Notes under the pieces: model-generated
Database searches by the model: none
What the model was told of the DNA's origin: nothing
The model's input: the letters and a program-made list of their open reading frames with translations, nothing else
Part shown: positions 1 to 52,725 of the stretch, piece after piece
How positions within the stretch are numbered: position 1 is the stretch's first letter
Layout of the letters: every line of letters begins with the position of its first letter
NCBI RefSeq assembly: GCF_015207035.1
Contig: NZ_JADEXQ010000036.1
Span: forward strand, 1 to 52,725
Origin: Romeriopsis navalis LEGE 11480
GTDB lineage: Bacteria; Cyanobacteriota; Cyanobacteriia; Leptolyngbyales; Leptolyngbyaceae
DNA length: 52,725 nt
Direction of reading: 5' to 3'
Translations under genes and position numbers: made by a program

Positions 1-127
1 AAGGCTTCACGATCGGCCATCGATTGCCATTGCACCGCAGGAAGTACAACGACATCTGGGATTCTAGCGGTTTCCCAGCGGCTTCCCCTTGGGGATTGAA
101 TTGCCAGTTTCATATCCTTCGATACCC
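1..127. repeat. Terminal overlap (copy 1) marking a circular molecule
   Basis: Bases 1-127 are identical to bases 52599-52725, in direct orientation. The Uma2 gene on the minus strand reads in frame across the join once one copy is removed (offset 52,598). The simplest reading is a circular plasmid of 52,598 bp whose contig was not trimmed. A length of 127 matches a common maximum assembler k-mer, which is an inference about how the contig was made. The alternative, a true terminal repeat of a linear element, is much less likely because an intact gene is restored by joining. Confidence 0.95.
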
Positions 128-314
128 AAGGTAAATCACACCGTTTGATTTCGACCTTAAATTCGTCGTCGATAAATTCGGCAATATCACCATGTTTGCC
201 AGTGCCCTGTGCCATCTGCACTAACTCCCCATCAACTAACTCAAATTTTGCACCAGCAGCATCTTCATAGGTCAGATACTCGGTGAGCGTAAGTTTCTGT
301 GTTGCGACTGTCAT
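1..314 (-). CDS. Uma2 family (DUF820) putative endonuclease, N-terminal part; continues at 52325-52598
   Basis: Starts at ATG 312-314 (MTVATQKLTLTEYL) and runs off the left edge. It continues in frame on the right edge to the stop at 52325, giving about 195 residues once the circle is closed. The N-terminal half has the Uma2 pattern: a TLTEYL-type opening, then FELVDGELVQMAQGTGKHGD, then KRCDLPWVSKDMK. The family (PF05685) has a PD-(D/E)XK-like restriction-endonuclease fold, is greatly expanded in cyanobacteria and mostly lacks proven function. The small ribbon-helix-helix gene at 328-510 lies immediately upstream on the same strand with a 13-base gap, so the two are probably co-transcribed, with the RHH protein as regulator or antitoxin-like partner. 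Family assignment is firm; nuclease activity is inference. Confidence 0.85.
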   Translation of the reverse strand, partial: MTVATQKLTLTEYLTYEDAAGAKFELVDGELVQMAQGTGKHGDIAEFIDDEFKVEIKRCDLPWVSKDMKLAIQSPRGSRWETARIPDVVVLPAVQWQSMADREA

Positions 315-327
315 GAGTTATCGCTCC

Positions 328-510
328 TTACTTTGTTTGAGCAGTCTTAGCTGAAGCTGCACTGTTGTATAACCCCTTTTCCTGGGCTTGTATAATTCCC
401 TGTTCAATCAAAAATGCTGCAAGATTAGCAGTCGGTCTACCTTGCTGTGTTGCCCAATTTTCGAGCGCTTCGGCTGTTTGGTCTGGGAGAGTGACCGTAA
501 TTCGCTTCAT
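328..510 (-). CDS. Small ribbon-helix-helix (CopG-like) DNA-binding protein
   Basis: A 60-residue protein opening MKRITVTLPDQTAEALENWA, the classic beta-strand plus helix of a ribbon-helix-helix dimer. It is followed by a short segment with an Asn-Leu-Ala-Ala-Phe-Leu turn like the second RHH helix. The start is placed at ATG 510 because the RHH strand begins there; an upstream in-frame ATG at 555 would add 15 residues that do not fit the family. It precedes the Uma2 gene by 13 bases on the same strand. Direct TTAAG repeats just upstream (574-606) are plausible autoregulatory operators, as RHH antitoxins commonly bind tandem sites. The antitoxin role is inferred, not shown. Confidence 0.72.
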   Translation of the reverse strand: MKRITVTLPDQTAEALENWATQQGRPTANLAAFLIEQGIIQAQEKGLYNSAASAKTAQTK

Positions 511-573
511 GTCTATCATCTTAAACTTTGCTCCTATGCTACTGCTGATCAGCACTTTACCGCATATTACACC

Positions 574-606
574 TTAAGTGCATCGGTTAAGATGCTTTTA
601 AGATGC
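574..606. promoter_or_regulatory. Tandem TTAAG(A)TGC repeats, candidate RHH operator
   Basis: Three direct copies: TTAAGTGC at 574, TTAAGATGC at 587 and TTAAGATGC at 598, spaced 13 and 11 bp. A reverse copy, CATCTTAA, lies at 517-524 beside the RHH start codon. About one helical turn between copies suits cooperative binding by RHH dimers. The sites lie in the 187-bp gap between the RHH gene and the divergent operon at 698, so they could control either direction. Binding is inferred. Confidence 0.45.
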
Positions 607-697
607 TAGCATCGTTTTCATAAACATAATGCCTCGGTGTCAAATTCGCTTTCGAGCGATAGGTCATTGGCACTGAAAGCTCTATGGAGGTCCATTT

Positions 698-1165
698 ATG
701 AAGCCCCGCACCACCCTGACCGACTATCTACCCTTCAGCATCTGCCTCAGCATCGCGGGAGTCCTAATCATCCCGCGCTTACCTACTCTCCTCGGTAACG
801 CCACCAGCCTGCGGACAATGGTAGATCCCCTCGCCGCCCAAGAATCCCAAGCCAAATCTGCCGACCAAATCGCCCAGCAACACTACAAAGCCGGATGCCA
901 AATGCTGATTACCCGGAATCCTCAAGGAAAGCCAATCTTCGCCACCATCCCCATCGGCCAACCTGCCCTCAACGCCACCACCGGCATCCCCTTCGCCGAC
1001 CACAGCATCTTCTGTGACCACACGGGGACGACCGTCCTCGTCAAAGACGGCATCTTCCATCCCAGCACCGTCGCCTTCAGCCGTAACCGCCAAGTCATCC
1101 GCGATGCCATGCAGCGCTATAGCAATGTGCAATACGAAGCCCCCACCGTCTTGACCCAGGAATAA
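698..1165 (+). CDS. Unrecognised secreted or membrane-anchored protein, first gene of a four-gene operon
   Basis: 155 residues with a strong GGAGG ribosome-binding site at 685-689. Residues about 12-33 form a hydrophobic segment (FSICLSIAGVLIIPRLPTLL) after a short polar N-terminus, so it is a signal anchor or signal peptide. The rest is soluble, with two cysteines (in GCQM and in IFCDHTG) that could pair outside the membrane. No known family was recognised. It ends 3 bases before the next gene, and the four genes 698-3660 share orientation, tight spacing and C-rich third codon positions unlike the A+T-richer genes that follow. The operon may serve plasmid transfer or maintenance, but that rests only on its place on the plasmid. 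Confidence 0.7.
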   Translation: MKPRTTLTDYLPFSICLSIAGVLIIPRLPTLLGNATSLRTMVDPLAAQESQAKSADQIAQQHYKAGCQMLITRNPQGKPIFATIPIGQPALNATTGIPFADHSIFCDHTGTTVLVKDGIFHPSTVAFSRNRQVIRDAMQRYSNVQYEAPTVLTQE

Positions 1166-1168
1166 GCC

Positions 1169-1945
1169 ATGACCCAGAAAACCAATCGCAAACAACTCGC
1201 GAAATTCTTCCAGGAATTCCTTCGCAAACTCCAGGAAGCCAACAACACCGATCAACAAGCCACCGAGACCCTGCCCGATGGCGTTGTCTTCAACAGCGAC
1301 GAAGGCATCTTCGACTTCGACGGCGATGGCAAACCCGACAAAGCCGTCTGGCCCGTCAAGTTCGCCCTACTGATCCTCGTGGGCCTCGCCCTCGCCCTCG
1401 TCCAGGTCAACGCCGAACCCTACGTCGAAATTACCACCGGCTGGATCAATAACGGCAGTTGGCTGATCTTCCCTCCCGGTCAAGCCCAATGGGTCCTCGG
1501 CCTCGGCCTCTGGTTCATCATCCAACTATTCGAGATTGGTGCGACCTTCATGCTGAGCAACAAACGCTTCATCCTGGCCGTGATCGCCAACTTCTACTCC
1601 TCCCCCCGGCTCAAAGCCCTGGATAACGACACCCCCGAGATCCGTGAACTCAAACGCCGCTTCAACGCCACCTACCTTGACGTGATCATCGGCCTCGAAG
1701 TCGCAAGAGCGATCGCCTATGCCGTAGACGTAATCCTCGTCTGCTGGAAATACCCGCCTTTGATTGGTGGATTGAACAACCTGGGCTACTTCCTCACCGT
1801 CTGGGACTTCAGTCTGATCGACATTGCCCTACTCCAGAAAGCCCTCACCGCCGTCTTCCTGATGGAAGTGTTCTATCACGCTGGAAGACTACTGACCAAA
1901 GTCGTCTATCTCCTGAGCAAAACCCAACAAACCCAAACCGCCTAA
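1169..1945 (+). CDS. Polytopic membrane protein with a DxDxDG calcium-loop-like motif
   Basis: 258 residues. A polar, amphipathic N-terminus (1-45) leads into DFDGDGKPDK at 49-58, which has the spacing of an EF-hand-like or dockerin-like calcium loop. About four hydrophobic segments follow, near 62-80, 107-128, 170-192 and 215-250. No family was recognised with confidence. It starts 3 bases after the preceding gene and sits 24 bases before the ATPase gene, so all are probably co-transcribed. The acidic loop lies just before the first membrane span. Calcium binding is a motif-level guess, since such loops also occur by chance in acidic linkers. Confidence 0.7.
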   Translation: MTQKTNRKQLAKFFQEFLRKLQEANNTDQQATETLPDGVVFNSDEGIFDFDGDGKPDKAVWPVKFALLILVGLALALVQVNAEPYVEITTGWINNGSWLIFPPGQAQWVLGLGLWFIIQLFEIGATFMLSNKRFILAVIANFYSSPRLKALDNDTPEIRELKRRFNATYLDVIIGLEVARAIAYAVDVILVCWKYPPLIGGLNNLGYFLTVWDFSLIDIALLQKALTAVFLMEVFYHAGRLLTKVVYLLSKTQQTQTA

Positions 1946-1969
1946 ACACTGAAATAGAGGCGCATCACG

Positions 1970-3517
1970 ATGCATCAACTGAATTCCAAGACCGCAAATG
2001 AACTAATCGTGTCCGTTCAACGGGGCGACCTGCTGCCCCATGACGCCATGCGTGCCGCCGAAATCTTCGCCATCACCGATATCGGCAAAGGCACAATCTT
2101 CGACCTGCTGATGTATGGGGCGATCGGGCTGGTTTGTAGTGCGGCGATCGCCTCCCCCGCCGGATTCCTGGTGGGAGCCGGTGGCTTTGTCGCCTCTCTG
2201 GTTCAAAAGGCGAGTAAAGCGAGAAGTCGGGGCCGTGAAATCATTCAGATGAGTGATGCTGATCTAACCGCCTCCCTGGCCGATAACGATCGGGCCATCC
2301 TCACCACCCTAATCAACGCCTGTCCACAACTCCAGGAAAGTCTCGAATCCACCCCCACCGCAACCGAACTCTGTGCTAATCCCGAAACTCTGCAACAAGG
2401 ACCAATTCCCCAGCCAGTAGCGAATTCGTCCGTGCTGTCCAAACACCCACAACTGCAAAACATCCCCTTAGGCAACGTTGCCCATACCCTCGCCAAACAA
2501 CTCAAACCGACTATCATCAGTGCCCGTCCCCGCGTCGGTAAAGGCATCTTCTTCAGCTACCTGAGCCAATATGCCAAACAGCTACACGGAGCCTCCGTCT
2601 GGATGCTGCAACCCAAACCCGCCGTCTCCGAACTGGGCTATTGGAAACACGTCGATCGTTTCCTCGGCATTAACCTGGAGGACTACCCGAAAGACTGTCC
2701 CGAAGTCGCCGCCCAGATGACCCAATTCTTTCAAGCCTGGCGCGATCAAACGCATCGCCCAACCCTACTGGGCATCGATGAATTAGTGAAATTGCAAGCC
2801 ATGCAACCCAAGTGGACCAAAGACTTCCTCATCCCACAAATGCTGGTCGAAGGCAGTAGTGGTGAAACCGCCCAACGGTATCTCTACATCATCACCCAAA
2901 GCCCGCTCGTCTCCGACTTGGGTATGAGTGGCGGGAACCGCTCAGCTTTCGACTTTATGACGATCGAAACCGCCGCCACCCTCGAACATACGGAATCAGT
3001 CAAGAAATCGATCGCCACCCTGAAAAGCATCCCCGAAGCCGAAGATTATGCGGTTAGTCCCGTGGGCTGCCTGGTGTTTCATAGCGGATTTGCCCGGTGG
3101 GCCGCCATACCCGAATACCCAGTGCCAACGATCGGGCCAGATGACCAACTATGCCCCGAACTACAAGCCCTAACCAAAACATCGCCAAGCGGGGAATTCG
3201 TCGTTGTGACCGCTGGTCCAGACTGGGAGCCAATGGATGTGCCAGTCATCCCTGCTGCTCCATCAACAGCGCCATTATCGGATCGCGACACCGTCACCGC
3301 ATTCTTCATCCAGCGCAACTTGCAAAAGCCCTATAGTGCCGGACAGCTAAAAGCCCTCTATCGGCTCTGTGAGCATCTAGAAACCGTAGAACTTGAAACG
3401 ATTCTGTATGACCTTTCAGAACCGAATGGAGAGCAAACCAGCTTACTGAGTCGGATCGACCCGAAAGGCCGGAGTAAAGTCAGGAAATACTACCTCGATA
3501 GCGACGAGGATGCCTGA
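1970..3517 (+). CDS. Membrane-associated P-loop ATPase, FtsK/TraD-like in layout
   Basis: 515 residues. A hydrophobic pair near 45-80 would anchor the N-terminus. A P-loop-like stretch ARPRVGKG lies at 185-192, a Walker B-like TLLGIDELV at 266-274 and a sensor-like YLYIITQSP near 305-313. The C-terminal 80 residues (AFFIQRNLQKPYSAGQL onward) resemble a winged-helix tail. Order and size fit FtsK/TraD-type pumps or coupling-protein-like ATPases, but the P-loop is degenerate (RVGKG, lacking the usual Ser/Thr after the Lys). With MobC and relaxase on the same plasmid, a coupling-like role in DNA transfer is the best guess. The start follows a GAGG site at 1957-1960. Its stop overlaps the start of the 47-residue microprotein by one base. 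Confidence 0.68.
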   Translation: MHQLNSKTANELIVSVQRGDLLPHDAMRAAEIFAITDIGKGTIFDLLMYGAIGLVCSAAIASPAGFLVGAGGFVASLVQKASKARSRGREIIQMSDADLTASLADNDRAILTTLINACPQLQESLESTPTATELCANPETLQQGPIPQPVANSSVLSKHPQLQNIPLGNVAHTLAKQLKPTIISARPRVGKGIFFSYLSQYAKQLHGASVWMLQPKPAVSELGYWKHVDRFLGINLEDYPKDCPEVAAQMTQFFQAWRDQTHRPTLLGIDELVKLQAMQPKWTKDFLIPQMLVEGSSGETAQRYLYIITQSPLVSDLGMSGGNRSAFDFMTIETAATLEHTESVKKSIATLKSIPEAEDYAVSPVGCLVFHSGFARWAAIPEYPVPTIGPDDQLCPELQALTKTSPSGEFVVVTAGPDWEPMDVPVIPAAPSTAPLSDRDTVTAFFIQRNLQKPYSAGQLKALYRLCEHLETVELETILYDLSEPNGEQTSLLSRIDPKGRSKVRKYYLDSDEDA

Positions 3518-3660
3518 TGCGATCTGCAACGACAACAACAAGGAGGGATAGAGTCATAGAGGGCGAATCCCTAGCCAATTTCCGGCTTGTCGTTGTTGTC
3601 CTGGTGGTTGTCGTCGTTGTTGTTGTTGTTGTGGCATTGGCGATCAACCAGATTGAGTGA
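3517..3660 (+). CDS. 47-residue poly-valine transmembrane microprotein
   Basis: The ATG at 3517-3519 shares its A with the TGA stop of the ATPase gene (TGATG), a usual sign of translational coupling. The product has a Thr/Arg-rich N-terminus (RSATTTTRRDR), a short acidic linker, then Arg23 and an almost pure valine helix: Val 25-28, Leu 29, Val 30-39, then Ala-Leu-Ala-Ile and a polar tail. The hydrophobic run of about 19 residues is right for one membrane span, with positive charges favouring N-inside. The DNA is a GTT/GTC/GTG repeat, so replication slippage could change the span length. No family was recognised. The alternative is a chance reading of a low-complexity tract; the use of three Val codons and the exact stop-start overlap argue against that. 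Confidence 0.55.
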   Translation: MRSATTTTRRDRVIEGESLANFRLVVVVLVVVVVVVVVVALAINQIE

Positions 3661-3780
3661 TGCGGATTGATCAGCAGTCATGAATGATTAACGAAATTCT
3701 AGATTTTCTTTAGCAATCCACTTGCCATCACCCTTTTGTGTGAGTAGTGTAGAAGTAGAGCACATAAATATCCACTAATT

Positions 3781-3811
3781 GGGATTGCCTGGGGTAAGGC
3801 GATCCCTTTTT
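3781..3811 (+). terminator. Rho-independent terminator of the 698-3660 operon
   Basis: GGGATTGCCT and AGGCGATCCC form a 10-bp stem with one G-U pair and a short G-rich loop, followed directly by TTTTTA. It lies 120 bp after the microprotein stop, in the operon's direction. Confidence 0.8.
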
Positions 3812-3911
3812 ATTTGGGCCTCATCTCCAACTGTTTGAATACAAATGGTCGATTTGATTGTGCCGCTTGAAGGAGAAGCTATGTCGATCGCCTGATTGCC
3901 TGAATTTCTGG

Positions 3912-3960
3912 GTTGTCTCATCCTGGTCTGATTCGATATAACGGGTCTTATATAGAATTC
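3912..3960. repeat. Dispersed hairpin repeat, copy A
   Basis: GTTGTCTCATCCTGG is shared exactly with 44127-44141. It is followed in both copies by a GATTC-ATATAAC...TTAT...GAAT hairpin-like segment that has drifted in sequence while keeping its foldback. The copies are 40 kb apart in otherwise unrelated intergenic DNA. It could be a MITE-like remnant, a recombination site, or the conserved end of a lost insertion. Confidence 0.5.
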
Positions 3961-4345
3961 AAGTAGGTCCAGTAATCAGATAGGCGGAAAATGTCTGCTT
4001 ATCTCACTATAATCGTAGGATATGCGGGGACTTTACGCCTACTAGTAGTTAGGCAGTTTTTGGGTTGACTTTCTGCCATTCTGAGCAATGGTTCATCGTT
4101 GCTCCACAGTGGTAATGGCAAATTCGAAAAGTATTTTTCTACTAGATCCATTAGAGAAAAGGATAGATTCATTTCACTTAACACATAATCAACCTGACAT
4201 AAGTGCCCAATTATTTGAAATGCATAGTATCTAATCCTACTTAAATACTTAAGTAATCGTATTAAGATTATAGACCCGTACAGCTTCTATTGAGTACATT
4301 AGGCCTCGCTCTAAACTCTTGAAAGTATCGAAACTTAGAATCTTC
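3961..4345. other. Non-coding stretch before the amylase gene
   Basis: AT-rich DNA between the hairpin repeat and the amylase start. I see no convincing gene. A minus-strand open frame at 3999-4184 lacks family features and a good start region. TATAAT-like strings occur (for example near 4008 and 4269), but no paired -35 is clear enough to call a promoter. Confidence 0.5.
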
Positions 4346-5833
4346 ATGCAGAAACTTAAACTCTTAATCTGTGCAACAATTACCTTCATCTTTGTCACGA
4401 TTTCAAGCTACATGGCCTTTCCCATGCCATCGGCCAGGGCAGATGTGATCTTACACGCGTTTGATTGGTCTTACCAAGATATCGCTGACAATGCAGAAGG
4501 CATTTCAGCCGCGGGTTATAAAGCTGTCTTAGTTACACCACCTTTGAAATCCCAAAAGAGCTCTTGTGAGTGGTTTCAGCGTTATCAACCCCAGGATTTT
4601 CGTGTTGTTGATAATTGTGATGGCAACAAAGAAAGTTTTATCAATGCTATTGAAGCCTTGGATAGAGAAGGGGTGCAAACATATGCAGATGTTGTAGTTA
4701 ATCACATGGCGAATGAGCGCGATGGTGCAACCACCTTCCCTGGTAGTGATACGCTGCAAGAATATGATGACTATAACAATTATTGGAAAAATCAAATCCT
4801 TTATGGAGATACTGATGGGAATGGTATTCTTGACAATGGTTTTTTACCTGACGATGGTAAAAGCGATGGCCTATTCGATTCTAATGATTTTCATGATGCG
4901 AAATGCATTAGTGATTACAACAATAGAGATGCTGTTATTTTTGATCGTCTTTGCAAAGGCGAAAATGATCGCGGTTTACCTGATTTAAAAGATAGTGAAC
5001 CTGGCAAAAATTGGGTTAACGATCAACGCAAACAATATATACAGGCCCTTTACAACTTAGGTGTGCGCGGATTCCGAATTGATGCTGCTAAACATATGCC
5101 CCTGGGTGCTATTGAGTATTTCGTCCCTGATCAAGTTGCAAAAAACTCTCAGATGTTTGCCGAAATTATCACTTCAGGTGGAACAACAGATTTAGAGTAT
5201 CAACTATTTCTCAAACCATATTTAAGTCAACTCCCTGAAGAATTTGGAGCTTATGATTTTCCCTTACTCAAAGCCATCAAAAATGCTTTTGCTTTTGGGA
5301 AACCACTATCGGATGTCGCAAACCCCTATGCAACTGGTAATGCTCTGGAAAATACTCGAGCAGTGACTGTTGTCGTTACTCATGACATTCCTTATAACGA
5401 TATCTTTAGAAATAACATTTTTGATCCAAAAGATGAAGATCTGGCATATGCCTACATCATGGGACGAGATGGAGGCACTCCTTTAGTTTTTGATGATGGA
5501 TCAGCAGGTCAATCCGATGGTGGTCGCTGGGTGGGGGTGTGGAAGAAGGATATGATGAAACGCATGATTGATTTCCATAACCATATGCAGGGCAAGCCGA
5601 TGGAAGTCCTTGCAGCAGATGAATGCGCATTGCTATGGCGCCGTGATGAGGATGGAATTGTTGGTATCAATAAGTGTGTGGACGAGCGTTCTCTAACAGT
5701 CGATACGAGTTTCAAGCTTAAGTGGAATTATCCCTACACAGATATCCTGACTGGCAATTTGCTTCCTGAAATTCAAGGTCCTAGCTATACGTTTAAGCTG
5801 CCTGCTCGCAGTGCAAGCATGTGGCTTGATTGA
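4346..5833 (+). CDS. Secreted GH13 alpha-amylase
   Basis: 495 residues from the ATG at 4346; an upstream in-frame TTG at 4319 would add 9 residues before the signal peptide. MQKLKLLIC and a hydrophobic core lead to a signal-peptidase site after SARA. The four GH13 regions are present: I, DVVVNH at 115-120; II, FRIDAAKH with nucleophile Asp246; III, AEII with acid/base Glu273; IV, VVTHD with stabiliser Asp347. The catalytic triad is therefore intact, and the enzyme should hydrolyse alpha-1,4-glucans outside the cell or in the periplasm. A DTDGNG-type acidic loop near 156 may bind calcium. Base use is more A+T-rich than the preceding operon, and a group II intron remnant abuts its stop codon, suggesting separate acquisition. 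Confidence 0.9.
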   Translation: MQKLKLLICATITFIFVTISSYMAFPMPSARADVILHAFDWSYQDIADNAEGISAAGYKAVLVTPPLKSQKSSCEWFQRYQPQDFRVVDNCDGNKESFINAIEALDREGVQTYADVVVNHMANERDGATTFPGSDTLQEYDDYNNYWKNQILYGDTDGNGILDNGFLPDDGKSDGLFDSNDFHDAKCISDYNNRDAVIFDRLCKGENDRGLPDLKDSEPGKNWVNDQRKQYIQALYNLGVRGFRIDAAKHMPLGAIEYFVPDQVAKNSQMFAEIITSGGTTDLEYQLFLKPYLSQLPEEFGAYDFPLLKAIKNAFAFGKPLSDVANPYATGNALENTRAVTVVVTHDIPYNDIFRNNIFDPKDEDLAYAYIMGRDGGTPLVFDDGSAGQSDGGRWVGVWKKDMMKRMIDFHNHMQGKPMEVLAADECALLWRRDEDGIVGINKCVDERSLTVDTSFKLKWNYPYTDILTGNLLPEIQGPSYTFKLPARSASMWLD

Positions 5834-6011
5834 GGTGGACTAACCGTTGGAGTCTGTGAACTTGCCTGATATCTCCATTCAGTGAAGCTCGATAGATTCG
5901 ACGTTGGAGCTTAAAGACCTTGACCTGGATTTGTTTCCAGGGAATGTATTGAGCGATAGAGGAAATTATCTTAATTGCGGATTGCAGCATTGACAGAGAG
6001 GGGAAAGGCAA
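5834..6011 (-). pseudogene. Group II intron reverse transcriptase/maturase, N-terminal remnant
   Basis: Reading the minus strand from ATG 6011, residues 22-58 give YIPWKQIQVKVFKLQRRIY and then RASLNGDIRQVHRLQRLV. This is the conserved N-terminal block of group II intron-encoded proteins (the W...VFKLQ.RIY.AS..GD...V..LQ pattern before RT domain 1). Similarity stops at about 5838, immediately next to the amylase stop codon at 5831-5833; the remaining roughly 500 residues of RT, X and endonuclease domains are absent. The intron was therefore cut by the event that joined it to the amylase gene. The 5' intron RNA domains, if any survive, would lie at about 6012-6170. Confidence 0.75.
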
Positions 6012-6436
6012 GTGAGATTTCTACCTCTATGGAAGGCAATAGTAACTGTCGCTACATAACACTACGTCGGTGCGGATGTAACAAAGGTCATCGGTGCATG
6101 TTCGAGGCTACCTACCGCCTTATAACTGCACTGTTGAATCCCTTTGCTAAACAGACTGAATAGCTTTCCTTAAAATTTATTGAGTCACTCTTAGCATTTG
6201 GCTGTAATCAAATGCGCTGTATTTAGCATTGACTTGTTCAGAATACATATCGTATTTGACAAACATCTTAACGATATTTGACTTGTATTCATGCTTCCTG
6301 ACATCGTGCTTGCATGTTGCTATAAGTATGACATAAAGGGGCATTATGTCTTATTTAGATGGTTCAAAATATAAAAGTACTCCTATTTTTTTGATGCCAG
6401 CGAAATATTGCGTTTGTATGTAATCCTTGTTCAGAG
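6012..6436. other. Non-coding stretch, possibly 5' RNA part of the decayed group II intron
   Basis: 425 bases without a credible gene. On the minus strand, the 160 bases upstream of the RT remnant are GC-rich and structured, as the RNA domains I-III of such introns would be, but I cannot prove the fold by eye. From about 6180 to 6436 the DNA is AT-rich, with short repeats of a CGTATTTGAC/CGATATTTGAC type near 6249 and 6272. Confidence 0.35.
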
Positions 6437-6967
6437 CTAGATGATACGTTTCGTGAGCATAATTCCGCACCCACGAGCGTGATTTGTTAAGTAAGGATGA
6501 GCCACTCTTCCCCACTCACGATAGTAGCCATCATAAATGGCAATGTAAATTAGTCGAAAATCGCTATATTGCCGTCTCATACGCCTAACAAAACAGCGGC
6601 ACTTTGATTTTGGATGTCCGTTTCTACCACAATTTTGATACAAAGCAGATAAGATTTTATTAGCCTGAACTCTCTTAGTTTTAGCGGGTAACTTTTGGGC
6701 TTGGTCATAAAGTGCTCGATACTCTTTACCGCTCAGACTTGGAGCTTTTTTCCCACTTCCAGATGAATGCTTTCCCCCAGTACAAACTCTATAAGCGCAA
6801 GAGCTATTCTCATAAGAGGAGAACTTGTTATTGGGATCCCATGAAGGGCGTATAACTAATCCAGGCCTGCACTCACATTTAATACCTGCAGCCTGCTTGA
6901 TTGCAGGAGCGAATGGAATACTGACCAAACTAATTGTTAAAGCAGTTGCAAGATTAAATATTTTCAT
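6437..6967 (-). CDS. Secreted Cys-rich basic protein of unknown function
   Basis: 176 residues. MKIFNLATALTISLVSIPFA is a typical signal peptide, probably cleaved near APA. The mature part is basic (KRVQANK, RRMRRQY) and has eight cysteines (the pair in CEC, SCAY, RVC, QNC, the pair in CRC, GCG), suggesting disulphides. I recognise no family. It stands alone on the minus strand between the intron remnant and the divergent lipoprotein gene at 7244. Base use is A+T-rich like the amylase region. The signal peptide and sustained Cys pattern support a real gene. Confidence 0.6.
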   Translation of the reverse strand: MKIFNLATALTISLVSIPFAPAIKQAAGIKCECRPGLVIRPSWDPNNKFSSYENSSCAYRVCTGGKHSSGSGKKAPSLSGKEYRALYDQAQKLPAKTKRVQANKILSALYQNCGRNGHPKSKCRCFVRRMRRQYSDFRLIYIAIYDGYYREWGRVAHPYLTNHARGCGIMLTKRII

Positions 6968-7243
6968 GATGACAACCCTAGGAGTATTAGGATTTCAATG
7001 AGGTAGCTAGTTGTAGACTCAACACAAATTGTGCTCATTCAAATTGCTGGAATATGTATTCTACGATACGTTTCCAAATTGTAATAGCTTTAACCTTCTT
7101 TCTATAAGGTTTTTGAGAATCTAAATTTTTATTAATGTCTAAAAGGCTTCTGAACTGCGGATCTAGAATTTTTGGTGGCATCTTAAAACTTTAGTAGTGC
7201 TATCAGTTGTAGATAACACTTGATCAGTATTAGAGGGTGCAAA
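6968..7243. other. Divergent intergenic region
   Basis: A 276-bp AT-rich gap between the divergently transcribed Cys-rich protein and lipoprotein genes. It presumably holds both promoters. No clear operator, repeat or small gene was seen. Confidence 0.4.
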
Positions 7244-7999
7244 ATGTATGCGATTCAGCTAAAAATCCATCTTGGAATAGCTATCTTGATAATGCTGTTG
7301 ACTGCGTGCTCTTCCAAGAAGCTTCCAGTACCGTCAGAACTAAAACAAGCACCATCAGATACTAAACCATCAGTACGACAACCATCATCAGATATAAGAC
7401 CACCAGTAAAGCAGAACGCATCTTTGCTAGAGGCGAGTTTGCCTAGTGCTTGGCGAGGCATAGCAACAATCAGAGCTGGAAGACAAGTTTTCCGACACCC
7501 AATCTTACTTAGGTTAGCCGCATCGAATAAAGCCGGTGGTGCACCGATCAAATTTGTCCTTACAACAACAACACAAAGCAAGAATCGAAATGCTGCTGCT
7601 GCTGGGACAGTCCGATTGAAGAGCTTTAATACTGTTCGTACCGCTGTAGGAGAGCCAGTAGAGTTAGACTTTTACAATATTCAGCTATTTAAAGATGGAT
7701 TTCGAGCAACCCTAACACGAGAACAAGAGAAGACCAGCAGTAGTCTCAACTCTTTCGTTTCACCACCACCACCGGTTGACCCACGCCGCCCCGGCGCGGC
7801 GCTGTGGCAAAGGGAGCTGGAATTTACAGGGAATGCGGTCGAGTATGTGTTTCGTCCTAACACAAGATTAGTGATCCAAATGCGCAAGAAAAAGCTTGTG
7901 GGGAAAATAGAGGGCATTGGATTTTCTTCTGGAATTTTCTTTTCTGCAGGAGATATACCTGTGATAGTTACGTTCTCTGCACAGCGGAGTAGTGGATAG
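7244..7999 (+). CDS. Lipoprotein of unknown function
   Basis: 251 residues from the ATG at 7244, preceded by GAGGG 7 bases upstream; an earlier in-frame start at 7220 is less likely because the signal peptide begins at MYAIQLKIHLGI. The lipobox LLTAC gives an acylated Cys near residue 23. A Pro/Ser-rich linker with repeated PSDTKPSV/PSDIRPPV units follows, then a beta-rich domain from about residue 65 (SAWRGIATIRAGRQVF) to the end. A proline-rich loop (SPPPPVDPRRP) sits mid-domain. No family was recognised. It is probably anchored in the periplasmic leaflet of a membrane. No operon partner follows. Confidence 0.68.
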   Translation: MYAIQLKIHLGIAILIMLLTACSSKKLPVPSELKQAPSDTKPSVRQPSSDIRPPVKQNASLLEASLPSAWRGIATIRAGRQVFRHPILLRLAASNKAGGAPIKFVLTTTTQSKNRNAAAAGTVRLKSFNTVRTAVGEPVELDFYNIQLFKDGFRATLTREQEKTSSSLNSFVSPPPPVDPRRPGAALWQRELEFTGNAVEYVFRPNTRLVIQMRKKKLVGKIEGIGFSSGIFFSAGDIPVIVTFSAQRSSG

Positions 8000-8519
8000 A
8001 ACCGGAATTTTTAATTCTCCTGACAGCAAAATAGCGAGTAGTACAAAGCTCGCGTAGAAAAGGGAGAGTGTTCAAAAGCGGGGGAAGCTTCATCTTTCAC
8101 TTGTTTGATACGAGATTGCTCCCGATCGTTCTCTCCCACTCTTGATCTGGAACTCCTACCCAGCCGATATTTCAGAAATGCCCCAGTTTCCAATGCCAGA
8201 TAAGAGCCGTTATATGGCATTAGACGAGGGTGAGACTATTTGGAAACACGGGAAATGCTTGCTGTCTCAATTTAGGTCAAATGTATTGCAAGATTGTGAG
8301 CACTAAAACTACTACTATGAAATTGTTTCAGCTTACTTTGTATCCATTTCGTCAGGTTAGGTGCCATCCCCCGTGAAAAGACTGCCGTGCTAGGGCTCAA
8401 GCGATTCACCAAAATTGCGTATGACCCCGAAGTTGTGGAAATATTGCACGCGGACCTGAACACCAACTAACACAGTGTATAAAATCTCTCCCCAGAGTAA
8501 CCAAAGCTGAATGAGATAG
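8000..8519. other. Gene-poor stretch with a possible 3' gene remnant
   Basis: 520 bases with no intact gene that I can support. On the plus strand near 8355-8470 there is a stop-free tail reading RLGAIPREKTAVLGLKRF and on to ILHADLNTN before a TAA. It looks like the C-terminus of a lost protein because it has no start and no upstream domain. I do not recognise the parent. Minus-strand frames at 8011-8220 and 8272-8466 have no family features. Confidence 0.3.
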
Positions 8520-10430
8520 CTACCTTAAGATGCGACCTGCGTTGACAATAGCCAGTAGTGCCACACCCACATCAGCAAAGACGGCTTCCCAAAGCGTTGC
8601 GATGCCAATGGCTCCTAAGCCAATGAAAATAGCCTTCACCGTCATTGCCAGCACAATATTCTGCCAAACGATCCGTAGGGTGCATTGGGCGATCTCAATG
8701 CTTTCAGCAACCTTGGACGGTGCATCAGTCATAATCACCACATCCGCCGTTTCAATCGCTGCATCGGAGCCGAGTCCGCCCATCGCCATCCCAACATCGG
8801 CTCTGGCAATCACTGGGGCATCGTTAATCCCATCACCCACAAAGGCGACTTTACCCTTGGCTTGACTCGCTTGATGCAGAAATTCCTCTAGGGCTTCCAC
8901 CTTGCCCTCTGGCAACAGTTCAGCGCGATAGTGATCCAGTTCTAGTTTCTGGGCAATGCGCTCGGCTACCGCCTGATTGTCACCTGTCAGCATGGCGGTT
9001 TGAATGCCCCACGAATGTAGGGCTTGAATCGCTGCCGCTGCATCTTCTTTCAATTCATCCTCAATGAGGATACGCCCGGTATATTCACCATCCACCGCCA
9101 GATGAGTGACGCTTCCTTCTACGGTGCAAACCTCATGGGGTATGCTTTCTCGATGCAGCAGCCGGTCATTCCCTGCCAGAACGGTTCGTCCCTTTATTTG
9201 GGCACGAATGCCGTGCCCCGCAATCTCTTCATACTCTTGAACGTCAGATTCATCTACGGATTTACTATGTGCCTGTCGAATTGACTGGGCGATAGGATGA
9301 TTAGATTGAGACTCAACTTGAGCCGCCAGTTCCAGTAATTGTGGCTGGGTGAACCCATTCTTGGAAATTACTTCTGTGACGCGGAAGTTACCTTGAGTCA
9401 AGGTGCCCGTTTTATCAAAGACTACGGTTTTCACCTGGGCCAGCGCATCTAAAAAGACGGAACCTTTGACGAGAATGCCGCGTTTGGCGGCTCCTCCCAC
9501 GCCCCCGAAGTAGCCTAGTGGAATACTAATCACCAGACCGCAGGGGCAGGAAATGACGAGCAGCACCAACGCGCGGTAAGTCCATTCGGCCTGGGTTGCT
9601 CCGGTAATCAACAGCGGTGGGAGAATGGCGACGGCCAATGAGAGGAAAACCACGACTGGCGTGTAGTAGCGGGCAAAGCGGGTGATAAATTTCTCGGTGT
9701 CAGCTTTTTTGCTGCTAGCATTTTCCACCAATTCCAAAATTCTGGAGATGGAGGACTCACTAAAGAGCTTGGTAACGCGCACCGTCAGCACCCCAGACTG
9801 GTTAATCATGCCAGAAAGGATGGTTTCTCCTGGAACGACAGTACGGGGGACTGACTCTCCTGTGAGAGCAGAAGTATCAACTTGAGACTGCCCCTCTAGA
9901 ATCTCACCATCTAAGGGAACTTTCTCACCGGGGCGAATCAGAATCAGATCGCCAATATTGACGGACTCAGGAACAACCTCACGAATCTGAGTACCCACTT
10001 TGAGATTGGCGGTATTAGGTCGCACCTCCAGCAAGGCTTTAATAGAGCGTCGTGATCGCCCCACGGAATAATCCTGAAACAGCTCCCCGATCTGGAAAAA
10101 CAGCATGACCGCCACAGCTTCGGGGATTTCATGGATGGCAATGGCTCCCAAGGTTGCAATCGTCATCAGAAAGTTCTCATCAAAGATTCGCCCTCGCAGA
10201 ATGTTGCGCCCTGCCGTTGTCAAAACACCCCAGCCACTAATCAAATAAGCCGGAATCAGAACAGCGTATTCCCCAATGGAATAGGGAGTATTATGTAGCG
10301 CCTTGTTCCACAACAGACCAATGACGAAAAGGACAGCCGCGATCGCAATTGGAAATATTGCCTTACGAAGGCTAAATTGCTGGCGATCCTGTTCACCGCA
10401 GCAGTCGCCGTGGGTGTGAGACGCTGACAT
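8520..10430 (-). CDS. P1B-type heavy-metal ATPase, Zn/Cd/Co class (CadA/ZiaA-like)
   Basis: 636 residues from ATG 10430; in-frame ATGs at 10454 and 10460 are possible, but the outermost overlaps the operator at 10458-10479. It exports divalent metal across the inner membrane using ATP. Seen in order, numbering from 10430: a short His/Cys N-terminus SASHTHGDCCGE in place of an HMA domain, membrane spans, TGES (190-193), the CPC metal motif at 295-297, phosphorylated Asp339 in DKTGT, an HP motif in QSNHPIAQ, and a GDGINDAP hinge. CPC followed by GLVISIP fits Zn/Cd/Co transporters rather than Cu ([10 protein letters not shown]). The SmtB-like repressor gene lies just upstream on the same strand, and operators precede both genes. 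Confidence 0.92.
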   Translation of the reverse strand: MSASHTHGDCCGEQDRQQFSLRKAIFPIAIAAVLFVIGLLWNKALHNTPYSIGEYAVLIPAYLISGWGVLTTAGRNILRGRIFDENFLMTIATLGAIAIHEIPEAVAVMLFFQIGELFQDYSVGRSRRSIKALLEVRPNTANLKVGTQIREVVPESVNIGDLILIRPGEKVPLDGEILEGQSQVDTSALTGESVPRTVVPGETILSGMINQSGVLTVRVTKLFSESSISRILELVENASSKKADTEKFITRFARYYTPVVVFLSLAVAILPPLLITGATQAEWTYRALVLLVISCPCGLVISIPLGYFGGVGGAAKRGILVKGSVFLDALAQVKTVVFDKTGTLTQGNFRVTEVISKNGFTQPQLLELAAQVESQSNHPIAQSIRQAHSKSVDESDVQEYEEIAGHGIRAQIKGRTVLAGNDRLLHRESIPHEVCTVEGSVTHLAVDGEYTGRILIEDELKEDAAAAIQALHSWGIQTAMLTGDNQAVAERIAQKLELDHYRAELLPEGKVEALEEFLHQASQAKGKVAFVGDGINDAPVIARADVGMAMGGLGSDAAIETADVVIMTDAPSKVAESIEIAQCTLRIVWQNIVLAMTVKAIFIGLGAIGIATLWEAVFADVGVALLAIVNAGRILR

Positions 10431-10457
10431 CGAATCACTCACTTTATATAACATGAA

Positions 10458-10479
10458 CATCTGAAAGATTATTCAGATG
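10458..10479. promoter_or_regulatory. SmtB/ZiaR-type operator before the metal ATPase
   Basis: Perfect inverted repeat CATCTGAA-N6-TTCAGATG. It contains the CTGAA...ATTCAG core typical of ArsR/SmtB metal-sensor operators (compare the smt operator ATGAACA-GTT-ATTCAGAT). A second site with the same arms and spacing precedes the repressor gene. Binding by the protein at 10567-10974 is a strong inference. Confidence 0.8.
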
Positions 10480-10566
10480 ATACATCATATTTATTGCTTT
10501 AGCCACTGGTTGCGATGAAAGCGATTGATAAATGAGTGGCTTCCTCAGTGTGATGAGGGGGGTGGT

Positions 10567-10974
10567 TTAGGAAGCGCTCTGCTCGTCGAGGTGATCGGCG
10601 ACTTCTCGATACAGGGTCATAATGTGGTCGTCGGCGAGGCTATAGCAAACGTTGCGACCCTGGCGTCGATATTTGACCAGACGTTGCGATCTCAATACGC
10701 GCAATTGGTGGGATACGGCTGATTCGCCCATTTTGACTGCTGCAGCTAAATCACAGACACACAGCTCCTGCTGAGCGAGGGCCGAAAGCAGCTTGAGGCG
10801 ATGGGGATCAGAAAGGGCGCTGAAAAAGTCTGCCATGCGTTGTGCCTTCTCTGTTCCTATAACGTCGGGTTGCACCTGACGAACGTTATCCAGATGGACC
10901 AGAGCGTCTTCACAACTGGGAGCTTCGTGCGAGTCAGGGGCGGGTTGAGGGTTCGACGATTTCGTGGCAGCCAT
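10567..10974 (-). CDS. ArsR/SmtB-family metal-sensing repressor (ZiaR/SmtB-like)
   Basis: 135 residues with the winged-helix core [19 protein letters not shown], the recognition helix region [19 protein letters not shown] and the wing [12 protein letters not shown]. Metal sites are visible: the alpha-5 pattern [17 protein letters not shown] (Asp, His, His, Glu, as in SmtB/ZiaR), the alpha-3 ELCVCDLA cysteines, and a further N-terminal SCED Cys and His. Such proteins leave DNA when Zn, or in some members Cd/Co, binds. It is encoded upstream of the P-type ATPase on the same strand, with a 136-bp gap to the chosen ATPase start. Its own promoter region carries a matching operator (11026-11043), implying autorepression. 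Retention of both the alpha-5 and alpha-3 ligand sets makes Zn versus Cd preference hard to call. Confidence 0.92.
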
Positions 10975-11025
10975 CGCAGGACAATATGAGTATCAGCACT
11001 TCAATGATACTGAGAATCATTAGTG

Positions 11026-11043
11026 TCTGAACACCTATTCAGA
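11026..11043. promoter_or_regulatory. SmtB/ZiaR-type operator before the repressor gene
   Basis: TCTGAA-N6-TTCAGA, the same arm core and the same 6-bp spacer as the site at 10458-10479. It lies 52 bp upstream of the repressor start on the minus strand. Confidence 0.75.
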
Positions 11044-11124
11044 TTTTCCGTTAGTCCCTTCTTGTACGTTCGCGTTATCGGATCGCTTAAAGCTATTCAG
11101 CTTATGCTCAGCTAGGTATGGGTT

Positions 11125-11780
11125 ATGGCAAATCAGCTCAACGTGACAACACAGCGTATTGATGATGTGGTTCTATTGCTCCATGTGATGATACAGATCA
11201 ACTTGCCAGAATTACTCAATACACATCTTCCCCATCACTGGAAACAAGAAGGCTTGGATTGGAGTTGGGTGATTGTGATCTGGTTAGCGTACATCCTGTC
11301 TGAAGGCGACCATCGCAAAGTCGTTGTTCGCGAGTGGGTCCAGCAGCGTCAGACGATGCTGGAGCAGTTGTGTGGTCTTCAGTTGCGAGAAACTGATTTT
11401 ACTGATGACCGTTTAGGCATCGTGTTGAGAACGTTGAGCGAGCTATCAATTTGGCAAGAGATTGAGACTGCACTGAGTCGTCAAACCATTTCCATTTATC
11501 AGTTACCGGTCAGTTGTGTTCGTCTTGATGCGACAACTGTTTCTGGTGACCATGAGTTGCGTGACGAGGGGCTGTTCCAATTCGGTCATAGCAAAGATAA
11601 GCCCAGCTTGCCTCATCTTAAAGCGATGCTTGCGAGTCTGGATCCCTTAGGAATGCCCTTAGCCACCCATATTGTCTCAGGTGAGCAAGCCGATGATGGT
11701 TTGTACCTTCCGATATTTGAGCAAGTCCGCCAGAGCTTTGAGACCGAAGGTCTTCTGTGGGTGGGCGATTGTAAAATGGA
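11125..11780 (+). pseudogene. Truncated DDE transposase (IS1634/IS4-like), N-terminal part
   Basis: About 218 genuine residues. The start (MANQLNVTTQRIDDVVLLL) and body, including the first catalytic Asp in VRLDATTVSGDHE and the second in VGDCKM, match IS1634/IS4-group transposases, which are usually 500 or more residues long. Similarity stops after GDCKM at about 11780, where the frame enters unrelated MauE-like sequence and meets a stop at 11796. The C-terminal Glu region and right end of the element are missing, so it cannot move by itself. Deletion between the insertion sequence and the next gene fused the two fragments. Confidence 0.82.
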
Positions 11781-11785
11781 AGCTG

Positions 11786-12193
11786 ATGGATATTGATGCC
11801 TTTGTCGAAGGATTTAAAAAGTACGACCTGATTACAAAGCAATTTCAGCCTTACGCCAAAGCTTATCCCTTTGCGGAATTGTTAATTGGTCTGGGGGGCC
11901 TGTCTGGAGTGGCACCGCTGGTAACAGGAATCAGCTCGTTATGGATTGGTACCAGCGGTGCAGTTTCAGTTTTCAAGGCCGTCTATATCGATAAGCTGGC
12001 GTTGAACTGTGCTTGCGTAGGCGGCAATACTAAGACACCACTGGGCGTTGTAAGCTTTGCGGAAAACGCAATCATGGCTGGAATGGGAGCGTTCTTAATC
12101 TTCACGGCAGCCAGTGAAGGTAAGCCAGAAGCAACTCGATTGCCAGACTCTTTACCACCCGCTGTTGTTCAACTTCACAATAAAGCAGCTTGA
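11786..12193 (+). pseudogene. MauE/DoxX-like redox-associated membrane protein, 5'-truncated
   Basis: What remains (MDIDAFVEGFKKYDLITKQF onward) matches the C-terminal membrane half of glutaredoxin-MauE fusion proteins often found in metal-resistance clusters. Conserved features seen are YPFAELLIGLGGL, GAVSVFKAVYIDK and the CACVG cysteine pair. The usual N-terminal glutaredoxin domain and first membrane helix are absent: upstream sequence switches to transposase at about 11780. An ATG at 11786 could still give a 135-residue product, but without its partner domain it is likely non-functional. The tail (EATRLPDSLPPAVV) is not typical of the family. Confidence 0.72.
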
Positions 12194-12286
12194 CCTGAAA
12201 ACGACCCACTGGTTGACATTCACGTTTGATATTATTCTGGGTGCCCTACAATGCTGAGATACCCCAGTCAGCATATTCACAGTACT

Positions 12287-13636
12287 CTACGAAGTTAAAG
12301 GGGTTGGCAGGTAAATGCGAAAGGTGCTGCCTTGACTGGGTTGGCTTTGGACCGTGATCTTGCCTGCATGTTTAAGTGCGATCGCCTGGGTAATCGCCAA
12401 GCCCAAGCCAGAGCCGCCTGTTTTGCGGTTGCGATCGCGATTCACTCGATAGAACCGGGTAAATACATGAGCCTGTTGCTCGGCTGGGATGCCAATGCCC
12501 GTATCTCGAACCTCAACCAAGGCATATTTTTTATCCCGATCCAGTCGAATGACCACATCACCATCCCGAGGGGTGTACTGAATCGCATTCATCACCAGAT
12601 TGGCGATCATTCGGAAAAGCTGTTCTTCGTCCCCCTGGACAATCAGAGGCTGCGTTGTGTCGAGTTCTGCAGTGAGGGATAAGCCTGCATTGTGGGCTAG
12701 GGCCAGAAATTCATCCATCACGTCATTGATGATCAACCCTAACTGACAGGCTTTATGGGCGTCCTTCCGGTCTTGTTGAGTATCAATCAGAGTCAACAGC
12801 AGCAAATCCTGGACCAGTTGAGTCAGGCGATTGACCTGTCGATTGATGGTCCCTAGCGTTTTTCGAGCCTCACCCTCTGAGATATTGTCCATCTCTAGGA
12901 CAGACTCCGCCGTTGCTTTGGCCGCTGATAACGGGGTGCGTAACTCATGGGCTGCATTGGCGGTAAATCGTTGCATATCTTGGTATGCGTTTTGGACAGG
13001 CTTCAGGGATAGTCCGGCTAACCACCATCCAGCCCCCGAAATAAACAGCATTGCCAGGGGCCAACCCCACAGTAGAAACTGCCGGGTCGCACCTAACTCC
13101 TGATCCAACTCGCTAAGCGAGCGCCCCACCTGAAGATAGCCCCAGTTCCTGTGATTGACCGTCTCCAGCAGCAATGAATACTGCAGAAAGCGCTCTCCAT
13201 CGCTGTTGGTGAAAATCTGCCAACCCTCTAGAACCGTTTTGTTTGGGATATAGTCCGCCGATGGACCCAACGTGGCGACCGTCTGACCTGACAAATCTTT
13301 TAATTGAGCATAGTAGACCTCCTGCTTGACCAATCCCAGTACGTGTCTTCTGGAAAAACGGTCTGGCTCTAGGCATTGGCCCTTCGTTTTGCACAGGCCA
13401 GGAAGTAACCCTTCTACAGAGGCATTCAGGCGTCCGGGTCGGAGTAACACTGTGCCTAAGCTGTCATGCAGTATTCCTGACGATGACTCAATTTTTTGCG
13501 TCAGCGCCTGCAGACGCTGATGCTCAGTGATTTGATAGTAGCCAACTCCGCAGAGGGCCAGAATCAGGCCCATGATCCCTGTATAATAACCTGTTAAGCG
13601 TAAGCGGGTCCGACGAAAGGGATTACGTTGAGGCAT
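12287..13636 (-). CDS. Membrane sensor histidine kinase, metal-responsive type (NrsS/CopS-like)
   Basis: 449 residues. Transmembrane helices near 13-36 and 190-212 flank a periplasmic sensor domain of about 150 residues that contains two Cys (C82 and C88 region, GLCKTKGQC) as possible ligands. The kinase core has H-box His230 in AAHELRTP, an N-box NLVMNAIQYTP, DTGIGIP, and GSGLGLAI. Its start overlaps the response-regulator stop by 14 bases, so translation is probably coupled. It resembles the second kinase of this plasmid (25013-26341) throughout, including WGYLQVG and WWLAGL. Because it sits beside the Czc-like operon, a divalent metal such as Ni, Co or Zn is the likely signal; this is inference. 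Confidence 0.88.
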   Translation of the reverse strand: MPQRNPFRRTRLRLTGYYTGIMGLILALCGVGYYQITEHQRLQALTQKIESSSGILHDSLGTVLLRPGRLNASVEGLLPGLCKTKGQCLEPDRFSRRHVLGLVKQEVYYAQLKDLSGQTVATLGPSADYIPNKTVLEGWQIFTNSDGERFLQYSLLLETVNHRNWGYLQVGRSLSELDQELGATRQFLLWGWPLAMLFISGAGWWLAGLSLKPVQNAYQDMQRFTANAAHELRTPLSAAKATAESVLEMDNISEGEARKTLGTINRQVNRLTQLVQDLLLLTLIDTQQDRKDAHKACQLGLIINDVMDEFLALAHNAGLSLTAELDTTQPLIVQGDEEQLFRMIANLVMNAIQYTPRDGDVVIRLDRDKKYALVEVRDTGIGIPAEQQAHVFTRFYRVNRDRNRKTGGSGLGLAITQAIALKHAGKITVQSQPSQGSTFRIYLPTPLTS

Positions 13637-14327
13637 GGGGAAGATTGAGGCGATATCCTAAGCCATAGATGGTGTCGAGGGAATCCCCTAAACCATAGTC
13701 TGCTAGCTTCCGTCTGAGAAGACGCATCTGCGCTGGGACAACATTACTGGTGGGATCAGCTTCGATTTCCCATACCTGGTTCATCAACTGCTCCCGAGGG
13801 ATGATCTGATTGGGATGCTTCATAAAGTACTCTAGCAACTGGAACTCCTTCGCCGTCAATGAGATGACCGAGGCTGTCCCTGACTCACTCTGCACAGAGA
13901 CGGTTGCGGTGCCGTAGTCTAGGACGATTGGCCCCACCTGTAGTTGCGGTGCCTGAAGCTGGGGCGATCGCCGCTGCAGCGCCCGCAATCTCGCCTTGAG
14001 TTCCGCCATTTCAAAAGGTTTGACAAGATAATCATCAGCCCCTGAATCCAGGCCAATTATCTTATCTTCCATACGCTCCTTGGCCGTCAGCATCAGCACA
14101 GGCAGGCAAGATTTTGACTGCCGCAGTCGCTGACAGAGTTCTATCCCCGACAAACCTGGCAGCAGCCAATCAAAAATTGCTAGGAAGTAATTGACATGCG
14201 GGTTCTCAAGATAGTCCCAGGCTTGGGTGCCATCCTGCGCCCAGTCAACCACGTATTTATCTCGCGATAGGCTGCGCTTAATCGCTTCTCCAAGATCTAC
14301 CTCATCCTCAACAAGTAGAATCCGCAT
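13623..14327 (-). CDS. OmpR-family response regulator (NrsR/RppA-like)
   Basis: 234 residues. The receiver domain has acidic pocket Glu7-Asp8, phospho-acceptor Asp53 in IFDWLLPG, Thr in LMLTAKE and Lys in YLVKPFE. A winged-helix domain follows (TAKEFQLLEYFMKHP; SNVVPAQMRLLRRKL; DTIYGLGYRL). It precedes its kinase by an overlapping start. It probably controls the Czc-like operon at 14750-20570: upstream of that operon a diverged CopR-like direct repeat at 20689-20705 is a candidate site. It is a close paralogue of the regulator at 24337. Confidence 0.9.
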   Translation of the reverse strand: MRILLVEDEVDLGEAIKRSLSRDKYVVDWAQDGTQAWDYLENPHVNYFLAIFDWLLPGLSGIELCQRLRQSKSCLPVLMLTAKERMEDKIIGLDSGADDYLVKPFEMAELKARLRALQRRSPQLQAPQLQVGPIVLDYGTATVSVQSESGTASVISLTAKEFQLLEYFMKHPNQIIPREQLMNQVWEIEADPTSNVVPAQMRLLRRKLADYGLGDSLDTIYGLGYRLNLPHAST

Positions 14328-14749
14328 TGCGAAAGGAACCTCTCTAGCGTCTTAAGTCCATTATCAATCTGACGAGTCGCATAGAGAGAAGCACCCAATT
14401 CAATTATCCGTAGGTATAGATGTGAGTTATTCCGATCTGCGTATCTGTTACTGCCTCAGACCCTCTAATTAAAGACAGGCAGCAGCCATACCAGACCTAA
14501 TCTTGATACACAGTATGAACTGAAGAAATTAGATTCTCAGCACAGTACTCGGTGAGAAAGGCTGGGGAAACTTAATGAGGGCAGTTACTTCTTCAAAAGC
14601 TGTTGATGCCCCGATCACCTGGTCATGTGCCCCCCAACACTCCCAACCGTAAGTTGTTCTGGAAGATCGATAGAGATTTGGGAAACTGGATGCCCAGCAA
14701 CTTTGAGCCCAAACTGGTAACTGAAGATGGCAATTTCAAATAACGCCCT
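14328..14749. other. Intergenic region with a possible 45-codon gene remnant
   Basis: The region between the two-component genes and the metal lipoprotein. On the plus strand, 14606-14743 reads MPRSPGHVPPNTPNRKLFWK and continues to a TAA; it looks like the C-terminus of a lost protein (aromatic and charged, no initiation signals seen). I do not recognise the parent. The two-component operon promoter must lie in 14328-14600, but no clear TTTCAT box was found there. Confidence 0.35.
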
Positions 14750-15214
14750 TTATTTCTTAATGTTAAACCGACTGTTGATCTTTTCACCGCCGATGTCAGT
14801 TTGCACGACTAAGTCGTACTGACCTGCTGTTTGAGTCGTTAATACACCGATATAACTTTTTTGGGTAGGCTCATAAACAAGCTTAATGGTCTGCTGCTCT
14901 CCGTCTGGTTGCCGAACGTTCGCCGTCACTTGAGCATCGGTGATTACTCGATCCTCAACTTCATGGAGCAGATGCAAATTGAGCTGTGTCTCATTGTCTT
15001 GTGGGTTCGTGACCAGCTCAATATGGTAGGGATCTGACTCGACCACCTGTCCTCCTTTAGAGTGCGTTTTCTTATCTTTTGAATGATCATGCCCATCATC
15101 GGCAGAGTGCTCAGTTTTAGTATCAGCAGCCGTACTATCTGAGGTCTTGCCACAGGCCGTCAACGGTAATAATGTCAGGCTCAAAAAGAGAGGAACGGTT
15201 AGAAAATGACGCAT
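14750..15214 (-). CDS. Periplasmic His-rich lipoprotein with a YtkA/FixH-like domain
   Basis: 154 residues. The signal ends in lipobox LTAC, giving an acylated Cys21. A metal-binding-type linker follows (HSADDGHDHSKDKKTHSKGG), then a beta-sandwich of YtkA/FixH type (residues about 60-154: HIELVTNPQD, EVEDRVITDAQVTANVRQPD, TQTAGQYDLVVQTDIGG). It is the last gene of the minus-strand Czc-like operon. The copper module carries the same kind of protein at 32404-32874, so it seems to be a regular partner of these RND pumps, perhaps passing metal to the adaptor. That function is inferred from position and His content. Confidence 0.78.
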   Translation of the reverse strand: MRHFLTVPLFLSLTLLPLTACGKTSDSTAADTKTEHSADDGHDHSKDKKTHSKGGQVVESDPYHIELVTNPQDNETQLNLHLLHEVEDRVITDAQVTANVRQPDGEQQTIKLVYEPTQKSYIGVLTTQTAGQYDLVVQTDIGGEKINSRFNIKK

Positions 15215-15254
15215 ACGATGTACTCCTTAATTTAATAAAAACGACAGAGGAAAG

Positions 15255-15557
15255 TTACCAAACTTCGATTGCGTGGTAGATGACAAACGCATCCTTGAGC
15301 AGAGGCTCCAGCGAGGTATAGAAATGAGAAATGACCTCCTCCCGATCAATGATGATAATAACTAGCGGTAAGTCCGAGGACTCAAAGGCTGCGTCCAGCA
15401 CATTGAGTGTGCGGAACACACCATGTTTGCCATAAGCTGAGATCGCCTGCATGACGGTGACACCCATCAAATCTTGCTGGCGGGCCATCCCTAATATTTC
15501 TTGGTGGAGAGGTTAGTGCTTCCAATAGCTGAACTCGCTGGTATGAATGGTGAGCTG
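15255..15557 (-). pseudogene. DUF190 (PII-like) protein gene interrupted by an in-frame stop
   Basis: The open part from ATG 15488 (77 codons) holds the C-terminal two-thirds of a DUF190 protein: GVTVMQAISAYGKHG, NVLDAAFESSDLPLVIIIID, FVIYHAIEV. Upstream in the same frame the missing start of the domain is still readable, KQLTIHTSEFSYWKH, then TAA (15513-15515), then PLHQEILGMARQQDL. A single CAA-to-TAA change would explain it. No good ATG was found before KQLTI. DUF190 genes often sit beside RND metal pumps and are thought to be small trimeric sensors. Translation restarting at 15488 would lose the first strand and helix, so the protein is probably inactive. A sequencing error cannot be excluded. 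Confidence 0.7.
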
Positions 15558-15612
15558 TTTACAGGTAGTTATGGTTAGTATGGTATCTCTAGGAGGATGG
15601 ACGGATTTATGC

Positions 15613-18600
15613 TCAATGCTTGAGGGTCAAATCATGTTTATGGAAGTCGGCTTCCGGTTCAGGCTGCCGGGCTATTGGATCAGATTTGGGGCGTAAGAAT
15701 CGGCCGAACTGCGCATAGAGTGCGGGTAAGAGAACCAAGGTTAGTGCGGTCGAGGTGAATAGTCCCCCAAGCACCACGACCGCCAGCGGCTGCAGAATTT
15801 CTTTTCCAGCCCCGGCTCCGATCACAAGGGGCAACATTCCTAACGCTGAGGTCAAGGCCGTCATTAAAATCGCTTCTAGACGTTCTGAGGAGCCTTCTAT
15901 CACCCCTGATTGGATTGACTTGCCCTCAGCAAATTTATTGTTGTAGTTGTCCACCAAGAGTAAGCCATTGCGAGTAGCCACACCGAATAGGGTAATAAAG
16001 CCCACCATTGATGCCACTGAAAGAATCCCCCCGCCCAAGGCCACGGAAAAGATACCACCCGATAGGGCTAGGGGTAGGTTAAGCATAATCATCACTGTAG
16101 CAGGTAAAGATTTGACGGCAAAGTACATCATCACGGCTACCACCACTAGCGCCAGTAATCCAAAAGTGAGGAGGTTCTGGGACGCTCGCTGCTCTGACTC
16201 AAACTGACCGCCATACTGAATGAAATACCCTTCTGGCAGCTCCACCTCCTTGGCTACAGTGGTCTTAATTTCTTCGACAGCGCTACCCAGGTCTCGATTA
16301 GCGACGTTGGTTGATACAATAAAACGCCGCAGCACATTTTCACGGTTAATTGTGTTAGGGCCAGTGCCAAAGCTGATTTTGGCTACCTGCGCCAATGGTA
16401 TCTTGGTGCCGCTAGGGGTATCAACCAGCAGGTTGCTAATGGTGTCTAAGTTGCTGCGATCATCTTCCTGCAGCCAGACCAATAGATCGAATAGCTGCTG
16501 TCCCTCTAGCACCTGAGAGACGGCCCGCCCATTGAAGGCCGTTTCAACCGTTTCGGCGAGTTGGCCAACGGTTAGACCATAGCGGGCGGCAGCTTGGCGA
16601 TCGAACTCAATCTGAAGCTGCTTAATATCCACTTGAGGTTCTAGCTGTAAATCTACCAGTCCAGGGACTTCGCTGATGGCGGTCTGGATTTGTGCGCCAA
16701 GAGAGCGCAGCTCGTCTAAATCAGGTCCGAAGATCTTGATGGCGATCGCGCTTCTCACGCCAGATAGAATTTCGTCAATCCGGTGGGAAATAAAGCCGCC
16801 GATGCCCGGTACGACCCCCGGAATTTGAGCAAAGGTCTCGCGCAGCGTCTCAATGGTTTCATCGCGATCCTTCATTCCAGCCTCACTGATTTCCACATCT
16901 ACGTGCCCGAATGAAACACTGGCGGCATCAGCATCCCCCGATACCCGACCCGCACGAAGCTGTATGGAATCAAATCGAGGATCATCTATCAGTAAATCTT
17001 GGATAGCAAGTCCAGCACGACTTGTGAGCTCTAGGGAGCTACCAGGATAGAGCGTCATTGTATTTACCAAGGAACGCTCCTGGAACTCCGGTAAAAACAC
17101 ACGCCCTAGCGTGGGCAATACCAGCATCGAAGCAACGAATAACGCCACTGCAATCATTAGAATCACCTTGGCACGGCTGAGGGAAAACCGCAGTAGCGGC
17201 TGATAAAGACGCTTTGCGGTCCGAGCAACCCAGGTTTCCACTGCGGGTAGTTTTTGATTTGAGAGCAGCAGGGCTGAAAGTGCGGGGGAGAGCGTGAGAG
17301 CCACCAATGTGGATGAGAAAATGGACAGGAGATAGGCAAACCCCATAGGGGCAAATATTTTGCCTTCAATCCCGGTTAGGGTAAAGATGGGAGCGAAAAT
17401 AACCGCGATAATTATGGTGGAAAATAGAACGCTAATCCGTACTTCTCTGGAGGCGTCATACACCACCTGTAGAGGGGAGACGGGAGTGCCCGCCAGTTGA
17501 TTTTCTCGGAGACGCCGATAAGAATTTTCCATATCAACAATGGCATCATCCACAACGGAACCGATCGCCACAGCTAGTCCTCCCAGGGTCATGGTGTTGA
17601 TTCCCAGACCGAACACATTGAGGATACTGAGGCCAATCAGAAGTGATAGGGGGATGGCGCTCAAAGCCATGACTGCAGTGCGCCAGTTCATCAAAAACAG
17701 CAGCAGCACAACTGCAACAATAATGATGCCGTCGCGCAAAGAGCTGGTAACGTTCTCAATCGACGCATCAATAAAATCAGACTGACGAAAAGTGGCTGTT
17801 ACCTCTACATCGTCCGGCAACCCAGCTTTAATCGTCTCCATCTGGGCTTCCACCGCTTGAGTAACCGTGGGCGTATCGGAGAGCGGTTGCTTGTTGACCA
17901 TCATCACGATGGCTGCTTTGCCATTGGCACTGGCATCCCCCCGCTTGAGGGCCGCCCCAATTTGAATATCAGCCACATTCTTCAATAGGACTGGCACCCC
18001 ATCACGAGCGGTCACCACCGATTCCCGCAGTGCCTCCACCGATTGGATGCGACCGAGACCGCGAATTAAATATTCTCGGTCAGGAGTGATTAAAAAGCCG
18101 CCGCCAGCATTGGTGTTAGCCTCCTGGACTGCCTGTGTCACTTCCGATAGGGTGACATTATAGGATTTTAGCTTGGCCGGATCGACTAAAACCTGATACT
18201 GGCGGGTTTCGCCCCCGTAGGAGAGCACCTGAGTAACGCCAGGGACTGCCAGCAGTTGATTGGTAACCTCCAGATCAACAAGGTTGCGGACATCCATGAG
18301 GGTAGTTTTGCCCCCATCCGCGATCGTGAAAGCATAGGCTAAAACTGTACCAATTGGAGAAGAAAGAGGCGAGATTTGCGGAATTTCAACCCCGGCAGGG
18401 AGCTTGCTGGTTACTTGCTGCAGCCGTTCTGAAATCAGTTGGCGCGCTAGGTAAACATCTGTTCCCCACTTAAATGTAATTTGAACCACAGAAATCCCGA
18501 CACCTGAAGAGGATCGGACAATATTTACCCCTGGCGTCCCATTGACGGCACTCTCAATCGGAAAAGTCACTAAGGACTCTACTTCTTCTGGGGCTAGCCC

Positions 18601-18762
18601 CGGCGCTTCTGTTTGCACATCTACCTGTGGGGGTGCAAAGTTAGGGAATACATCCAACGGCATTTTTGAAACGGTTAAAAGTCCCCAACCCGTCACAACG
18701 ATCGCGCCGATGACAATTAACCAGCGCTGCGCAATAGACCATTTCAGAACGGCATTCAACAT
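15613..18762 (-). CDS. Heavy-metal RND efflux pump, inner-membrane subunit (CzcA/CusA family)
   Basis: 1049 residues, full length for the family. It is a proton-driven transporter that moves metal from the periplasm or cytoplasm into a tripartite exit channel. It begins MLNAVLKWSIAQRWLIVIG with the first helix, followed by PNFAPPQVDVQTEAPGLAPEEVE, the standard HME-RND opening. The fourth-helix charge relay reads LGGLAVAIGSVVDDAIVDMEN, with the paired Asp and Glu needed for proton coupling. Twelve membrane spans and two large periplasmic loops are inferred from the hydrophobic pattern. It lies 62 bases after the adaptor gene. Substrate is likely divalent (Co, Zn, Ni or Cd), inferred from the neighbouring regulator and ATPase; no outer-membrane partner gene is present. 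Confidence 0.93.
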   Translation of the reverse strand: MLNAVLKWSIAQRWLIVIGAIVVTGWGLLTVSKMPLDVFPNFAPPQVDVQTEAPGLAPEEVESLVTFPIESAVNGTPGVNIVRSSSGVGISVVQITFKWGTDVYLARQLISERLQQVTSKLPAGVEIPQISPLSSPIGTVLAYAFTIADGGKTTLMDVRNLVDLEVTNQLLAVPGVTQVLSYGGETRQYQVLVDPAKLKSYNVTLSEVTQAVQEANTNAGGGFLITPDREYLIRGLGRIQSVEALRESVVTARDGVPVLLKNVADIQIGAALKRGDASANGKAAIVMMVNKQPLSDTPTVTQAVEAQMETIKAGLPDDVEVTATFRQSDFIDASIENVTSSLRDGIIIVAVVLLLFLMNWRTAVMALSAIPLSLLIGLSILNVFGLGINTMTLGGLAVAIGSVVDDAIVDMENSYRRLRENQLAGTPVSPLQVVYDASREVRISVLFSTIIIAVIFAPIFTLTGIEGKIFAPMGFAYLLSIFSSTLVALTLSPALSALLLSNQKLPAVETWVARTAKRLYQPLLRFSLSRAKVILMIAVALFVASMLVLPTLGRVFLPEFQERSLVNTMTLYPGSSLELTSRAGLAIQDLLIDDPRFDSIQLRAGRVSGDADAASVSFGHVDVEISEAGMKDRDETIETLRETFAQIPGVVPGIGGFISHRIDEILSGVRSAIAIKIFGPDLDELRSLGAQIQTAISEVPGLVDLQLEPQVDIKQLQIEFDRQAAARYGLTVGQLAETVETAFNGRAVSQVLEGQQLFDLLVWLQEDDRSNLDTISNLLVDTPSGTKIPLAQVAKISFGTGPNTINRENVLRRFIVSTNVANRDLGSAVEEIKTTVAKEVELPEGYFIQYGGQFESEQRASQNLLTFGLLALVVVAVMMYFAVKSLPATVMIMLNLPLALSGGIFSVALGGGILSVASMVGFITLFGVATRNGLLLVDNYNNKFAEGKSIQSGVIEGSSERLEAILMTALTSALGMLPLVIGAGAGKEILQPLAVVVLGGLFTSTALTLVLLPALYAQFGRFLRPKSDPIARQPEPEADFHKHDLTLKH

Positions 18763-18824
18763 AATGGTTCCAGAAACACTTCACTACCGACTAAATACTC
18801 AGACAAAGGGAAACCTCTTAATAT

Positions 18825-20570
18825 TTAGGCCGACCCCCGGTGCTGGTCGATGGCGGATTCCTGGGCTGTGGATGAAGATTCTACGGCTTCATAGGAGGCT
18901 AACTCATCAGACGCAAGATCTGCCTCAGAAACCCTATCCTTTAGAGTATTGTCGTTTTTCCCCTCAGCCGTCAGAGTCAATTCTGGAACATGCTCACTCG
19001 AACTAGAGCAACCCCAACGTCCTGCTAGATAGGCTCCAGTCGCGATTGCCCCTCCGGTTGATAAAATGATCCACCAGGGTACGTTACCAGCATTCAACAG
19101 CGAAAAACCAGAGGGAGTTACGGCTGTTTCATTGCCATGATCATGACCATCTTTTTCAGAGTGACTCTGTCCGTCGTCATCAGAACCTCGACTCCCACCT
19201 CGGAGCGATTGAGCATAGAGCATCATGGCCCCTTGCGTTGCAATACGATCGCCATCAAAAAGGCCTCGCTTGATTTCAACCCAGTCTCCGAAGGTTTTGC
19301 CCAGCTCAACTTGAACGAGTTCAAAGCGACCTTTGCCGTTTTCCACATAGACGAAGGACTGATTATTCACCTCCACTACCCCCCCGGAGGGAATGGCGGT
19401 CGTGGCAGTGGAAGCACGACCTGTCATAATCTCTAACTCAGCAAACATCCCTGGTTTGAGCTTATTGCGGGAATTGCTCACGCTGGCTCGGACTGGAACT
19501 ACTCGAGTGTTCCCACCAACCACGGGATCAATTTGAACAATCTGCCCGTTGAAAATTTCTCCGGGCTGGCTTGCAACCCGAAGCCTAACGGGTTGACCTC
19601 GACTCAACTGGTCAAGGTCTTTCTCGTAAACATTGGCCGTTGCCCAGACTTCAGCATCGTTTACGATGGTCATCAGTTTGCCCCCCGCATTTTCAAAGGA
19701 TGCCCCTAGGGTGACCTCTCGTTTGGCAATCGTTCCTGCGATGGGGGCCTGCACAACCACTAAACCTTTACGATTGGAGGGGGTTTGCAGTTGACTTAGA
19801 CGCGTTTGATAAGTTGTATCGCTGAGTTTAACTCGCTGTTTAGCACCTTCAACTGCCGCTAAAGCTCGTTTCCATTCTGCTTCCGCTCGAAGAGCCGCTT
19901 GAAGACTCTGACTTTTATCTAATGTTGCCTTCGCTTCAGCAAGCTGGGTTTTAGACGTTAACATCTGACGCCGGGGCAATGCACCAACAGAAACTAACCG
20001 TGCATCTCCGTCGTACCGCTCTTGAGCTTCTGCCAACTGCGTTTGCGCCTGAGCAACTTCAGTGGCAGCGATTTGACGTTCACGGGACAAGTCTTCCTTT
20101 GCAAGGTGCAAGTTTGCCTGTGCTTCTCTTAGACTAACTTCCGCATTGGTTTTTCTATCTAAGGCATCAACCCTTAATTGCAGCAGCTCTAGGCTAGATA
20201 TCACCGCTATACGCTGTCCCTTTTTGACGCGATCTCCCGGTTTAACTAAAAGTTCAACAACAGTACCTGGGGTCGGAATTGTCACATTTGCCTGACGATT
20301 GGGCTGAGTTTCAATCTGTCCTGTGGCTTTAATGCCGACACTAATCCTACGACGCTCAACAGGCTCGATTTTGATGCCAATGCGCTTGGCAATTTCAGCA
20401 TTGATCTCAACGCTTTTAGGACTGCCTGCATTCCCACCTGTTTCAAATTCATTTCCATGATTATGGCCAGCTCCCGCTAGGGTTGACGTGATGTCTAGAG
20501 TTGTAAGGCAACCGATGAATATTCCGGATGTAACTGCTGCTGCAAGTGGTTTACGGAGAATAAAAGACAT
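18825..20570 (-). CDS. RND periplasmic adaptor (CzcB/membrane-fusion protein)
   Basis: 581 residues. An N-terminal signal is followed by GAGHNHGNEFETGG, a His-rich patch. The adaptor body comes next: a lipoyl half (KATGQIETQPNRQANVTIPT, VVELLVKPGDRVKKGQ), a long coiled coil (about 130-270, rich in A, E, Q, R), the second lipoyl half (LVVVQAPIAGTIAKREVTLG) and beta-barrel domains. Unusually, the C-terminus adds a second His-rich stretch (HSEKDGHDHGNE), a hydrophobic segment (WWIILSTGGAIATGAYLAG) and a cytoplasmic-type acidic tail, making it longer than typical CzcB. It bridges the pump to an outer-membrane channel. It is the first gene of the 20570-14750 operon, preceded by a degenerate CopR-like box. 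Confidence 0.9.
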   Translation of the reverse strand: MSFILRKPLAAAVTSGIFIGCLTTLDITSTLAGAGHNHGNEFETGGNAGSPKSVEINAEIAKRIGIKIEPVERRRISVGIKATGQIETQPNRQANVTIPTPGTVVELLVKPGDRVKKGQRIAVISSLELLQLRVDALDRKTNAEVSLREAQANLHLAKEDLSRERQIAATEVAQAQTQLAEAQERYDGDARLVSVGALPRRQMLTSKTQLAEAKATLDKSQSLQAALRAEAEWKRALAAVEGAKQRVKLSDTTYQTRLSQLQTPSNRKGLVVVQAPIAGTIAKREVTLGASFENAGGKLMTIVNDAEVWATANVYEKDLDQLSRGQPVRLRVASQPGEIFNGQIVQIDPVVGGNTRVVPVRASVSNSRNKLKPGMFAELEIMTGRASTATTAIPSGGVVEVNNQSFVYVENGKGRFELVQVELGKTFGDWVEIKRGLFDGDRIATQGAMMLYAQSLRGGSRGSDDDGQSHSEKDGHDHGNETAVTPSGFSLLNAGNVPWWIILSTGGAIATGAYLAGRWGCSSSSEHVPELTLTAEGKNDNTLKDRVSEADLASDELASYEAVESSSTAQESAIDQHRGSA

Positions 20571-20688
20571 TAATGGTTCACCAAACTGATGGATGGGGAG
20601 AATTCTGGCTAGTCAAAGGGACAACAAACCATCAGCACTCTTTTGTCTTACATGACATGTATAAGTTTAAGGAGTATCACATTCAAAA

Positions 20689-20705
20689 ATAAAATCAAAG
20701 TGAAA
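20689..20705 (-). promoter_or_regulatory. Degenerate TTTCAT-like direct repeat before the Czc-like operon
   Basis: On the minus strand TTTCAC-TTTGA-TTTTAT: the same 6-5-6 layout and TTGA-type spacer as the three exact CopR-type boxes of this plasmid, with one change in each half. It lies 119 bp upstream of the adaptor start. It is a candidate site for the paralogous regulator at 13623-14327. Confidence 0.45.
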
Positions 20706-20990
20706 CAAAATCTGACGTTTCAAAAAAGCTGATGCAGCCCTATGTCGGTCCAAGAATATCCTTGATTTTCGCTACCTACTCTCCTAAATCACAGGAGTAG
20801 TCTTCTACAGACCAATAAAGCGAAGTCCTATTCACTGGGCCGTGAGCAATGATGGAATCATCGGTCCAGTGTATAAGTTGTCAAACTGCGGGGCTTAAAG
20901 TCTTGAAAAGCCCATTGAAAAAGGTTTATAAGGTTCCTGTGAGAAAGATAAGGCGTATGTCAACATACGCCTCTATCCTCAAAATTCCGC
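20706..20990. other. Intergenic region with two large foldbacks
   Basis: At 20833-20871 CACTGGGCC pairs with GGTCCAGTG around an inner ATGAT/ATCAT pair, giving a long hairpin. At 20951-20972 AGGCGTATGT and ACATACGCCT form a perfect 10-bp inverted repeat with only two bases between. No gene was seen. Confidence 0.6.
20951..20972. promoter_or_regulatory. Perfect 22-bp inverted repeat upstream of the MerR-type promoter
   Basis: AGGCGTATGT-CA-ACATACGCCT. The two-base centre suits a dimeric regulator better than an RNA hairpin, and no T-run follows. It ends 18 bp before the -35 box of the merR-like gene. Its regulator is unknown. Confidence 0.5.
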
Positions 20991-21022
20991 TTGACTCTCC
21001 CATTAACTGTAGAGTTTAGACT
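20991..21022 (+). promoter_or_regulatory. MerR-type promoter with a 20-bp spacer
   Basis: TTGACT (-35) and TAGACT (-10) are separated by 20 bp, longer than the usual 17 and typical of promoters that MerR proteins untwist. An ACTCT...AGAGT dyad (20994-21015) fills the spacer. It drives the merR-copA-cupredoxin genes and is presumably bound by the protein at 21050-21463. Confidence 0.72.
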
Positions 21023-21049
21023 AAAGCATAAGTCAGTAGAGGTTTGATA

Positions 21050-21463
21050 ATGCTTACGTCTTTTCCCTCGCTTCTCAAAATTGGGGAACTCTCCCATCAA
21101 AGTGGTGTAACTGTCAAAACCATCCGTTACTACGAAAATCTGGGTCTTCTCACTGCGATAGAGAGAAGTGATGGTAATTTTCGTCTCTTTTCATCTGATA
21201 TGGTTCAGCGTCTACGATTTATTAAACGCCTTCAATCCCTCGGACTTAGTCTTGTAGAGATACAAGATTGTCTCCAAATCAACGATAGCGGCGAATTGCC
21301 TTGTGAAGAGATTGCTACCAAACTTCGGCAGCATATTGAAGAGATCAATCGGCGAATTGATGAACTCATGCAATTACGCCAGGAATTGTCAAACACGCTA
21401 TCCAACTGGTCGGACTCCCCTAGAGCAATGCTCGGTACTATCTGCCCCAATTTAGGGTCATAG
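21050..21463 (+). CDS. MerR-family metal-responsive activator
   Basis: 137 residues from ATG 21050 with a GTAGAGG site 8 bases upstream; an earlier in-frame TTG at 21044 is less likely. The helix-turn-helix reads KIGELSHQSGVTVKTIRYYENLGLL, followed by a wing, then a dimerisation coiled coil (ATKLRQHIEEINRRIDELMQLRQEL). Cysteines at about 74, 85 and 132 (DSGELPCEE and GTICPNL) lie where CueR/PbrR/ZntR-type sensors carry metal ligands. It is encoded 32 bases before copA on the same strand, and its own promoter has the expected dyad, so it probably activates itself and copA. Cu(I) is the likely inducer from the neighbour; the ligand spacing does not prove it. Confidence 0.88.
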   Translation: MLTSFPSLLKIGELSHQSGVTVKTIRYYENLGLLTAIERSDGNFRLFSSDMVQRLRFIKRLQSLGLSLVEIQDCLQINDSGELPCEEIATKLRQHIEEINRRIDELMQLRQELSNTLSNWSDSPRAMLGTICPNLGS

Positions 21464-21495
21464 CTCAGAAATAACTCGTTAAGGTTGGTTGGATT

Positions 21496-23748
21496 ATGAA
21501 AACACTTCAGCTAAAACTACGTGGTATGAATTGTGCCTCCTGCGCTAATGCAATTGAGGAAGCCATCCAGAATGTATCTGGCGTTGATGTTGGCCATGTG
21601 AACTTCAGCATCGAACAAGCCCATATTCAATATGATCCAGATCAAACTAGCCCAGCACAAATTGCTCAAGCTGTTGCAGACATCGGCTATGAAGCAATTC
21701 CACAGGATGCCGTCATTGATGATGATAGACAACAGCAACTACAGCATCAGCAATCGCGCGCGCTACGCCGTAAAGTCACGATCGGAATCATTGGCAGTGT
21801 CCTCTTAGTGCTCGGGATGCTGGGACATATGGGTCTTGCCACTCCGGCGCTATTAAAGCCACTGGAAAATTCCTGGGTACAGATGATCATTGCTGCTCCC
21901 GTTGAATTTTGGGTGGGTTGGCAATTCCATCAGAGTGCATGGAAAGCCTTTCAACACCGCATGGCTGATATGAACACACTAATTTCTGTTGGCACACTTA
22001 TCGCTTTTCTGTATTCCATCTGGGCCACAGTCACTCCGGATTTTTTTAGAGCGCAGGGCTTACCAGCGGATGTTTACTATGAAGCATCGGCGATGATTAT
22101 TACCCTGACATTGCTGGGACGCTTGCTGGAAAACCGTGCAAAGAGCGAAACTTCCGCCGCAATTCGGCAACTGATGGGTCTGCAAGCGAAGACTGCTAGG
22201 GTAATTCGTGATGGCAGTGAATTTGATATTCCGATCGAAGCTGTCGTGGTCGGTGATATTGTCCTTGTGCGCCCAGGAGAGAAAATTCCAGTCGATGGTG
22301 AGGTCGTTTCTGGAAAATCTTCAATCGATGAAGCCATGCTAACTGGGGAAAGTTTGCCTGTAGCTAAGCAAGCAGGTGATTTAGTCATTGGAGCAAGCCT
22401 GAATAAAACAGGTAGCTTTAAGTTTCGTGCCACTAAAATTGGACAAGATACAGTGCTGGCTCAAATTGTCCAATTGGTGCAGCAGGCGCAGGGCTCCAAG
22501 GCACCAATTCAGAAGCTAGCCGACCAAATTACGAGCTGGTTTGTGCCTGCGGTAATTGCGATCGCGATTTCAACATTCATCACTTGGTATAACATCACGG
22601 GCAATCTCACCTTCGCAATTCTAACGATGGTGAGTGTGCTGATTATTGCTTGTCCCTGTGCTTTAGGACTCGCGACACCGACTTCGGTCACTGTCGGAAT
22701 CGGTAAAGGTGCAGCTAATGGGATCCTAATCAAAAGTGCGGACAGTTTAGAACTAGCGCAACGAGTGCGGACAATTGTGCTGGACAAAACAGGCACCGTT
22801 ACCCAAGGAAAACCAGAAGTCACGGATGTTTTATTAGATGGCAGCGTTCTTCGAACCATGCCCTTACCCGAGCATCAAGCATTACTGCGCTTAATTGGAA
22901 CGCTCGAACGTCAATCAGAGCATCCTCTTGCCCAAGCCATTGTCAGCTATCTCACAGATTCACTCAATATGACGGATTTCCCTGAAGCCAATCACTTTGA
23001 AGCAATCGTCGGTAGTGGAGTGACAGCCACGGTCATCAATCAAACAGTTCAAGTCGGCACCGTTCGTTGGCTGCAGGAATTAGGTATCGACACTAGTGCT
23101 GTTATCCAGCAGAAAGCTAGCTGGGAAAGTCAAGGTAAAACTGTGGTTTGTTTAGCGATCGATGATCAGGTCCGAGGCGTAATTGCCATTGCCGATACAG
23201 TCAAACCATCCTCAGCCAAAGCGATTCAAACCTTGCAACGAATGGGCTTAGAAGTTGTTATGTTGACGGGGGATAACCAGCGAACCGCTGAAGCAATTGC
23301 GCAATCTGTGGGAATTGAGCGAGTTGTGGCTGAGGTGCGCCCTGACCAGAAAGCAAATGCCGTCAAACAGCTTCAAGCAAAGGGCGAGCGTGTTGCCATG
23401 GTGGGGGATGGAATTAATGATGCTCCAGCTTTGGCTCAGGCAGATGTCGGAATCGCGATTGGCACCGGGACAGATGTCGCGATTGCTACGGCTGATATTG
23501 TGCTAATTTCTGGTGATTTGAACGGTATTCCAGCATCAATTCATCTCAGCCGTGCCACGATGCGAAATATTCGCCAAAATCTTCTCTTTGCCTTTGGCTA
23601 CAATGTTGCTGGTATTCCGATCGCGGCTGGTATTTTATTCCCGCTTTTCCAATGGTTACTCAGCCCGATTATTGCGGGAGCAGCGATGGCACTAAGCTCA
23701 GTTTCCGTTGTTACAAATGCCCTACGGTTACGGCAGATTAGGCTTTAG
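21496..23748 (+). CDS. copA: Copper-exporting P1B-1 ATPase CopA
   Basis: 750 residues. One N-terminal HMA domain has the Cu(I) site GMNCASC (Cys13, Cys16). Membrane spans follow, then the actuator TGES, the intramembrane CPC (Cys386, Cys388) in [10 protein letters not shown], Asp430 in [10 protein letters not shown], an HP motif in [17 protein letters not shown], and C-terminal YN and [14 protein letters not shown] motifs. The [10 protein letters not shown] and YN/MSS signatures define Cu(I) exporters. It removes Cu(I) from the cytoplasm. In cyanobacteria related proteins (CtaA, PacS) also supply thylakoid copper proteins, but this copy, in a resistance cluster with a MerR regulator, looks like an efflux pump. 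It is co-transcribed with the cupredoxin at 23759 (10-base gap). Confidence 0.95.
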
Positions 23749-23758
23749 GAGAAAAATC

Positions 23759-24256
23759 ATGCGTTTAGTACGGTTTACTAGGCTTCTGACGATGAGTGCC
23801 ATACTATTGCTGACTTCATCGGTTCATGCGAGGGAAGACAACTCGATCAATTCCCAGCAAGCATTACGCTCAATCGAGCAACCATTAAGTCGCAAAGTCA
23901 TCATTACTCTTGCTGGTATCGGTCTCATTGGCACAGAACTATGGTGGTTTCTTGGAAAATCGCGCCAAGTTCAACAAGCTGATAGCTCGACCGAGATCCA
24001 AACACAAACCATTATTGTTGACGGTGGCTATCAACCCGATACAGTCGTTGTCCAAGCTGGTAAACCAGTACACCTGAGATTTCAACGCCAAGATAGTAAT
24101 AGTTGCCTAGATCAGATCTTGTTACCTGATTTTGGGGTTCAGCTTCATCTGACGATGAATGAAATAACCACCGTAAAATTTACGCCGACTGAACCGGGGG
24201 AATATGCTTTCACCTGTGGGATGCAGATGTTTCGTGGCACGGTCGTCGTGCAATAG
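23759..24256 (+). CDS. Membrane-anchored cupredoxin-domain protein
   Basis: 165 residues from ATG 23759, with AGGAG upstream. An N-terminal signal is followed by a second hydrophobic helix (KVIITLAGIGLIGTELWWFL, about 48-67). A cupredoxin fold (about 80-165) comes next: IIVDGGYQPDTVVVQAGKPV, LRFQRQDSNSCLDQILLPDFG, and a C-terminal CGMQMFRGTVVV with the Cys and Met expected of a copper site. It belongs with the cupredoxin_1 type seen beside CopA ATPases. It probably holds or passes copper on the periplasmic face. The gene follows copA by 10 bases, and a CopR-type box begins 5 bases after its stop, so it ends the first copper unit. Confidence 0.82.
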   Translation: MRLVRFTRLLTMSAILLLTSSVHAREDNSINSQQALRSIEQPLSRKVIITLAGIGLIGTELWWFLGKSRQVQQADSSTEIQTQTIIVDGGYQPDTVVVQAGKPVHLRFQRQDSNSCLDQILLPDFGVQLHLTMNEITTVKFTPTEPGEYAFTCGMQMFRGTVVVQ

Positions 24257-24261
24257 TTTCA

Positions 24262-24278
24262 TTTCATCTTGATTTCAT
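24262..24278 (+). promoter_or_regulatory. CopR-type box before copRS
   Basis: TTTCAT-CTTGA-TTTCAT, a direct repeat with a 5-base spacer, matching the arrangement I recall for CopR targets in Synechocystis (copBAC, copMRS). It lies 58 bp before the regulator gene. An identical 17-bp string occurs at 36892-36908, and a one-base variant at 34864-34880 on the minus strand. Confidence 0.78.
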
Positions 24279-24336
24279 CCTCTCTGTGTTGAATGGGATT
24301 GAGCTATAAAACGGCGTTCCGAGGTCATCAAGCATT

Positions 24337-25020
24337 ATGCGGCTCTTGCTGGTAGAAGATGAAGCAGATTTAGCACTCGCTGTTCAAAAGACTCTGCGAG
24401 CCCATAGCTATGTCGTTGATTGGGCGGCGGACGGTGATATAGCGTGGGAATACATGCAAGCTGAATCCGCTTATTCCTTGGCGATTTTAGATTGGATGTT
24501 GCCAGGGTTATCAGGCATTGAACTATGCCACAAATTGCGCCAAAATCAGCATTCTTTTCCCATTCTGATCCTGAGTGCTCGCGACCAAATGCATGACCGC
24601 GTTACAGGGCTGGATGCTGGTGCTGATGATTATTTAGTGAAACCTTTTGGGATGGCGGAATTGCTCGCGCGTGTACGTGCGTTGTTACGCCGTCCCGGTT
24701 TAGTTCAGACGCAAATTTTGACTGTTGGTAATTTAACTCTTAATTGCCAGACTTACAGTATCAGCACTCCTGCCCATTCAGCCATTACTTTGACAGCAAA
24801 GGAATTTCAGCTGCTGGAATATTTTATGCAGCATCCTGGTCAGGTACTTTCCCATGAGCAAATCCGAGCACGTCTCTGGAACTTTGAAAACGAATCCATC
24901 AGCAACGTCGTTGCAGCACAAATTCGACTGCTTCGACGTAAGCTGGAAGAAGTTGGACAAGTTGAGCAAATCGAGACGATCCGTGGTCTTGGATATCGTC
25001 TTAATCCGGATAATGTATAA
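24337..25020 (+). CDS. copR: OmpR-family copper response regulator CopR
   Basis: 227 residues. The receiver has Glu7-Asp8, phospho-acceptor Asp52 in ILDWMLPG, Ser in LILSARD and Lys in YLVKPFG. A winged-helix DNA-binding half follows (TAKEFQLLEYFMQHPGQVL; SNVVAAQIRLLRRKLEE; IETIRGLGYRL). It lies directly after a TTTCAT-N5-TTTCAT box, the pattern expected for self-activation. The kinase start overlaps its stop by 8 bases. The copR name rests on the box, the copper neighbours and family likeness. It is closely related to the regulator at 13623-14327. Confidence 0.88.
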   Translation: MRLLLVEDEADLALAVQKTLRAHSYVVDWAADGDIAWEYMQAESAYSLAILDWMLPGLSGIELCHKLRQNQHSFPILILSARDQMHDRVTGLDAGADDYLVKPFGMAELLARVRALLRRPGLVQTQILTVGNLTLNCQTYSISTPAHSAITLTAKEFQLLEYFMQHPGQVLSHEQIRARLWNFENESISNVVAAQIRLLRRKLEEVGQVEQIETIRGLGYRLNPDNV

Positions 25021-26341
25021 AACGCCGCTATTTAACCAACCTCGACTACGTCTAGCATTACTTTATGCCATGGTCACTGGCAGTATTCTAGGGCTATTGG
25101 GATATGGTGCACACCTCGTAATTTTACAATCGGTTAATCGAATAATTGACCGCGAGTTATCACTGCTTTCAAACTCCCTCACTGAAATGATGAGACCAGT
25201 CTTGACACAATCTGGAGAAATCAGTCCGAATGCACAAGCTCAACTCTCTAGCCTGTGTTTGCCTGAGCAGGTTTGCCAACCGGATTCATCAAATTCGCCA
25301 TTGCAACAAATCGTGAATCAGGGCTACTCACTCCAGTTGTTGAACCATCGAGGGGAAACAGTTGCAGCCATTGGCCAACACCCTGAAAGTTTACCGAGTA
25401 ACTCAAAACTGCTGGCCTACCATACGCAAAATATTAGTGGTGGTAAACCTTATCATTTTCATCTGATGCCACTTCGCAAACAGTCGGGGGAAATGTGGGG
25501 GTATCTTCAAGTCGGACAGTCTGTTGGGCAGTTTGATGAGTATATGGATACCTTACATCTGTTGCTCATCTTCGGCATTCCATTCGCAATGATTCTGATT
25601 GGTGGTGCAAGCTGGTGGCTAGCAGGTCTAGCGATGCAACCAATCTATCAGTCATATGCTCAAATGCAGCAATTTACCGCCGATGCAGCCCACGAGCTGC
25701 GGACACCAATTGCGACGATGCAAGCCACAATCGAGTCAACTCTAGCCGCGTCCGACACCGCAGCAGAAACAACTCAAACCCTGACGGCCTTACAACGGCA
25801 AAATCAACGGCTAAAACACCTCACTCAGGATATGCTGCTGCTCACACGCCTTGAAAATGACAGCACTTCTATCACTCAGGAGCGTATCTGCCTCAATGAA
25901 GTGATAGAGGATCTTGAGGAAGAACTGCTGCCCCTTGCCCTTGCGGCTAATATTCACTTCCAGTGTCATGTTCCAGCTAATGGAAGCAAACTTTGGCTCA
26001 AAGGTGATGCAGGACAGATTTATCGCCTTATTAGCAATCTAATTACCAACGCAATTAATTACACGCCGAGCAGCGGGAACGTTACAGTATCGCTTATTTC
26101 ACAGGCTTCTGAAGCAATTATTCAAGTTCAAGATACGGGCATTGGCATTCCAGCGGAGGAACTACCGCACTTGTATGCCCGATTCTACCGTGTGAATCAG
26201 GATCGCGGACGCAAAACAGGTGGGTCGGGCCTCGGCCTCTCGATCGCCCAAACAATTGCCCAGAAGCATGGTGGTCGCATCACAGCCACTAGCACTCTTG
26301 GCCAAGGTAGTCAGTTTCAGATTCATCTTCCCCTCGCTTAA
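25013..26341 (+). CDS. copS: Copper-sensing membrane histidine kinase CopS
   Basis: 442 residues from ATG 25013, which overlaps the copR stop; a longer frame from 24854 lies inside copR and is not used. Helices near 12-38 and 183-205 bound a periplasmic sensor with a Cys pair (SLCLPEQVC), a YHFH His cluster and several Met that could bind copper. The kinase core has H-box His227 in AAHELRTP, an N-box NLITNAINYTP, DTGIGIP and GSGLGLSI. It should phosphorylate CopR when periplasmic copper rises. It shares WGYLQVGQS and WWLAGL with the other kinase on this plasmid, indicating duplication and divergence. Confidence 0.87.
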   Translation: MYKTPLFNQPRLRLALLYAMVTGSILGLLGYGAHLVILQSVNRIIDRELSLLSNSLTEMMRPVLTQSGEISPNAQAQLSSLCLPEQVCQPDSSNSPLQQIVNQGYSLQLLNHRGETVAAIGQHPESLPSNSKLLAYHTQNISGGKPYHFHLMPLRKQSGEMWGYLQVGQSVGQFDEYMDTLHLLLIFGIPFAMILIGGASWWLAGLAMQPIYQSYAQMQQFTADAAHELRTPIATMQATIESTLAASDTAAETTQTLTALQRQNQRLKHLTQDMLLLTRLENDSTSITQERICLNEVIEDLEEELLPLALAANIHFQCHVPANGSKLWLKGDAGQIYRLISNLITNAINYTPSSGNVTVSLISQASEAIIQVQDTGIGIPAEELPHLYARFYRVNQDRGRKTGGSGLGLSIAQTIAQKHGGRITATSTLGQGSQFQIHLPLA

Positions 26342-26356
26342 ATTAAGCGTATCACT

Positions 26357-26608
26357 ATGCCTCATCTATCCATCACGACCTATTCGCTCTTAGCTCATAA
26401 CGGCGAAGTGCATCGCAAACCACGGATGGAAACGAGTCCCTCTTCTGAGTCAAATGCAGCCCAGCAAACAACTGGCAGCACATCACCCATGAGCACTGCC
26501 CAGATTGCACCTAATCCCAGCAATCAGTTCCTCGGCGAAGCTCTCTTTTTACTCATCATTGTCGTACCAATCCTGCTTTTCCAGATACGCCGCCAACGCT
26601 TCCAATAG
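26357..26608 (+). CDS. Small single-span membrane protein in the copper cluster
   Basis: 83 residues. A polar Ser/Thr/Gln/Asn-rich N-terminal two-thirds contains several Met and His. A C-terminal helix follows (FLGEALFLLIIVVPILLFQI) and a short basic tail RRQRFQ that would stay in the cytoplasm. No family was recognised. It starts 15 bases after copS and lies 40 bases before the next gene, so it is probably part of the same transcript. A role in periplasmic copper handling is guessed from position only. Confidence 0.62.
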   Translation: MPHLSITTYSLLAHNGEVHRKPRMETSPSSESNAAQQTTGSTSPMSTAQIAPNPSNQFLGEALFLLIIVVPILLFQIRRQRFQ

Positions 26609-26648
26609 ATTCGCTCTTTCTGTATTGCCGCGCTGACAATGAAATCCT

Positions 26649-26933
26649 ATGCGTATTGCTCTGATCATTCGACGACTTCACCGACTGTTAGCCCCATTAA
26701 TGGTTATGCCATTGATGATTACTTTAGTCACAGGCAGCCTATTTCAAATCGCTGCAGCACAGGGACAGAGTGAGGCATACCTTTGGCTACTCGACTTGCA
26801 TCGGGGGAATTTTGGCCGCGTTAACTTAGAAACAATTTATCCGTTTCTCAATGCATCTGGATTGCTAATATTGCTGATGACAGGAATATTGATGTGGTTG
26901 CGTACACCTCCACATCGTTCAAAATCTAACTAA
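26649..26933 (+). CDS. Two-span PepSY-TM-like membrane protein
   Basis: 94 residues with helices near 13-37 (LLAPLMVMPLMITLVTGSLFQ) and 66-84 (FLNASGLLILLMTGILMWL). RRLHRLLAPLMV...TG and LLDLHRG resemble short PepSY-associated TM proteins, which often lie beside metal or iron transporters. His in RLHRLL and LHRGNF could bind haem or metal. It sits between copRS and the DUF411 gene in one direction, in a likely single transcript. Family call is moderate. Confidence 0.65.
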   Translation: MRIALIIRRLHRLLAPLMVMPLMITLVTGSLFQIAAAQGQSEAYLWLLDLHRGNFGRVNLETIYPFLNASGLLILLMTGILMWLRTPPHRSKSN

Positions 26934-26965
26934 TAAATTACTGTAATTCTCTTTCTCAAAATAAT

Positions 26966-27508
26966 ATGGCTAAACTTCCCTGGAAATGGACAATCAGTAT
27001 TGCTGTATGTGTTGCGGTCTTAGCGATCGGCAGCAACCTTTATACCAGTCACCTCAATCGTATGACTGATGGTAATGTGAATGCTTCAGCACAAAAACAC
27101 ACAATTCTAGCATCACCAATTGTGCCACAGAGCGCCCCTATCGTTTCCTATCGCAGTCCCACCTGTGGCTGTTGTGGCGAATGGGTGAAACGGATGCAAG
27201 CAGTGGGTTTCACGGTAGAAGATAATATTACTGAAAACCTTGATGCGATTAAAAAACAGCATAATCTACCGAATGATTTGGCTGCTTGCCATACCGCGAT
27301 CGCTGCAGGCTATGTCATTGAAGGTCATATTCCTGCCGCCGATATTCAGCGCTTACTAGCGGAAAAACCCAAGATTGCTGGAATAGCCGTTCCGGGGATG
27401 CCGATCGGCTCTCCAGGCATGGAATCAGGCAACATCCGCGAATCCTATGCCACCTATAGCTTCACCAAAGATGGCAAAGTCACAATTTTTCAGGAACATC
27501 CAGCCTAA
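26966..27508 (+). CDS. DUF411 periplasmic metal-binding protein
   Basis: 180 residues. An N-terminal membrane anchor (about 9-27) leads to the DUF411 domain: SYRSPTCGCCGEWVKRMQA with Cys67, Cys69 and Cys70, then LAACHTAIAAGYVIEGHIP with a further Cys and His, and IAGIAVPGMPIGSPGME with Met. DUF411 proteins are found in copper-resistance operons and are thought to bind or shuttle copper in the periplasm. It lies 32 bases before the multicopper oxidase gene, consistent with joint action on periplasmic Cu(I). Confidence 0.88.
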   Translation: MAKLPWKWTISIAVCVAVLAIGSNLYTSHLNRMTDGNVNASAQKHTILASPIVPQSAPIVSYRSPTCGCCGEWVKRMQAVGFTVEDNITENLDAIKKQHNLPNDLAACHTAIAAGYVIEGHIPAADIQRLLAEKPKIAGIAVPGMPIGSPGMESGNIRESYATYSFTKDGKVTIFQEHPA

Positions 27509-27540
27509 ATCCAACTAAAACCATACAGTGGGAGCCAACC

Positions 27541-29004
27541 ATGCACCGCCGTGATTTCCTCACTCTGAGTACTACTAGCCTCGGGGCTACCTTGCTCACG
27601 CAGTGTAGTTCCAGCCGGAGTAATCCAATTACCCAGAATGCTTCACCCATCGCTACGACAGTGGCGGCGGAATTGTACCAAAGTCAAAATGGGCAATTGG
27701 ACTTAGCCCTAGAAGCGAGACCGTCTGTCCTGAAAATCGGCAATCAGTCAAGTGACCTACTGAGCTACAGTGGCCGTATTCCTGGCCCTCGTATCGAAGC
27801 TAAACCGGGAGATCGTGTTCGTCTCAAGTTTCGGAATGCGCTGGCAAGTCCAACTAATCTGCATTTCCACGGTCTCCATATTCCGCCCACGCGTCCCGCT
27901 GATAATCCCTTTCTCCGCATTGCCCCTGGCGACCAAACCACCTACGAATTCACGATTCCCCAAGACCATCCTAGCGTCACAGCCTATTATCACCCCCACC
28001 TGCATGGCTACGTCGCGCAACAAATTTTTGGCGGCTTAGGTGGCATCTTTGTGGTGCGGGGGGCACTTGATCAAATTCCGGAGGTCCAGGCAGCCCAAGA
28101 AGAATTCTTATTCCTCAAAGACTTTGATTTATCGCAAAACTTCAATTCGCGATCAGGCCATATGGGAATGCAGATGATTGGCCGTGAAGGAAATGTTCTC
28201 ACAATCAATGGGCAAATTGCGCCTCGGATTAAGCTAACCAAAGGCTTGCTTCGATTGCGGATTGTTAATGCTTCTACCTCGCGCTTTTATCGGTTGGCCC
28301 TCGAAAAACATTCCTTATACTTGATTGCTACTGATGCAGGCGCGATCGAGCAACCCCGCGAACTATCAGAACTTCTATTATCACCAGGAGAACGGGCGGA
28401 GGTCTTAATTAAAGCCGATCAAGGAGCTGGACAATACCGCTTGCTGAACTTGCCTTATGAGCGAGCCGCTATGGGCATGGGGCGCGGCATGATGGGACGT
28501 GGCATGATGGGGGAGCCGGATAATCGTTCGACCACTAATGTATTAGCCACTCTCTCTTACGAAGAGGATGTTCAGCCGCAAGCACTTCCAGATAAGTTGA
28601 TTCCGGTCTCACGGCTAGCAAAGCCGAGTACTCAGCGACAGTTCACCATGAATCATGGCATGGCTCCTGGGCAAGGTATGGTATTCCTGATTAACGGCCG
28701 ACCCTTTGCGCCTGATCGAGTGGATACTCAAGTCAAACTCGGAAGTGTTGAAGATTGGGAAATTATCAATACAGGTGTAATGGACCATCCATTCCATTTA
28801 CATACCAACCGCTTTCAAATTATTGAGCAGAATGGTCAGCCAGTTGCAACACCAATGTGGAAAGATACGGTCTTAGTTAAGACCGGAGAATCGGTCAAAA
28901 TTCGCGTTGCTTTCCAGGATTATCCAGGTAAAACGGTTTATCACTGTCATATCCTTGACCATGAAGACCTCGGCATGATGGGAATAATTGAGATGATGGC
29001 TTAA
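27541..29004 (+). CDS. Multicopper oxidase (CueO/CopA-type periplasmic Cu(I) oxidase)
   Basis: 487 residues. MHRRDFLTLST is a Tat-type twin-Arg signal; Cys22 in LLTQC could make it a lipoprotein. All four copper-binding segments are present: HFHG (108-111), YYHPHLHG (149-156), HPFHLH and HCHILDHEDLGMM near the C-terminus, giving the type 1 and the trinuclear sites. A Met-rich insert (GMGRGMMGRGMM, around 311-325) is like that of CueO and would bind Cu(I). It should oxidise Cu(I) to the less toxic Cu(II) in the periplasm. It closes the plus-strand copper run that begins at copRS. Confidence 0.93.
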   Translation: MHRRDFLTLSTTSLGATLLTQCSSSRSNPITQNASPIATTVAAELYQSQNGQLDLALEARPSVLKIGNQSSDLLSYSGRIPGPRIEAKPGDRVRLKFRNALASPTNLHFHGLHIPPTRPADNPFLRIAPGDQTTYEFTIPQDHPSVTAYYHPHLHGYVAQQIFGGLGGIFVVRGALDQIPEVQAAQEEFLFLKDFDLSQNFNSRSGHMGMQMIGREGNVLTINGQIAPRIKLTKGLLRLRIVNASTSRFYRLALEKHSLYLIATDAGAIEQPRELSELLLSPGERAEVLIKADQGAGQYRLLNLPYERAAMGMGRGMMGRGMMGEPDNRSTTNVLATLSYEEDVQPQALPDKLIPVSRLAKPSTQRQFTMNHGMAPGQGMVFLINGRPFAPDRVDTQVKLGSVEDWEIINTGVMDHPFHLHTNRFQIIEQNGQPVATPMWKDTVLVKTGESVKIRVAFQDYPGKTVYHCHILDHEDLGMMGIIEMMA

Positions 29005-29029
29005 CCCAAATTACTGCTGGGGAAATTAA

Positions 29030-29125
29030 ATGGTTCATCAACCAAAGAATAGCTGGTTTTATCTTGTAGAAGAACAAAAATGGGCCGAATGTTACTCCAA
29101 CCCGAAGTGTAGTGAATGTTTATAG
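29030..29125 (+). CDS. Possible 31-residue Cys-containing small protein after the multicopper oxidase
   Basis: ATG 29030 with GGGG 9 bases upstream, 25 bases after the oxidase stop. The product starts MVHQPKNSWFYLVEEQKW and ends AECYSNPKCSECL, with three cysteines spaced like a small metal site. No family was recognised. Its position in a copper operon makes a metal-binding peptide attractive, but a chance frame this short is quite possible. Confidence 0.35.
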   Translation: MVHQPKNSWFYLVEEQKWAECYSNPKCSECL

Positions 29126-29236
29126 GATTGATCATAGCTCTGATTATCCTCAAAACTTACTTAACTAGGTATTTTCTGATGAACTCTATATCACTTTTAA
29201 CTTGATTTATAAAATCATCAAAACAATTAAGAATAT

Positions 29237-32200
29237 CTAGCTCTCTAGTTTTCTTTTTGATTGAAAACGATACAGCAATCGCCGGATTAAAATGGTTATA
29301 TCATCTACAAATGTATAAACAATTGGCACAACAATTAGGGTAAGGAGTGTTGAAATTACCAGTCCGCCAAGAATGACTGTGGCGATAGAAGAGTAAGCAT
29401 CTGAACCAATTTCTGGGAAAAATGCTAACCGTACTACAACAATCAATGTTGTAAAAGTTGTCATCACGATGGCTTTTAGTCGGACTGGGCCAGCCTGGGC
29501 AATTGCCAGCTCACGCGGAATACCTGCTTGACGCTTGGTTAAGACTAGCTCTAGCAGTAGAATAGCCGCCGACAAAGACATTCCCGACAGAATAATGATG
29601 CCTAAAATTGATACTGTCGAAAGAGTTTGATTCGCCAAAATCAATCCACCAAATACACCCACTAACTGAAGCGGAACCGATAGCATCATAACCAGTGGCT
29701 GAATGAACGAATTAAACTGAATCACTAGAATTATATAGATTAAGGCTAGAGAGATACCTAAGCCATTCAATAAGCGCTCAAACTCGATCATCATATCGGT
29801 CATATCGCCCATCGAGTCAATTCCATAGCCTGGTGGTAAATCTAACTGGGCTCCCGCATTCATCGCGATTGCCATACTTAAATCCATTGATGCCGGACCA
29901 TTCCGACGGTAATAGCCATTGACATAGACAACCCGCTTACCATTGACATGCTCAATTAATGTTGGTCCCTGACGATATTCCAACTGCACCAAGGTATTAA
30001 GTGGTATCTGTTGACCCGCTGACGTTGTGAGATAAGTGCTATTTAAATCTTGTGGTGTACCTCGCGCATCTGCGTCATAGCGCACCAGAATTGAGTTTTG
30101 CCGCAGGTTTGGGCGATTATATGAACGTTCAGTCATGCCACCGTTCAAGGCAAATCGTGCTTGAGTGGCAATGGCTTCCACACTTAAACCTAGTTCTTGA
30201 GCACGGCGACGATCGACATTCAGAATTAGTTCTGGCTGAGTCATCGCTGAACTTGTTTGTGCCATCATCAAACCAGGGGTCTTCTCTGCGATGGCTAAAA
30301 CTTGATTCGCCAGCTTATGCAATACATCGAGGTCATCACCATAGACCGCTAGCTGAATCGGTGCCGCTGAAGTTGCCATCACATCAACTCCCATTTCTTT
30401 AAATGCGAGGCGACGAATACCGGGAATCTGGGACATAGCCTCCGCATGTACTGCATCCATAACTCGCCAAATATCTCGATTTCGCTTGAGTTTTAGGGTA
30501 ATGGTCAAGGAAGCCGTATTCGCGTTACCCATACTATAGCCAGTAAAATAGGTGCTATTGCGAGTCAGCTCAAATCCAATCTGGGAAGAGACCTGAGCAA
30601 TTTCAGGCTGTTCTAACAATAGGGCTTCCAACTGGGCAGTACTCGCGTCAGTTTTGGCAAAGGAGCTACCAGCATCCATTTCTAGAGTTGCCATGAATTG
30701 GCCAGAATCACCCAGAGGCATCATCTCCTGCGGCACCAAGGGATACAGAGCGATAGCTAATACGACGGTTGAAGCAATCACTGCCAGTGCTATTTCCCGA
30801 TAGCGTAGCGATAGACCGAGCAACCAACCATAGCCACGCTCTATTTGTTGGAAACCATAGTTGACTGGGGATAGTACTTTCTGAAGTAGTGTTTGACGCC
30901 GAGTTGTTGGACGAGATTTGTAAAATAATGCGGCTAGCAGTGGCACTAAGGTAACAGAGACCAAGACGGAGGCCACAAAAGCAAAAATCATTGGCCATAC
31001 TAGGCCCACAAACATCAAACCTGTTAGCCCGCCCGACAACATTGTCGGTAGTAGTGCCGCAACCATCACACAACTTGCTGCAACACTGGCTAAAAATACT
31101 TCTCCAGTGCCCCGAATTGCTGATTGGGTAGGACTAAAGCCCTGTTTCATTTTTTGTTCGATTGCATCAATCACGATGATCGAGTCATCGACTAGTTTCC
31201 CGATCGCCATGGTCATCCCGATTAAAGTCGAAGAATTTAATGACATATGCATCGGTGCAAATGGCAGTGTTGAAAGCGCCAGTGATGTTGGGATGGAGAT
31301 CATGATTAGGGCAGTTGCCCGAAAATCCGCCAGGAATATGAGGATTACTCCGCCTGCCAGCAGCACACTGATCAGTAATTCCTTGAACGTACTCTGCAAA
31401 ATCACATTGACCAAAAATGAGTTGTCATAAGCCTCTTGAAACTCTAGGCCCGGATATTCTTGCTTAATTTTGTCTAACTCTTGCTGCACCTGCTTAATCA
31501 CAGCCGGGGAACTAGAATCAGGTTTTTGAATAATATTGATTGCAAGGGCGGCTTCGCCGTTATAGCGGTAGCTACTGCGACGTTCCTCATAGGTGTCTTG
31601 GACTGTTGCGACATCACGCAAATAGACAACTTGCCCATTCCGCTCAAGCAGTGGATAACTGAGTAAAGCCTCGGCATTTTGAATCCGCTCATCGGTACGT
31701 ACTAGAATCTCTGTATCGCCTTGAGTCAGAATTCCAGAACCTTGACTTAAATTATTGCGATCAAGTGCATCCCGAACTTGCACGATCGATAGACCATAGG
31801 CTCCGATTTTCTGACGATCGACATTAACCTGAAGCTGGCGACGATACCCGCCAAAAATTGATACTGCCTGTACATGCTCAACTTGGGTCAGACGATCGAC
31901 CAACGCATTATCCGCAAACTCTCGCAGCTGTACTGGGTCCCATTTTTCACCTGTGAGCGATAGGGTTAAAACTGGACGGTTTAAGGGGTCGATCGGCAGC
32001 ACCCAATAGGAGCGCGCATTAAGTCCCTGTAACTCGGTATCACCTTCTGCCGCATTCATCAGACTCTGAACAGACTGTACCGCCTTTTCAACATTGCCAC
32101 CCCAACCGAATTGCACCGTCACCAGTGAGAGATTCTGTTGTGAAGTAGACCGGATGAAGCGCACGTCCTCCAGAACCGTCATGCGCTGCTCTAGCGGTTT

Positions 32201-32398
32201 TGTAATGTAAGTCTCAATTTCCTCCGGGGAACTACCAGGAGCTTGCGTAATTACAGCCACTAGTGGGCTTTCTACATAGGGCATCATCCTCACCGGCAGG
32301 CCGAAGAGAACCAAAAATGAAAGTATTAAGACCCCAACATAAAGGGCTGCAACAATCACTGGATGCTTAATCGACCAGCGGGTGAGAAACTCTTTCAT
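29237..32398 (-). CDS. RND efflux pump, inner-membrane subunit of the copper module
   Basis: 1053 residues, full length. It opens MKEFLTRWSIKHPVIVAALY, then PYVESPLVAVITQAPGSSPEEIETYITKPLE as in RND pumps. The fourth-helix relay reads GMTMAIGKLVDDSIIVIDAIEQ, with the Asp pair for proton coupling. It differs from the CzcA-like pump at 15613 across its length, and is nearer to the CopA/CusA-like pumps of cyanobacterial copBAC-type operons. It is the third gene after the adaptor and FixH-like lipoprotein, separated from the latter by 5 bases. Copper export from the periplasm is inferred from the CopR-type box at 34864 and the neighbours. No outer-membrane channel is encoded. Confidence 0.9.
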   Translation of the reverse strand: MKEFLTRWSIKHPVIVAALYVGVLILSFLVLFGLPVRMMPYVESPLVAVITQAPGSSPEEIETYITKPLEQRMTVLEDVRFIRSTSQQNLSLVTVQFGWGGNVEKAVQSVQSLMNAAEGDTELQGLNARSYWVLPIDPLNRPVLTLSLTGEKWDPVQLREFADNALVDRLTQVEHVQAVSIFGGYRRQLQVNVDRQKIGAYGLSIVQVRDALDRNNLSQGSGILTQGDTEILVRTDERIQNAEALLSYPLLERNGQVVYLRDVATVQDTYEERRSSYRYNGEAALAINIIQKPDSSSPAVIKQVQQELDKIKQEYPGLEFQEAYDNSFLVNVILQSTFKELLISVLLAGGVILIFLADFRATALIMISIPTSLALSTLPFAPMHMSLNSSTLIGMTMAIGKLVDDSIIVIDAIEQKMKQGFSPTQSAIRGTGEVFLASVAASCVMVAALLPTMLSGGLTGLMFVGLVWPMIFAFVASVLVSVTLVPLLAALFYKSRPTTRRQTLLQKVLSPVNYGFQQIERGYGWLLGLSLRYREIALAVIASTVVLAIALYPLVPQEMMPLGDSGQFMATLEMDAGSSFAKTDASTAQLEALLLEQPEIAQVSSQIGFELTRNSTYFTGYSMGNANTASLTITLKLKRNRDIWRVMDAVHAEAMSQIPGIRRLAFKEMGVDVMATSAAPIQLAVYGDDLDVLHKLANQVLAIAEKTPGLMMAQTSSAMTQPELILNVDRRRAQELGLSVEAIATQARFALNGGMTERSYNRPNLRQNSILVRYDADARGTPQDLNSTYLTTSAGQQIPLNTLVQLEYRQGPTLIEHVNGKRVVYVNGYYRRNGPASMDLSMAIAMNAGAQLDLPPGYGIDSMGDMTDMMIEFERLLNGLGISLALIYIILVIQFNSFIQPLVMMLSVPLQLVGVFGGLILANQTLSTVSILGIIILSGMSLSAAILLLELVLTKRQAGIPRELAIAQAGPVRLKAIVMTTFTTLIVVVRLAFFPEIGSDAYSSIATVILGGLVISTLLTLIVVPIVYTFVDDITILIRRLLYRFQSKRKLES

Positions 32399-32403
32399 AA
32401 TTT

Positions 32404-32874
32404 TTACTTAACCTGGAATGCAAAAGTAGCAGGCTCAGCACCTTTTGCCATTACGTGCACGGCCCACGGCCCGGCCATACCAAAGTTAGTTTTGATTTTG
32501 AACTGATTTGGCTGCGTACCAGCTTCCACGATCGCCATTGAGGTCATGGGGTCTTCGCCTTCCATCGGCATTGAGACCTTGACTTCGACATCATCGGCAG
32601 TCAGATTCTCTTGCAAAACACTCACCACAATCTCTGCATCACCCATCTTCACTTCATTAGAACTCGGGCTCACTTGCCGAATATCCTTTGAGGCTTTTGC
32701 TTTAACGGTGTCACCCATCTTGCTATGGTCCATCCCTTTCGTTGTTGAATCGGATTTCGCCGGACTGGTCGCAGCCGTCGTATCAGAAGGCTGGGAACTT
32801 TTTTGGCTCGCATTTGAACCGCAGGCAATTAAAGTCACGCTAAGGAATGCGGCTAAAGCAAACTTTTGGAACAT
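32404..32874 (-). CDS. Lipoprotein with a FixH/YtkA-like domain, Met/His-bearing linker
   Basis: 156 residues. The signal with lipobox LIAC gives an acylated Cys18. A Ser/Thr linker includes TKGMDHSKMGDTV, a Met-His-Met copper-type motif. A FixH/YtkA-like beta domain follows (about 65-156: DAEIVVSVLQENLTADDVEV, SMPMEGEDPMTSM, KIKTNFGMAGPWAVHVMAKG). The same domain is fused to the C-terminus of the adjacent adaptor, and both share a D-V-SMPM...M..M pattern rich in Met. It may carry copper to the pump. It lies between adaptor and pump genes in the same operon. Confidence 0.8.
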   Translation of the reverse strand: MFQKFALAAFLSVTLIACGSNASQKSSQPSDTTAATSPAKSDSTTKGMDHSKMGDTVKAKASKDIRQVSPSSNEVKMGDAEIVVSVLQENLTADDVEVKVSMPMEGEDPMTSMAIVEAGTQPNQFKIKTNFGMAGPWAVHVMAKGAEPATFAFQVK

Positions 32875-33019
32875 GATTTTCTCCTAAATACTTGGGGCAA
32901 AATTAATCAAAGTGAGATTGGCATCTGGTTCCATCACAACCACGCTGAAATTGCAGCGGAACAGTTGCAGAGACGTACAGATTGACGAAGTCACACTATA
33001 TGCTTCGCCGCTGACCTAC

Positions 33020-34816
33020 CTAACGAGCAGTCAGCGTAAACTGCTTCCGACCACTGTGTTCAGATGTTTTGATTTGAGTTTTGATAATCCAGTCACCTTT
33101 CATGCCAAAGTGAGTTTTTACCCGGAATTGACCGGGCTTTGGCAATGCTTTCACATCAACCATCGTTGTCATCGGAGCCATATTTTTCATTGGCATGGTC
33201 ACATCTACATCTAGCTGTTTCACAGGAATTGGCGATTTCGATTGTTTATCAAGTACCTGCAAAGTCAGTTCAGCAGCTCCAGCTTTCACCTGCTCCTGAG
33301 CTGTCGGACTTACCAGCTCAATCACCACATTTCCCTGATCAACTTGATTTAGAGAAGCAACTGATTTATCGGCAGTATCAACCATGGCCACTTTCTTACC
33401 TTCAAGTAAGCGAGAAAAACCACTTGTGATGACTTGTTCTCCCGCTTTCAACCCAGTTATAATTTCAACGCGATCACCACTGCTGACACCGCGCTTCACC
33501 ACTCGGCGAGTTGCCATTGCAGCATCACCACTACCCTGTACAATCCAAATTGCCGGTTTCCCCTGAAACGTGTGTAATGCCAATTGTGGTACAGAAATAG
33601 CGGCTGGATTACTATCCTTGATGACCTGCATTTCCAGAAATTGGCCTGCCAGTAAACGCTCACCAGGATTGTTCACAATTGCTTCAACCGTGATGGTTCG
33701 AGTTTGGGGGTTAGCATCGGGAAAAATACTGCTCACTTCTCCCCGAATTGGTGTCATTTTTGTTCCAGGAACCGTTGCCATAACACGGGTCCCCCGCATG
33801 ATTCCCATAGCATCAGCCTGGGCAATGTTCGCCCGTAATCGCACACGACTATAGTCACCAATTTTAAGAATCCCCATGCCCGGTCGGACAACAACACCAG
33901 GATCAGCCATCCGTGCCTGCACAATGCCAGTCACTGGCGCAATAATATCGGTATAACCTTCTAACACAATAGCTGTATCAGCTTTAGCTTGTGACTGGCC
34001 AACTTTGGCACGATCGCGGCGAATTTCTGCCTGCATCCGCACGAGCTTAATTTTAGCTCCCGAAATCGCAGCTTCTTTGGCTGATACTTCAGATGACACG
34101 ACGTCATAGTCATTCTGCGAAATCGCACCACCAGCCACTAAACTTTTGAAGCGTTTTGCCTTGAGCTGAATATAATCAAGTTCAGCTTTCATCCGGCTAA
34201 TCTCGCGGGCCTGCTCCTGAATCTGCATTTCATTCGCAGTCACCATTTTTTGCATGACTTCCGTCTCGGACTGTGCCTCCATCAATTGGGTCCGACGTTC
34301 AGAAGCATCAAGCTGAGCAAGGAGTTGGCCTTTACGCACACGATCGCCAGGGTAGATGCCATAATTGCGCAACTGCCCGGCAATCCTTGGATAGACCGTT
34401 ACTTCGGTGTAGGGATAAACCGTACCCGTATATTTAACCGCTTGTTTGAGTAAACGTGGCTGGACCGTCTCAACTTGCACAGGAACAGCATTAAATGCAC
34501 CCTGCACAGTCATCATCTCATCGTGAGACATTTTGCTGTGATCCATTCCAGCCATTGAGTCGCCTTGCTCAGTCCCAGCCATCGCACGATTGCCGAAGTG
34601 CCGCACGGCCAACCATATACTGCTGGATAGCAACGCAAAGACACCAAATCCAATCAGACTAGAGACAAGCCGAAATTGAGATTTTGTGTCTGATGAATTT
34701 GAAATCTCAGATCCATCAGACATCGAATTTGACTCCATTGCCCTTTCAGTTAATTTGGCTGATTCAGTCAAATCATTTGCCTGAACTGAACGGTCCAGCT
34801 CATTTTCTTGATTCAT
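33020..34816 (-). CDS. RND adaptor fused to a C-terminal FixH-like domain (CopB-like)
   Basis: 598 residues. A cytoplasmic Ser-rich N-terminus, a membrane anchor (about 50-70) and GMDHSKMSHDEM (90-101), a copper-type Met/His motif, come first. The adaptor core follows: a lipoyl half (YPRIAGQLRNYGIYPGDRVRKGQLLAQLDASE), a coiled coil (about 178-280), the second lipoyl half (TDIIAPVTGIVQARMADPGV) and barrels ending with ITSGFSRLLEGKKV. From about residue 495 a FixH/YtkA-like module is appended (VVIELVSPTAQEQVKAGAA; VDVTMPMKNMAPMTTM; THFGMKGDWIIKT), homologous to the neighbouring lipoprotein. Such a fusion is unusual and suggests that the module must sit at the adaptor. A CopR-type box lies 48 bp upstream. 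Confidence 0.88.
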   Translation of the reverse strand: MNQENELDRSVQANDLTESAKLTERAMESNSMSDGSEISNSSDTKSQFRLVSSLIGFGVFALLSSSIWLAVRHFGNRAMAGTEQGDSMAGMDHSKMSHDEMMTVQGAFNAVPVQVETVQPRLLKQAVKYTGTVYPYTEVTVYPRIAGQLRNYGIYPGDRVRKGQLLAQLDASERRTQLMEAQSETEVMQKMVTANEMQIQEQAREISRMKAELDYIQLKAKRFKSLVAGGAISQNDYDVVSSEVSAKEAAISGAKIKLVRMQAEIRRDRAKVGQSQAKADTAIVLEGYTDIIAPVTGIVQARMADPGVVVRPGMGILKIGDYSRVRLRANIAQADAMGIMRGTRVMATVPGTKMTPIRGEVSSIFPDANPQTRTITVEAIVNNPGERLLAGQFLEMQVIKDSNPAAISVPQLALHTFQGKPAIWIVQGSGDAAMATRRVVKRGVSSGDRVEIITGLKAGEQVITSGFSRLLEGKKVAMVDTADKSVASLNQVDQGNVVIELVSPTAQEQVKAGAAELTLQVLDKQSKSPIPVKQLDVDVTMPMKNMAPMTTMVDVKALPKPGQFRVKTHFGMKGDWIIKTQIKTSEHSGRKQFTLTAR

Positions 34817-34863
34817 CGTGCATCAATAGTCGGGTTATGGCTTTCACAGCATATTGGGGCTAG

Positions 34864-34880
34864 ATGAAATCAATATGAAA
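34864..34880 (-). promoter_or_regulatory. CopR-type box before the copper RND operon
   Basis: On the minus strand TTTCAT-ATTGA-TTTCAT, one base different from the boxes at 24262 and 36892. It lies in the 81-bp gap between the iron-sulphur protein and the adaptor gene, 48 bp before the adaptor start, so the pump operon can be transcribed on its own. A TATGCT hexamer lies about 10 bp after the box. Confidence 0.78.
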
Positions 34881-34897
34881 TTAATGAGCCATCTTTT

Positions 34898-36685
34898 TCA
34901 TAGCTCAATCCATACTTCTGGCGGACAAATTGCTGCTTGATGCCAGCCAGACGTATCGATACCCAACAGCTTTGAGTCGTCACGTTGGCCCCGATACTTT
35001 TGCCCATCGGATATTAACCGCTGTGGTGCAGTATCATCCTGGATCGGTCGAAACTGAATTTGTGCTGACATCATCGCTAACATTGCATTGCGTAGGACTC
35101 TCAGTTGCGCTAGCTTAATCCGGGCTGTAATCGTCCCATCCATTTCCGCTAAGATTTCATCTAATAGCTGCTGATAAATTAGCTGGCTTTGCTCTGGCCC
35201 ATATCCCGGAATTGCCTGAATCAATGTTGCTACCTCACGCACATTTAAATCTTCAGTCTGCCGTTGCCACCAAGATTTGGGTAAATATAAATCGCGTTTA
35301 GCCAGTTGCACACGAAATTGTTTTGCCAGTTGTTCTCGACTGTAGCGTTCAGGGCTACGCCGAGTCATACGGTAGAGCCACAAAATACTCAAAATAATTA
35401 ATGCTGCTGTCAGACCTGACTGACCCCAGACAGGTAATCCCACACCCCAAGACTTACCAACGAAGAAAAAGAAAATATTGAAGGCAGCAAAAGTGGTAAG
35501 GCTATAGAGATGATGGAGTAGATGGATTTTTGACCAAGCACGCTGTAGTCGTTGCGCAAATCGAGAATACATTTGCTCTAGCAGATAGCCGAACCAGTAG
35601 GTACAGCCAATCCATATACCAATGTAAGCGGGTACAACCAGCAGTTTTGGTAATACAATAGTACGACCAGAAAGATAAAATCCTGGACTCATTAATTCAT
35701 TGATTTGGTTAGTCTGGCGTGCCCAAATTCCAGAAAAGAAATATTCCCAATTGCCAGCATAAACGTAGTGATAACTAAAAAATCCGATAATCAGCCCAAT
35801 GTAGCCATAGTAAATCAGTCGATAAGCTGGTTGTTCGATCGATGCCCAGTAGTTCTTTTCTGCATCAATATCCATACATAATCGCTGACAGCCTACACAA
35901 GCCTTCTTATCATTGCCTGATACATCGATGGTACGGCAAGTAGATTGTGTGACAGGAATGTACAATTCAGCATGGGCTTTACTGGTCAGGATACCAGTGG
36001 GTTGGGAGAAAACTCTCTGTACGGGTGCCATTGGACAAAAGTATTGGCACCATGATTTACCTGCATATAAGTAGCCCACAATGACCGCCGCTAACATAGT
36101 GCCCATTAGCCATAGACCTAATGCAATTGCTTCTGCATTAATCAATAGCAAACGTGCACAGATACCAACATATAGCAGCGCAAACTGGAGGTAGAGATAA
36201 TTGCGTCCTAGCCAAGATTGTTGAGCAACTTTCACGGGCGCTCGCTTGCTGGATTTTCCAACTTGCTGTTGTCGCTGCCATCCAAACCGACTCGGTAGCT
36301 GAGAAATAAATGCTAGAGGGCAAATCCGACGCCAAACCTCATGGCCACACACGAGCAGTATCAATATCACCCCCGGTACCACATACCCCCAAAAGATCGG
36401 AATTGCTAAATGGTAGGGATGATTGGCTAAGCATTGATGCTGTACAGGCACACAGTGATCGTTCACAATGCGCCATGGACTAAAGTGATTTTCAGCACTG
36501 GTCAACCAGTGAGAGACCGCATCATTGAACAGACAAATTATGAGCATTAGCCAACCAGCAACAAACAACCATCGCACCTGATTTAGACGACGATCGGTAA
36601 TAGCATTCAACATATAGACAACCGGAATTTTTTTCAACGAAAGATGGCCCAGTGAATTTCTAGATAAATACTTTTGTGATCTCAT
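34898..36685 (-). CDS. Polytopic iron-sulphur membrane protein, NapH/NosR/CcoG-like
   Basis: 595 residues from ATG 36685; a GTG two codons earlier and an ATG at 36613 are alternatives. About eight or more hydrophobic spans. Cys-Pro motifs follow spans in NapH/NosR style: RRICPLAF (about 124) and GKSWCQYFCPMAP (215-219). A ferredoxin-like cluster motif at 265-276 reads CVGCQRLCMDID, that is Cys-x2-Cys-x3-Cys-x3 with Asp where a fourth Cys normally stands. The last 150 residues (ERYSREQLAKQFRV onward) form a soluble extension that I do not recognise. Such proteins pass electrons across membranes; its place before a copper pump suggests a role in copper redox or in repairing damaged Fe-S sites. 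The job is unknown. Confidence 0.78.
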   Translation of the reverse strand: MRSQKYLSRNSLGHLSLKKIPVVYMLNAITDRRLNQVRWLFVAGWLMLIICLFNDAVSHWLTSAENHFSPWRIVNDHCVPVQHQCLANHPYHLAIPIFWGYVVPGVILILLVCGHEVWRRICPLAFISQLPSRFGWQRQQQVGKSSKRAPVKVAQQSWLGRNYLYLQFALLYVGICARLLLINAEAIALGLWLMGTMLAAVIVGYLYAGKSWCQYFCPMAPVQRVFSQPTGILTSKAHAELYIPVTQSTCRTIDVSGNDKKACVGCQRLCMDIDAEKNYWASIEQPAYRLIYYGYIGLIIGFFSYHYVYAGNWEYFFSGIWARQTNQINELMSPGFYLSGRTIVLPKLLVVPAYIGIWIGCTYWFGYLLEQMYSRFAQRLQRAWSKIHLLHHLYSLTTFAAFNIFFFFVGKSWGVGLPVWGQSGLTAALIILSILWLYRMTRRSPERYSREQLAKQFRVQLAKRDLYLPKSWWQRQTEDLNVREVATLIQAIPGYGPEQSQLIYQQLLDEILAEMDGTITARIKLAQLRVLRNAMLAMMSAQIQFRPIQDDTAPQRLISDGQKYRGQRDDSKLLGIDTSGWHQAAICPPEVWIEL

Positions 36686-36691
36686 TTGCAC

Positions 36692-37004
36692 TTAAGAAAA
36701 TTTGATTCAGTATTCAACCTAAAACTCAAGTATTATTTACTACATAAATAAATCAATCTAGCTTAGGAGTGAGCCACCAATATATCCGTGAGAAGATATG
36801 TTTCAAGGGGATTACAACTAAAGTCATAGAAGATTTATATACTGACAATATACGCTGCAAATTTGTATAAGTTTTCAAAAAAGTGCAGCAATTTCATCTT
36901 GATTTCATTTTGATCTGGTTAGGTTTGAAAAGATCAGCAGTATCTCACTCATCAAGTAAATATCCTGAAGATCGTTTGGAATACCTAATTTTCTTGCTTT
37001 TACT
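36692..37004. other. Divergent intergenic region with a CopR-type box
   Basis: About 310 bases between the iron-sulphur protein (minus) and the methyltransferase (plus). It holds the exact CopR-type box at 36892-36908. An overlapping plus frame from 36883 runs into the methyltransferase gene in another phase and has no family features. Confidence 0.55.
36892..36908 (+). promoter_or_regulatory. CopR-type box in the divergent region
   Basis: TTTCAT-CTTGA-TTTCAT, identical to the box before copR, including the base before it. It points toward the methyltransferase, 96 bp before its start; the divergent iron-sulphur gene starts 206 bp to the other side. TTAGGT about 11 bp downstream sits where the -10 would be expected. 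Confidence 0.75.
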
Positions 37005-37880
37005 ATGCTTGCTCAACACAGTGAAATTATTATTCAGTGCCCAGTTTGCCAAGCAGAATCAAAACGCTTGTTTCAGAAAGAATATTATTGGATTCGACAA
37101 TGTAATTTCTGTAAGCACCAATTTTTGGAGGATGCCGTCAATGCTAAACATGTTGAAACAGTATATGGAGACGAATACTTTAATGAGGGTGGTACAGGAT
37201 ACCCTGGCTATCTACGAGAAGCAGATCTTATTCGAGCCCATGGTCGTCGCTATGCAAATCTGCTGAGCAAATATATGACGCCAGGAAAAGTCCTCGATAT
37301 TGGCAGTGCTGCTGGGTTTATTTTGCAAGGGTTAGTTCAGTCTGGATGGCAAGGTGTTGGCATTGAGCCAAATGAATCGATGGCGACTTATGGACGAGAG
37401 AAACTAGGGTTAGATATACGAATTGGTTCATTTGAGCAGATTGAGCCCGAATCTCGGTTTGACCTAGTGAATATGGTACAAGTTATTCCTCATTTCTGGG
37501 ATCTACAGCAAGCATTAGAAACAGCAGCAAGAGTCACTAAACCTGGCGGTTACTGGTTAATCGAAACCTGGAATCACAATAGCCGTTTGGCTAAGCTCTT
37601 CGGCAAAAATTGGCATGAATATAGCCCACCTAGTGTACTACGTTGGTTTTCATATCGCGATCTTGACCTTTTAGCAGAGCATCATGGCTTTCAAAAAATT
37701 GCGCGCGGTCAACCTCAAAAGTGGATTAGCGGTGCTCATATTAAGTCATTAGTTGGACATAAGCTCGATACCATAAGGTGGTTCAAGCATTTCAAAATTT
37801 TCCTGAACATCATTCCCGATAATCTCAGACTACCCTATCCTTCAGAAGACTTATTTTGGGTCTTGTATCAAAAAATCTGA
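37005..37880 (+). CDS. Class I SAM-dependent methyltransferase with an N-terminal zinc ribbon
   Basis: 291 residues. Four cysteines near the start (CPVC at 11-14, QCNFC about 20 residues later) form a small zinc ribbon. The Methyltransf_23 fold follows: motif I VLDIGSAAGFILQGL, the acidic loop GVGIEPNESM, motif IV FDLVNMVQVIPH, and KPGGYWLIETWN. Relatives act on sugars or natural products. The CopR-type box in front hints at copper control, which would be odd for such an enzyme. It may instead be a passenger gene at the edge of the copper island. Its substrate is unknown. Confidence 0.82.
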   Translation: MLAQHSEIIIQCPVCQAESKRLFQKEYYWIRQCNFCKHQFLEDAVNAKHVETVYGDEYFNEGGTGYPGYLREADLIRAHGRRYANLLSKYMTPGKVLDIGSAAGFILQGLVQSGWQGVGIEPNESMATYGREKLGLDIRIGSFEQIEPESRFDLVNMVQVIPHFWDLQQALETAARVTKPGGYWLIETWNHNSRLAKLFGKNWHEYSPPSVLRWFSYRDLDLLAEHHGFQKIARGQPQKWISGAHIKSLVGHKLDTIRWFKHFKIFLNIIPDNLRLPYPSEDLFWVLYQKI

Positions 37881-37951
37881 CGCCGAATGAGCACGCTGAT
37901 TATCCATTATCTACCCAACTTTTATCAAATAAAAATCCACATCATCAGCGG

Positions 37952-38359
37952 TTATACTACATCCTCATCGGACTTCGGTAACTGTTTCAGCTGCATGCCC
38001 AGACTTAAACGCTCAAAATCCAACGACATGCACTCCGGGTCCAATCGTACCGCGATCAAGTGGTCCGCCTTGGCCGCTTCAAGGTGTCCGGTAGCTTGAA
38101 GTAACAGCGCTCGATGGAAATAGTACTGCCCCATATCGGGGCGGAGTTGAATCGCCTGGTTGAAATGCATGATCGCGGTCGCATATTCTGTTGCTTCCAT
38201 CGCCGCCAAAGCCAACCGATTAAAGGAAGCAGCGGTCATCTCAACTAAGGATTCATGCCGCAAGAGCTCTCTCATAGTCTGCTCCACTTCCTGCTCGAAG
38301 GAGGACGTAGAGGCTGGCGGTTTGAATAAAAGACGTTGAACCATCGTGCGTAATCCCAT
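37952..38359 (-). CDS. Small TPR-repeat protein at the end of the mobilisation cluster
   Basis: 135 residues with a GGAG site 7 bases before the ATG. Residues about 45-110 hold roughly two tetratricopeptide repeats (NRLALAAMEATEYATAIMHFNQAIQLRP; YYFHRALLLQATGHLEAAKADHLIAVRLDP). TPRs serve protein binding. It is the last of five minus-strand genes (40671-37952) next to the MobC/relaxase pair, so it may help assemble the transfer or partition machinery; that is positional inference. Confidence 0.75.
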   Translation of the reverse strand: MGLRTMVQRLLFKPPASTSSFEQEVEQTMRELLRHESLVEMTAASFNRLALAAMEATEYATAIMHFNQAIQLRPDMGQYYFHRALLLQATGHLEAAKADHLIAVRLDPECMSLDFERLSLGMQLKQLPKSDEDVV

Positions 38360-38392
38360 CTCAATCTCCTATTGCAGTATTCAAAATCAGAA

Positions 38393-39142
38393 TTAACGTG
38401 GCTCAATCCAAAAGGTACATTTGCCACCATTCCGCTGCATCGTCTTACGGCAGTGGTCCAGCCGCTGCCGGTTATCCCGAAACTCCGCCATCTCAACAAA
38501 GAACAGGCCATCACTGCGGGTAAAGGTCTCCAGATACTTCATCTGCCAACCCATCCATCCCGCCAACGGTACGACTAACAACAGTCCCGCCAAGCCTGCT
38601 CCAAAGGAATGCCAGATCCCCTGACGCCGAATATCCAGGGCATACTCTGCCTGGACATCCCGCCAGTCCGTCGTGAACTGTTCCAATTTGAACTGATTCA
38701 GCTGTGTTACTTCCGTGTCATACTGCTGCACCGCCTTCTGCTTGCACGACTCAAAGATCGTATGGACATCCGCAAACAGCCGCCGACTATCGTGCAGCCA
38801 TTGACCCCGTACCTGGTCAATCTCTTGCACCGTCCCCGATAAATTTCCCTGTAATGAGGCGTAAGCCTGGAGAGACTGCTTTAGTGCTGCATCAGCCGAA
38901 GCATCCATCGCACTCGGAATCTCCTGCAACAGATTGACGTAGAACTGCATCGCGATCAGCAGTGGTAGTGAAGGGTCATCCTTGGGAATCCCCAGTTCAC
39001 TAATCAACCGCAACACCAACTCCCGATTCTCCTGGGGCATCTGGGATAGCAACTTCTCCAGAATCGAATCACCCGCCAGTAGCGGTTCAGTCTCCTGTGA
39101 CCGTCCCGACTGTGGCTTGAGCCTTGGCTTAAACGCACTCAT
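38393..39142 (-). CDS. Plasmid-associated membrane protein, DUF6753-like
   Basis: 249 residues. The N-terminal half has LEKLLSQMPQENRELVLRLI and DDPSLPLLIAMQFYVNLLQEIP, a pattern I associate with DUF6753 of cyanobacterial plasmids. A helical region (about 85-175) follows, then one span (HSFGAGLAGLLLVVPLAGWMGW, about 185-207) and a short tail with FFVEMAEFRDNRQRLDHCRKTM. It begins immediately after the stop of the MobD-like ATPase, preceded by a G-rich site, so the two are translationally linked. Function unknown; it is probably part of a mobilisation or partition set. Confidence 0.7.
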   Translation of the reverse strand: MSAFKPRLKPQSGRSQETEPLLAGDSILEKLLSQMPQENRELVLRLISELGIPKDDPSLPLLIAMQFYVNLLQEIPSAMDASADAALKQSLQAYASLQGNLSGTVQEIDQVRGQWLHDSRRLFADVHTIFESCKQKAVQQYDTEVTQLNQFKLEQFTTDWRDVQAEYALDIRRQGIWHSFGAGLAGLLLVVPLAGWMGWQMKYLETFTRSDGLFFVEMAEFRDNRQRLDHCRKTMQRNGGKCTFWIEPR

Positions 39143-39916
39143 CTACTTACCCCCCAAGCCCAACAGATCACCCGTCAACCGCATCTGCCGTTCTGTCTCA
39201 TCCAAAAACACTTTTACCCGTCGCCGATCGGCCATCGAGAACCCCTGTTCTGGCTGCAATACCTGAGAGAAGGTGAGATTCTGGTCATCGATCGCGTCAA
39301 AGGTATCGTCATAGAGATCCGGGAAGGTCATTACCCGACTACCCCGCTGTAATAACAACGCCTTCGTCTTCGAGCCATCAAACCGCCGAAACCGATCGGC
39401 CTCCCCAAAGAAGCCATTCTTGACCACAACATGCTCGGCTTGATCACCGCAGAACTCCATCAACGTGCGCAGGGAATTGATGCAATCCTTGACCCGACTA
39501 ATCACACTCACCAGTGTTAGTGAATAATCCAGCTCCTCCAGAAAGTCGAGCAACCGAATCTCTTTTTCTAGTCGCTCAAATAATTCACCGCCCCCGGCTG
39601 GTAAATCCAGCAGAACTAGATCGGCGGTCGGACTGCCCAACACATTGAGCAAGTCATCCGCTCCACCCTGTACCGATAAATCAATCCGCGTTACCCCTTG
39701 AGGTACACCCGCAAATTGACTCAATGCCGGGTCATAGTGCCGATGTAATTGGGCATTACGTTTATCCGCATCAAAGGCTAAAAAAGGCAGGGCATTACGC
39801 ATCAATGTATCCGCCATCGCGCGAGCCACCGCTGTCTTCCCCGAACCACCCTTATCCGCTGTCACAACGATCAGGCGTTTCTTTTTTTGCTTTTGCTTCT
39901 GTTTCTGAGCCGTCAT
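39143..39916 (-). CDS. ParA/MinD-type ATPase of the mobilisation cluster (MobD-like)
   Basis: 257 residues from ATG 39916 with GGAG 8 bases upstream; an in-frame ATG at 39964 gives 16 more residues without a good site. After a Lys/Gln stretch comes the deviant Walker A, ADKGGSGKTAVARAMADTL, then FLAFDADKRNAQLHRHYDP and the Walker B-like LVLLDLPAGGGELFERLEK. This fits MobD-like ATPases that accompany relaxases, distinct from the ParA at 47333-47935. It is probably a positioning ATPase for the plasmid or relaxosome. It lies between the TraK-like and DUF6753-like genes. Confidence 0.82.
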   Translation of the reverse strand: MTAQKQKQKQKKKRLIVVTADKGGSGKTAVARAMADTLMRNALPFLAFDADKRNAQLHRHYDPALSQFAGVPQGVTRIDLSVQGGADDLLNVLGSPTADLVLLDLPAGGGELFERLEKEIRLLDFLEELDYSLTLVSVISRVKDCINSLRTLMEFCGDQAEHVVVKNGFFGEADRFRRFDGSKTKALLLQRGSRVMTFPDLYDDTFDAIDDQNLTFSQVLQPEQGFSMADRRRVKVFLDETERQMRLTGDLLGLGGK

Positions 39917-40019
39917 ATCGAAATCTCCAAACCGTCGCGCATAAAGGACGCGCGACATAAACAACGGCTTGAGATACCCCTAACAATTGAGCCTCACTTA
40001 CCCCAGCAACGAACCAAAA

Positions 40020-40457
40020 TTACAAGTCATCATCCGAACGCATTTCCTGGAAACCCGCCGCATTCGTATTCGTTAAATCGGGCGGTGCAGTCTGCGGTGC
40101 AGTCTGCTTTTTGGTCCCCGATCGCACCTTCCCCGATTTGGCATGATTTGGTTCAACGATCGCCGCACCCGATCGACCCGCACCCGCATCAGCGATCGCC
40201 CCCGCTCGAACTGCCGCCCTAGCCTCTCGGAGATACGTCTTCAATGTACTCACCGAAATTGCCACATCATCCGCTCGAAATAGAGCCACCACATCATCCA
40301 GCGAATAACCCGCCGCCTGCGCCGCCTCAATCTTTGGCCGGAGCTGAAACACCATCTGCTTCAACTGCAGACCCTTCGGATGCTGCGCCAGCCGTTCCAA
40401 CTTCAGACCCAACTGGTCCGCCACCCGTTCCGGGTAACTCACCGACGACTTACCCAT
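40020..40457 (-). CDS. TraK-like oriT accessory protein
   Basis: 145 residues from ATG 40457, which overlaps the stop of the small gene upstream (8-base overlap). YPERVADQLGLKLERLAQHP is followed by LRPKIEAAQAAGYSLDDVVALFRADDVAISVSTLKTYLREA, the helix-turn-helix arrangement of TraK from IncP-type plasmids (A..AGY....I...... in the family). TraK binds oriT and bends the DNA. The C-terminal 50 residues are basic and low in complexity. The oriT-like hairpins begin about 245 bp upstream, beyond the small membrane gene. Confidence 0.68.
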   Translation of the reverse strand: MGKSSVSYPERVADQLGLKLERLAQHPKGLQLKQMVFQLRPKIEAAQAAGYSLDDVVALFRADDVAISVSTLKTYLREARAAVRAGAIADAGAGRSGAAIVEPNHAKSGKVRSGTKKQTAPQTAPPDLTNTNAAGFQEMRSDDDL

Positions 40458-40671
40458 AACCCAACTCAACCAACGACGTTTGAACCGCATTAATCACACC
40501 AGCCAACCTAATCAACACAACGACTGGCAAACACCCAAACGACACCATCAACATCGCACTAGCAATCGATAAAATTGATCGCCCCAGAGACAGAATTCCG
40601 TCCCCTCCCCAAAGATTGATCTTGCCCACATAAAAATCATCCCACCGGCGAACTGCCACCACCGCCTCCAT
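40450..40671 (-). CDS. Small hydrophobic protein at the head of the mobilisation operon
   Basis: 73 residues. A polar, tryptophan-containing N-terminus (VRRWDDFYVGKINLWGGDG) leads to a hydrophobic region of about 33 residues (ILSIASAMLMVSFGCLPVVVLIRLAGVI). The stop overlaps the TraK-like start (TATGGGTAA with ATG inside), a sign of translational coupling. No family was recognised. It is the gene closest to the oriT-like region on the minus side. Confidence 0.5.
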   Translation of the reverse strand: MEAVVAVRRWDDFYVGKINLWGGDGILSLGRSILSIASAMLMVSFGCLPVVVLIRLAGVINAVQTSLVELGYG

Positions 40672-40704
40672 CGGCTAACCTCGAAACACACCCCGTCCGC
40701 AGTT

Positions 40705-40793
40705 GGCAAGCAAGAACTTGTCGGACGTACCGTCCTTCAACTCACACAAGGTGAGTACAAGTTGCTCGCTTGCCCAAGGGGATAGCCCCTTGG
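40705..40793. other. oriT: Candidate oriT: nested inverted repeats between divergent mobilisation genes
   Basis: Between the divergent TraK-side and MobC-side genes lie four foldbacks. A 17/18-bp outer pair is GGCAAGCAAGAACTTGT (40705-40721) with ACAAGTTGCTCGCTTGCC (40757-40774). Inside it are GGACG-TAC-CGTCC (40723-40735) and CTCAC-N5-GTGAG (40741-40755). Next to it is CCAAGGGG-ATAG-CCCCTTGG (40774-40793). Origins of transfer commonly sit here, beside mobC and relaxase. I could not match a known nic core, so the nick position is open. Confidence 0.72.
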
Positions 40794-40835
40794 AGAACCC
40801 CACAAACCGAGAGCGGATATCGCGTAGGTTGATTT

Positions 40836-41252
40836 ATGAGTTTGGTCGATCGTTTAGCTCAACAACTCGATGCCTTATCGGGTGACCGCACTGAGAAGGT
40901 GACGGTGCGGTTGACGCGGGCGGAACGAAAGCAATTGGAACAGCGCTGTGGTGGTATCCGTCTTTCGACGTACATTCGGGCGGGGCTGTTTGATTACCCG
41001 ATGCCGAAACCGAGGGTGACAGTGCCGCCGATTAATCGGCAGGTGTATGTGGAGCTCAATCGGATTGGTGTCAATCTGAATCAGCAAACCAAGTTGATCA
41101 ATGCGTTGCGGGTTGATGAGATGCCGGGTGCAGTCAAGGAGTATGCTGCGACATTGGCAGAATTGCAGCAGCAGATTCAGGTGGTGAAGCAGGCGGTGAT
41201 TCTCGGGGTGGAAGAATTACACGCTGAGGGGACTGAGGAGACACCAGATTGA
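40836..41252 (+). CDS. mobC: MobC relaxosome accessory protein
   Basis: 138 residues. An RHH-type segment (KVTVRLTRAERKQLEQRCGGIRLSTYIRAGLF) leads to the MobC domain (INRQVYVELNRIGVNLNQQTKLINAL) and a C-terminal coiled coil (LAELQQQIQVVKQAV). MobC binds oriT, opens the strands and helps the relaxase nick. The gene starts 42 bp after the oriT-like hairpins, and its stop overlaps the relaxase start by four bases. Confidence 0.9.
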   Translation: MSLVDRLAQQLDALSGDRTEKVTVRLTRAERKQLEQRCGGIRLSTYIRAGLFDYPMPKPRVTVPPINRQVYVELNRIGVNLNQQTKLINALRVDEMPGAVKEYAATLAELQQQIQVVKQAVILGVEELHAEGTEETPD

Positions 41253-42262
41253 TTGGCAAGGTGATGCATAACGGTAGTTTTGGGGCCACGACGCGCTATG
41301 TCCTGAATAAGGAACAGGCGAAGTTATTGGACAGTACGATGGGTGGTTTGAGTGCAGAGACTTTGACGGCTGAGTTTATGGTGTCGAAGGATTTAAGGCC
41401 AGAGCTGAAGAATCCGGTGTGGCATATCACGTTGTCTTTGCCCCATGATGAATCGCTCACGGATGAGCAGTTTATCGAGATGGGTCGGAAGTACATGGCG
41501 GGGATGATTATCGGGCAGAATGACCCTCAAGTTTTGCAAACTCAGGAGTATGAACAGCAGCGGGATGAGTTTATAGCGGAGACCTTACCGGAGTACCAAT
41601 TCTTTCAAGCACGACACAGTGACCGGGAGCATGAGCATCTCCATATTGTGGCAAGTCGGATTAATTTGGAAACAGGGAAGCCGGTCAAACTGTGGCGCGA
41701 TGCGTTTCGCTCGCAGCATGTGATTCGGGGATTAGAGCGGGAGTATGGGTTAACTCAGGTACAGAATTCTTGGGATGTCGGACGCAAGGCTTTGAGCAAA
41801 GGACAGCTTGAGCGAGGACAATTAACGGGTAGTCAAGCGGTGAGGTCGCAGCTCCAGGAAAAGATTGAGCAGGCAGCAATTGGACAGCCAGAAATGCCGG
41901 AGTTATTTGAGCGGCTGATGCGAGAGGGTATTCAGATACGACATCAATGGACCAGGACGGGTAAGAGTAAGGGGATTAGTTATGAGCTAAATGGGGTGGC
42001 GTTTGCGGGCAGTCAGTTGGGCCAGCGGTATAGCTTTCCGGGATTACAGGGATATTTAGGGGTGGATTATCAAGCCGACCGGGACGATGAAAAACTGCGA
42101 TCACTGATGCAAAACGGGATATCTCAAGGGCAGTCAGAGGCGATTGATTGGGCGGCTGAGCAGGCAATCAAACAGGATATTGCGAATACTCAACAGCTAG
42201 AACAGCAACAGGACAAGGCGCAAATACAGCGCCGCAAATCAGGGGTCGAGCGGGAGCGCTAA
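41249..42262 (+). CDS. Relaxase/mobilisation nuclease (MobP-like)
   Basis: 337 residues from TTG 41249. That start gives MIGKVMHNGSFGATTRYVLN, the usual MIGK...Y relaxase opening, including the presumed Tyr nucleophile (Y in TRYVLN). GTG 41261 or ATG 41264 would cut off this motif. The histidine motif appears as ARHSDREHEHLHIVASRIN (H-x-D-x2-H-x-H-x-H), which holds the metal. The C-terminus is helical and Gln-rich, without a helicase or primase domain, so the protein is a nickase only. It should cleave one strand at oriT and lead it into a recipient through another element's mating channel. It overlaps mobC. Confidence 0.9.
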   Translation: MIGKVMHNGSFGATTRYVLNKEQAKLLDSTMGGLSAETLTAEFMVSKDLRPELKNPVWHITLSLPHDESLTDEQFIEMGRKYMAGMIIGQNDPQVLQTQEYEQQRDEFIAETLPEYQFFQARHSDREHEHLHIVASRINLETGKPVKLWRDAFRSQHVIRGLEREYGLTQVQNSWDVGRKALSKGQLERGQLTGSQAVRSQLQEKIEQAAIGQPEMPELFERLMREGIQIRHQWTRTGKSKGISYELNGVAFAGSQLGQRYSFPGLQGYLGVDYQADRDDEKLRSLMQNGISQGQSEAIDWAAEQAIKQDIANTQQLEQQQDKAQIQRRKSGVERER

Positions 42263-42387
42263 ACAGAGGAAAGTCGAGGATGGCGACAGATGCCAAGCGC
42301 GATCGGGAGGATACTGTTCGACCCAGTCAGTGAACTACTGTGGTCAGTCGGAGAACATCGATACAGTCAAAATCCCAGGAGATGATG

Positions 42388-42633
42388 ATGTATTTGTCGA
42401 TCGATGGGGTACTGCCGATCGACTACCTCCAGTCACTTGAACCGGAGCGGGTGAAGCTAGCTTTGAACCGCGATCCGATCGGTCAAAACTTAGCGCGTCA
42501 GGCCCAAGTAGAACTCCCCCAGATTGAACAGATTCCGCCCAGTCAAATCGATTGGCTGAATACTTTGCAAGTGGAACGACAAAAAATTATTTCACAGCAA
42601 CTCCAACCTAAATCGCCGCAGCGAGAACGCTAA
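42388..42633 (+). CDS. Small unrecognised protein after the relaxase
   Basis: 81 residues from the third of three consecutive ATGs; AGGAG at 42377-42381 is 6 bases before it. It reads MYLSIDGVLPIDYLQSLEPE and on to a Gln/Arg-rich tail (QQLQPKSPQRER). Mostly helical and soluble; no family recognised. It lies 125 bp after the relaxase on the same strand. The good ribosome-binding site is the main support. Confidence 0.5.
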   Translation: MYLSIDGVLPIDYLQSLEPERVKLALNRDPIGQNLARQAQVELPQIEQIPPSQIDWLNTLQVERQKIISQQLQPKSPQRER

Positions 42634-42818
42634 CAAATTTCAACCGATACTGCTGCTGCTCACAAGCCGCAGAACGCCACAGGAAAATTAACATTGCTCA
42701 CTTAAATTAGTGCGATGATAGATTCCCTGCCCCCGTTGCTCCAAGGCTTCAACCCGAGATATTTATGCCAGCACAAGATTGACCGACGAAACTCTCTTAT
42801 TTCATTACATCGACTGAT

Positions 42819-43208
42819 ATGGCTAGAAAGAAAAAAGTAACACCACTCACGGGCGAGGACTTACTCAATCAGGTGAAGCAACTGGGTGATTTGAGTAAGG
42901 AAGAAAAGGCACGGGCATGTGGCTATATAATGACGACGAAAACCGGGAAATCCCGCGTCAATATCATGAAGTTCCAAAACGCATTGCTTGACGCAATGGG
43001 GATGGATCTGGAGGGCGGTGGCAGTGGCGAAGGACGCGGCGGTCGGAAGCCCAGTTATCGGACTCGGGTGCAGTCTAATAAAAACCTTTTAATCGGAGCA
43101 GCTTACACCGCGCAGATGGGCTTAGAACCAGGGGATGAGTTTGAAATTACGCTGGGACGCAAGCATATCAAGCTGGTGAAGCTTGAGGCTGAAGAAGAAG
43201 AAGCATAG
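42819..43208 (+). CDS. cyAbrB-family transcription regulator
   Basis: 129 residues with the cyanobacterial AbrB layout: TPLTGEDLLNQVKQLGDLSKEEKARACGY near the start, a Gly-rich linker (GGGSGEGRGGRKP), then a C-terminal AbrB-like swapped-hairpin segment (GAAYTAQMGLEPGDEFEITLGRKHIKLVKL). cyAbrB proteins are specific to cyanobacteria and tune carbon, nitrogen and stress genes. A plasmid copy could adjust the host or control plasmid genes. It stands alone; a strong hairpin follows (43271-43297). Confidence 0.9.
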   Translation: MARKKKVTPLTGEDLLNQVKQLGDLSKEEKARACGYIMTTKTGKSRVNIMKFQNALLDAMGMDLEGGGSGEGRGGRKPSYRTRVQSNKNLLIGAAYTAQMGLEPGDEFEITLGRKHIKLVKLEAEEEEA

Positions 43209-43270
43209 TGGCTTGTAATGCGACGGAGTTGGACATCAGCGACGGGGAATCTACCCCGACTAGATTGACG

Positions 43271-43297
43271 AATACAGCTAGCATCAGTAGCTGTATT
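43271..43297 (+). terminator. Hairpin after the cyAbrB gene, likely terminator
   Basis: AATACAGCTA-N7-TAGCTGTATT, a perfect 10-bp stem, 63 bp after the stop. No T-run follows, so termination strength is uncertain. A 12-bp palindrome AGCATGCATGCT lies just beyond. Confidence 0.5.
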
Positions 43298-43350
43298 ACA
43301 AAGTTGCAGCATGCATGCTTGAGTTGATCTAACAAAAGTTGACTAGCTGA

Positions 43351-43366
43351 GTAACTTATACGTTAC
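43351..43366. promoter_or_regulatory. Inverted repeat before the toxin-antitoxin pair
   Basis: GTAAC-TTATAC-GTTAC, ending 9 bases before the toxin ATG. Toxin-antitoxin operons are usually autorepressed at such sites; binding here is inferred. Confidence 0.5.
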
Positions 43367-43375
43367 CATTGCAGT

Positions 43376-43762
43376 ATGGATGTTCAAGAATATCTCCGAG
43401 AAGATGGCTCAAATCCATACCGGAAGTGGTTTGACAGTTTAGATGAGATGGCCGCAACGAAAGTGGCGATCGCCAAAACCCGACTGGCTCTGGGTAATAC
43501 CTCAAATGTGAAATGGTTTGATGGGATTGGTGAGTACAGAATTGATTGGGGGCCAGGGTATCGGATCTATCTGATGCAGGACGGCAAAGCGTTAATCATC
43601 CTGTTTGGGGGTGGGACGAAAAAACGGCAGCAAGCCGATATTCAGCAAGCATTAGCGATGCAGCAAGAATATCAACAACGCAAACAGGCGGCGCGTGAGG
43701 CCGAGGTCCAAGTGGAGAAACCGACGGAGAAGAAAACTAAAAAACGGCAGAAGCGGAGGTAG
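43376..43762 (+). CDS. RelE/HigB-type toxin (phage Gp49-like) with a basic tail
   Basis: 128 residues. The first 95 match the small RelE/ParE-superfamily addiction toxins: [68 protein letters not shown]. These are generally mRNA interferases. The last 35 residues are an unusual Lys/Arg/Glu-rich tail ([15 protein letters not shown]), absent in short family members, which could aid ribosome or RNA contact. It is followed after two bases by its antitoxin, the toxin-first order typical of HigBA-like pairs. Confidence 0.85.
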
Positions 43763-43764
43763 AA

Positions 43765-44088
43765 ATGGCTTTAACAGTGGATTCAGCGGCGACGGTAGAG
43801 GCGAGGATTCAGCGCGATCCGAAGTTTGCAGCAGCACTATTAGATGAGGCGATCGCGGTCTTTCTCAATGGGGAACCCGATGTGGCCCGGTTAGTTTTGC
43901 GCGATTTGGTCAATGCGACGATCGGCTTTGAAGAGCTAGCGACAATCACAGGGAAACCCAGTAAAAGTCTGCACCGGATGCTATCAGCCAAGGGAAATCC
44001 AACGATGGATAATTTGACGATGATTTTGGCGGTATTGCGAGCCGAGTTACAGGTGGAAATTCGGGTCCAGACGGTGGCAGTCGCTTAA
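43765..44088 (+). CDS. HigA-like antitoxin of the addiction module
   Basis: 107 residues. An N-terminal neutralising segment (IQRDPKFAAALLDEAIAVFLNGEPDVARLVLRDLV) precedes a Cro/C1-type helix-turn-helix (GFEELATITGKPSKSLHRMLSAKGNPTMDNLTMILAVL). This matches the addiction-module antidote family that pairs with Gp49-like toxins. It starts two bases after the toxin stop. It should both bind the toxin and repress the pair. Confidence 0.86.
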   Translation: MALTVDSAATVEARIQRDPKFAAALLDEAIAVFLNGEPDVARLVLRDLVNATIGFEELATITGKPSKSLHRMLSAKGNPTMDNLTMILAVLRAELQVEIRVQTVAVA

Positions 44089-44126
44089 TTTTGTCGATCC
44101 GGGGCCTGCACAGCACATGCTGCCCA

Positions 44127-44177
44127 GTTGTCTCATCCTGGCTCGATTCTATATAACAAGGGTTATCTCGAATCGAG
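44127..44177. repeat. Dispersed hairpin repeat, copy B
   Basis: GTTGTCTCATCCTGG as at 3912, then a long foldback: CTCGATTC...ATAAC...GTTAT...GAATCGAG (44142-44177), with 8 + 5 paired bases and 3-base internal loops. Copy A keeps the left flank and a weaker fold. The copies look like traces of a small mobile or recombination element. Confidence 0.55.
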
Positions 44178-44282
44178 ATTTCAGCGCAAACCTCAGAATT
44201 CTTGCTCGGTCAGTTTTCTAGATCTTTCCTCGTTCAAAAGAGGGGCAAAGACAGCGATCAACGCATCCCCTAGCAGCACTGC

Positions 44283-45341
44283 CTATTCTGACTCAGATGC
44301 CGATTCTGCTTCCAACTCAGAGACCACAGCTTCCATTTGCATTTCTAACTGTGCAATCGTCGGTAAGTTATCCTTCAAGGGCTCGGGTAAGGTGTGTGTT
44401 GAAACCGCAATCGGCGTATTGAGATTGCGCAGGGCATACTCTGCTATCGTGCGTTTCTTCGATTTACATAAGACAATTCCGATCGTTGGCTGATCATCAG
44501 GATGTCTTAGCAGGTCATCAACGGCAGAAACATAGAAATTCATTTTGCCTGTGTATTCAGGCCGGAATTCTGTGACTTTTAAATCAATCACAATGAAGCA
44601 GCGTAAGCGCAGATGGTAGAAGAGCAAATCGAGAAAATACTCATCCCCATCAACCTCCAGCCGATATTGACTCCCAGCAAATGAAAATCCTACGCCCAAT
44701 TCTAGGAGAAAATCCCGCATATGCGAGACCAAGGAAGCTTCCAGCTCTCGCTCCTGGAAGGGTTCAGTCAGGGACAAAAAATCTAAATGATATGGGTCTT
44801 TGACAAGTTGCTGTGCTAAATCTGATTGGGATGGGGGCAACGTGCGCTCAAAATTGCTTACGGCATCACCCTGACGCTGGTATAGATTACTGTCAATCTG
44901 CATCTCTAAGATATTCCGACTCCAACCATTCCGGATTGTCTGTTGGATATACCAGATGCGTATTTGGGGAACTTTCACTCGATCGATCAGAACACAATTA
45001 TGAAACCATGGAATTTGTGCAGCAGCTTGCTGCACAAATTCCTGATCTGGATAAGCCTCAGCAAATGAGCGCATATACTTGAGATTCCGTTGTGAAAATC
45101 CTTTCATCTCCGGAAACTCTCGCTTCAAGTCTTTCGATAAGCGGGTGATCACCTTACTCCCCCACCCTTCGACTTGCTGTCGTTGTAAAATATCCTGACC
45201 AATTTGCCAATAAAGCATCACGAGTTCGGCATTAATGGCTAATGCTGCCTTGACTTGAGCTTGACGAATACGGGTCTTAAGATCGCTAAAAAACGCAATG
45301 TAGTTTTCTTCGTCAGGAAATAGCACGGGAGACTTTGGCAT
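44283..45341 (-). CDS. DUF1016/YhcG-family PDDEXK nuclease
   Basis: 352 residues from ATG 45341; an upstream in-frame ATG at 45401 adds 20 residues without a family match. The DUF1016 N-terminal domain (ALAINAELVMLYWQIGQDIL; GWGSKVITRLSKDLKREFPE; FSQRNLKYMRSFAEAYP) is followed by the nuclease domain (FLSLTEPFQERELEASL; FAGSQYRLEVDGDEYFLDLLFYH; FIVIDLKVTEFRPEYTGKMNFYV; DQPTIGIVLCKSK). The D-L-L-F-Y-H and D-L-K residues are the active-site type. Such proteins are common on mobile elements. Cargo or defence use is likely, exact role unknown. Confidence 0.88.
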   Translation of the reverse strand: MPKSPVLFPDEENYIAFFSDLKTRIRQAQVKAALAINAELVMLYWQIGQDILQRQQVEGWGSKVITRLSKDLKREFPEMKGFSQRNLKYMRSFAEAYPDQEFVQQAAAQIPWFHNCVLIDRVKVPQIRIWYIQQTIRNGWSRNILEMQIDSNLYQRQGDAVSNFERTLPPSQSDLAQQLVKDPYHLDFLSLTEPFQERELEASLVSHMRDFLLELGVGFSFAGSQYRLEVDGDEYFLDLLFYHLRLRCFIVIDLKVTEFRPEYTGKMNFYVSAVDDLLRHPDDQPTIGIVLCKSKKRTIAEYALRNLNTPIAVSTHTLPEPLKDNLPTIAQLEMQMEAVVSELEAESASESE

Positions 45342-45420
45342 AATGTCGAGATTGCAGGTCGTCGAAGATATATACAATAACGGTATCCTATGGAGGCACA
45401 CGGCACGGGGTAATAGGAAT

Positions 45421-45669
45421 TTATCGATCTTGCTGCTGTGCCTGTAGAAGCTCTATCTGAGCCAGCATTTGACCGGGCGATTCGGTTCGACAATCACCAA
45501 AACCCGCACAATCCATATCTAAGAAAAACGCTATCGCCATTTCTAATACGGCTTCAACTGGATAATCTGTCTCAACCGCATAGGCCAATACGGCAGCTCG
45601 GATATTATGCGGTAGTGCTTCGATAAATGTTTGGGCCGCTTGCGGCGATAAACAATTTGTGGTGGACAT
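45421..45669 (-). CDS. Small unrecognised protein upstream of the nuclease gene
   Basis: 82 residues from ATG 45669 (MSTTNCLSPQAAQTFIEALP); a longer frame from 45723 is basic and less plausible. It is helical and acidic, with AAVLAYAVETDYPVEAVLEM and three Cys. It is 79 bp upstream of the DUF1016 gene on the same strand and may be its small partner. No family was recognised. Confidence 0.5.
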   Translation of the reverse strand: MSTTNCLSPQAAQTFIEALPHNIRAAVLAYAVETDYPVEAVLEMAIAFFLDMDCAGFGDCRTESPGQMLAQIELLQAQQQDR

Positions 45670-45887
45670 TGCTTTTTCTGCGGTGAGAGGTCTCTTCACC
45701 CTGTTATAGCGCTTGCGGCTCAATCTCTGGAGCGGCTATCGCCGTAACACCCTAAGCTATTCTCGCTCAACTATCGCATTGGCAAATTTCAACAATGAGA
45801 TTGAGTCAAGTTTCAAAGCTCAGTCTGGCAAACATTCAACTTGGTACTTCGCTTCATCAAGGCCAAGATTCTCAGGAGTTTTTCATT

Positions 45888-46352
45888 ATGTTCTCTTTGA
45901 TTAATACCATTGACACAATTCTGACCCCGATTGAGGGGATTGACCAAGCTAGCCAGATCATTCGTCCCTATCTACAAGCAGCTTGGCAAGTCATGACAGC
46001 AGAGAAAACACAACGGATTTTACGCGCTGTGAGAATGGCAAGTTTGGTGTTGGGGACAATTATTCTCGTTGGCTTGATTCAGGTTGGACGGTTGGCTTGG
46101 CAGGAAGCAACGATAGCCTTTCGGGAACAGTTAGACCCAATTGGGGTTAAATGTCCTGAACCACAAGAAGTAGACTGGAGGGAAACTGTTGCTGATTTAG
46201 TCGAGCCGGATGTCATTACAAGCCAGATGGGGGTCCGCGAATTGCGCAAATTAGCTACTCAACAAGGGATTCGGAATGCTGGTCGGATGCGCAAACAGAA
46301 TTTATTGATGGTATTGAACCTGACAGGAGAGGCTATCGCCCTCGAGAGATAG
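45888..46352 (+). CDS. Single-span membrane protein with a Rho-N/SAP-like C-terminus
   Basis: 154 residues from ATG 45888, with CAGGAG upstream; frames that start earlier lack a site. A helix near 49-66 (MASLVLGTIILVGLIQVGRL) anchors it. The last 40 residues (GVRELRKLATQQGIRNAGRMRKQNLLMVLN) resemble a short Rho-N/SAP-type helix-extended-loop-helix that binds nucleic acid. It could therefore tether DNA to the membrane. It stands alone next to parB in opposite direction; a hairpin with a T-run follows at 46487-46531. Confidence 0.62.
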   Translation: MFSLINTIDTILTPIEGIDQASQIIRPYLQAAWQVMTAEKTQRILRAVRMASLVLGTIILVGLIQVGRLAWQEATIAFREQLDPIGVKCPEPQEVDWRETVADLVEPDVITSQMGVRELRKLATQQGIRNAGRMRKQNLLMVLNLTGEAIALER

Positions 46353-46486
46353 ACGTCTTTCGTGGACAGTAATTTATGATTTCAAATTCGGCTTTGCCTG
46401 TTTACGCTTGTCAAAGCATAGCGATCGATTTAGAACAGCGGGTAACACATGCTTACTCGCTGCGCCGCCAGGATAAGATTCAGTAA

Positions 46487-46531
46487 CCTAAGGATTCCGC
46501 ATTCTACGCGTAACGGTCTTAGGAGATTTTT
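46487..46531 (+). terminator. Weak terminator-like hairpin after the membrane protein gene
   Basis: CCTAAG at 46487 pairs with CTTAGG at 46518-46523, with an inner CCG/CGG pair, and is followed by GATTTTT. The loop is long, so this is tentative. Confidence 0.35.
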
Positions 46532-46607
46532 CTGGCAGCACATCACAATAAGCAAAAGTCGTAACGCTGCTCATCATATCGTGACAAACTTGATGCCAAA
46601 TGAGCCT

Positions 46608-47333
46608 CTACTCTATTAGCTCTTTCTGTATCTTCTGCAGCAGGTGAACGGCAGCTTGCTTAATATCATCCGGAGTATCTTCTTCTGCAATGAGCCGCTG
46701 TAACGATTTAGCGGTAGAACTAACCACAGCAGAAAATCCGGTCATATGACCGGATTTTCGATTGTCCACTTTTCGAGTATCAGAGCTAAGGTAGCGTCTA
46801 ATCGTTTTGTCAGACTTGCCCACAATGACTGATAGGGAAGGGATAAGAGATTTCTGGCCTTTCTTGGGCCTACCTGAAGTGAAGTTATATCCTACTGCTT
46901 TGAGTCGATCTGCAAGTTCCCGCACTTCAGCCGGAGTATAATCACGTCGCTTTTCATTTTCACTAGCTTCTATAGCTAAAGCAAGCTCCTTATTCTCAGA
47001 AGCATCAAAATCAAAGCGATAAATAGGGATGCCAGCATTAAACCACTTGTCAAATACGGCTTTATCGTTAGTCTGAAGATATACGATTGCAGCCTTCCGA
47101 TGCCCGCCTGCTAGTAAACGCCCAACTTTATCTACTGCTATAGGTTGGATCAAACCCACCGCCGCAATGGATTCCGCTAAGGCTTTGACATGAACCTCAT
47201 TCAGTGGTCGGGTATCTTCTTCGCGTTGGAGAATTTCATCAAGAGGTAAATATGACTCCGTATATCCTTCGCTTGTGCCTGGTATGACCTTAGGCTTTTC
47301 AGCACTGGTGGTAATTTTACTAAATCGGCCCAT
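46608..47333 (-). CDS. parB: ParB-family plasmid partition protein
   Basis: 241 residues from ATG 47333, which shares one base with the parA stop (TAATG). The ParB N-terminal domain is present: YLPLDEILQREEDTRPLNEVHVKALAESIAAVGLIQPIAVDK, then LLAGGHRKAAIVYL and IEASENEKRRDYTPAEVREL. A helix-turn-helix-like stretch follows (SLSVIVGKSDKTIRRYLS). It should bind the plasmid centromere and work with ParA. A 28-bp perfect palindrome lies inside its coding sequence (46732-46759), over codons 191-201 (NRKSGHMTGFS), and is a candidate binding site. Confidence 0.86.
   Translation of the reverse strand: MGRFSKITTSAEKPKVIPGTSEGYTESYLPLDEILQREEDTRPLNEVHVKALAESIAAVGLIQPIAVDKVGRLLAGGHRKAAIVYLQTNDKAVFDKWFNAGIPIYRFDFDASENKELALAIEASENEKRRDYTPAEVRELADRLKAVGYNFTSGRPKKGQKSLIPSLSVIVGKSDKTIRRYLSSDTRKVDNRKSGHMTGFSAVVSSTAKSLQRLIAEEDTPDDIKQAAVHLLQKIQKELIE
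46732..46759. promoter_or_regulatory. parS: 28-bp perfect palindrome inside parB, candidate parS
   Basis: The half-site GAAAATCCGGTCAT is followed directly by its exact complement, with no spacer (centre 46745/46746, an NdeI-type CATATG core). A perfect 28-bp palindrome by chance is very improbable in 52 kb. Its place in a partition gene suggests a centromere or an autoregulatory ParB site. Confidence 0.6.
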
Positions 47334-47935
47334 TAGTTCCACCCCTGCTGAATCTGCTTTCCAATCACTTGATAATCTTTGAAGGCTTTCTTCCCAGCAT
47401 CGCCATACATGGCAACAGGTGCGCCCTCATATGCCGCATCACGATATACAGCAAGATGTCGAATTCCGCCTTCAAAGGTCATCAGATCAGCTTCTTCAAA
47501 CATCGCTTTCGCCTCGTTATAGAGCTTCTTTCCACGCGCTGGTAAGCCTGTCATGAGGATACGGTATTTATCGGGCTTGCTCTTCAATAATTCAGCAAAA
47601 GCAATTGCGGCTCTTACATCGAAAATATCTAGCTTTGTTGGAATCACTACTAAATCTGAAGCATCAATCAATTCTGATAAATCTTCATCAGATGTCCGAG
47701 CAGCTGTATCAACAACTAACACATCATATTCTGACAAGTCATCATCGTTACTTAAAACACCAAATGGCAACTTGAATTCTGAAGACTCTGCCCAATCAAT
47801 TGCCGTCCGATTTGGGTCGCCATCAACTAGTATCGTTTCCCGCCGAGGACGACGAGTAGCAAAATAATAGGCCAAATTTATTGCCGATGTGGTTTTGCCT
47901 ACACCCCCTTTGAGCGATGCGATCGTAATAATCAT
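47333..47935 (-). CDS. parA: ParA-family partition ATPase
   Basis: 200 residues from ATG 47935; an earlier in-frame ATG at 48064 has no family match before MIITIAS. It has deviant Walker A SLKGGVGKTTSAINLAYYFA (with the signature Lys9), ETILVDGDPNRTAIDW and Walker B YDVLVVDTAAR. It is the short ParA type without a DNA-binding N-terminal extension, so repression is probably left to ParB. It should position plasmid copies on the nucleoid. It overlaps parB by one base. Confidence 0.92.
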   Translation of the reverse strand: MIITIASLKGGVGKTTSAINLAYYFATRRPRRETILVDGDPNRTAIDWAESSEFKLPFGVLSNDDDLSEYDVLVVDTAARTSDEDLSELIDASDLVVIPTKLDIFDVRAAIAFAELLKSKPDKYRILMTGLPARGKKLYNEAKAMFEEADLMTFEGGIRHLAVYRDAAYEGAPVAMYGDAGKKAFKDYQVIGKQIQQGWN

Positions 47936-47997
47936 GGCGAAATAAAGATTGTGACTGCTGGCAATATTAGCGCGATATTTGCCACAAAAAATCGATC

Positions 47998-48018
47998 TCG
48001 TTAGTTTTGCCCACCCAA
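47998..48018. repeat. Motif shared by the parA and rep upstream regions, copy 1
   Basis: GTTAGTTTTGCCCACCCA here against GTTAGTTTTTCCCGCCCA at 51850-51867, both preceded by a TCG. It lies about 65 bp upstream of parA on the plus strand. Candidate operator or incompatibility element. Confidence 0.5.
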
Positions 48019-48233
48019 AAGATCGGCACAGATGTCTACATGACCGCAGAGTAGTCCAGCGCAATCAGCACGATCACCCATAGAAATACACCTTGAAGCA
48101 AACTTATAATCACCCTCACTTGATGTACGCCATCGATTTAGACGGGGTAAAACAGCAACGATGGCCTTAATGTATTACTTCTTCAAGATTACGTGCATAC
48201 GAACAAAGGACATCATGCTTTCAAGCAATTTTA

Positions 48234-48428
48234 CTATCTGGCAGATCGAGCAATTGCCCAAAGCCTTTCGCACTGCCACGGTGGCAATCCCGACCACGCC
48301 TCACGCACCACCTCATCACTCGATTGACGCAGAATATTCAGCAACGTCGATTTATGCTGATACGTCAGACCGCGTGCTTGGGACACCGTCTGAAGAAATA
48401 CAAGAAGTTGGTTTGTCTCAGTCGTCAT
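48234..48428 (-). CDS. Small unrecognised protein between par and rep
   Basis: 64 residues from ATG 48428 (MTTETNQLLVFLQTVSQARG); an in-frame start at 48461 is possible. It is helical, with REAWSGLPPWQCERLWAIAR at the end. It follows the rep gene on the same strand, 84 bp after the rep stop, so may be co-transcribed with it. No family recognised; moderately plausible. Confidence 0.42.
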   Translation of the reverse strand: MTTETNQLLVFLQTVSQARGLTYQHKSTLLNILRQSSDEVVREAWSGLPPWQCERLWAIARSAR

Positions 48429-48512
48429 GGCTGTACAGGGAATTTCTAGTAGATGCATCATAATTCATCACGCACCACAATCAAGCTACCTAGAAAATAC
48501 TGAACTCAAGGC

Positions 48513-51500
48513 TTAAGCCGACCGATTTCGATCTTCCTCCCACGTATCTTCACCAACTGGCACCCGAGCACCAGGAACTAGCGTAGTTTGTTCCTGGTGT
48601 GATTTTATTGAATCCTGCTTTTCGAGGGGTTCAGAGCTGATCCATACCCCTGAGTTACTCTTTTCACTTACGGGGTGTGGATCTTTTGGCTGACGCCGTT
48701 CGAGCACTGCTAGCAGATAGGCTAAGCGCTCTGGTTCAATACTGTAGGCTCCTCGTCGCCGATGGCGTTTGGTTGTAATCCCGCAGGTGGACAGCATCAC
48801 ACCAATAATTTGCTGGTCCGACATCGAGTCAATCTTGGTAAAGCCAAATCCCAGTCGAAACTCTGCCGCGTGATTTCGGATGAACTGAGCGATCGGTTCC
48901 GTCATCTCCGTCATTAGCTCATCGACCTTACCCGCGATAATCTGCGCAATCAGCTTGGTCATCCCCGCTTGCTCCATCAACCAACGCCGCACCGCACTCT
49001 TATCCCAATCCTGCGGCGTATCGGCATTGCGATTGATACTGCTGGCACTGCGCTCGATCGCCGTGGCATGGGATAAAGCTGCCTCTAGATTGCGAATCTC
49101 CTTTTGAGCTGCACCCTTACGGTCAAGCAATACATCTTCGGTTTCGACCGTCTCTAGACGATAGAACTTCTGTAATTGCCAGCGGGCTAAACTCAAGATT
49201 TCCTCGGGCGTGAGTGCTTCGGTCTGCTCCGATAGCTTTTTGGCTTTCTTATCATCGATTGGTTTAGCTTTCGCTACAGCTTGAGCATGGGCTAAGTTCA
49301 CCTGCTTGCGAGCCGTCTTAATTGCTTCACCGGCTGCAATCGCTTCCGCTTGGCTAATCGATGGAGTGAGAAACTGTACCTGCTTCCCTTCTTGTCGTAG
49401 CAGAGCAATCAATGTTTCGCGCAAGGCCCTCATTCCCCGATTGCGTCGGACTTCGAGCGCTGCCAGCATCTTGAGATTATGGGATTGCCAATCAATCCCC
49501 TCAGTTTTGACGATCGTTTCAGGGCTAAGACTGTGTCGAGCCAATCGTACTACTGCTGTACTAATTTGTTTGAACTCCTTCAGGAAGGCTGTGACGGTCT
49601 GGGCTTTGCTGAGTTTGCTATAGGCATTCCCCCGTTTGGCAATATGTACGAAGCGCGGCACCTGATTAGAGCGAACTCGATCCAATGATTGGGCCATACT
49701 ATGGGCCGTGATACTGCCGCCCTTGTAGAAGCCCCAGACTGAATCAATCAAATCAGTATGAGACTTGATACTGAACCCTTGGGTCACAGTCGGACTGGTA
49801 ATGATGACTCGGATGCCCATACGAATCAGGAGCGGAATTGTTCCACCTTTACTGGCAAGGAAATCAGCTTCTAAGTCATCACCGCTGGTATCACTGGTAA
49901 TTAGTAGGCTTTTTATCCCAATCTTTTGCAACATACTCGCGAAGCTCTCGGCCATCGTCTTGCCATCGGAGTTGAGATAAATCAGTTGGTGCTCCGGCAA
50001 GACTGCCACGCGCTCTAAAAAACTCGCGATCGTGGGGTTAAGTGGACATTCGAAAATGGTTGTTTGGTAGGTCAGAGCTTGACGATCGCTGCGGACTAAA
50101 TAAGCCTGTTCATCACGCATCGATTCGATATAGCGAATGGCTTCCTCAGTGAGGTCAGCATCGGCAAGAATTACCAAGTCTGCGGCTTGCACCCGGCGGA
50201 TGAATTCCGATAGGAGCAGGGGGCGCAATCCGTCTTTATTGGCTAGCTTTGAACCGAGTAAGAATTCCAGGGTAGCGGTTAGTTCATCGAGGATAAGAAT
50301 CCCACCATCCATCCGTTGGACTTTCAGTAATGACGGAATACAGACGGAAGCGCCTTTAACCAGTAGGCCATCTTTCAATAGATAGGAGCCAATCACATCA
50401 CTATCGTTGATGAACACACCGCCCCAGGTTTCGGCTTGGTCGCGGCCAAGGCTGACTAGTGGTGTAAAGGAAAGCCAATCATTGTCGCCGAGGAGCTGCG
50501 CGATCGCTTCTGATTTACCAGTCCCTTTGCCACCATAGAGCGCCACGATGCCGGACTGCGGTAATTGCTCAGTGACAGCCCTAAATTCTTGGTTGCCAAT
50601 GGGTAAATCGGGTTGGCGTTTGACGGCGGCAGCAAGCTGGCGACCGATGCGCCATTCGCCAGCGGGAAGTGCTGATTTATAGGCCACCTCCCAAGCCTCA
50701 ACTCCGGCATTCACAATCAAGTCATCGAGACCTTTGCATCGGCCATTCTGACCGTCCCAGTCGGCAATGCTAACGGATGCGCCAGTCTGTTCAAGATACC
50801 AAGACAAATCCGCCAGTGCGCCCTCAACTTTATAGCGGGTCTGGGGTTTTACATCTTGGTCAAAGGCCAGGATAAATTGACGACCCTCGACGGCAAAGCG
50901 CTGGAGATCAGAAATCAGTTCGGGCTTCAAGCGTCGGATGCGTTCATCCGCGATCGTCTCGTATTTACTGACTCCGGCATTTACCCCGTACAGCGCAATT
51001 GTCACATAGCCTTGTGACAGTGCGGCCAAGGCTTTCTTTCCCCCCTCAGTAATGACGATGGGAATATCCGCTGGACAGTCGGCCACCCAATCCCAGAATG
51101 AGTCTGCACCATCAATCTCAAATCCATAGCGCTGACTGATCGACTGTGCCAGTGCAGTGGGCACCGCCGGGAGAAAAGCCCGTGAGCCATTGCCGACGGG
51201 TGTTTCATATTTGCGAATTTTCCGCGACTTGTTATCCTGCTTGGGTCTTGATAGCTTGGCCTGCCAGCAAGAACCATCCTCGTTCAGCAGTAAAGCGGCC
51301 AGCAATGATTCATTGGCGCGGAGTCCAAACCGGCGATAACGCCAATTCAGTGCCTCATGAATGGGTGTTTCCGCTTCGCCGAGGGTATTGCTTTCTAAAT
51401 CGCCCACTACCTTTACGGCAGTGGCATATAAAGCTGGAGCAATCCCCGAGCCGTGGATAAATTCGGTTTGAAATGATTCGAGTGGAGTCTTTTGCTCCGC

Positions 51501-51518
51501 TGCCAGAGTCGCGCACAT
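48513..51518 (-). CDS. Plasmid replication protein, CyRepA1 type (DUF3854 primase-like plus helicase)
   Basis: 1001 residues. A Toprim-like DUF3854 region carries ITEGGKKALAAL (Glu at 158) and FILAFDQDVKP (Asp219, Asp221). A helicase-like ATPase follows: Walker A LYGGKGTGKSEAI (328-339), Walker B ILILDELTA (407-415), DADLT (about 453) and a C-terminal RecA-like segment (ITSPTVTQGFSI; MAQSLDRVRSN). This primase-helicase layout is that of CyRepA1, the initiator of many cyanobacterial plasmids. It should start replication and probably defines the plasmid's incompatibility. The tail (from about 690) is helical and highly charged. The long upstream region holds repeats and likely the origin. Confidence 0.9.
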   Translation of the reverse strand: MCATLAAEQKTPLESFQTEFIHGSGIAPALYATAVKVVGDLESNTLGEAETPIHEALNWRYRRFGLRANESLLAALLLNEDGSCWQAKLSRPKQDNKSRKIRKYETPVGNGSRAFLPAVPTALAQSISQRYGFEIDGADSFWDWVADCPADIPIVITEGGKKALAALSQGYVTIALYGVNAGVSKYETIADERIRRLKPELISDLQRFAVEGRQFILAFDQDVKPQTRYKVEGALADLSWYLEQTGASVSIADWDGQNGRCKGLDDLIVNAGVEAWEVAYKSALPAGEWRIGRQLAAAVKRQPDLPIGNQEFRAVTEQLPQSGIVALYGGKGTGKSEAIAQLLGDNDWLSFTPLVSLGRDQAETWGGVFINDSDVIGSYLLKDGLLVKGASVCIPSLLKVQRMDGGILILDELTATLEFLLGSKLANKDGLRPLLLSEFIRRVQAADLVILADADLTEEAIRYIESMRDEQAYLVRSDRQALTYQTTIFECPLNPTIASFLERVAVLPEHQLIYLNSDGKTMAESFASMLQKIGIKSLLITSDTSGDDLEADFLASKGGTIPLLIRMGIRVIITSPTVTQGFSIKSHTDLIDSVWGFYKGGSITAHSMAQSLDRVRSNQVPRFVHIAKRGNAYSKLSKAQTVTAFLKEFKQISTAVVRLARHSLSPETIVKTEGIDWQSHNLKMLAALEVRRNRGMRALRETLIALLRQEGKQVQFLTPSISQAEAIAAGEAIKTARKQVNLAHAQAVAKAKPIDDKKAKKLSEQTEALTPEEILSLARWQLQKFYRLETVETEDVLLDRKGAAQKEIRNLEAALSHATAIERSASSINRNADTPQDWDKSAVRRWLMEQAGMTKLIAQIIAGKVDELMTEMTEPIAQFIRNHAAEFRLGFGFTKIDSMSDQQIIGVMLSTCGITTKRHRRRGAYSIEPERLAYLLAVLERRQPKDPHPVSEKSNSGVWISSEPLEKQDSIKSHQEQTTLVPGARVPVGEDTWEEDRNRSA

Positions 51519-51737
51519 AACAATCGTTTCCCAAGTAACTGGTGAACAAGGGAAAGTGAGGGCAAACTTCGGGGCTATGAGTGAAATTTTTTGGAATTAA
51601 ATTTGGCTGACTACATAAATCTAACCGGATCCTGAAAAGCACTGATAGCAGTTAATCGAAGAATCTTCGCCACACACTTACCCGTTGGAAACGATGGGCC
51701 AGTTGGGGACTATACAAAAAATTTGCATAGAAAACTG

Positions 51738-51776
51738 TTGCTATGTGTGGAAAATGCTCCATAATGAACATAGCAA
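51738..51776 (+). promoter_or_regulatory. Inverted repeat containing a promoter-like sequence, rep upstream region
   Basis: TTGCTATGT and ACATAGCAA arms (9 bp) with 21 bases between. Plus-strand TTGCTA and CATAAT lie 16 bases apart in it. It may bind a copy-control regulator, or drive a short RNA going away from rep. Confidence 0.45.
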
Positions 51777-51847
51777 TGCGCCGCAACAGCGTTTGCTGTT
51801 TCGGGCCTTTCGAGGGATTGCTAACTAAATCGCCGGCAAAGCAAATC

Positions 51848-51868
51848 GAGTTAGTTTTTCCCGCCCAT
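51848..51868. repeat. Motif shared by the parA and rep upstream regions, copy 2
   Basis: GTTAGTTTTTCCCGCCCA, two bases different from the parA-side copy over 18, in the same orientation. It lies about 330 bp upstream of rep. Confidence 0.5.
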
Positions 51869-52324
51869 CATTTTTTCGAGATGAATAACCTAAGAGCCTC
51901 AGCGATTCCAGTCGTTGGGGTTTTTAGTTATTCGGGGTTGTTGCATCGGCGTACCTCACGTTTGCATTGGTTGATGACAACCCGAGAATGCCAGCTACCT
52001 CACCCAGAAGGGTGAGACCGAGAGACCGGGGATAGTTTGACAAGATCATACGGCAAGAATCGGCGGAAAATCACTGTTCGATGAGATTCTTTAGCCCGAA
52101 TTCGTCCAGTTAGAAAAAATTATGCGATCAGCACATTGAACGTAATTTTGGTAAATTCCATCAGTCGGATTTAATCGGCTATTTTTCTCTGTTGAGAGGC
52201 GTATTCCCACTAACAATCTCTCTACTGATAGGGGCTGTAAGTAGTTGTGCCTCATGTCCCTGACCTCATGACTTAACTAGGAATAAATAGATGCCGCATC
52301 TGAAGTAATTGACGCGAGGTGATA

Positions 52325-52725
52325 TTACCGTTGCGCACTTAAGATATTTGTTGCGGTTAGCTTCAACCCTGAAAAGGTGGGAGAGGTTATCATCTGGGTT
52401 CCAGTGAAAACTACATCGGTGTATGCGCCGCCGCTCAAAGTGCAGATCGTGATTTTCTCCTCCATTGGGTCCACAATCCAATACTCTGGAATATCTAAAA
52501 CCGAATACTCGCTATGTTTTGCGCGATAGTCGATTGTGATTGTCGAAGGACTAACGACTTCGACCACAAGTAAAGGTGATGGTTCATTCAGCGGAATAAA
52601 GGCTTCACGATCGGCCATCGATTGCCATTGCACCGCAGGAAGTACAACGACATCTGGGATTCTAGCGGTTTCCCAGCGGCTTCCCCTTGGGGATTGAATT
52701 GCCAGTTTCATATCCTTCGATACCC
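52325..52725 (-). CDS. Uma2 family (DUF820) putative endonuclease, C-terminal part; begins at 314 across the join
   Basis: C-terminal part of the gene that starts at 314. It carries the conserved core ARIPDVVVLP (the Asp of the PD motif), then PLLVVEVVSPST (the E-x-V motif with Glu), YRAKHSEYSVLDIPEYWIVDP, and a C-terminal beta-rich segment ending LTATNILSAQR. The EVVSPST and Y..KH.EY...IPEYWIVDP blocks are hallmarks of the family. All catalytic-type acidic positions look intact. The last 127 bases duplicate the left end, so this is one gene and not two. Codon phase is continuous over the join. Confidence 0.88.
   Translation of the reverse strand, partial: VSKDMKLAIQSPRGSRWETARIPDVVVLPAVQWQSMADREAFIPLNEPSPLLVVEVVSPSTITIDYRAKHSEYSVLDIPEYWIVDPMEEKITICTLSGGAYTDVVFTGTQMITSPTFSGLKLTATNILSAQR
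52599..52725. repeat. Terminal overlap (copy 2) marking a circular molecule
   Basis: Exact second copy of bases 1-127. It should be counted only once when the circle is closed. Confidence 0.95.

Follow-up and report, generated by a model that had tools for sequence, protein, structure and literature searches.

The plasmid and its ATPase module

The DNA analysed here, called the window throughout, is a stretch of 52,725 nucleotides from Romeriopsis navalis LEGE 11480. Since its two ends are identical over 127 nt (positions 1–127 and 52599–52725), the window most likely represents a complete circular plasmid of 52,598 bp. Three consecutive genes on its forward strand are of interest. The first (698–1165) encodes a protein of 155 residues with a single N-terminal hydrophobic stretch (cluster c3), the second (1169–1945) a protein of 258 residues with four predicted membrane stretches (cluster c2), and the third (1970–3517) a P-loop ATPase of 515 residues in which the Walker A (RPRVGKG) and Walker B motifs are conserved. 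Hydropathy indicates an N-terminal hydrophobic region at residues 42–79 of the ATPase (2093–2206), by which the protein would be anchored in the membrane. Its C-terminal domain, with an approximate boundary, covers residues 440–515 (3287–3514) and is proposed below to recognise a DNA repeat array.

Relatives of the two smaller proteins recur directly 5' of the ATPase gene, with homologues of the 155-residue protein at the same position in 15 loci and of the 258-residue protein in 16 loci; the 155-residue protein is a recurring small membrane partner of the ATPase module. The homologous loci and several named plasmids bear out the original prediction insofar as cyanobacterial plasmids repeatedly carry the ATPase together with both membrane proteins, as a module that lacks annotation. 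The ATPase is found on named plasmids of Trichormus, Nostoc, Tolypothrix, Fischerella, Allocoleopsis and Pseudanabaena, several of which carry arrays, e.g. ten copies of GCCACA at 6–174 nt past the ATPase stop codon on plasmid5 of Fischerella NIES-4106. A relative is also encoded by pDU1 of Nostoc PCC 7524 (NC_008440; L146:1557–2690, L-numbers being labels of loci that bear ATPase homologues), where no array was detected near the gene. A scan of genome contigs for relatives returned one only, and scans of IMG/VR returned none. One clade, in which no array was detected, has an M23 peptidase gene among those that lie 3' of the ATPase gene.

A second copy of the module is present in the same genome on contig C143 (L050:1759–3378), with membrane proteins that are 72–74% identical to those of the window (74% for the paralogue of the 258-residue protein). 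The similarity of its ATPase (67%) is confined to the first 135 residues; the C-terminal end differs, and a weak CCCAG repeat lies 3' of the gene. Elsewhere in this locus (L050:601–800), GAAGTCGCATGAATGGAAAC repeats with spacers resemble a CRISPR array.

The poly-valine frame and the repeat array of the window

An open frame of 47 codons (3517–3660, forward strand) begins with an ATG within the TGATG sequence that overlaps the ATPase stop codon (3515–3517) and reads ...RLVVVVLVVVVVVVVVVALAINQIE, i.e. four Val, one Leu and ten Val. These features had been correctly described in the original prediction, which took the frame for a membrane microprotein and the fourth gene of a membrane system. 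The first three genes of that system recur as described above, while the fourth is unsupported. The tract underlying the frame is a degenerate TTG/GTT repeat (3587–3632 according to TRF, with period 3, 15.3 copies and 79% matches); its longest perfect GTT run has only five units and it is therefore a poor slippage tract. The remaining forward frames across the tract are likewise open, and the reverse strand has a poly-Thr frame of 55 residues. This is what is expected of GTT/AAC-rich DNA, and hence the open frame is worthless as evidence for a gene. No relatives of the 47-codon frame were found in 72,556 plasmids, elsewhere in the genome, or among an initial set of homologous loci. In the L003/L051 operon, whose ATPase comes closest to that of the window (about 62–63% identical), the TGATG overlap is kept, with a frame of only 15 codons and a different sequence, and the frames that start near the ATPase stop codon in 42 loci are short or mutually unrelated. 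A small frame is thus not conserved in homologous operons, and it was dropped as a gene. In spite of the TGATG overlap and the open frame, a real microprotein that is translationally coupled to the ATPase is hardly credible. The conserved element after the ATPase stop codon is a DNA array and not a peptide, and the supposed microprotein is most likely one half of this array.

The GTT-rich DNA forms one arm of an array of words of about 8 bp (GTTGTC[G/C]T) that is inverted across approximately 100 nt. The right arm (3586–3632, forward orientation) contains GTTGTC[G/C]T-like copies at positions 3586, 3595, 3607, 3616 and 3625, at successive steps of 9, 12, 9 and 9 nt, and the left arm (3527–3546, reverse orientation) contains GTTGTCGT at 3529–3536 and GTTGTTGT at 3532–3539. 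When one mismatch at most is allowed, the word ACGACAAC/GTTGTCGT occurs in six non-overlapping copies, a number reached in none of 60 dinucleotide shuffles, and this is the sole such cluster on the plasmid. The array is weaker than most arrays of the family described below: it has four exact hexamer copies, which is below the exact-word threshold used for the homologues, and it clearly passes only with one mismatch allowed. The most similar operon (L051) has its own array, which has in common with that of the window only a TGTC core and the 9/12 spacing. Assignment of the window array to the family pattern is consequently good but not certain; it is based on where the array lies, how its words are spaced and what the relatives have. 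An array can be mimicked by low-complexity GTT DNA, and the period-3 tract and the weak exact-word count would also suit a chance microsatellite, regardless of what is found at other loci. We regard this as improbable, as the left arm is a separate inverted copy, the 9/12 spacing is common to the window and L051, the shuffles and the remainder of the plasmid contain no equal, and the tract lies at the right place for a family array. On balance, the window array is probably a recognition site of the ATPase tail.

Arrays in homologous loci

Arrays exceeding all shuffles were found in 54 of 84 cyanobacterial homologues, the exact-word shuffle test giving no significant array in the other 30. Most of these arrays are more regular than that of the window. 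Thirty-six of these arrays adjoin the ATPase stop codon, 13 lie further downstream (mostly 400–550 nt) and five are inside DNA that codes for a linker of the ATPase. Each locus has its own word, which is direct in one half of the array and reverse-complemented in the other, as in L054 (GTAGGAC seven times, followed by GTCCTAC six times), L061 (TGTATC/GATACA, 12 copies) and L074 (TGTAGC/GCTACA, 13 copies); the arrays of L086 and L111 are almost entirely in one orientation. Exactly one switch of orientation was observed in 32 of the 43 two-way arrays, i.e. those with at least two copies each way, where 2.1 would be expected. The start-to-start spacings of the words peak at 8–9 and 12 nt. We found no earlier description of such arrays in open papers.

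In a sliding scan of 889 kb, 75 blocks were identified, 29 of which directly follow an ATPase gene. Many of the remaining blocks are at two fixed places, namely the linker-coding DNA of the ATPase (L052, L062, L066, L127 and L045) or about 400–550 nt downstream (L094, L096, L104, L109 and others). The idea that several subfamilies are array-less proved wrong for many of them, as their arrays are displaced. Where the array is embedded in the gene, as at L062:8701–8900 and L052:1151–1350, the same DNA encodes a low-complexity linker of the protein and serves as a site. The ATPases of L096, L104, L108, L110, L113–L116 and L120 end in an acidic-aromatic DYDF tip that resembles the tip of single-stranded DNA-binding protein, and have their array 400–550 nt downstream. 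A further dense repeat block, of AGGGTCGCTAG units, is located far from the ATPase gene at L054:2101–2300.

Correspondence between array word and ATPase tail

The array word goes with the last 75 residues of the ATPase, i.e. its C-terminal domain, and not with the motor. In 28 pairs of homologues with similar tails and dissimilar motors, word similarity was 0.633 versus 0.402 in permutations (0 of 5000 reaching the observed value), whereas the 35 pairs with similar motors and dissimilar tails had a word similarity of 0.379, without any excess. A second similarity measure gave the same tail-word result. The permutation treats pairs of kin as independent; as the homologues are related and partly redundant, its counts overstate independence, and the argument is borne by about five independent families of swaps. 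Natural domain-swap groups are L058/L074/L095, L053/L085/L103, L080/L105 and L088/L093. For instance, the motors of L058, L074 and L095 are only 24–28% identical (in partial alignments) and their tails 55–72%, and all three have the word TGTAGC. Likewise, L053 and L085 share GTAACG with motors that are 29% and tails that are 50% identical, whereas the pair L053 and L054, with motors that are very similar, differs in both tail and word.

The tail-coding DNA and the array adjoin each other and could therefore have travelled together. Passive linkage of this kind appears unlikely, because in old swaps (L053/L085, L053/L103, L058/L095 and L088/L093) the spacers have no residual similarity left, while the words are kept or overlap. 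Moreover, L080 and L105 have an almost identical array layout but different words (GTGGCA versus GTGTCA), from which it follows that the copies have changed together. These comparisons are most simply read as binding of the word by the tail, and across the family the array is very likely to be the recognition site of the ATPase tail.

Nature of the ATPase and comparison with known systems

No curated family of Pfam, NCBIfam or PHROGs passed its threshold for the ATPase (including the Pfam FtsK cut-off); there were only weak superfamily-level matches, e.g. to TrwB_AAD_bind with an E-value of 0.003 in one or two members, and sequence and profile searches of the PDB gave no meaningful match. Profile-profile alignment of the family with hhalign was more informative, with probabilities of 87% to Tra of pIJ101 and 76% to the motor of E. 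coli FtsK, as against 2–4% for the controls (a ParA-like protein, F TraD and a RecD-like helicase). The FtsK/Tra match spans Walker A, a DPK motif, Walker B and the motifs that follow. By eye, the sequence pattern of the tail is suggestive of a winged helix, albeit with no significant match to the FtsK gamma domain, and an AlphaFold2 model built from a two-sequence alignment had a mean pLDDT of 31. From these sequence comparisons we infer that the protein is a putative membrane-anchored FtsK/Tra-like translocase of double-stranded DNA.

The closest precedent is found in Streptomyces plasmids, where the TraB/Tra proteins are membrane-anchored FtsK-like ATPases with a C-terminal DNA-recognition domain for plasmid-specific short repeats (PMC3583192, PMC5365140). 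In pWTY27, TraA binds a clt locus that extends over 16 bp of traA and 159 bp of neighbouring non-coding sequence and contains direct repeats of 7 bp (PMC3583192). The cyanobacterial ATPases resemble the TraB/Tra-clt pairs of pSVH1, pIJ101 and pWTY27 in their FtsK-type motor, in the N-terminal hydrophobic region (residues 42–79 of the window protein), and in having short repeats that are specific to the plasmid and lie in cis close to the gene (in 54 of 84 homologues, and in the window with one mismatch allowed). They differ in their hosts, in the two opposed array halves, in the position of the array, which is sometimes inside the gene or further downstream, and in the presence of the membrane partners of 155 and 258 residues and often of a ParM-like actin; no family model passed. 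In the Streptomyces system, a C-terminal winged helix reads the repeats, and double-stranded DNA passes between cells without a relaxase; the window plasmid also has a relaxase. The best reading by analogy is that the cyanobacterial ATPase and array work like TraB and clt, without a claim of membership. Similarities to FtsK/SpoIIIE include the motor, the N-terminal membrane region and a C-terminal domain guiding on 8-bp words, which in FtsK are the KOPS words; the cyanobacterial words are instead locus-specific and clustered in one array beside the gene. The coupling proteins VirD4/TraD of relaxase-dependent conjugation (as for pCC7120alpha) are also P-loop ATPases with a membrane region, and a relaxase is encoded on the window plasmid, but the family profile does not match F TraD (0.8–2%).

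A possible DNA-moving system

The arrays beside the plasmid ATPase genes suggest an undescribed DNA-moving system, and a non-coding array combined with a tail-recognising, membrane-anchored FtsK/Tra-like translocase is probably the best explanation of the observations. We propose that the array, with its words of about 8 bp in two opposed orientations, is where the ATPase from the gene just upstream would dock with its C-terminal domain. Binding of the tail to the array would load the ATPase specifically on its own plasmid, the DNA of which could then be pumped across a membrane or septum, with the proteins of 155 and 258 residues as presumed partners of the pump. Transfer between cells is tentatively favoured as the purpose, with partition as the main rival, because the precedent of TraB and clt in Streptomyces is close. 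More tentatively still, the module may represent an undescribed and widespread cyanobacterial transfer system, with an FtsK/Tra-like pump and a locus-specific recognition array, in which tail and array evolve as an exchangeable cassette and plasmids move as double-stranded DNA between cyanobacterial cells independently of a relaxase.

Partition or rescue of DNA at the septum would have the array act as a centromere-like or orienting site and the ATPase, perhaps with a ParM-like actin, keep copies in both daughter cells. Of 48 loci, 17 indeed have an actin-like (ALP_N) gene near the ATPase gene, and 11 loci have one for a DUF3854 replication protein. FtsK and SpoIIIE, which the motor resembles, clear DNA from the septum, and the array halves are in opposed orientation. 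A ParM-like actin nearby and a cis site of short repeats are also reminiscent of ParMRC and of FcmBC, which is derived from it (PMC12645912). The cyanobacterial site, however, tracks the ATPase tail, whereas the ParMRC site is bound by ParR, and in the window the module has no actin gene and ParA-like genes are encoded separately on the plasmid; on balance, this role seems less likely than transfer. An action of the inverted array as RNA, in the form of a 3' hairpin for terminating or stabilising the transcript of the operon, seems unlikely. The window array folds at -66 kcal/mol (z -2.7), but over 34 arrays compared with motif-preserving controls the mean z was only -1.1, which is weak for a primary function; seven were below -2 and 27 above, and spacer pairing was mostly no better than shuffled. 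Nor would a hairpin be expected from arrays in almost one orientation (L086/L111), from those with mixed orientation in coding DNA (L062, L052) or from those 400–550 nt downstream, and it leaves the correspondence of word and tail unexplained. This correspondence also speaks against the array being the oriT nick site of a plasmid relaxase. A NikA/MobC-like protein and a MobA/VirD2-type relaxase are encoded on the plasmid (window 40836–42259), which is predicted to be mobilizable on that basis, but these genes are separated from the array by about 38 kb (about 14 kb the other way round the plasmid) and no relaxase is among the identified recurring neighbours of the ATPase loci, making an oriT very improbable.

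Among 424 cyanobacterial plasmids, 88% were classified as likely immobile under the current model, and a mechanism not yet known was suggested (PMC8600333). Most cyanobacterial plasmids are without recognisable conjugation genes, and a self-addressed DNA pump on many of them would, if true, be a concrete candidate for the missing mobility mechanism. In addition, the natural domain swaps provide ready pairs of tail and DNA word with which the reading of DNA by a short protein domain could be studied.

Other genes of the window plasmid

The plasmid further encodes a DUF3854 replication protein (window 48516–51518) and a ParA/VirC1-like ATPase (47336–47935). The region 8520–36691 probably represents metal-resistance cargo, judging from its ORF sequences, with large efflux-pump-like proteins, a heavy-metal-ATPase-like protein (21496–23748) and an HlyD/CusB-type adaptor with a YtkA domain (33023–34816). 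An alpha-amylase family protein is encoded at 4346–5830, adjoining the array.
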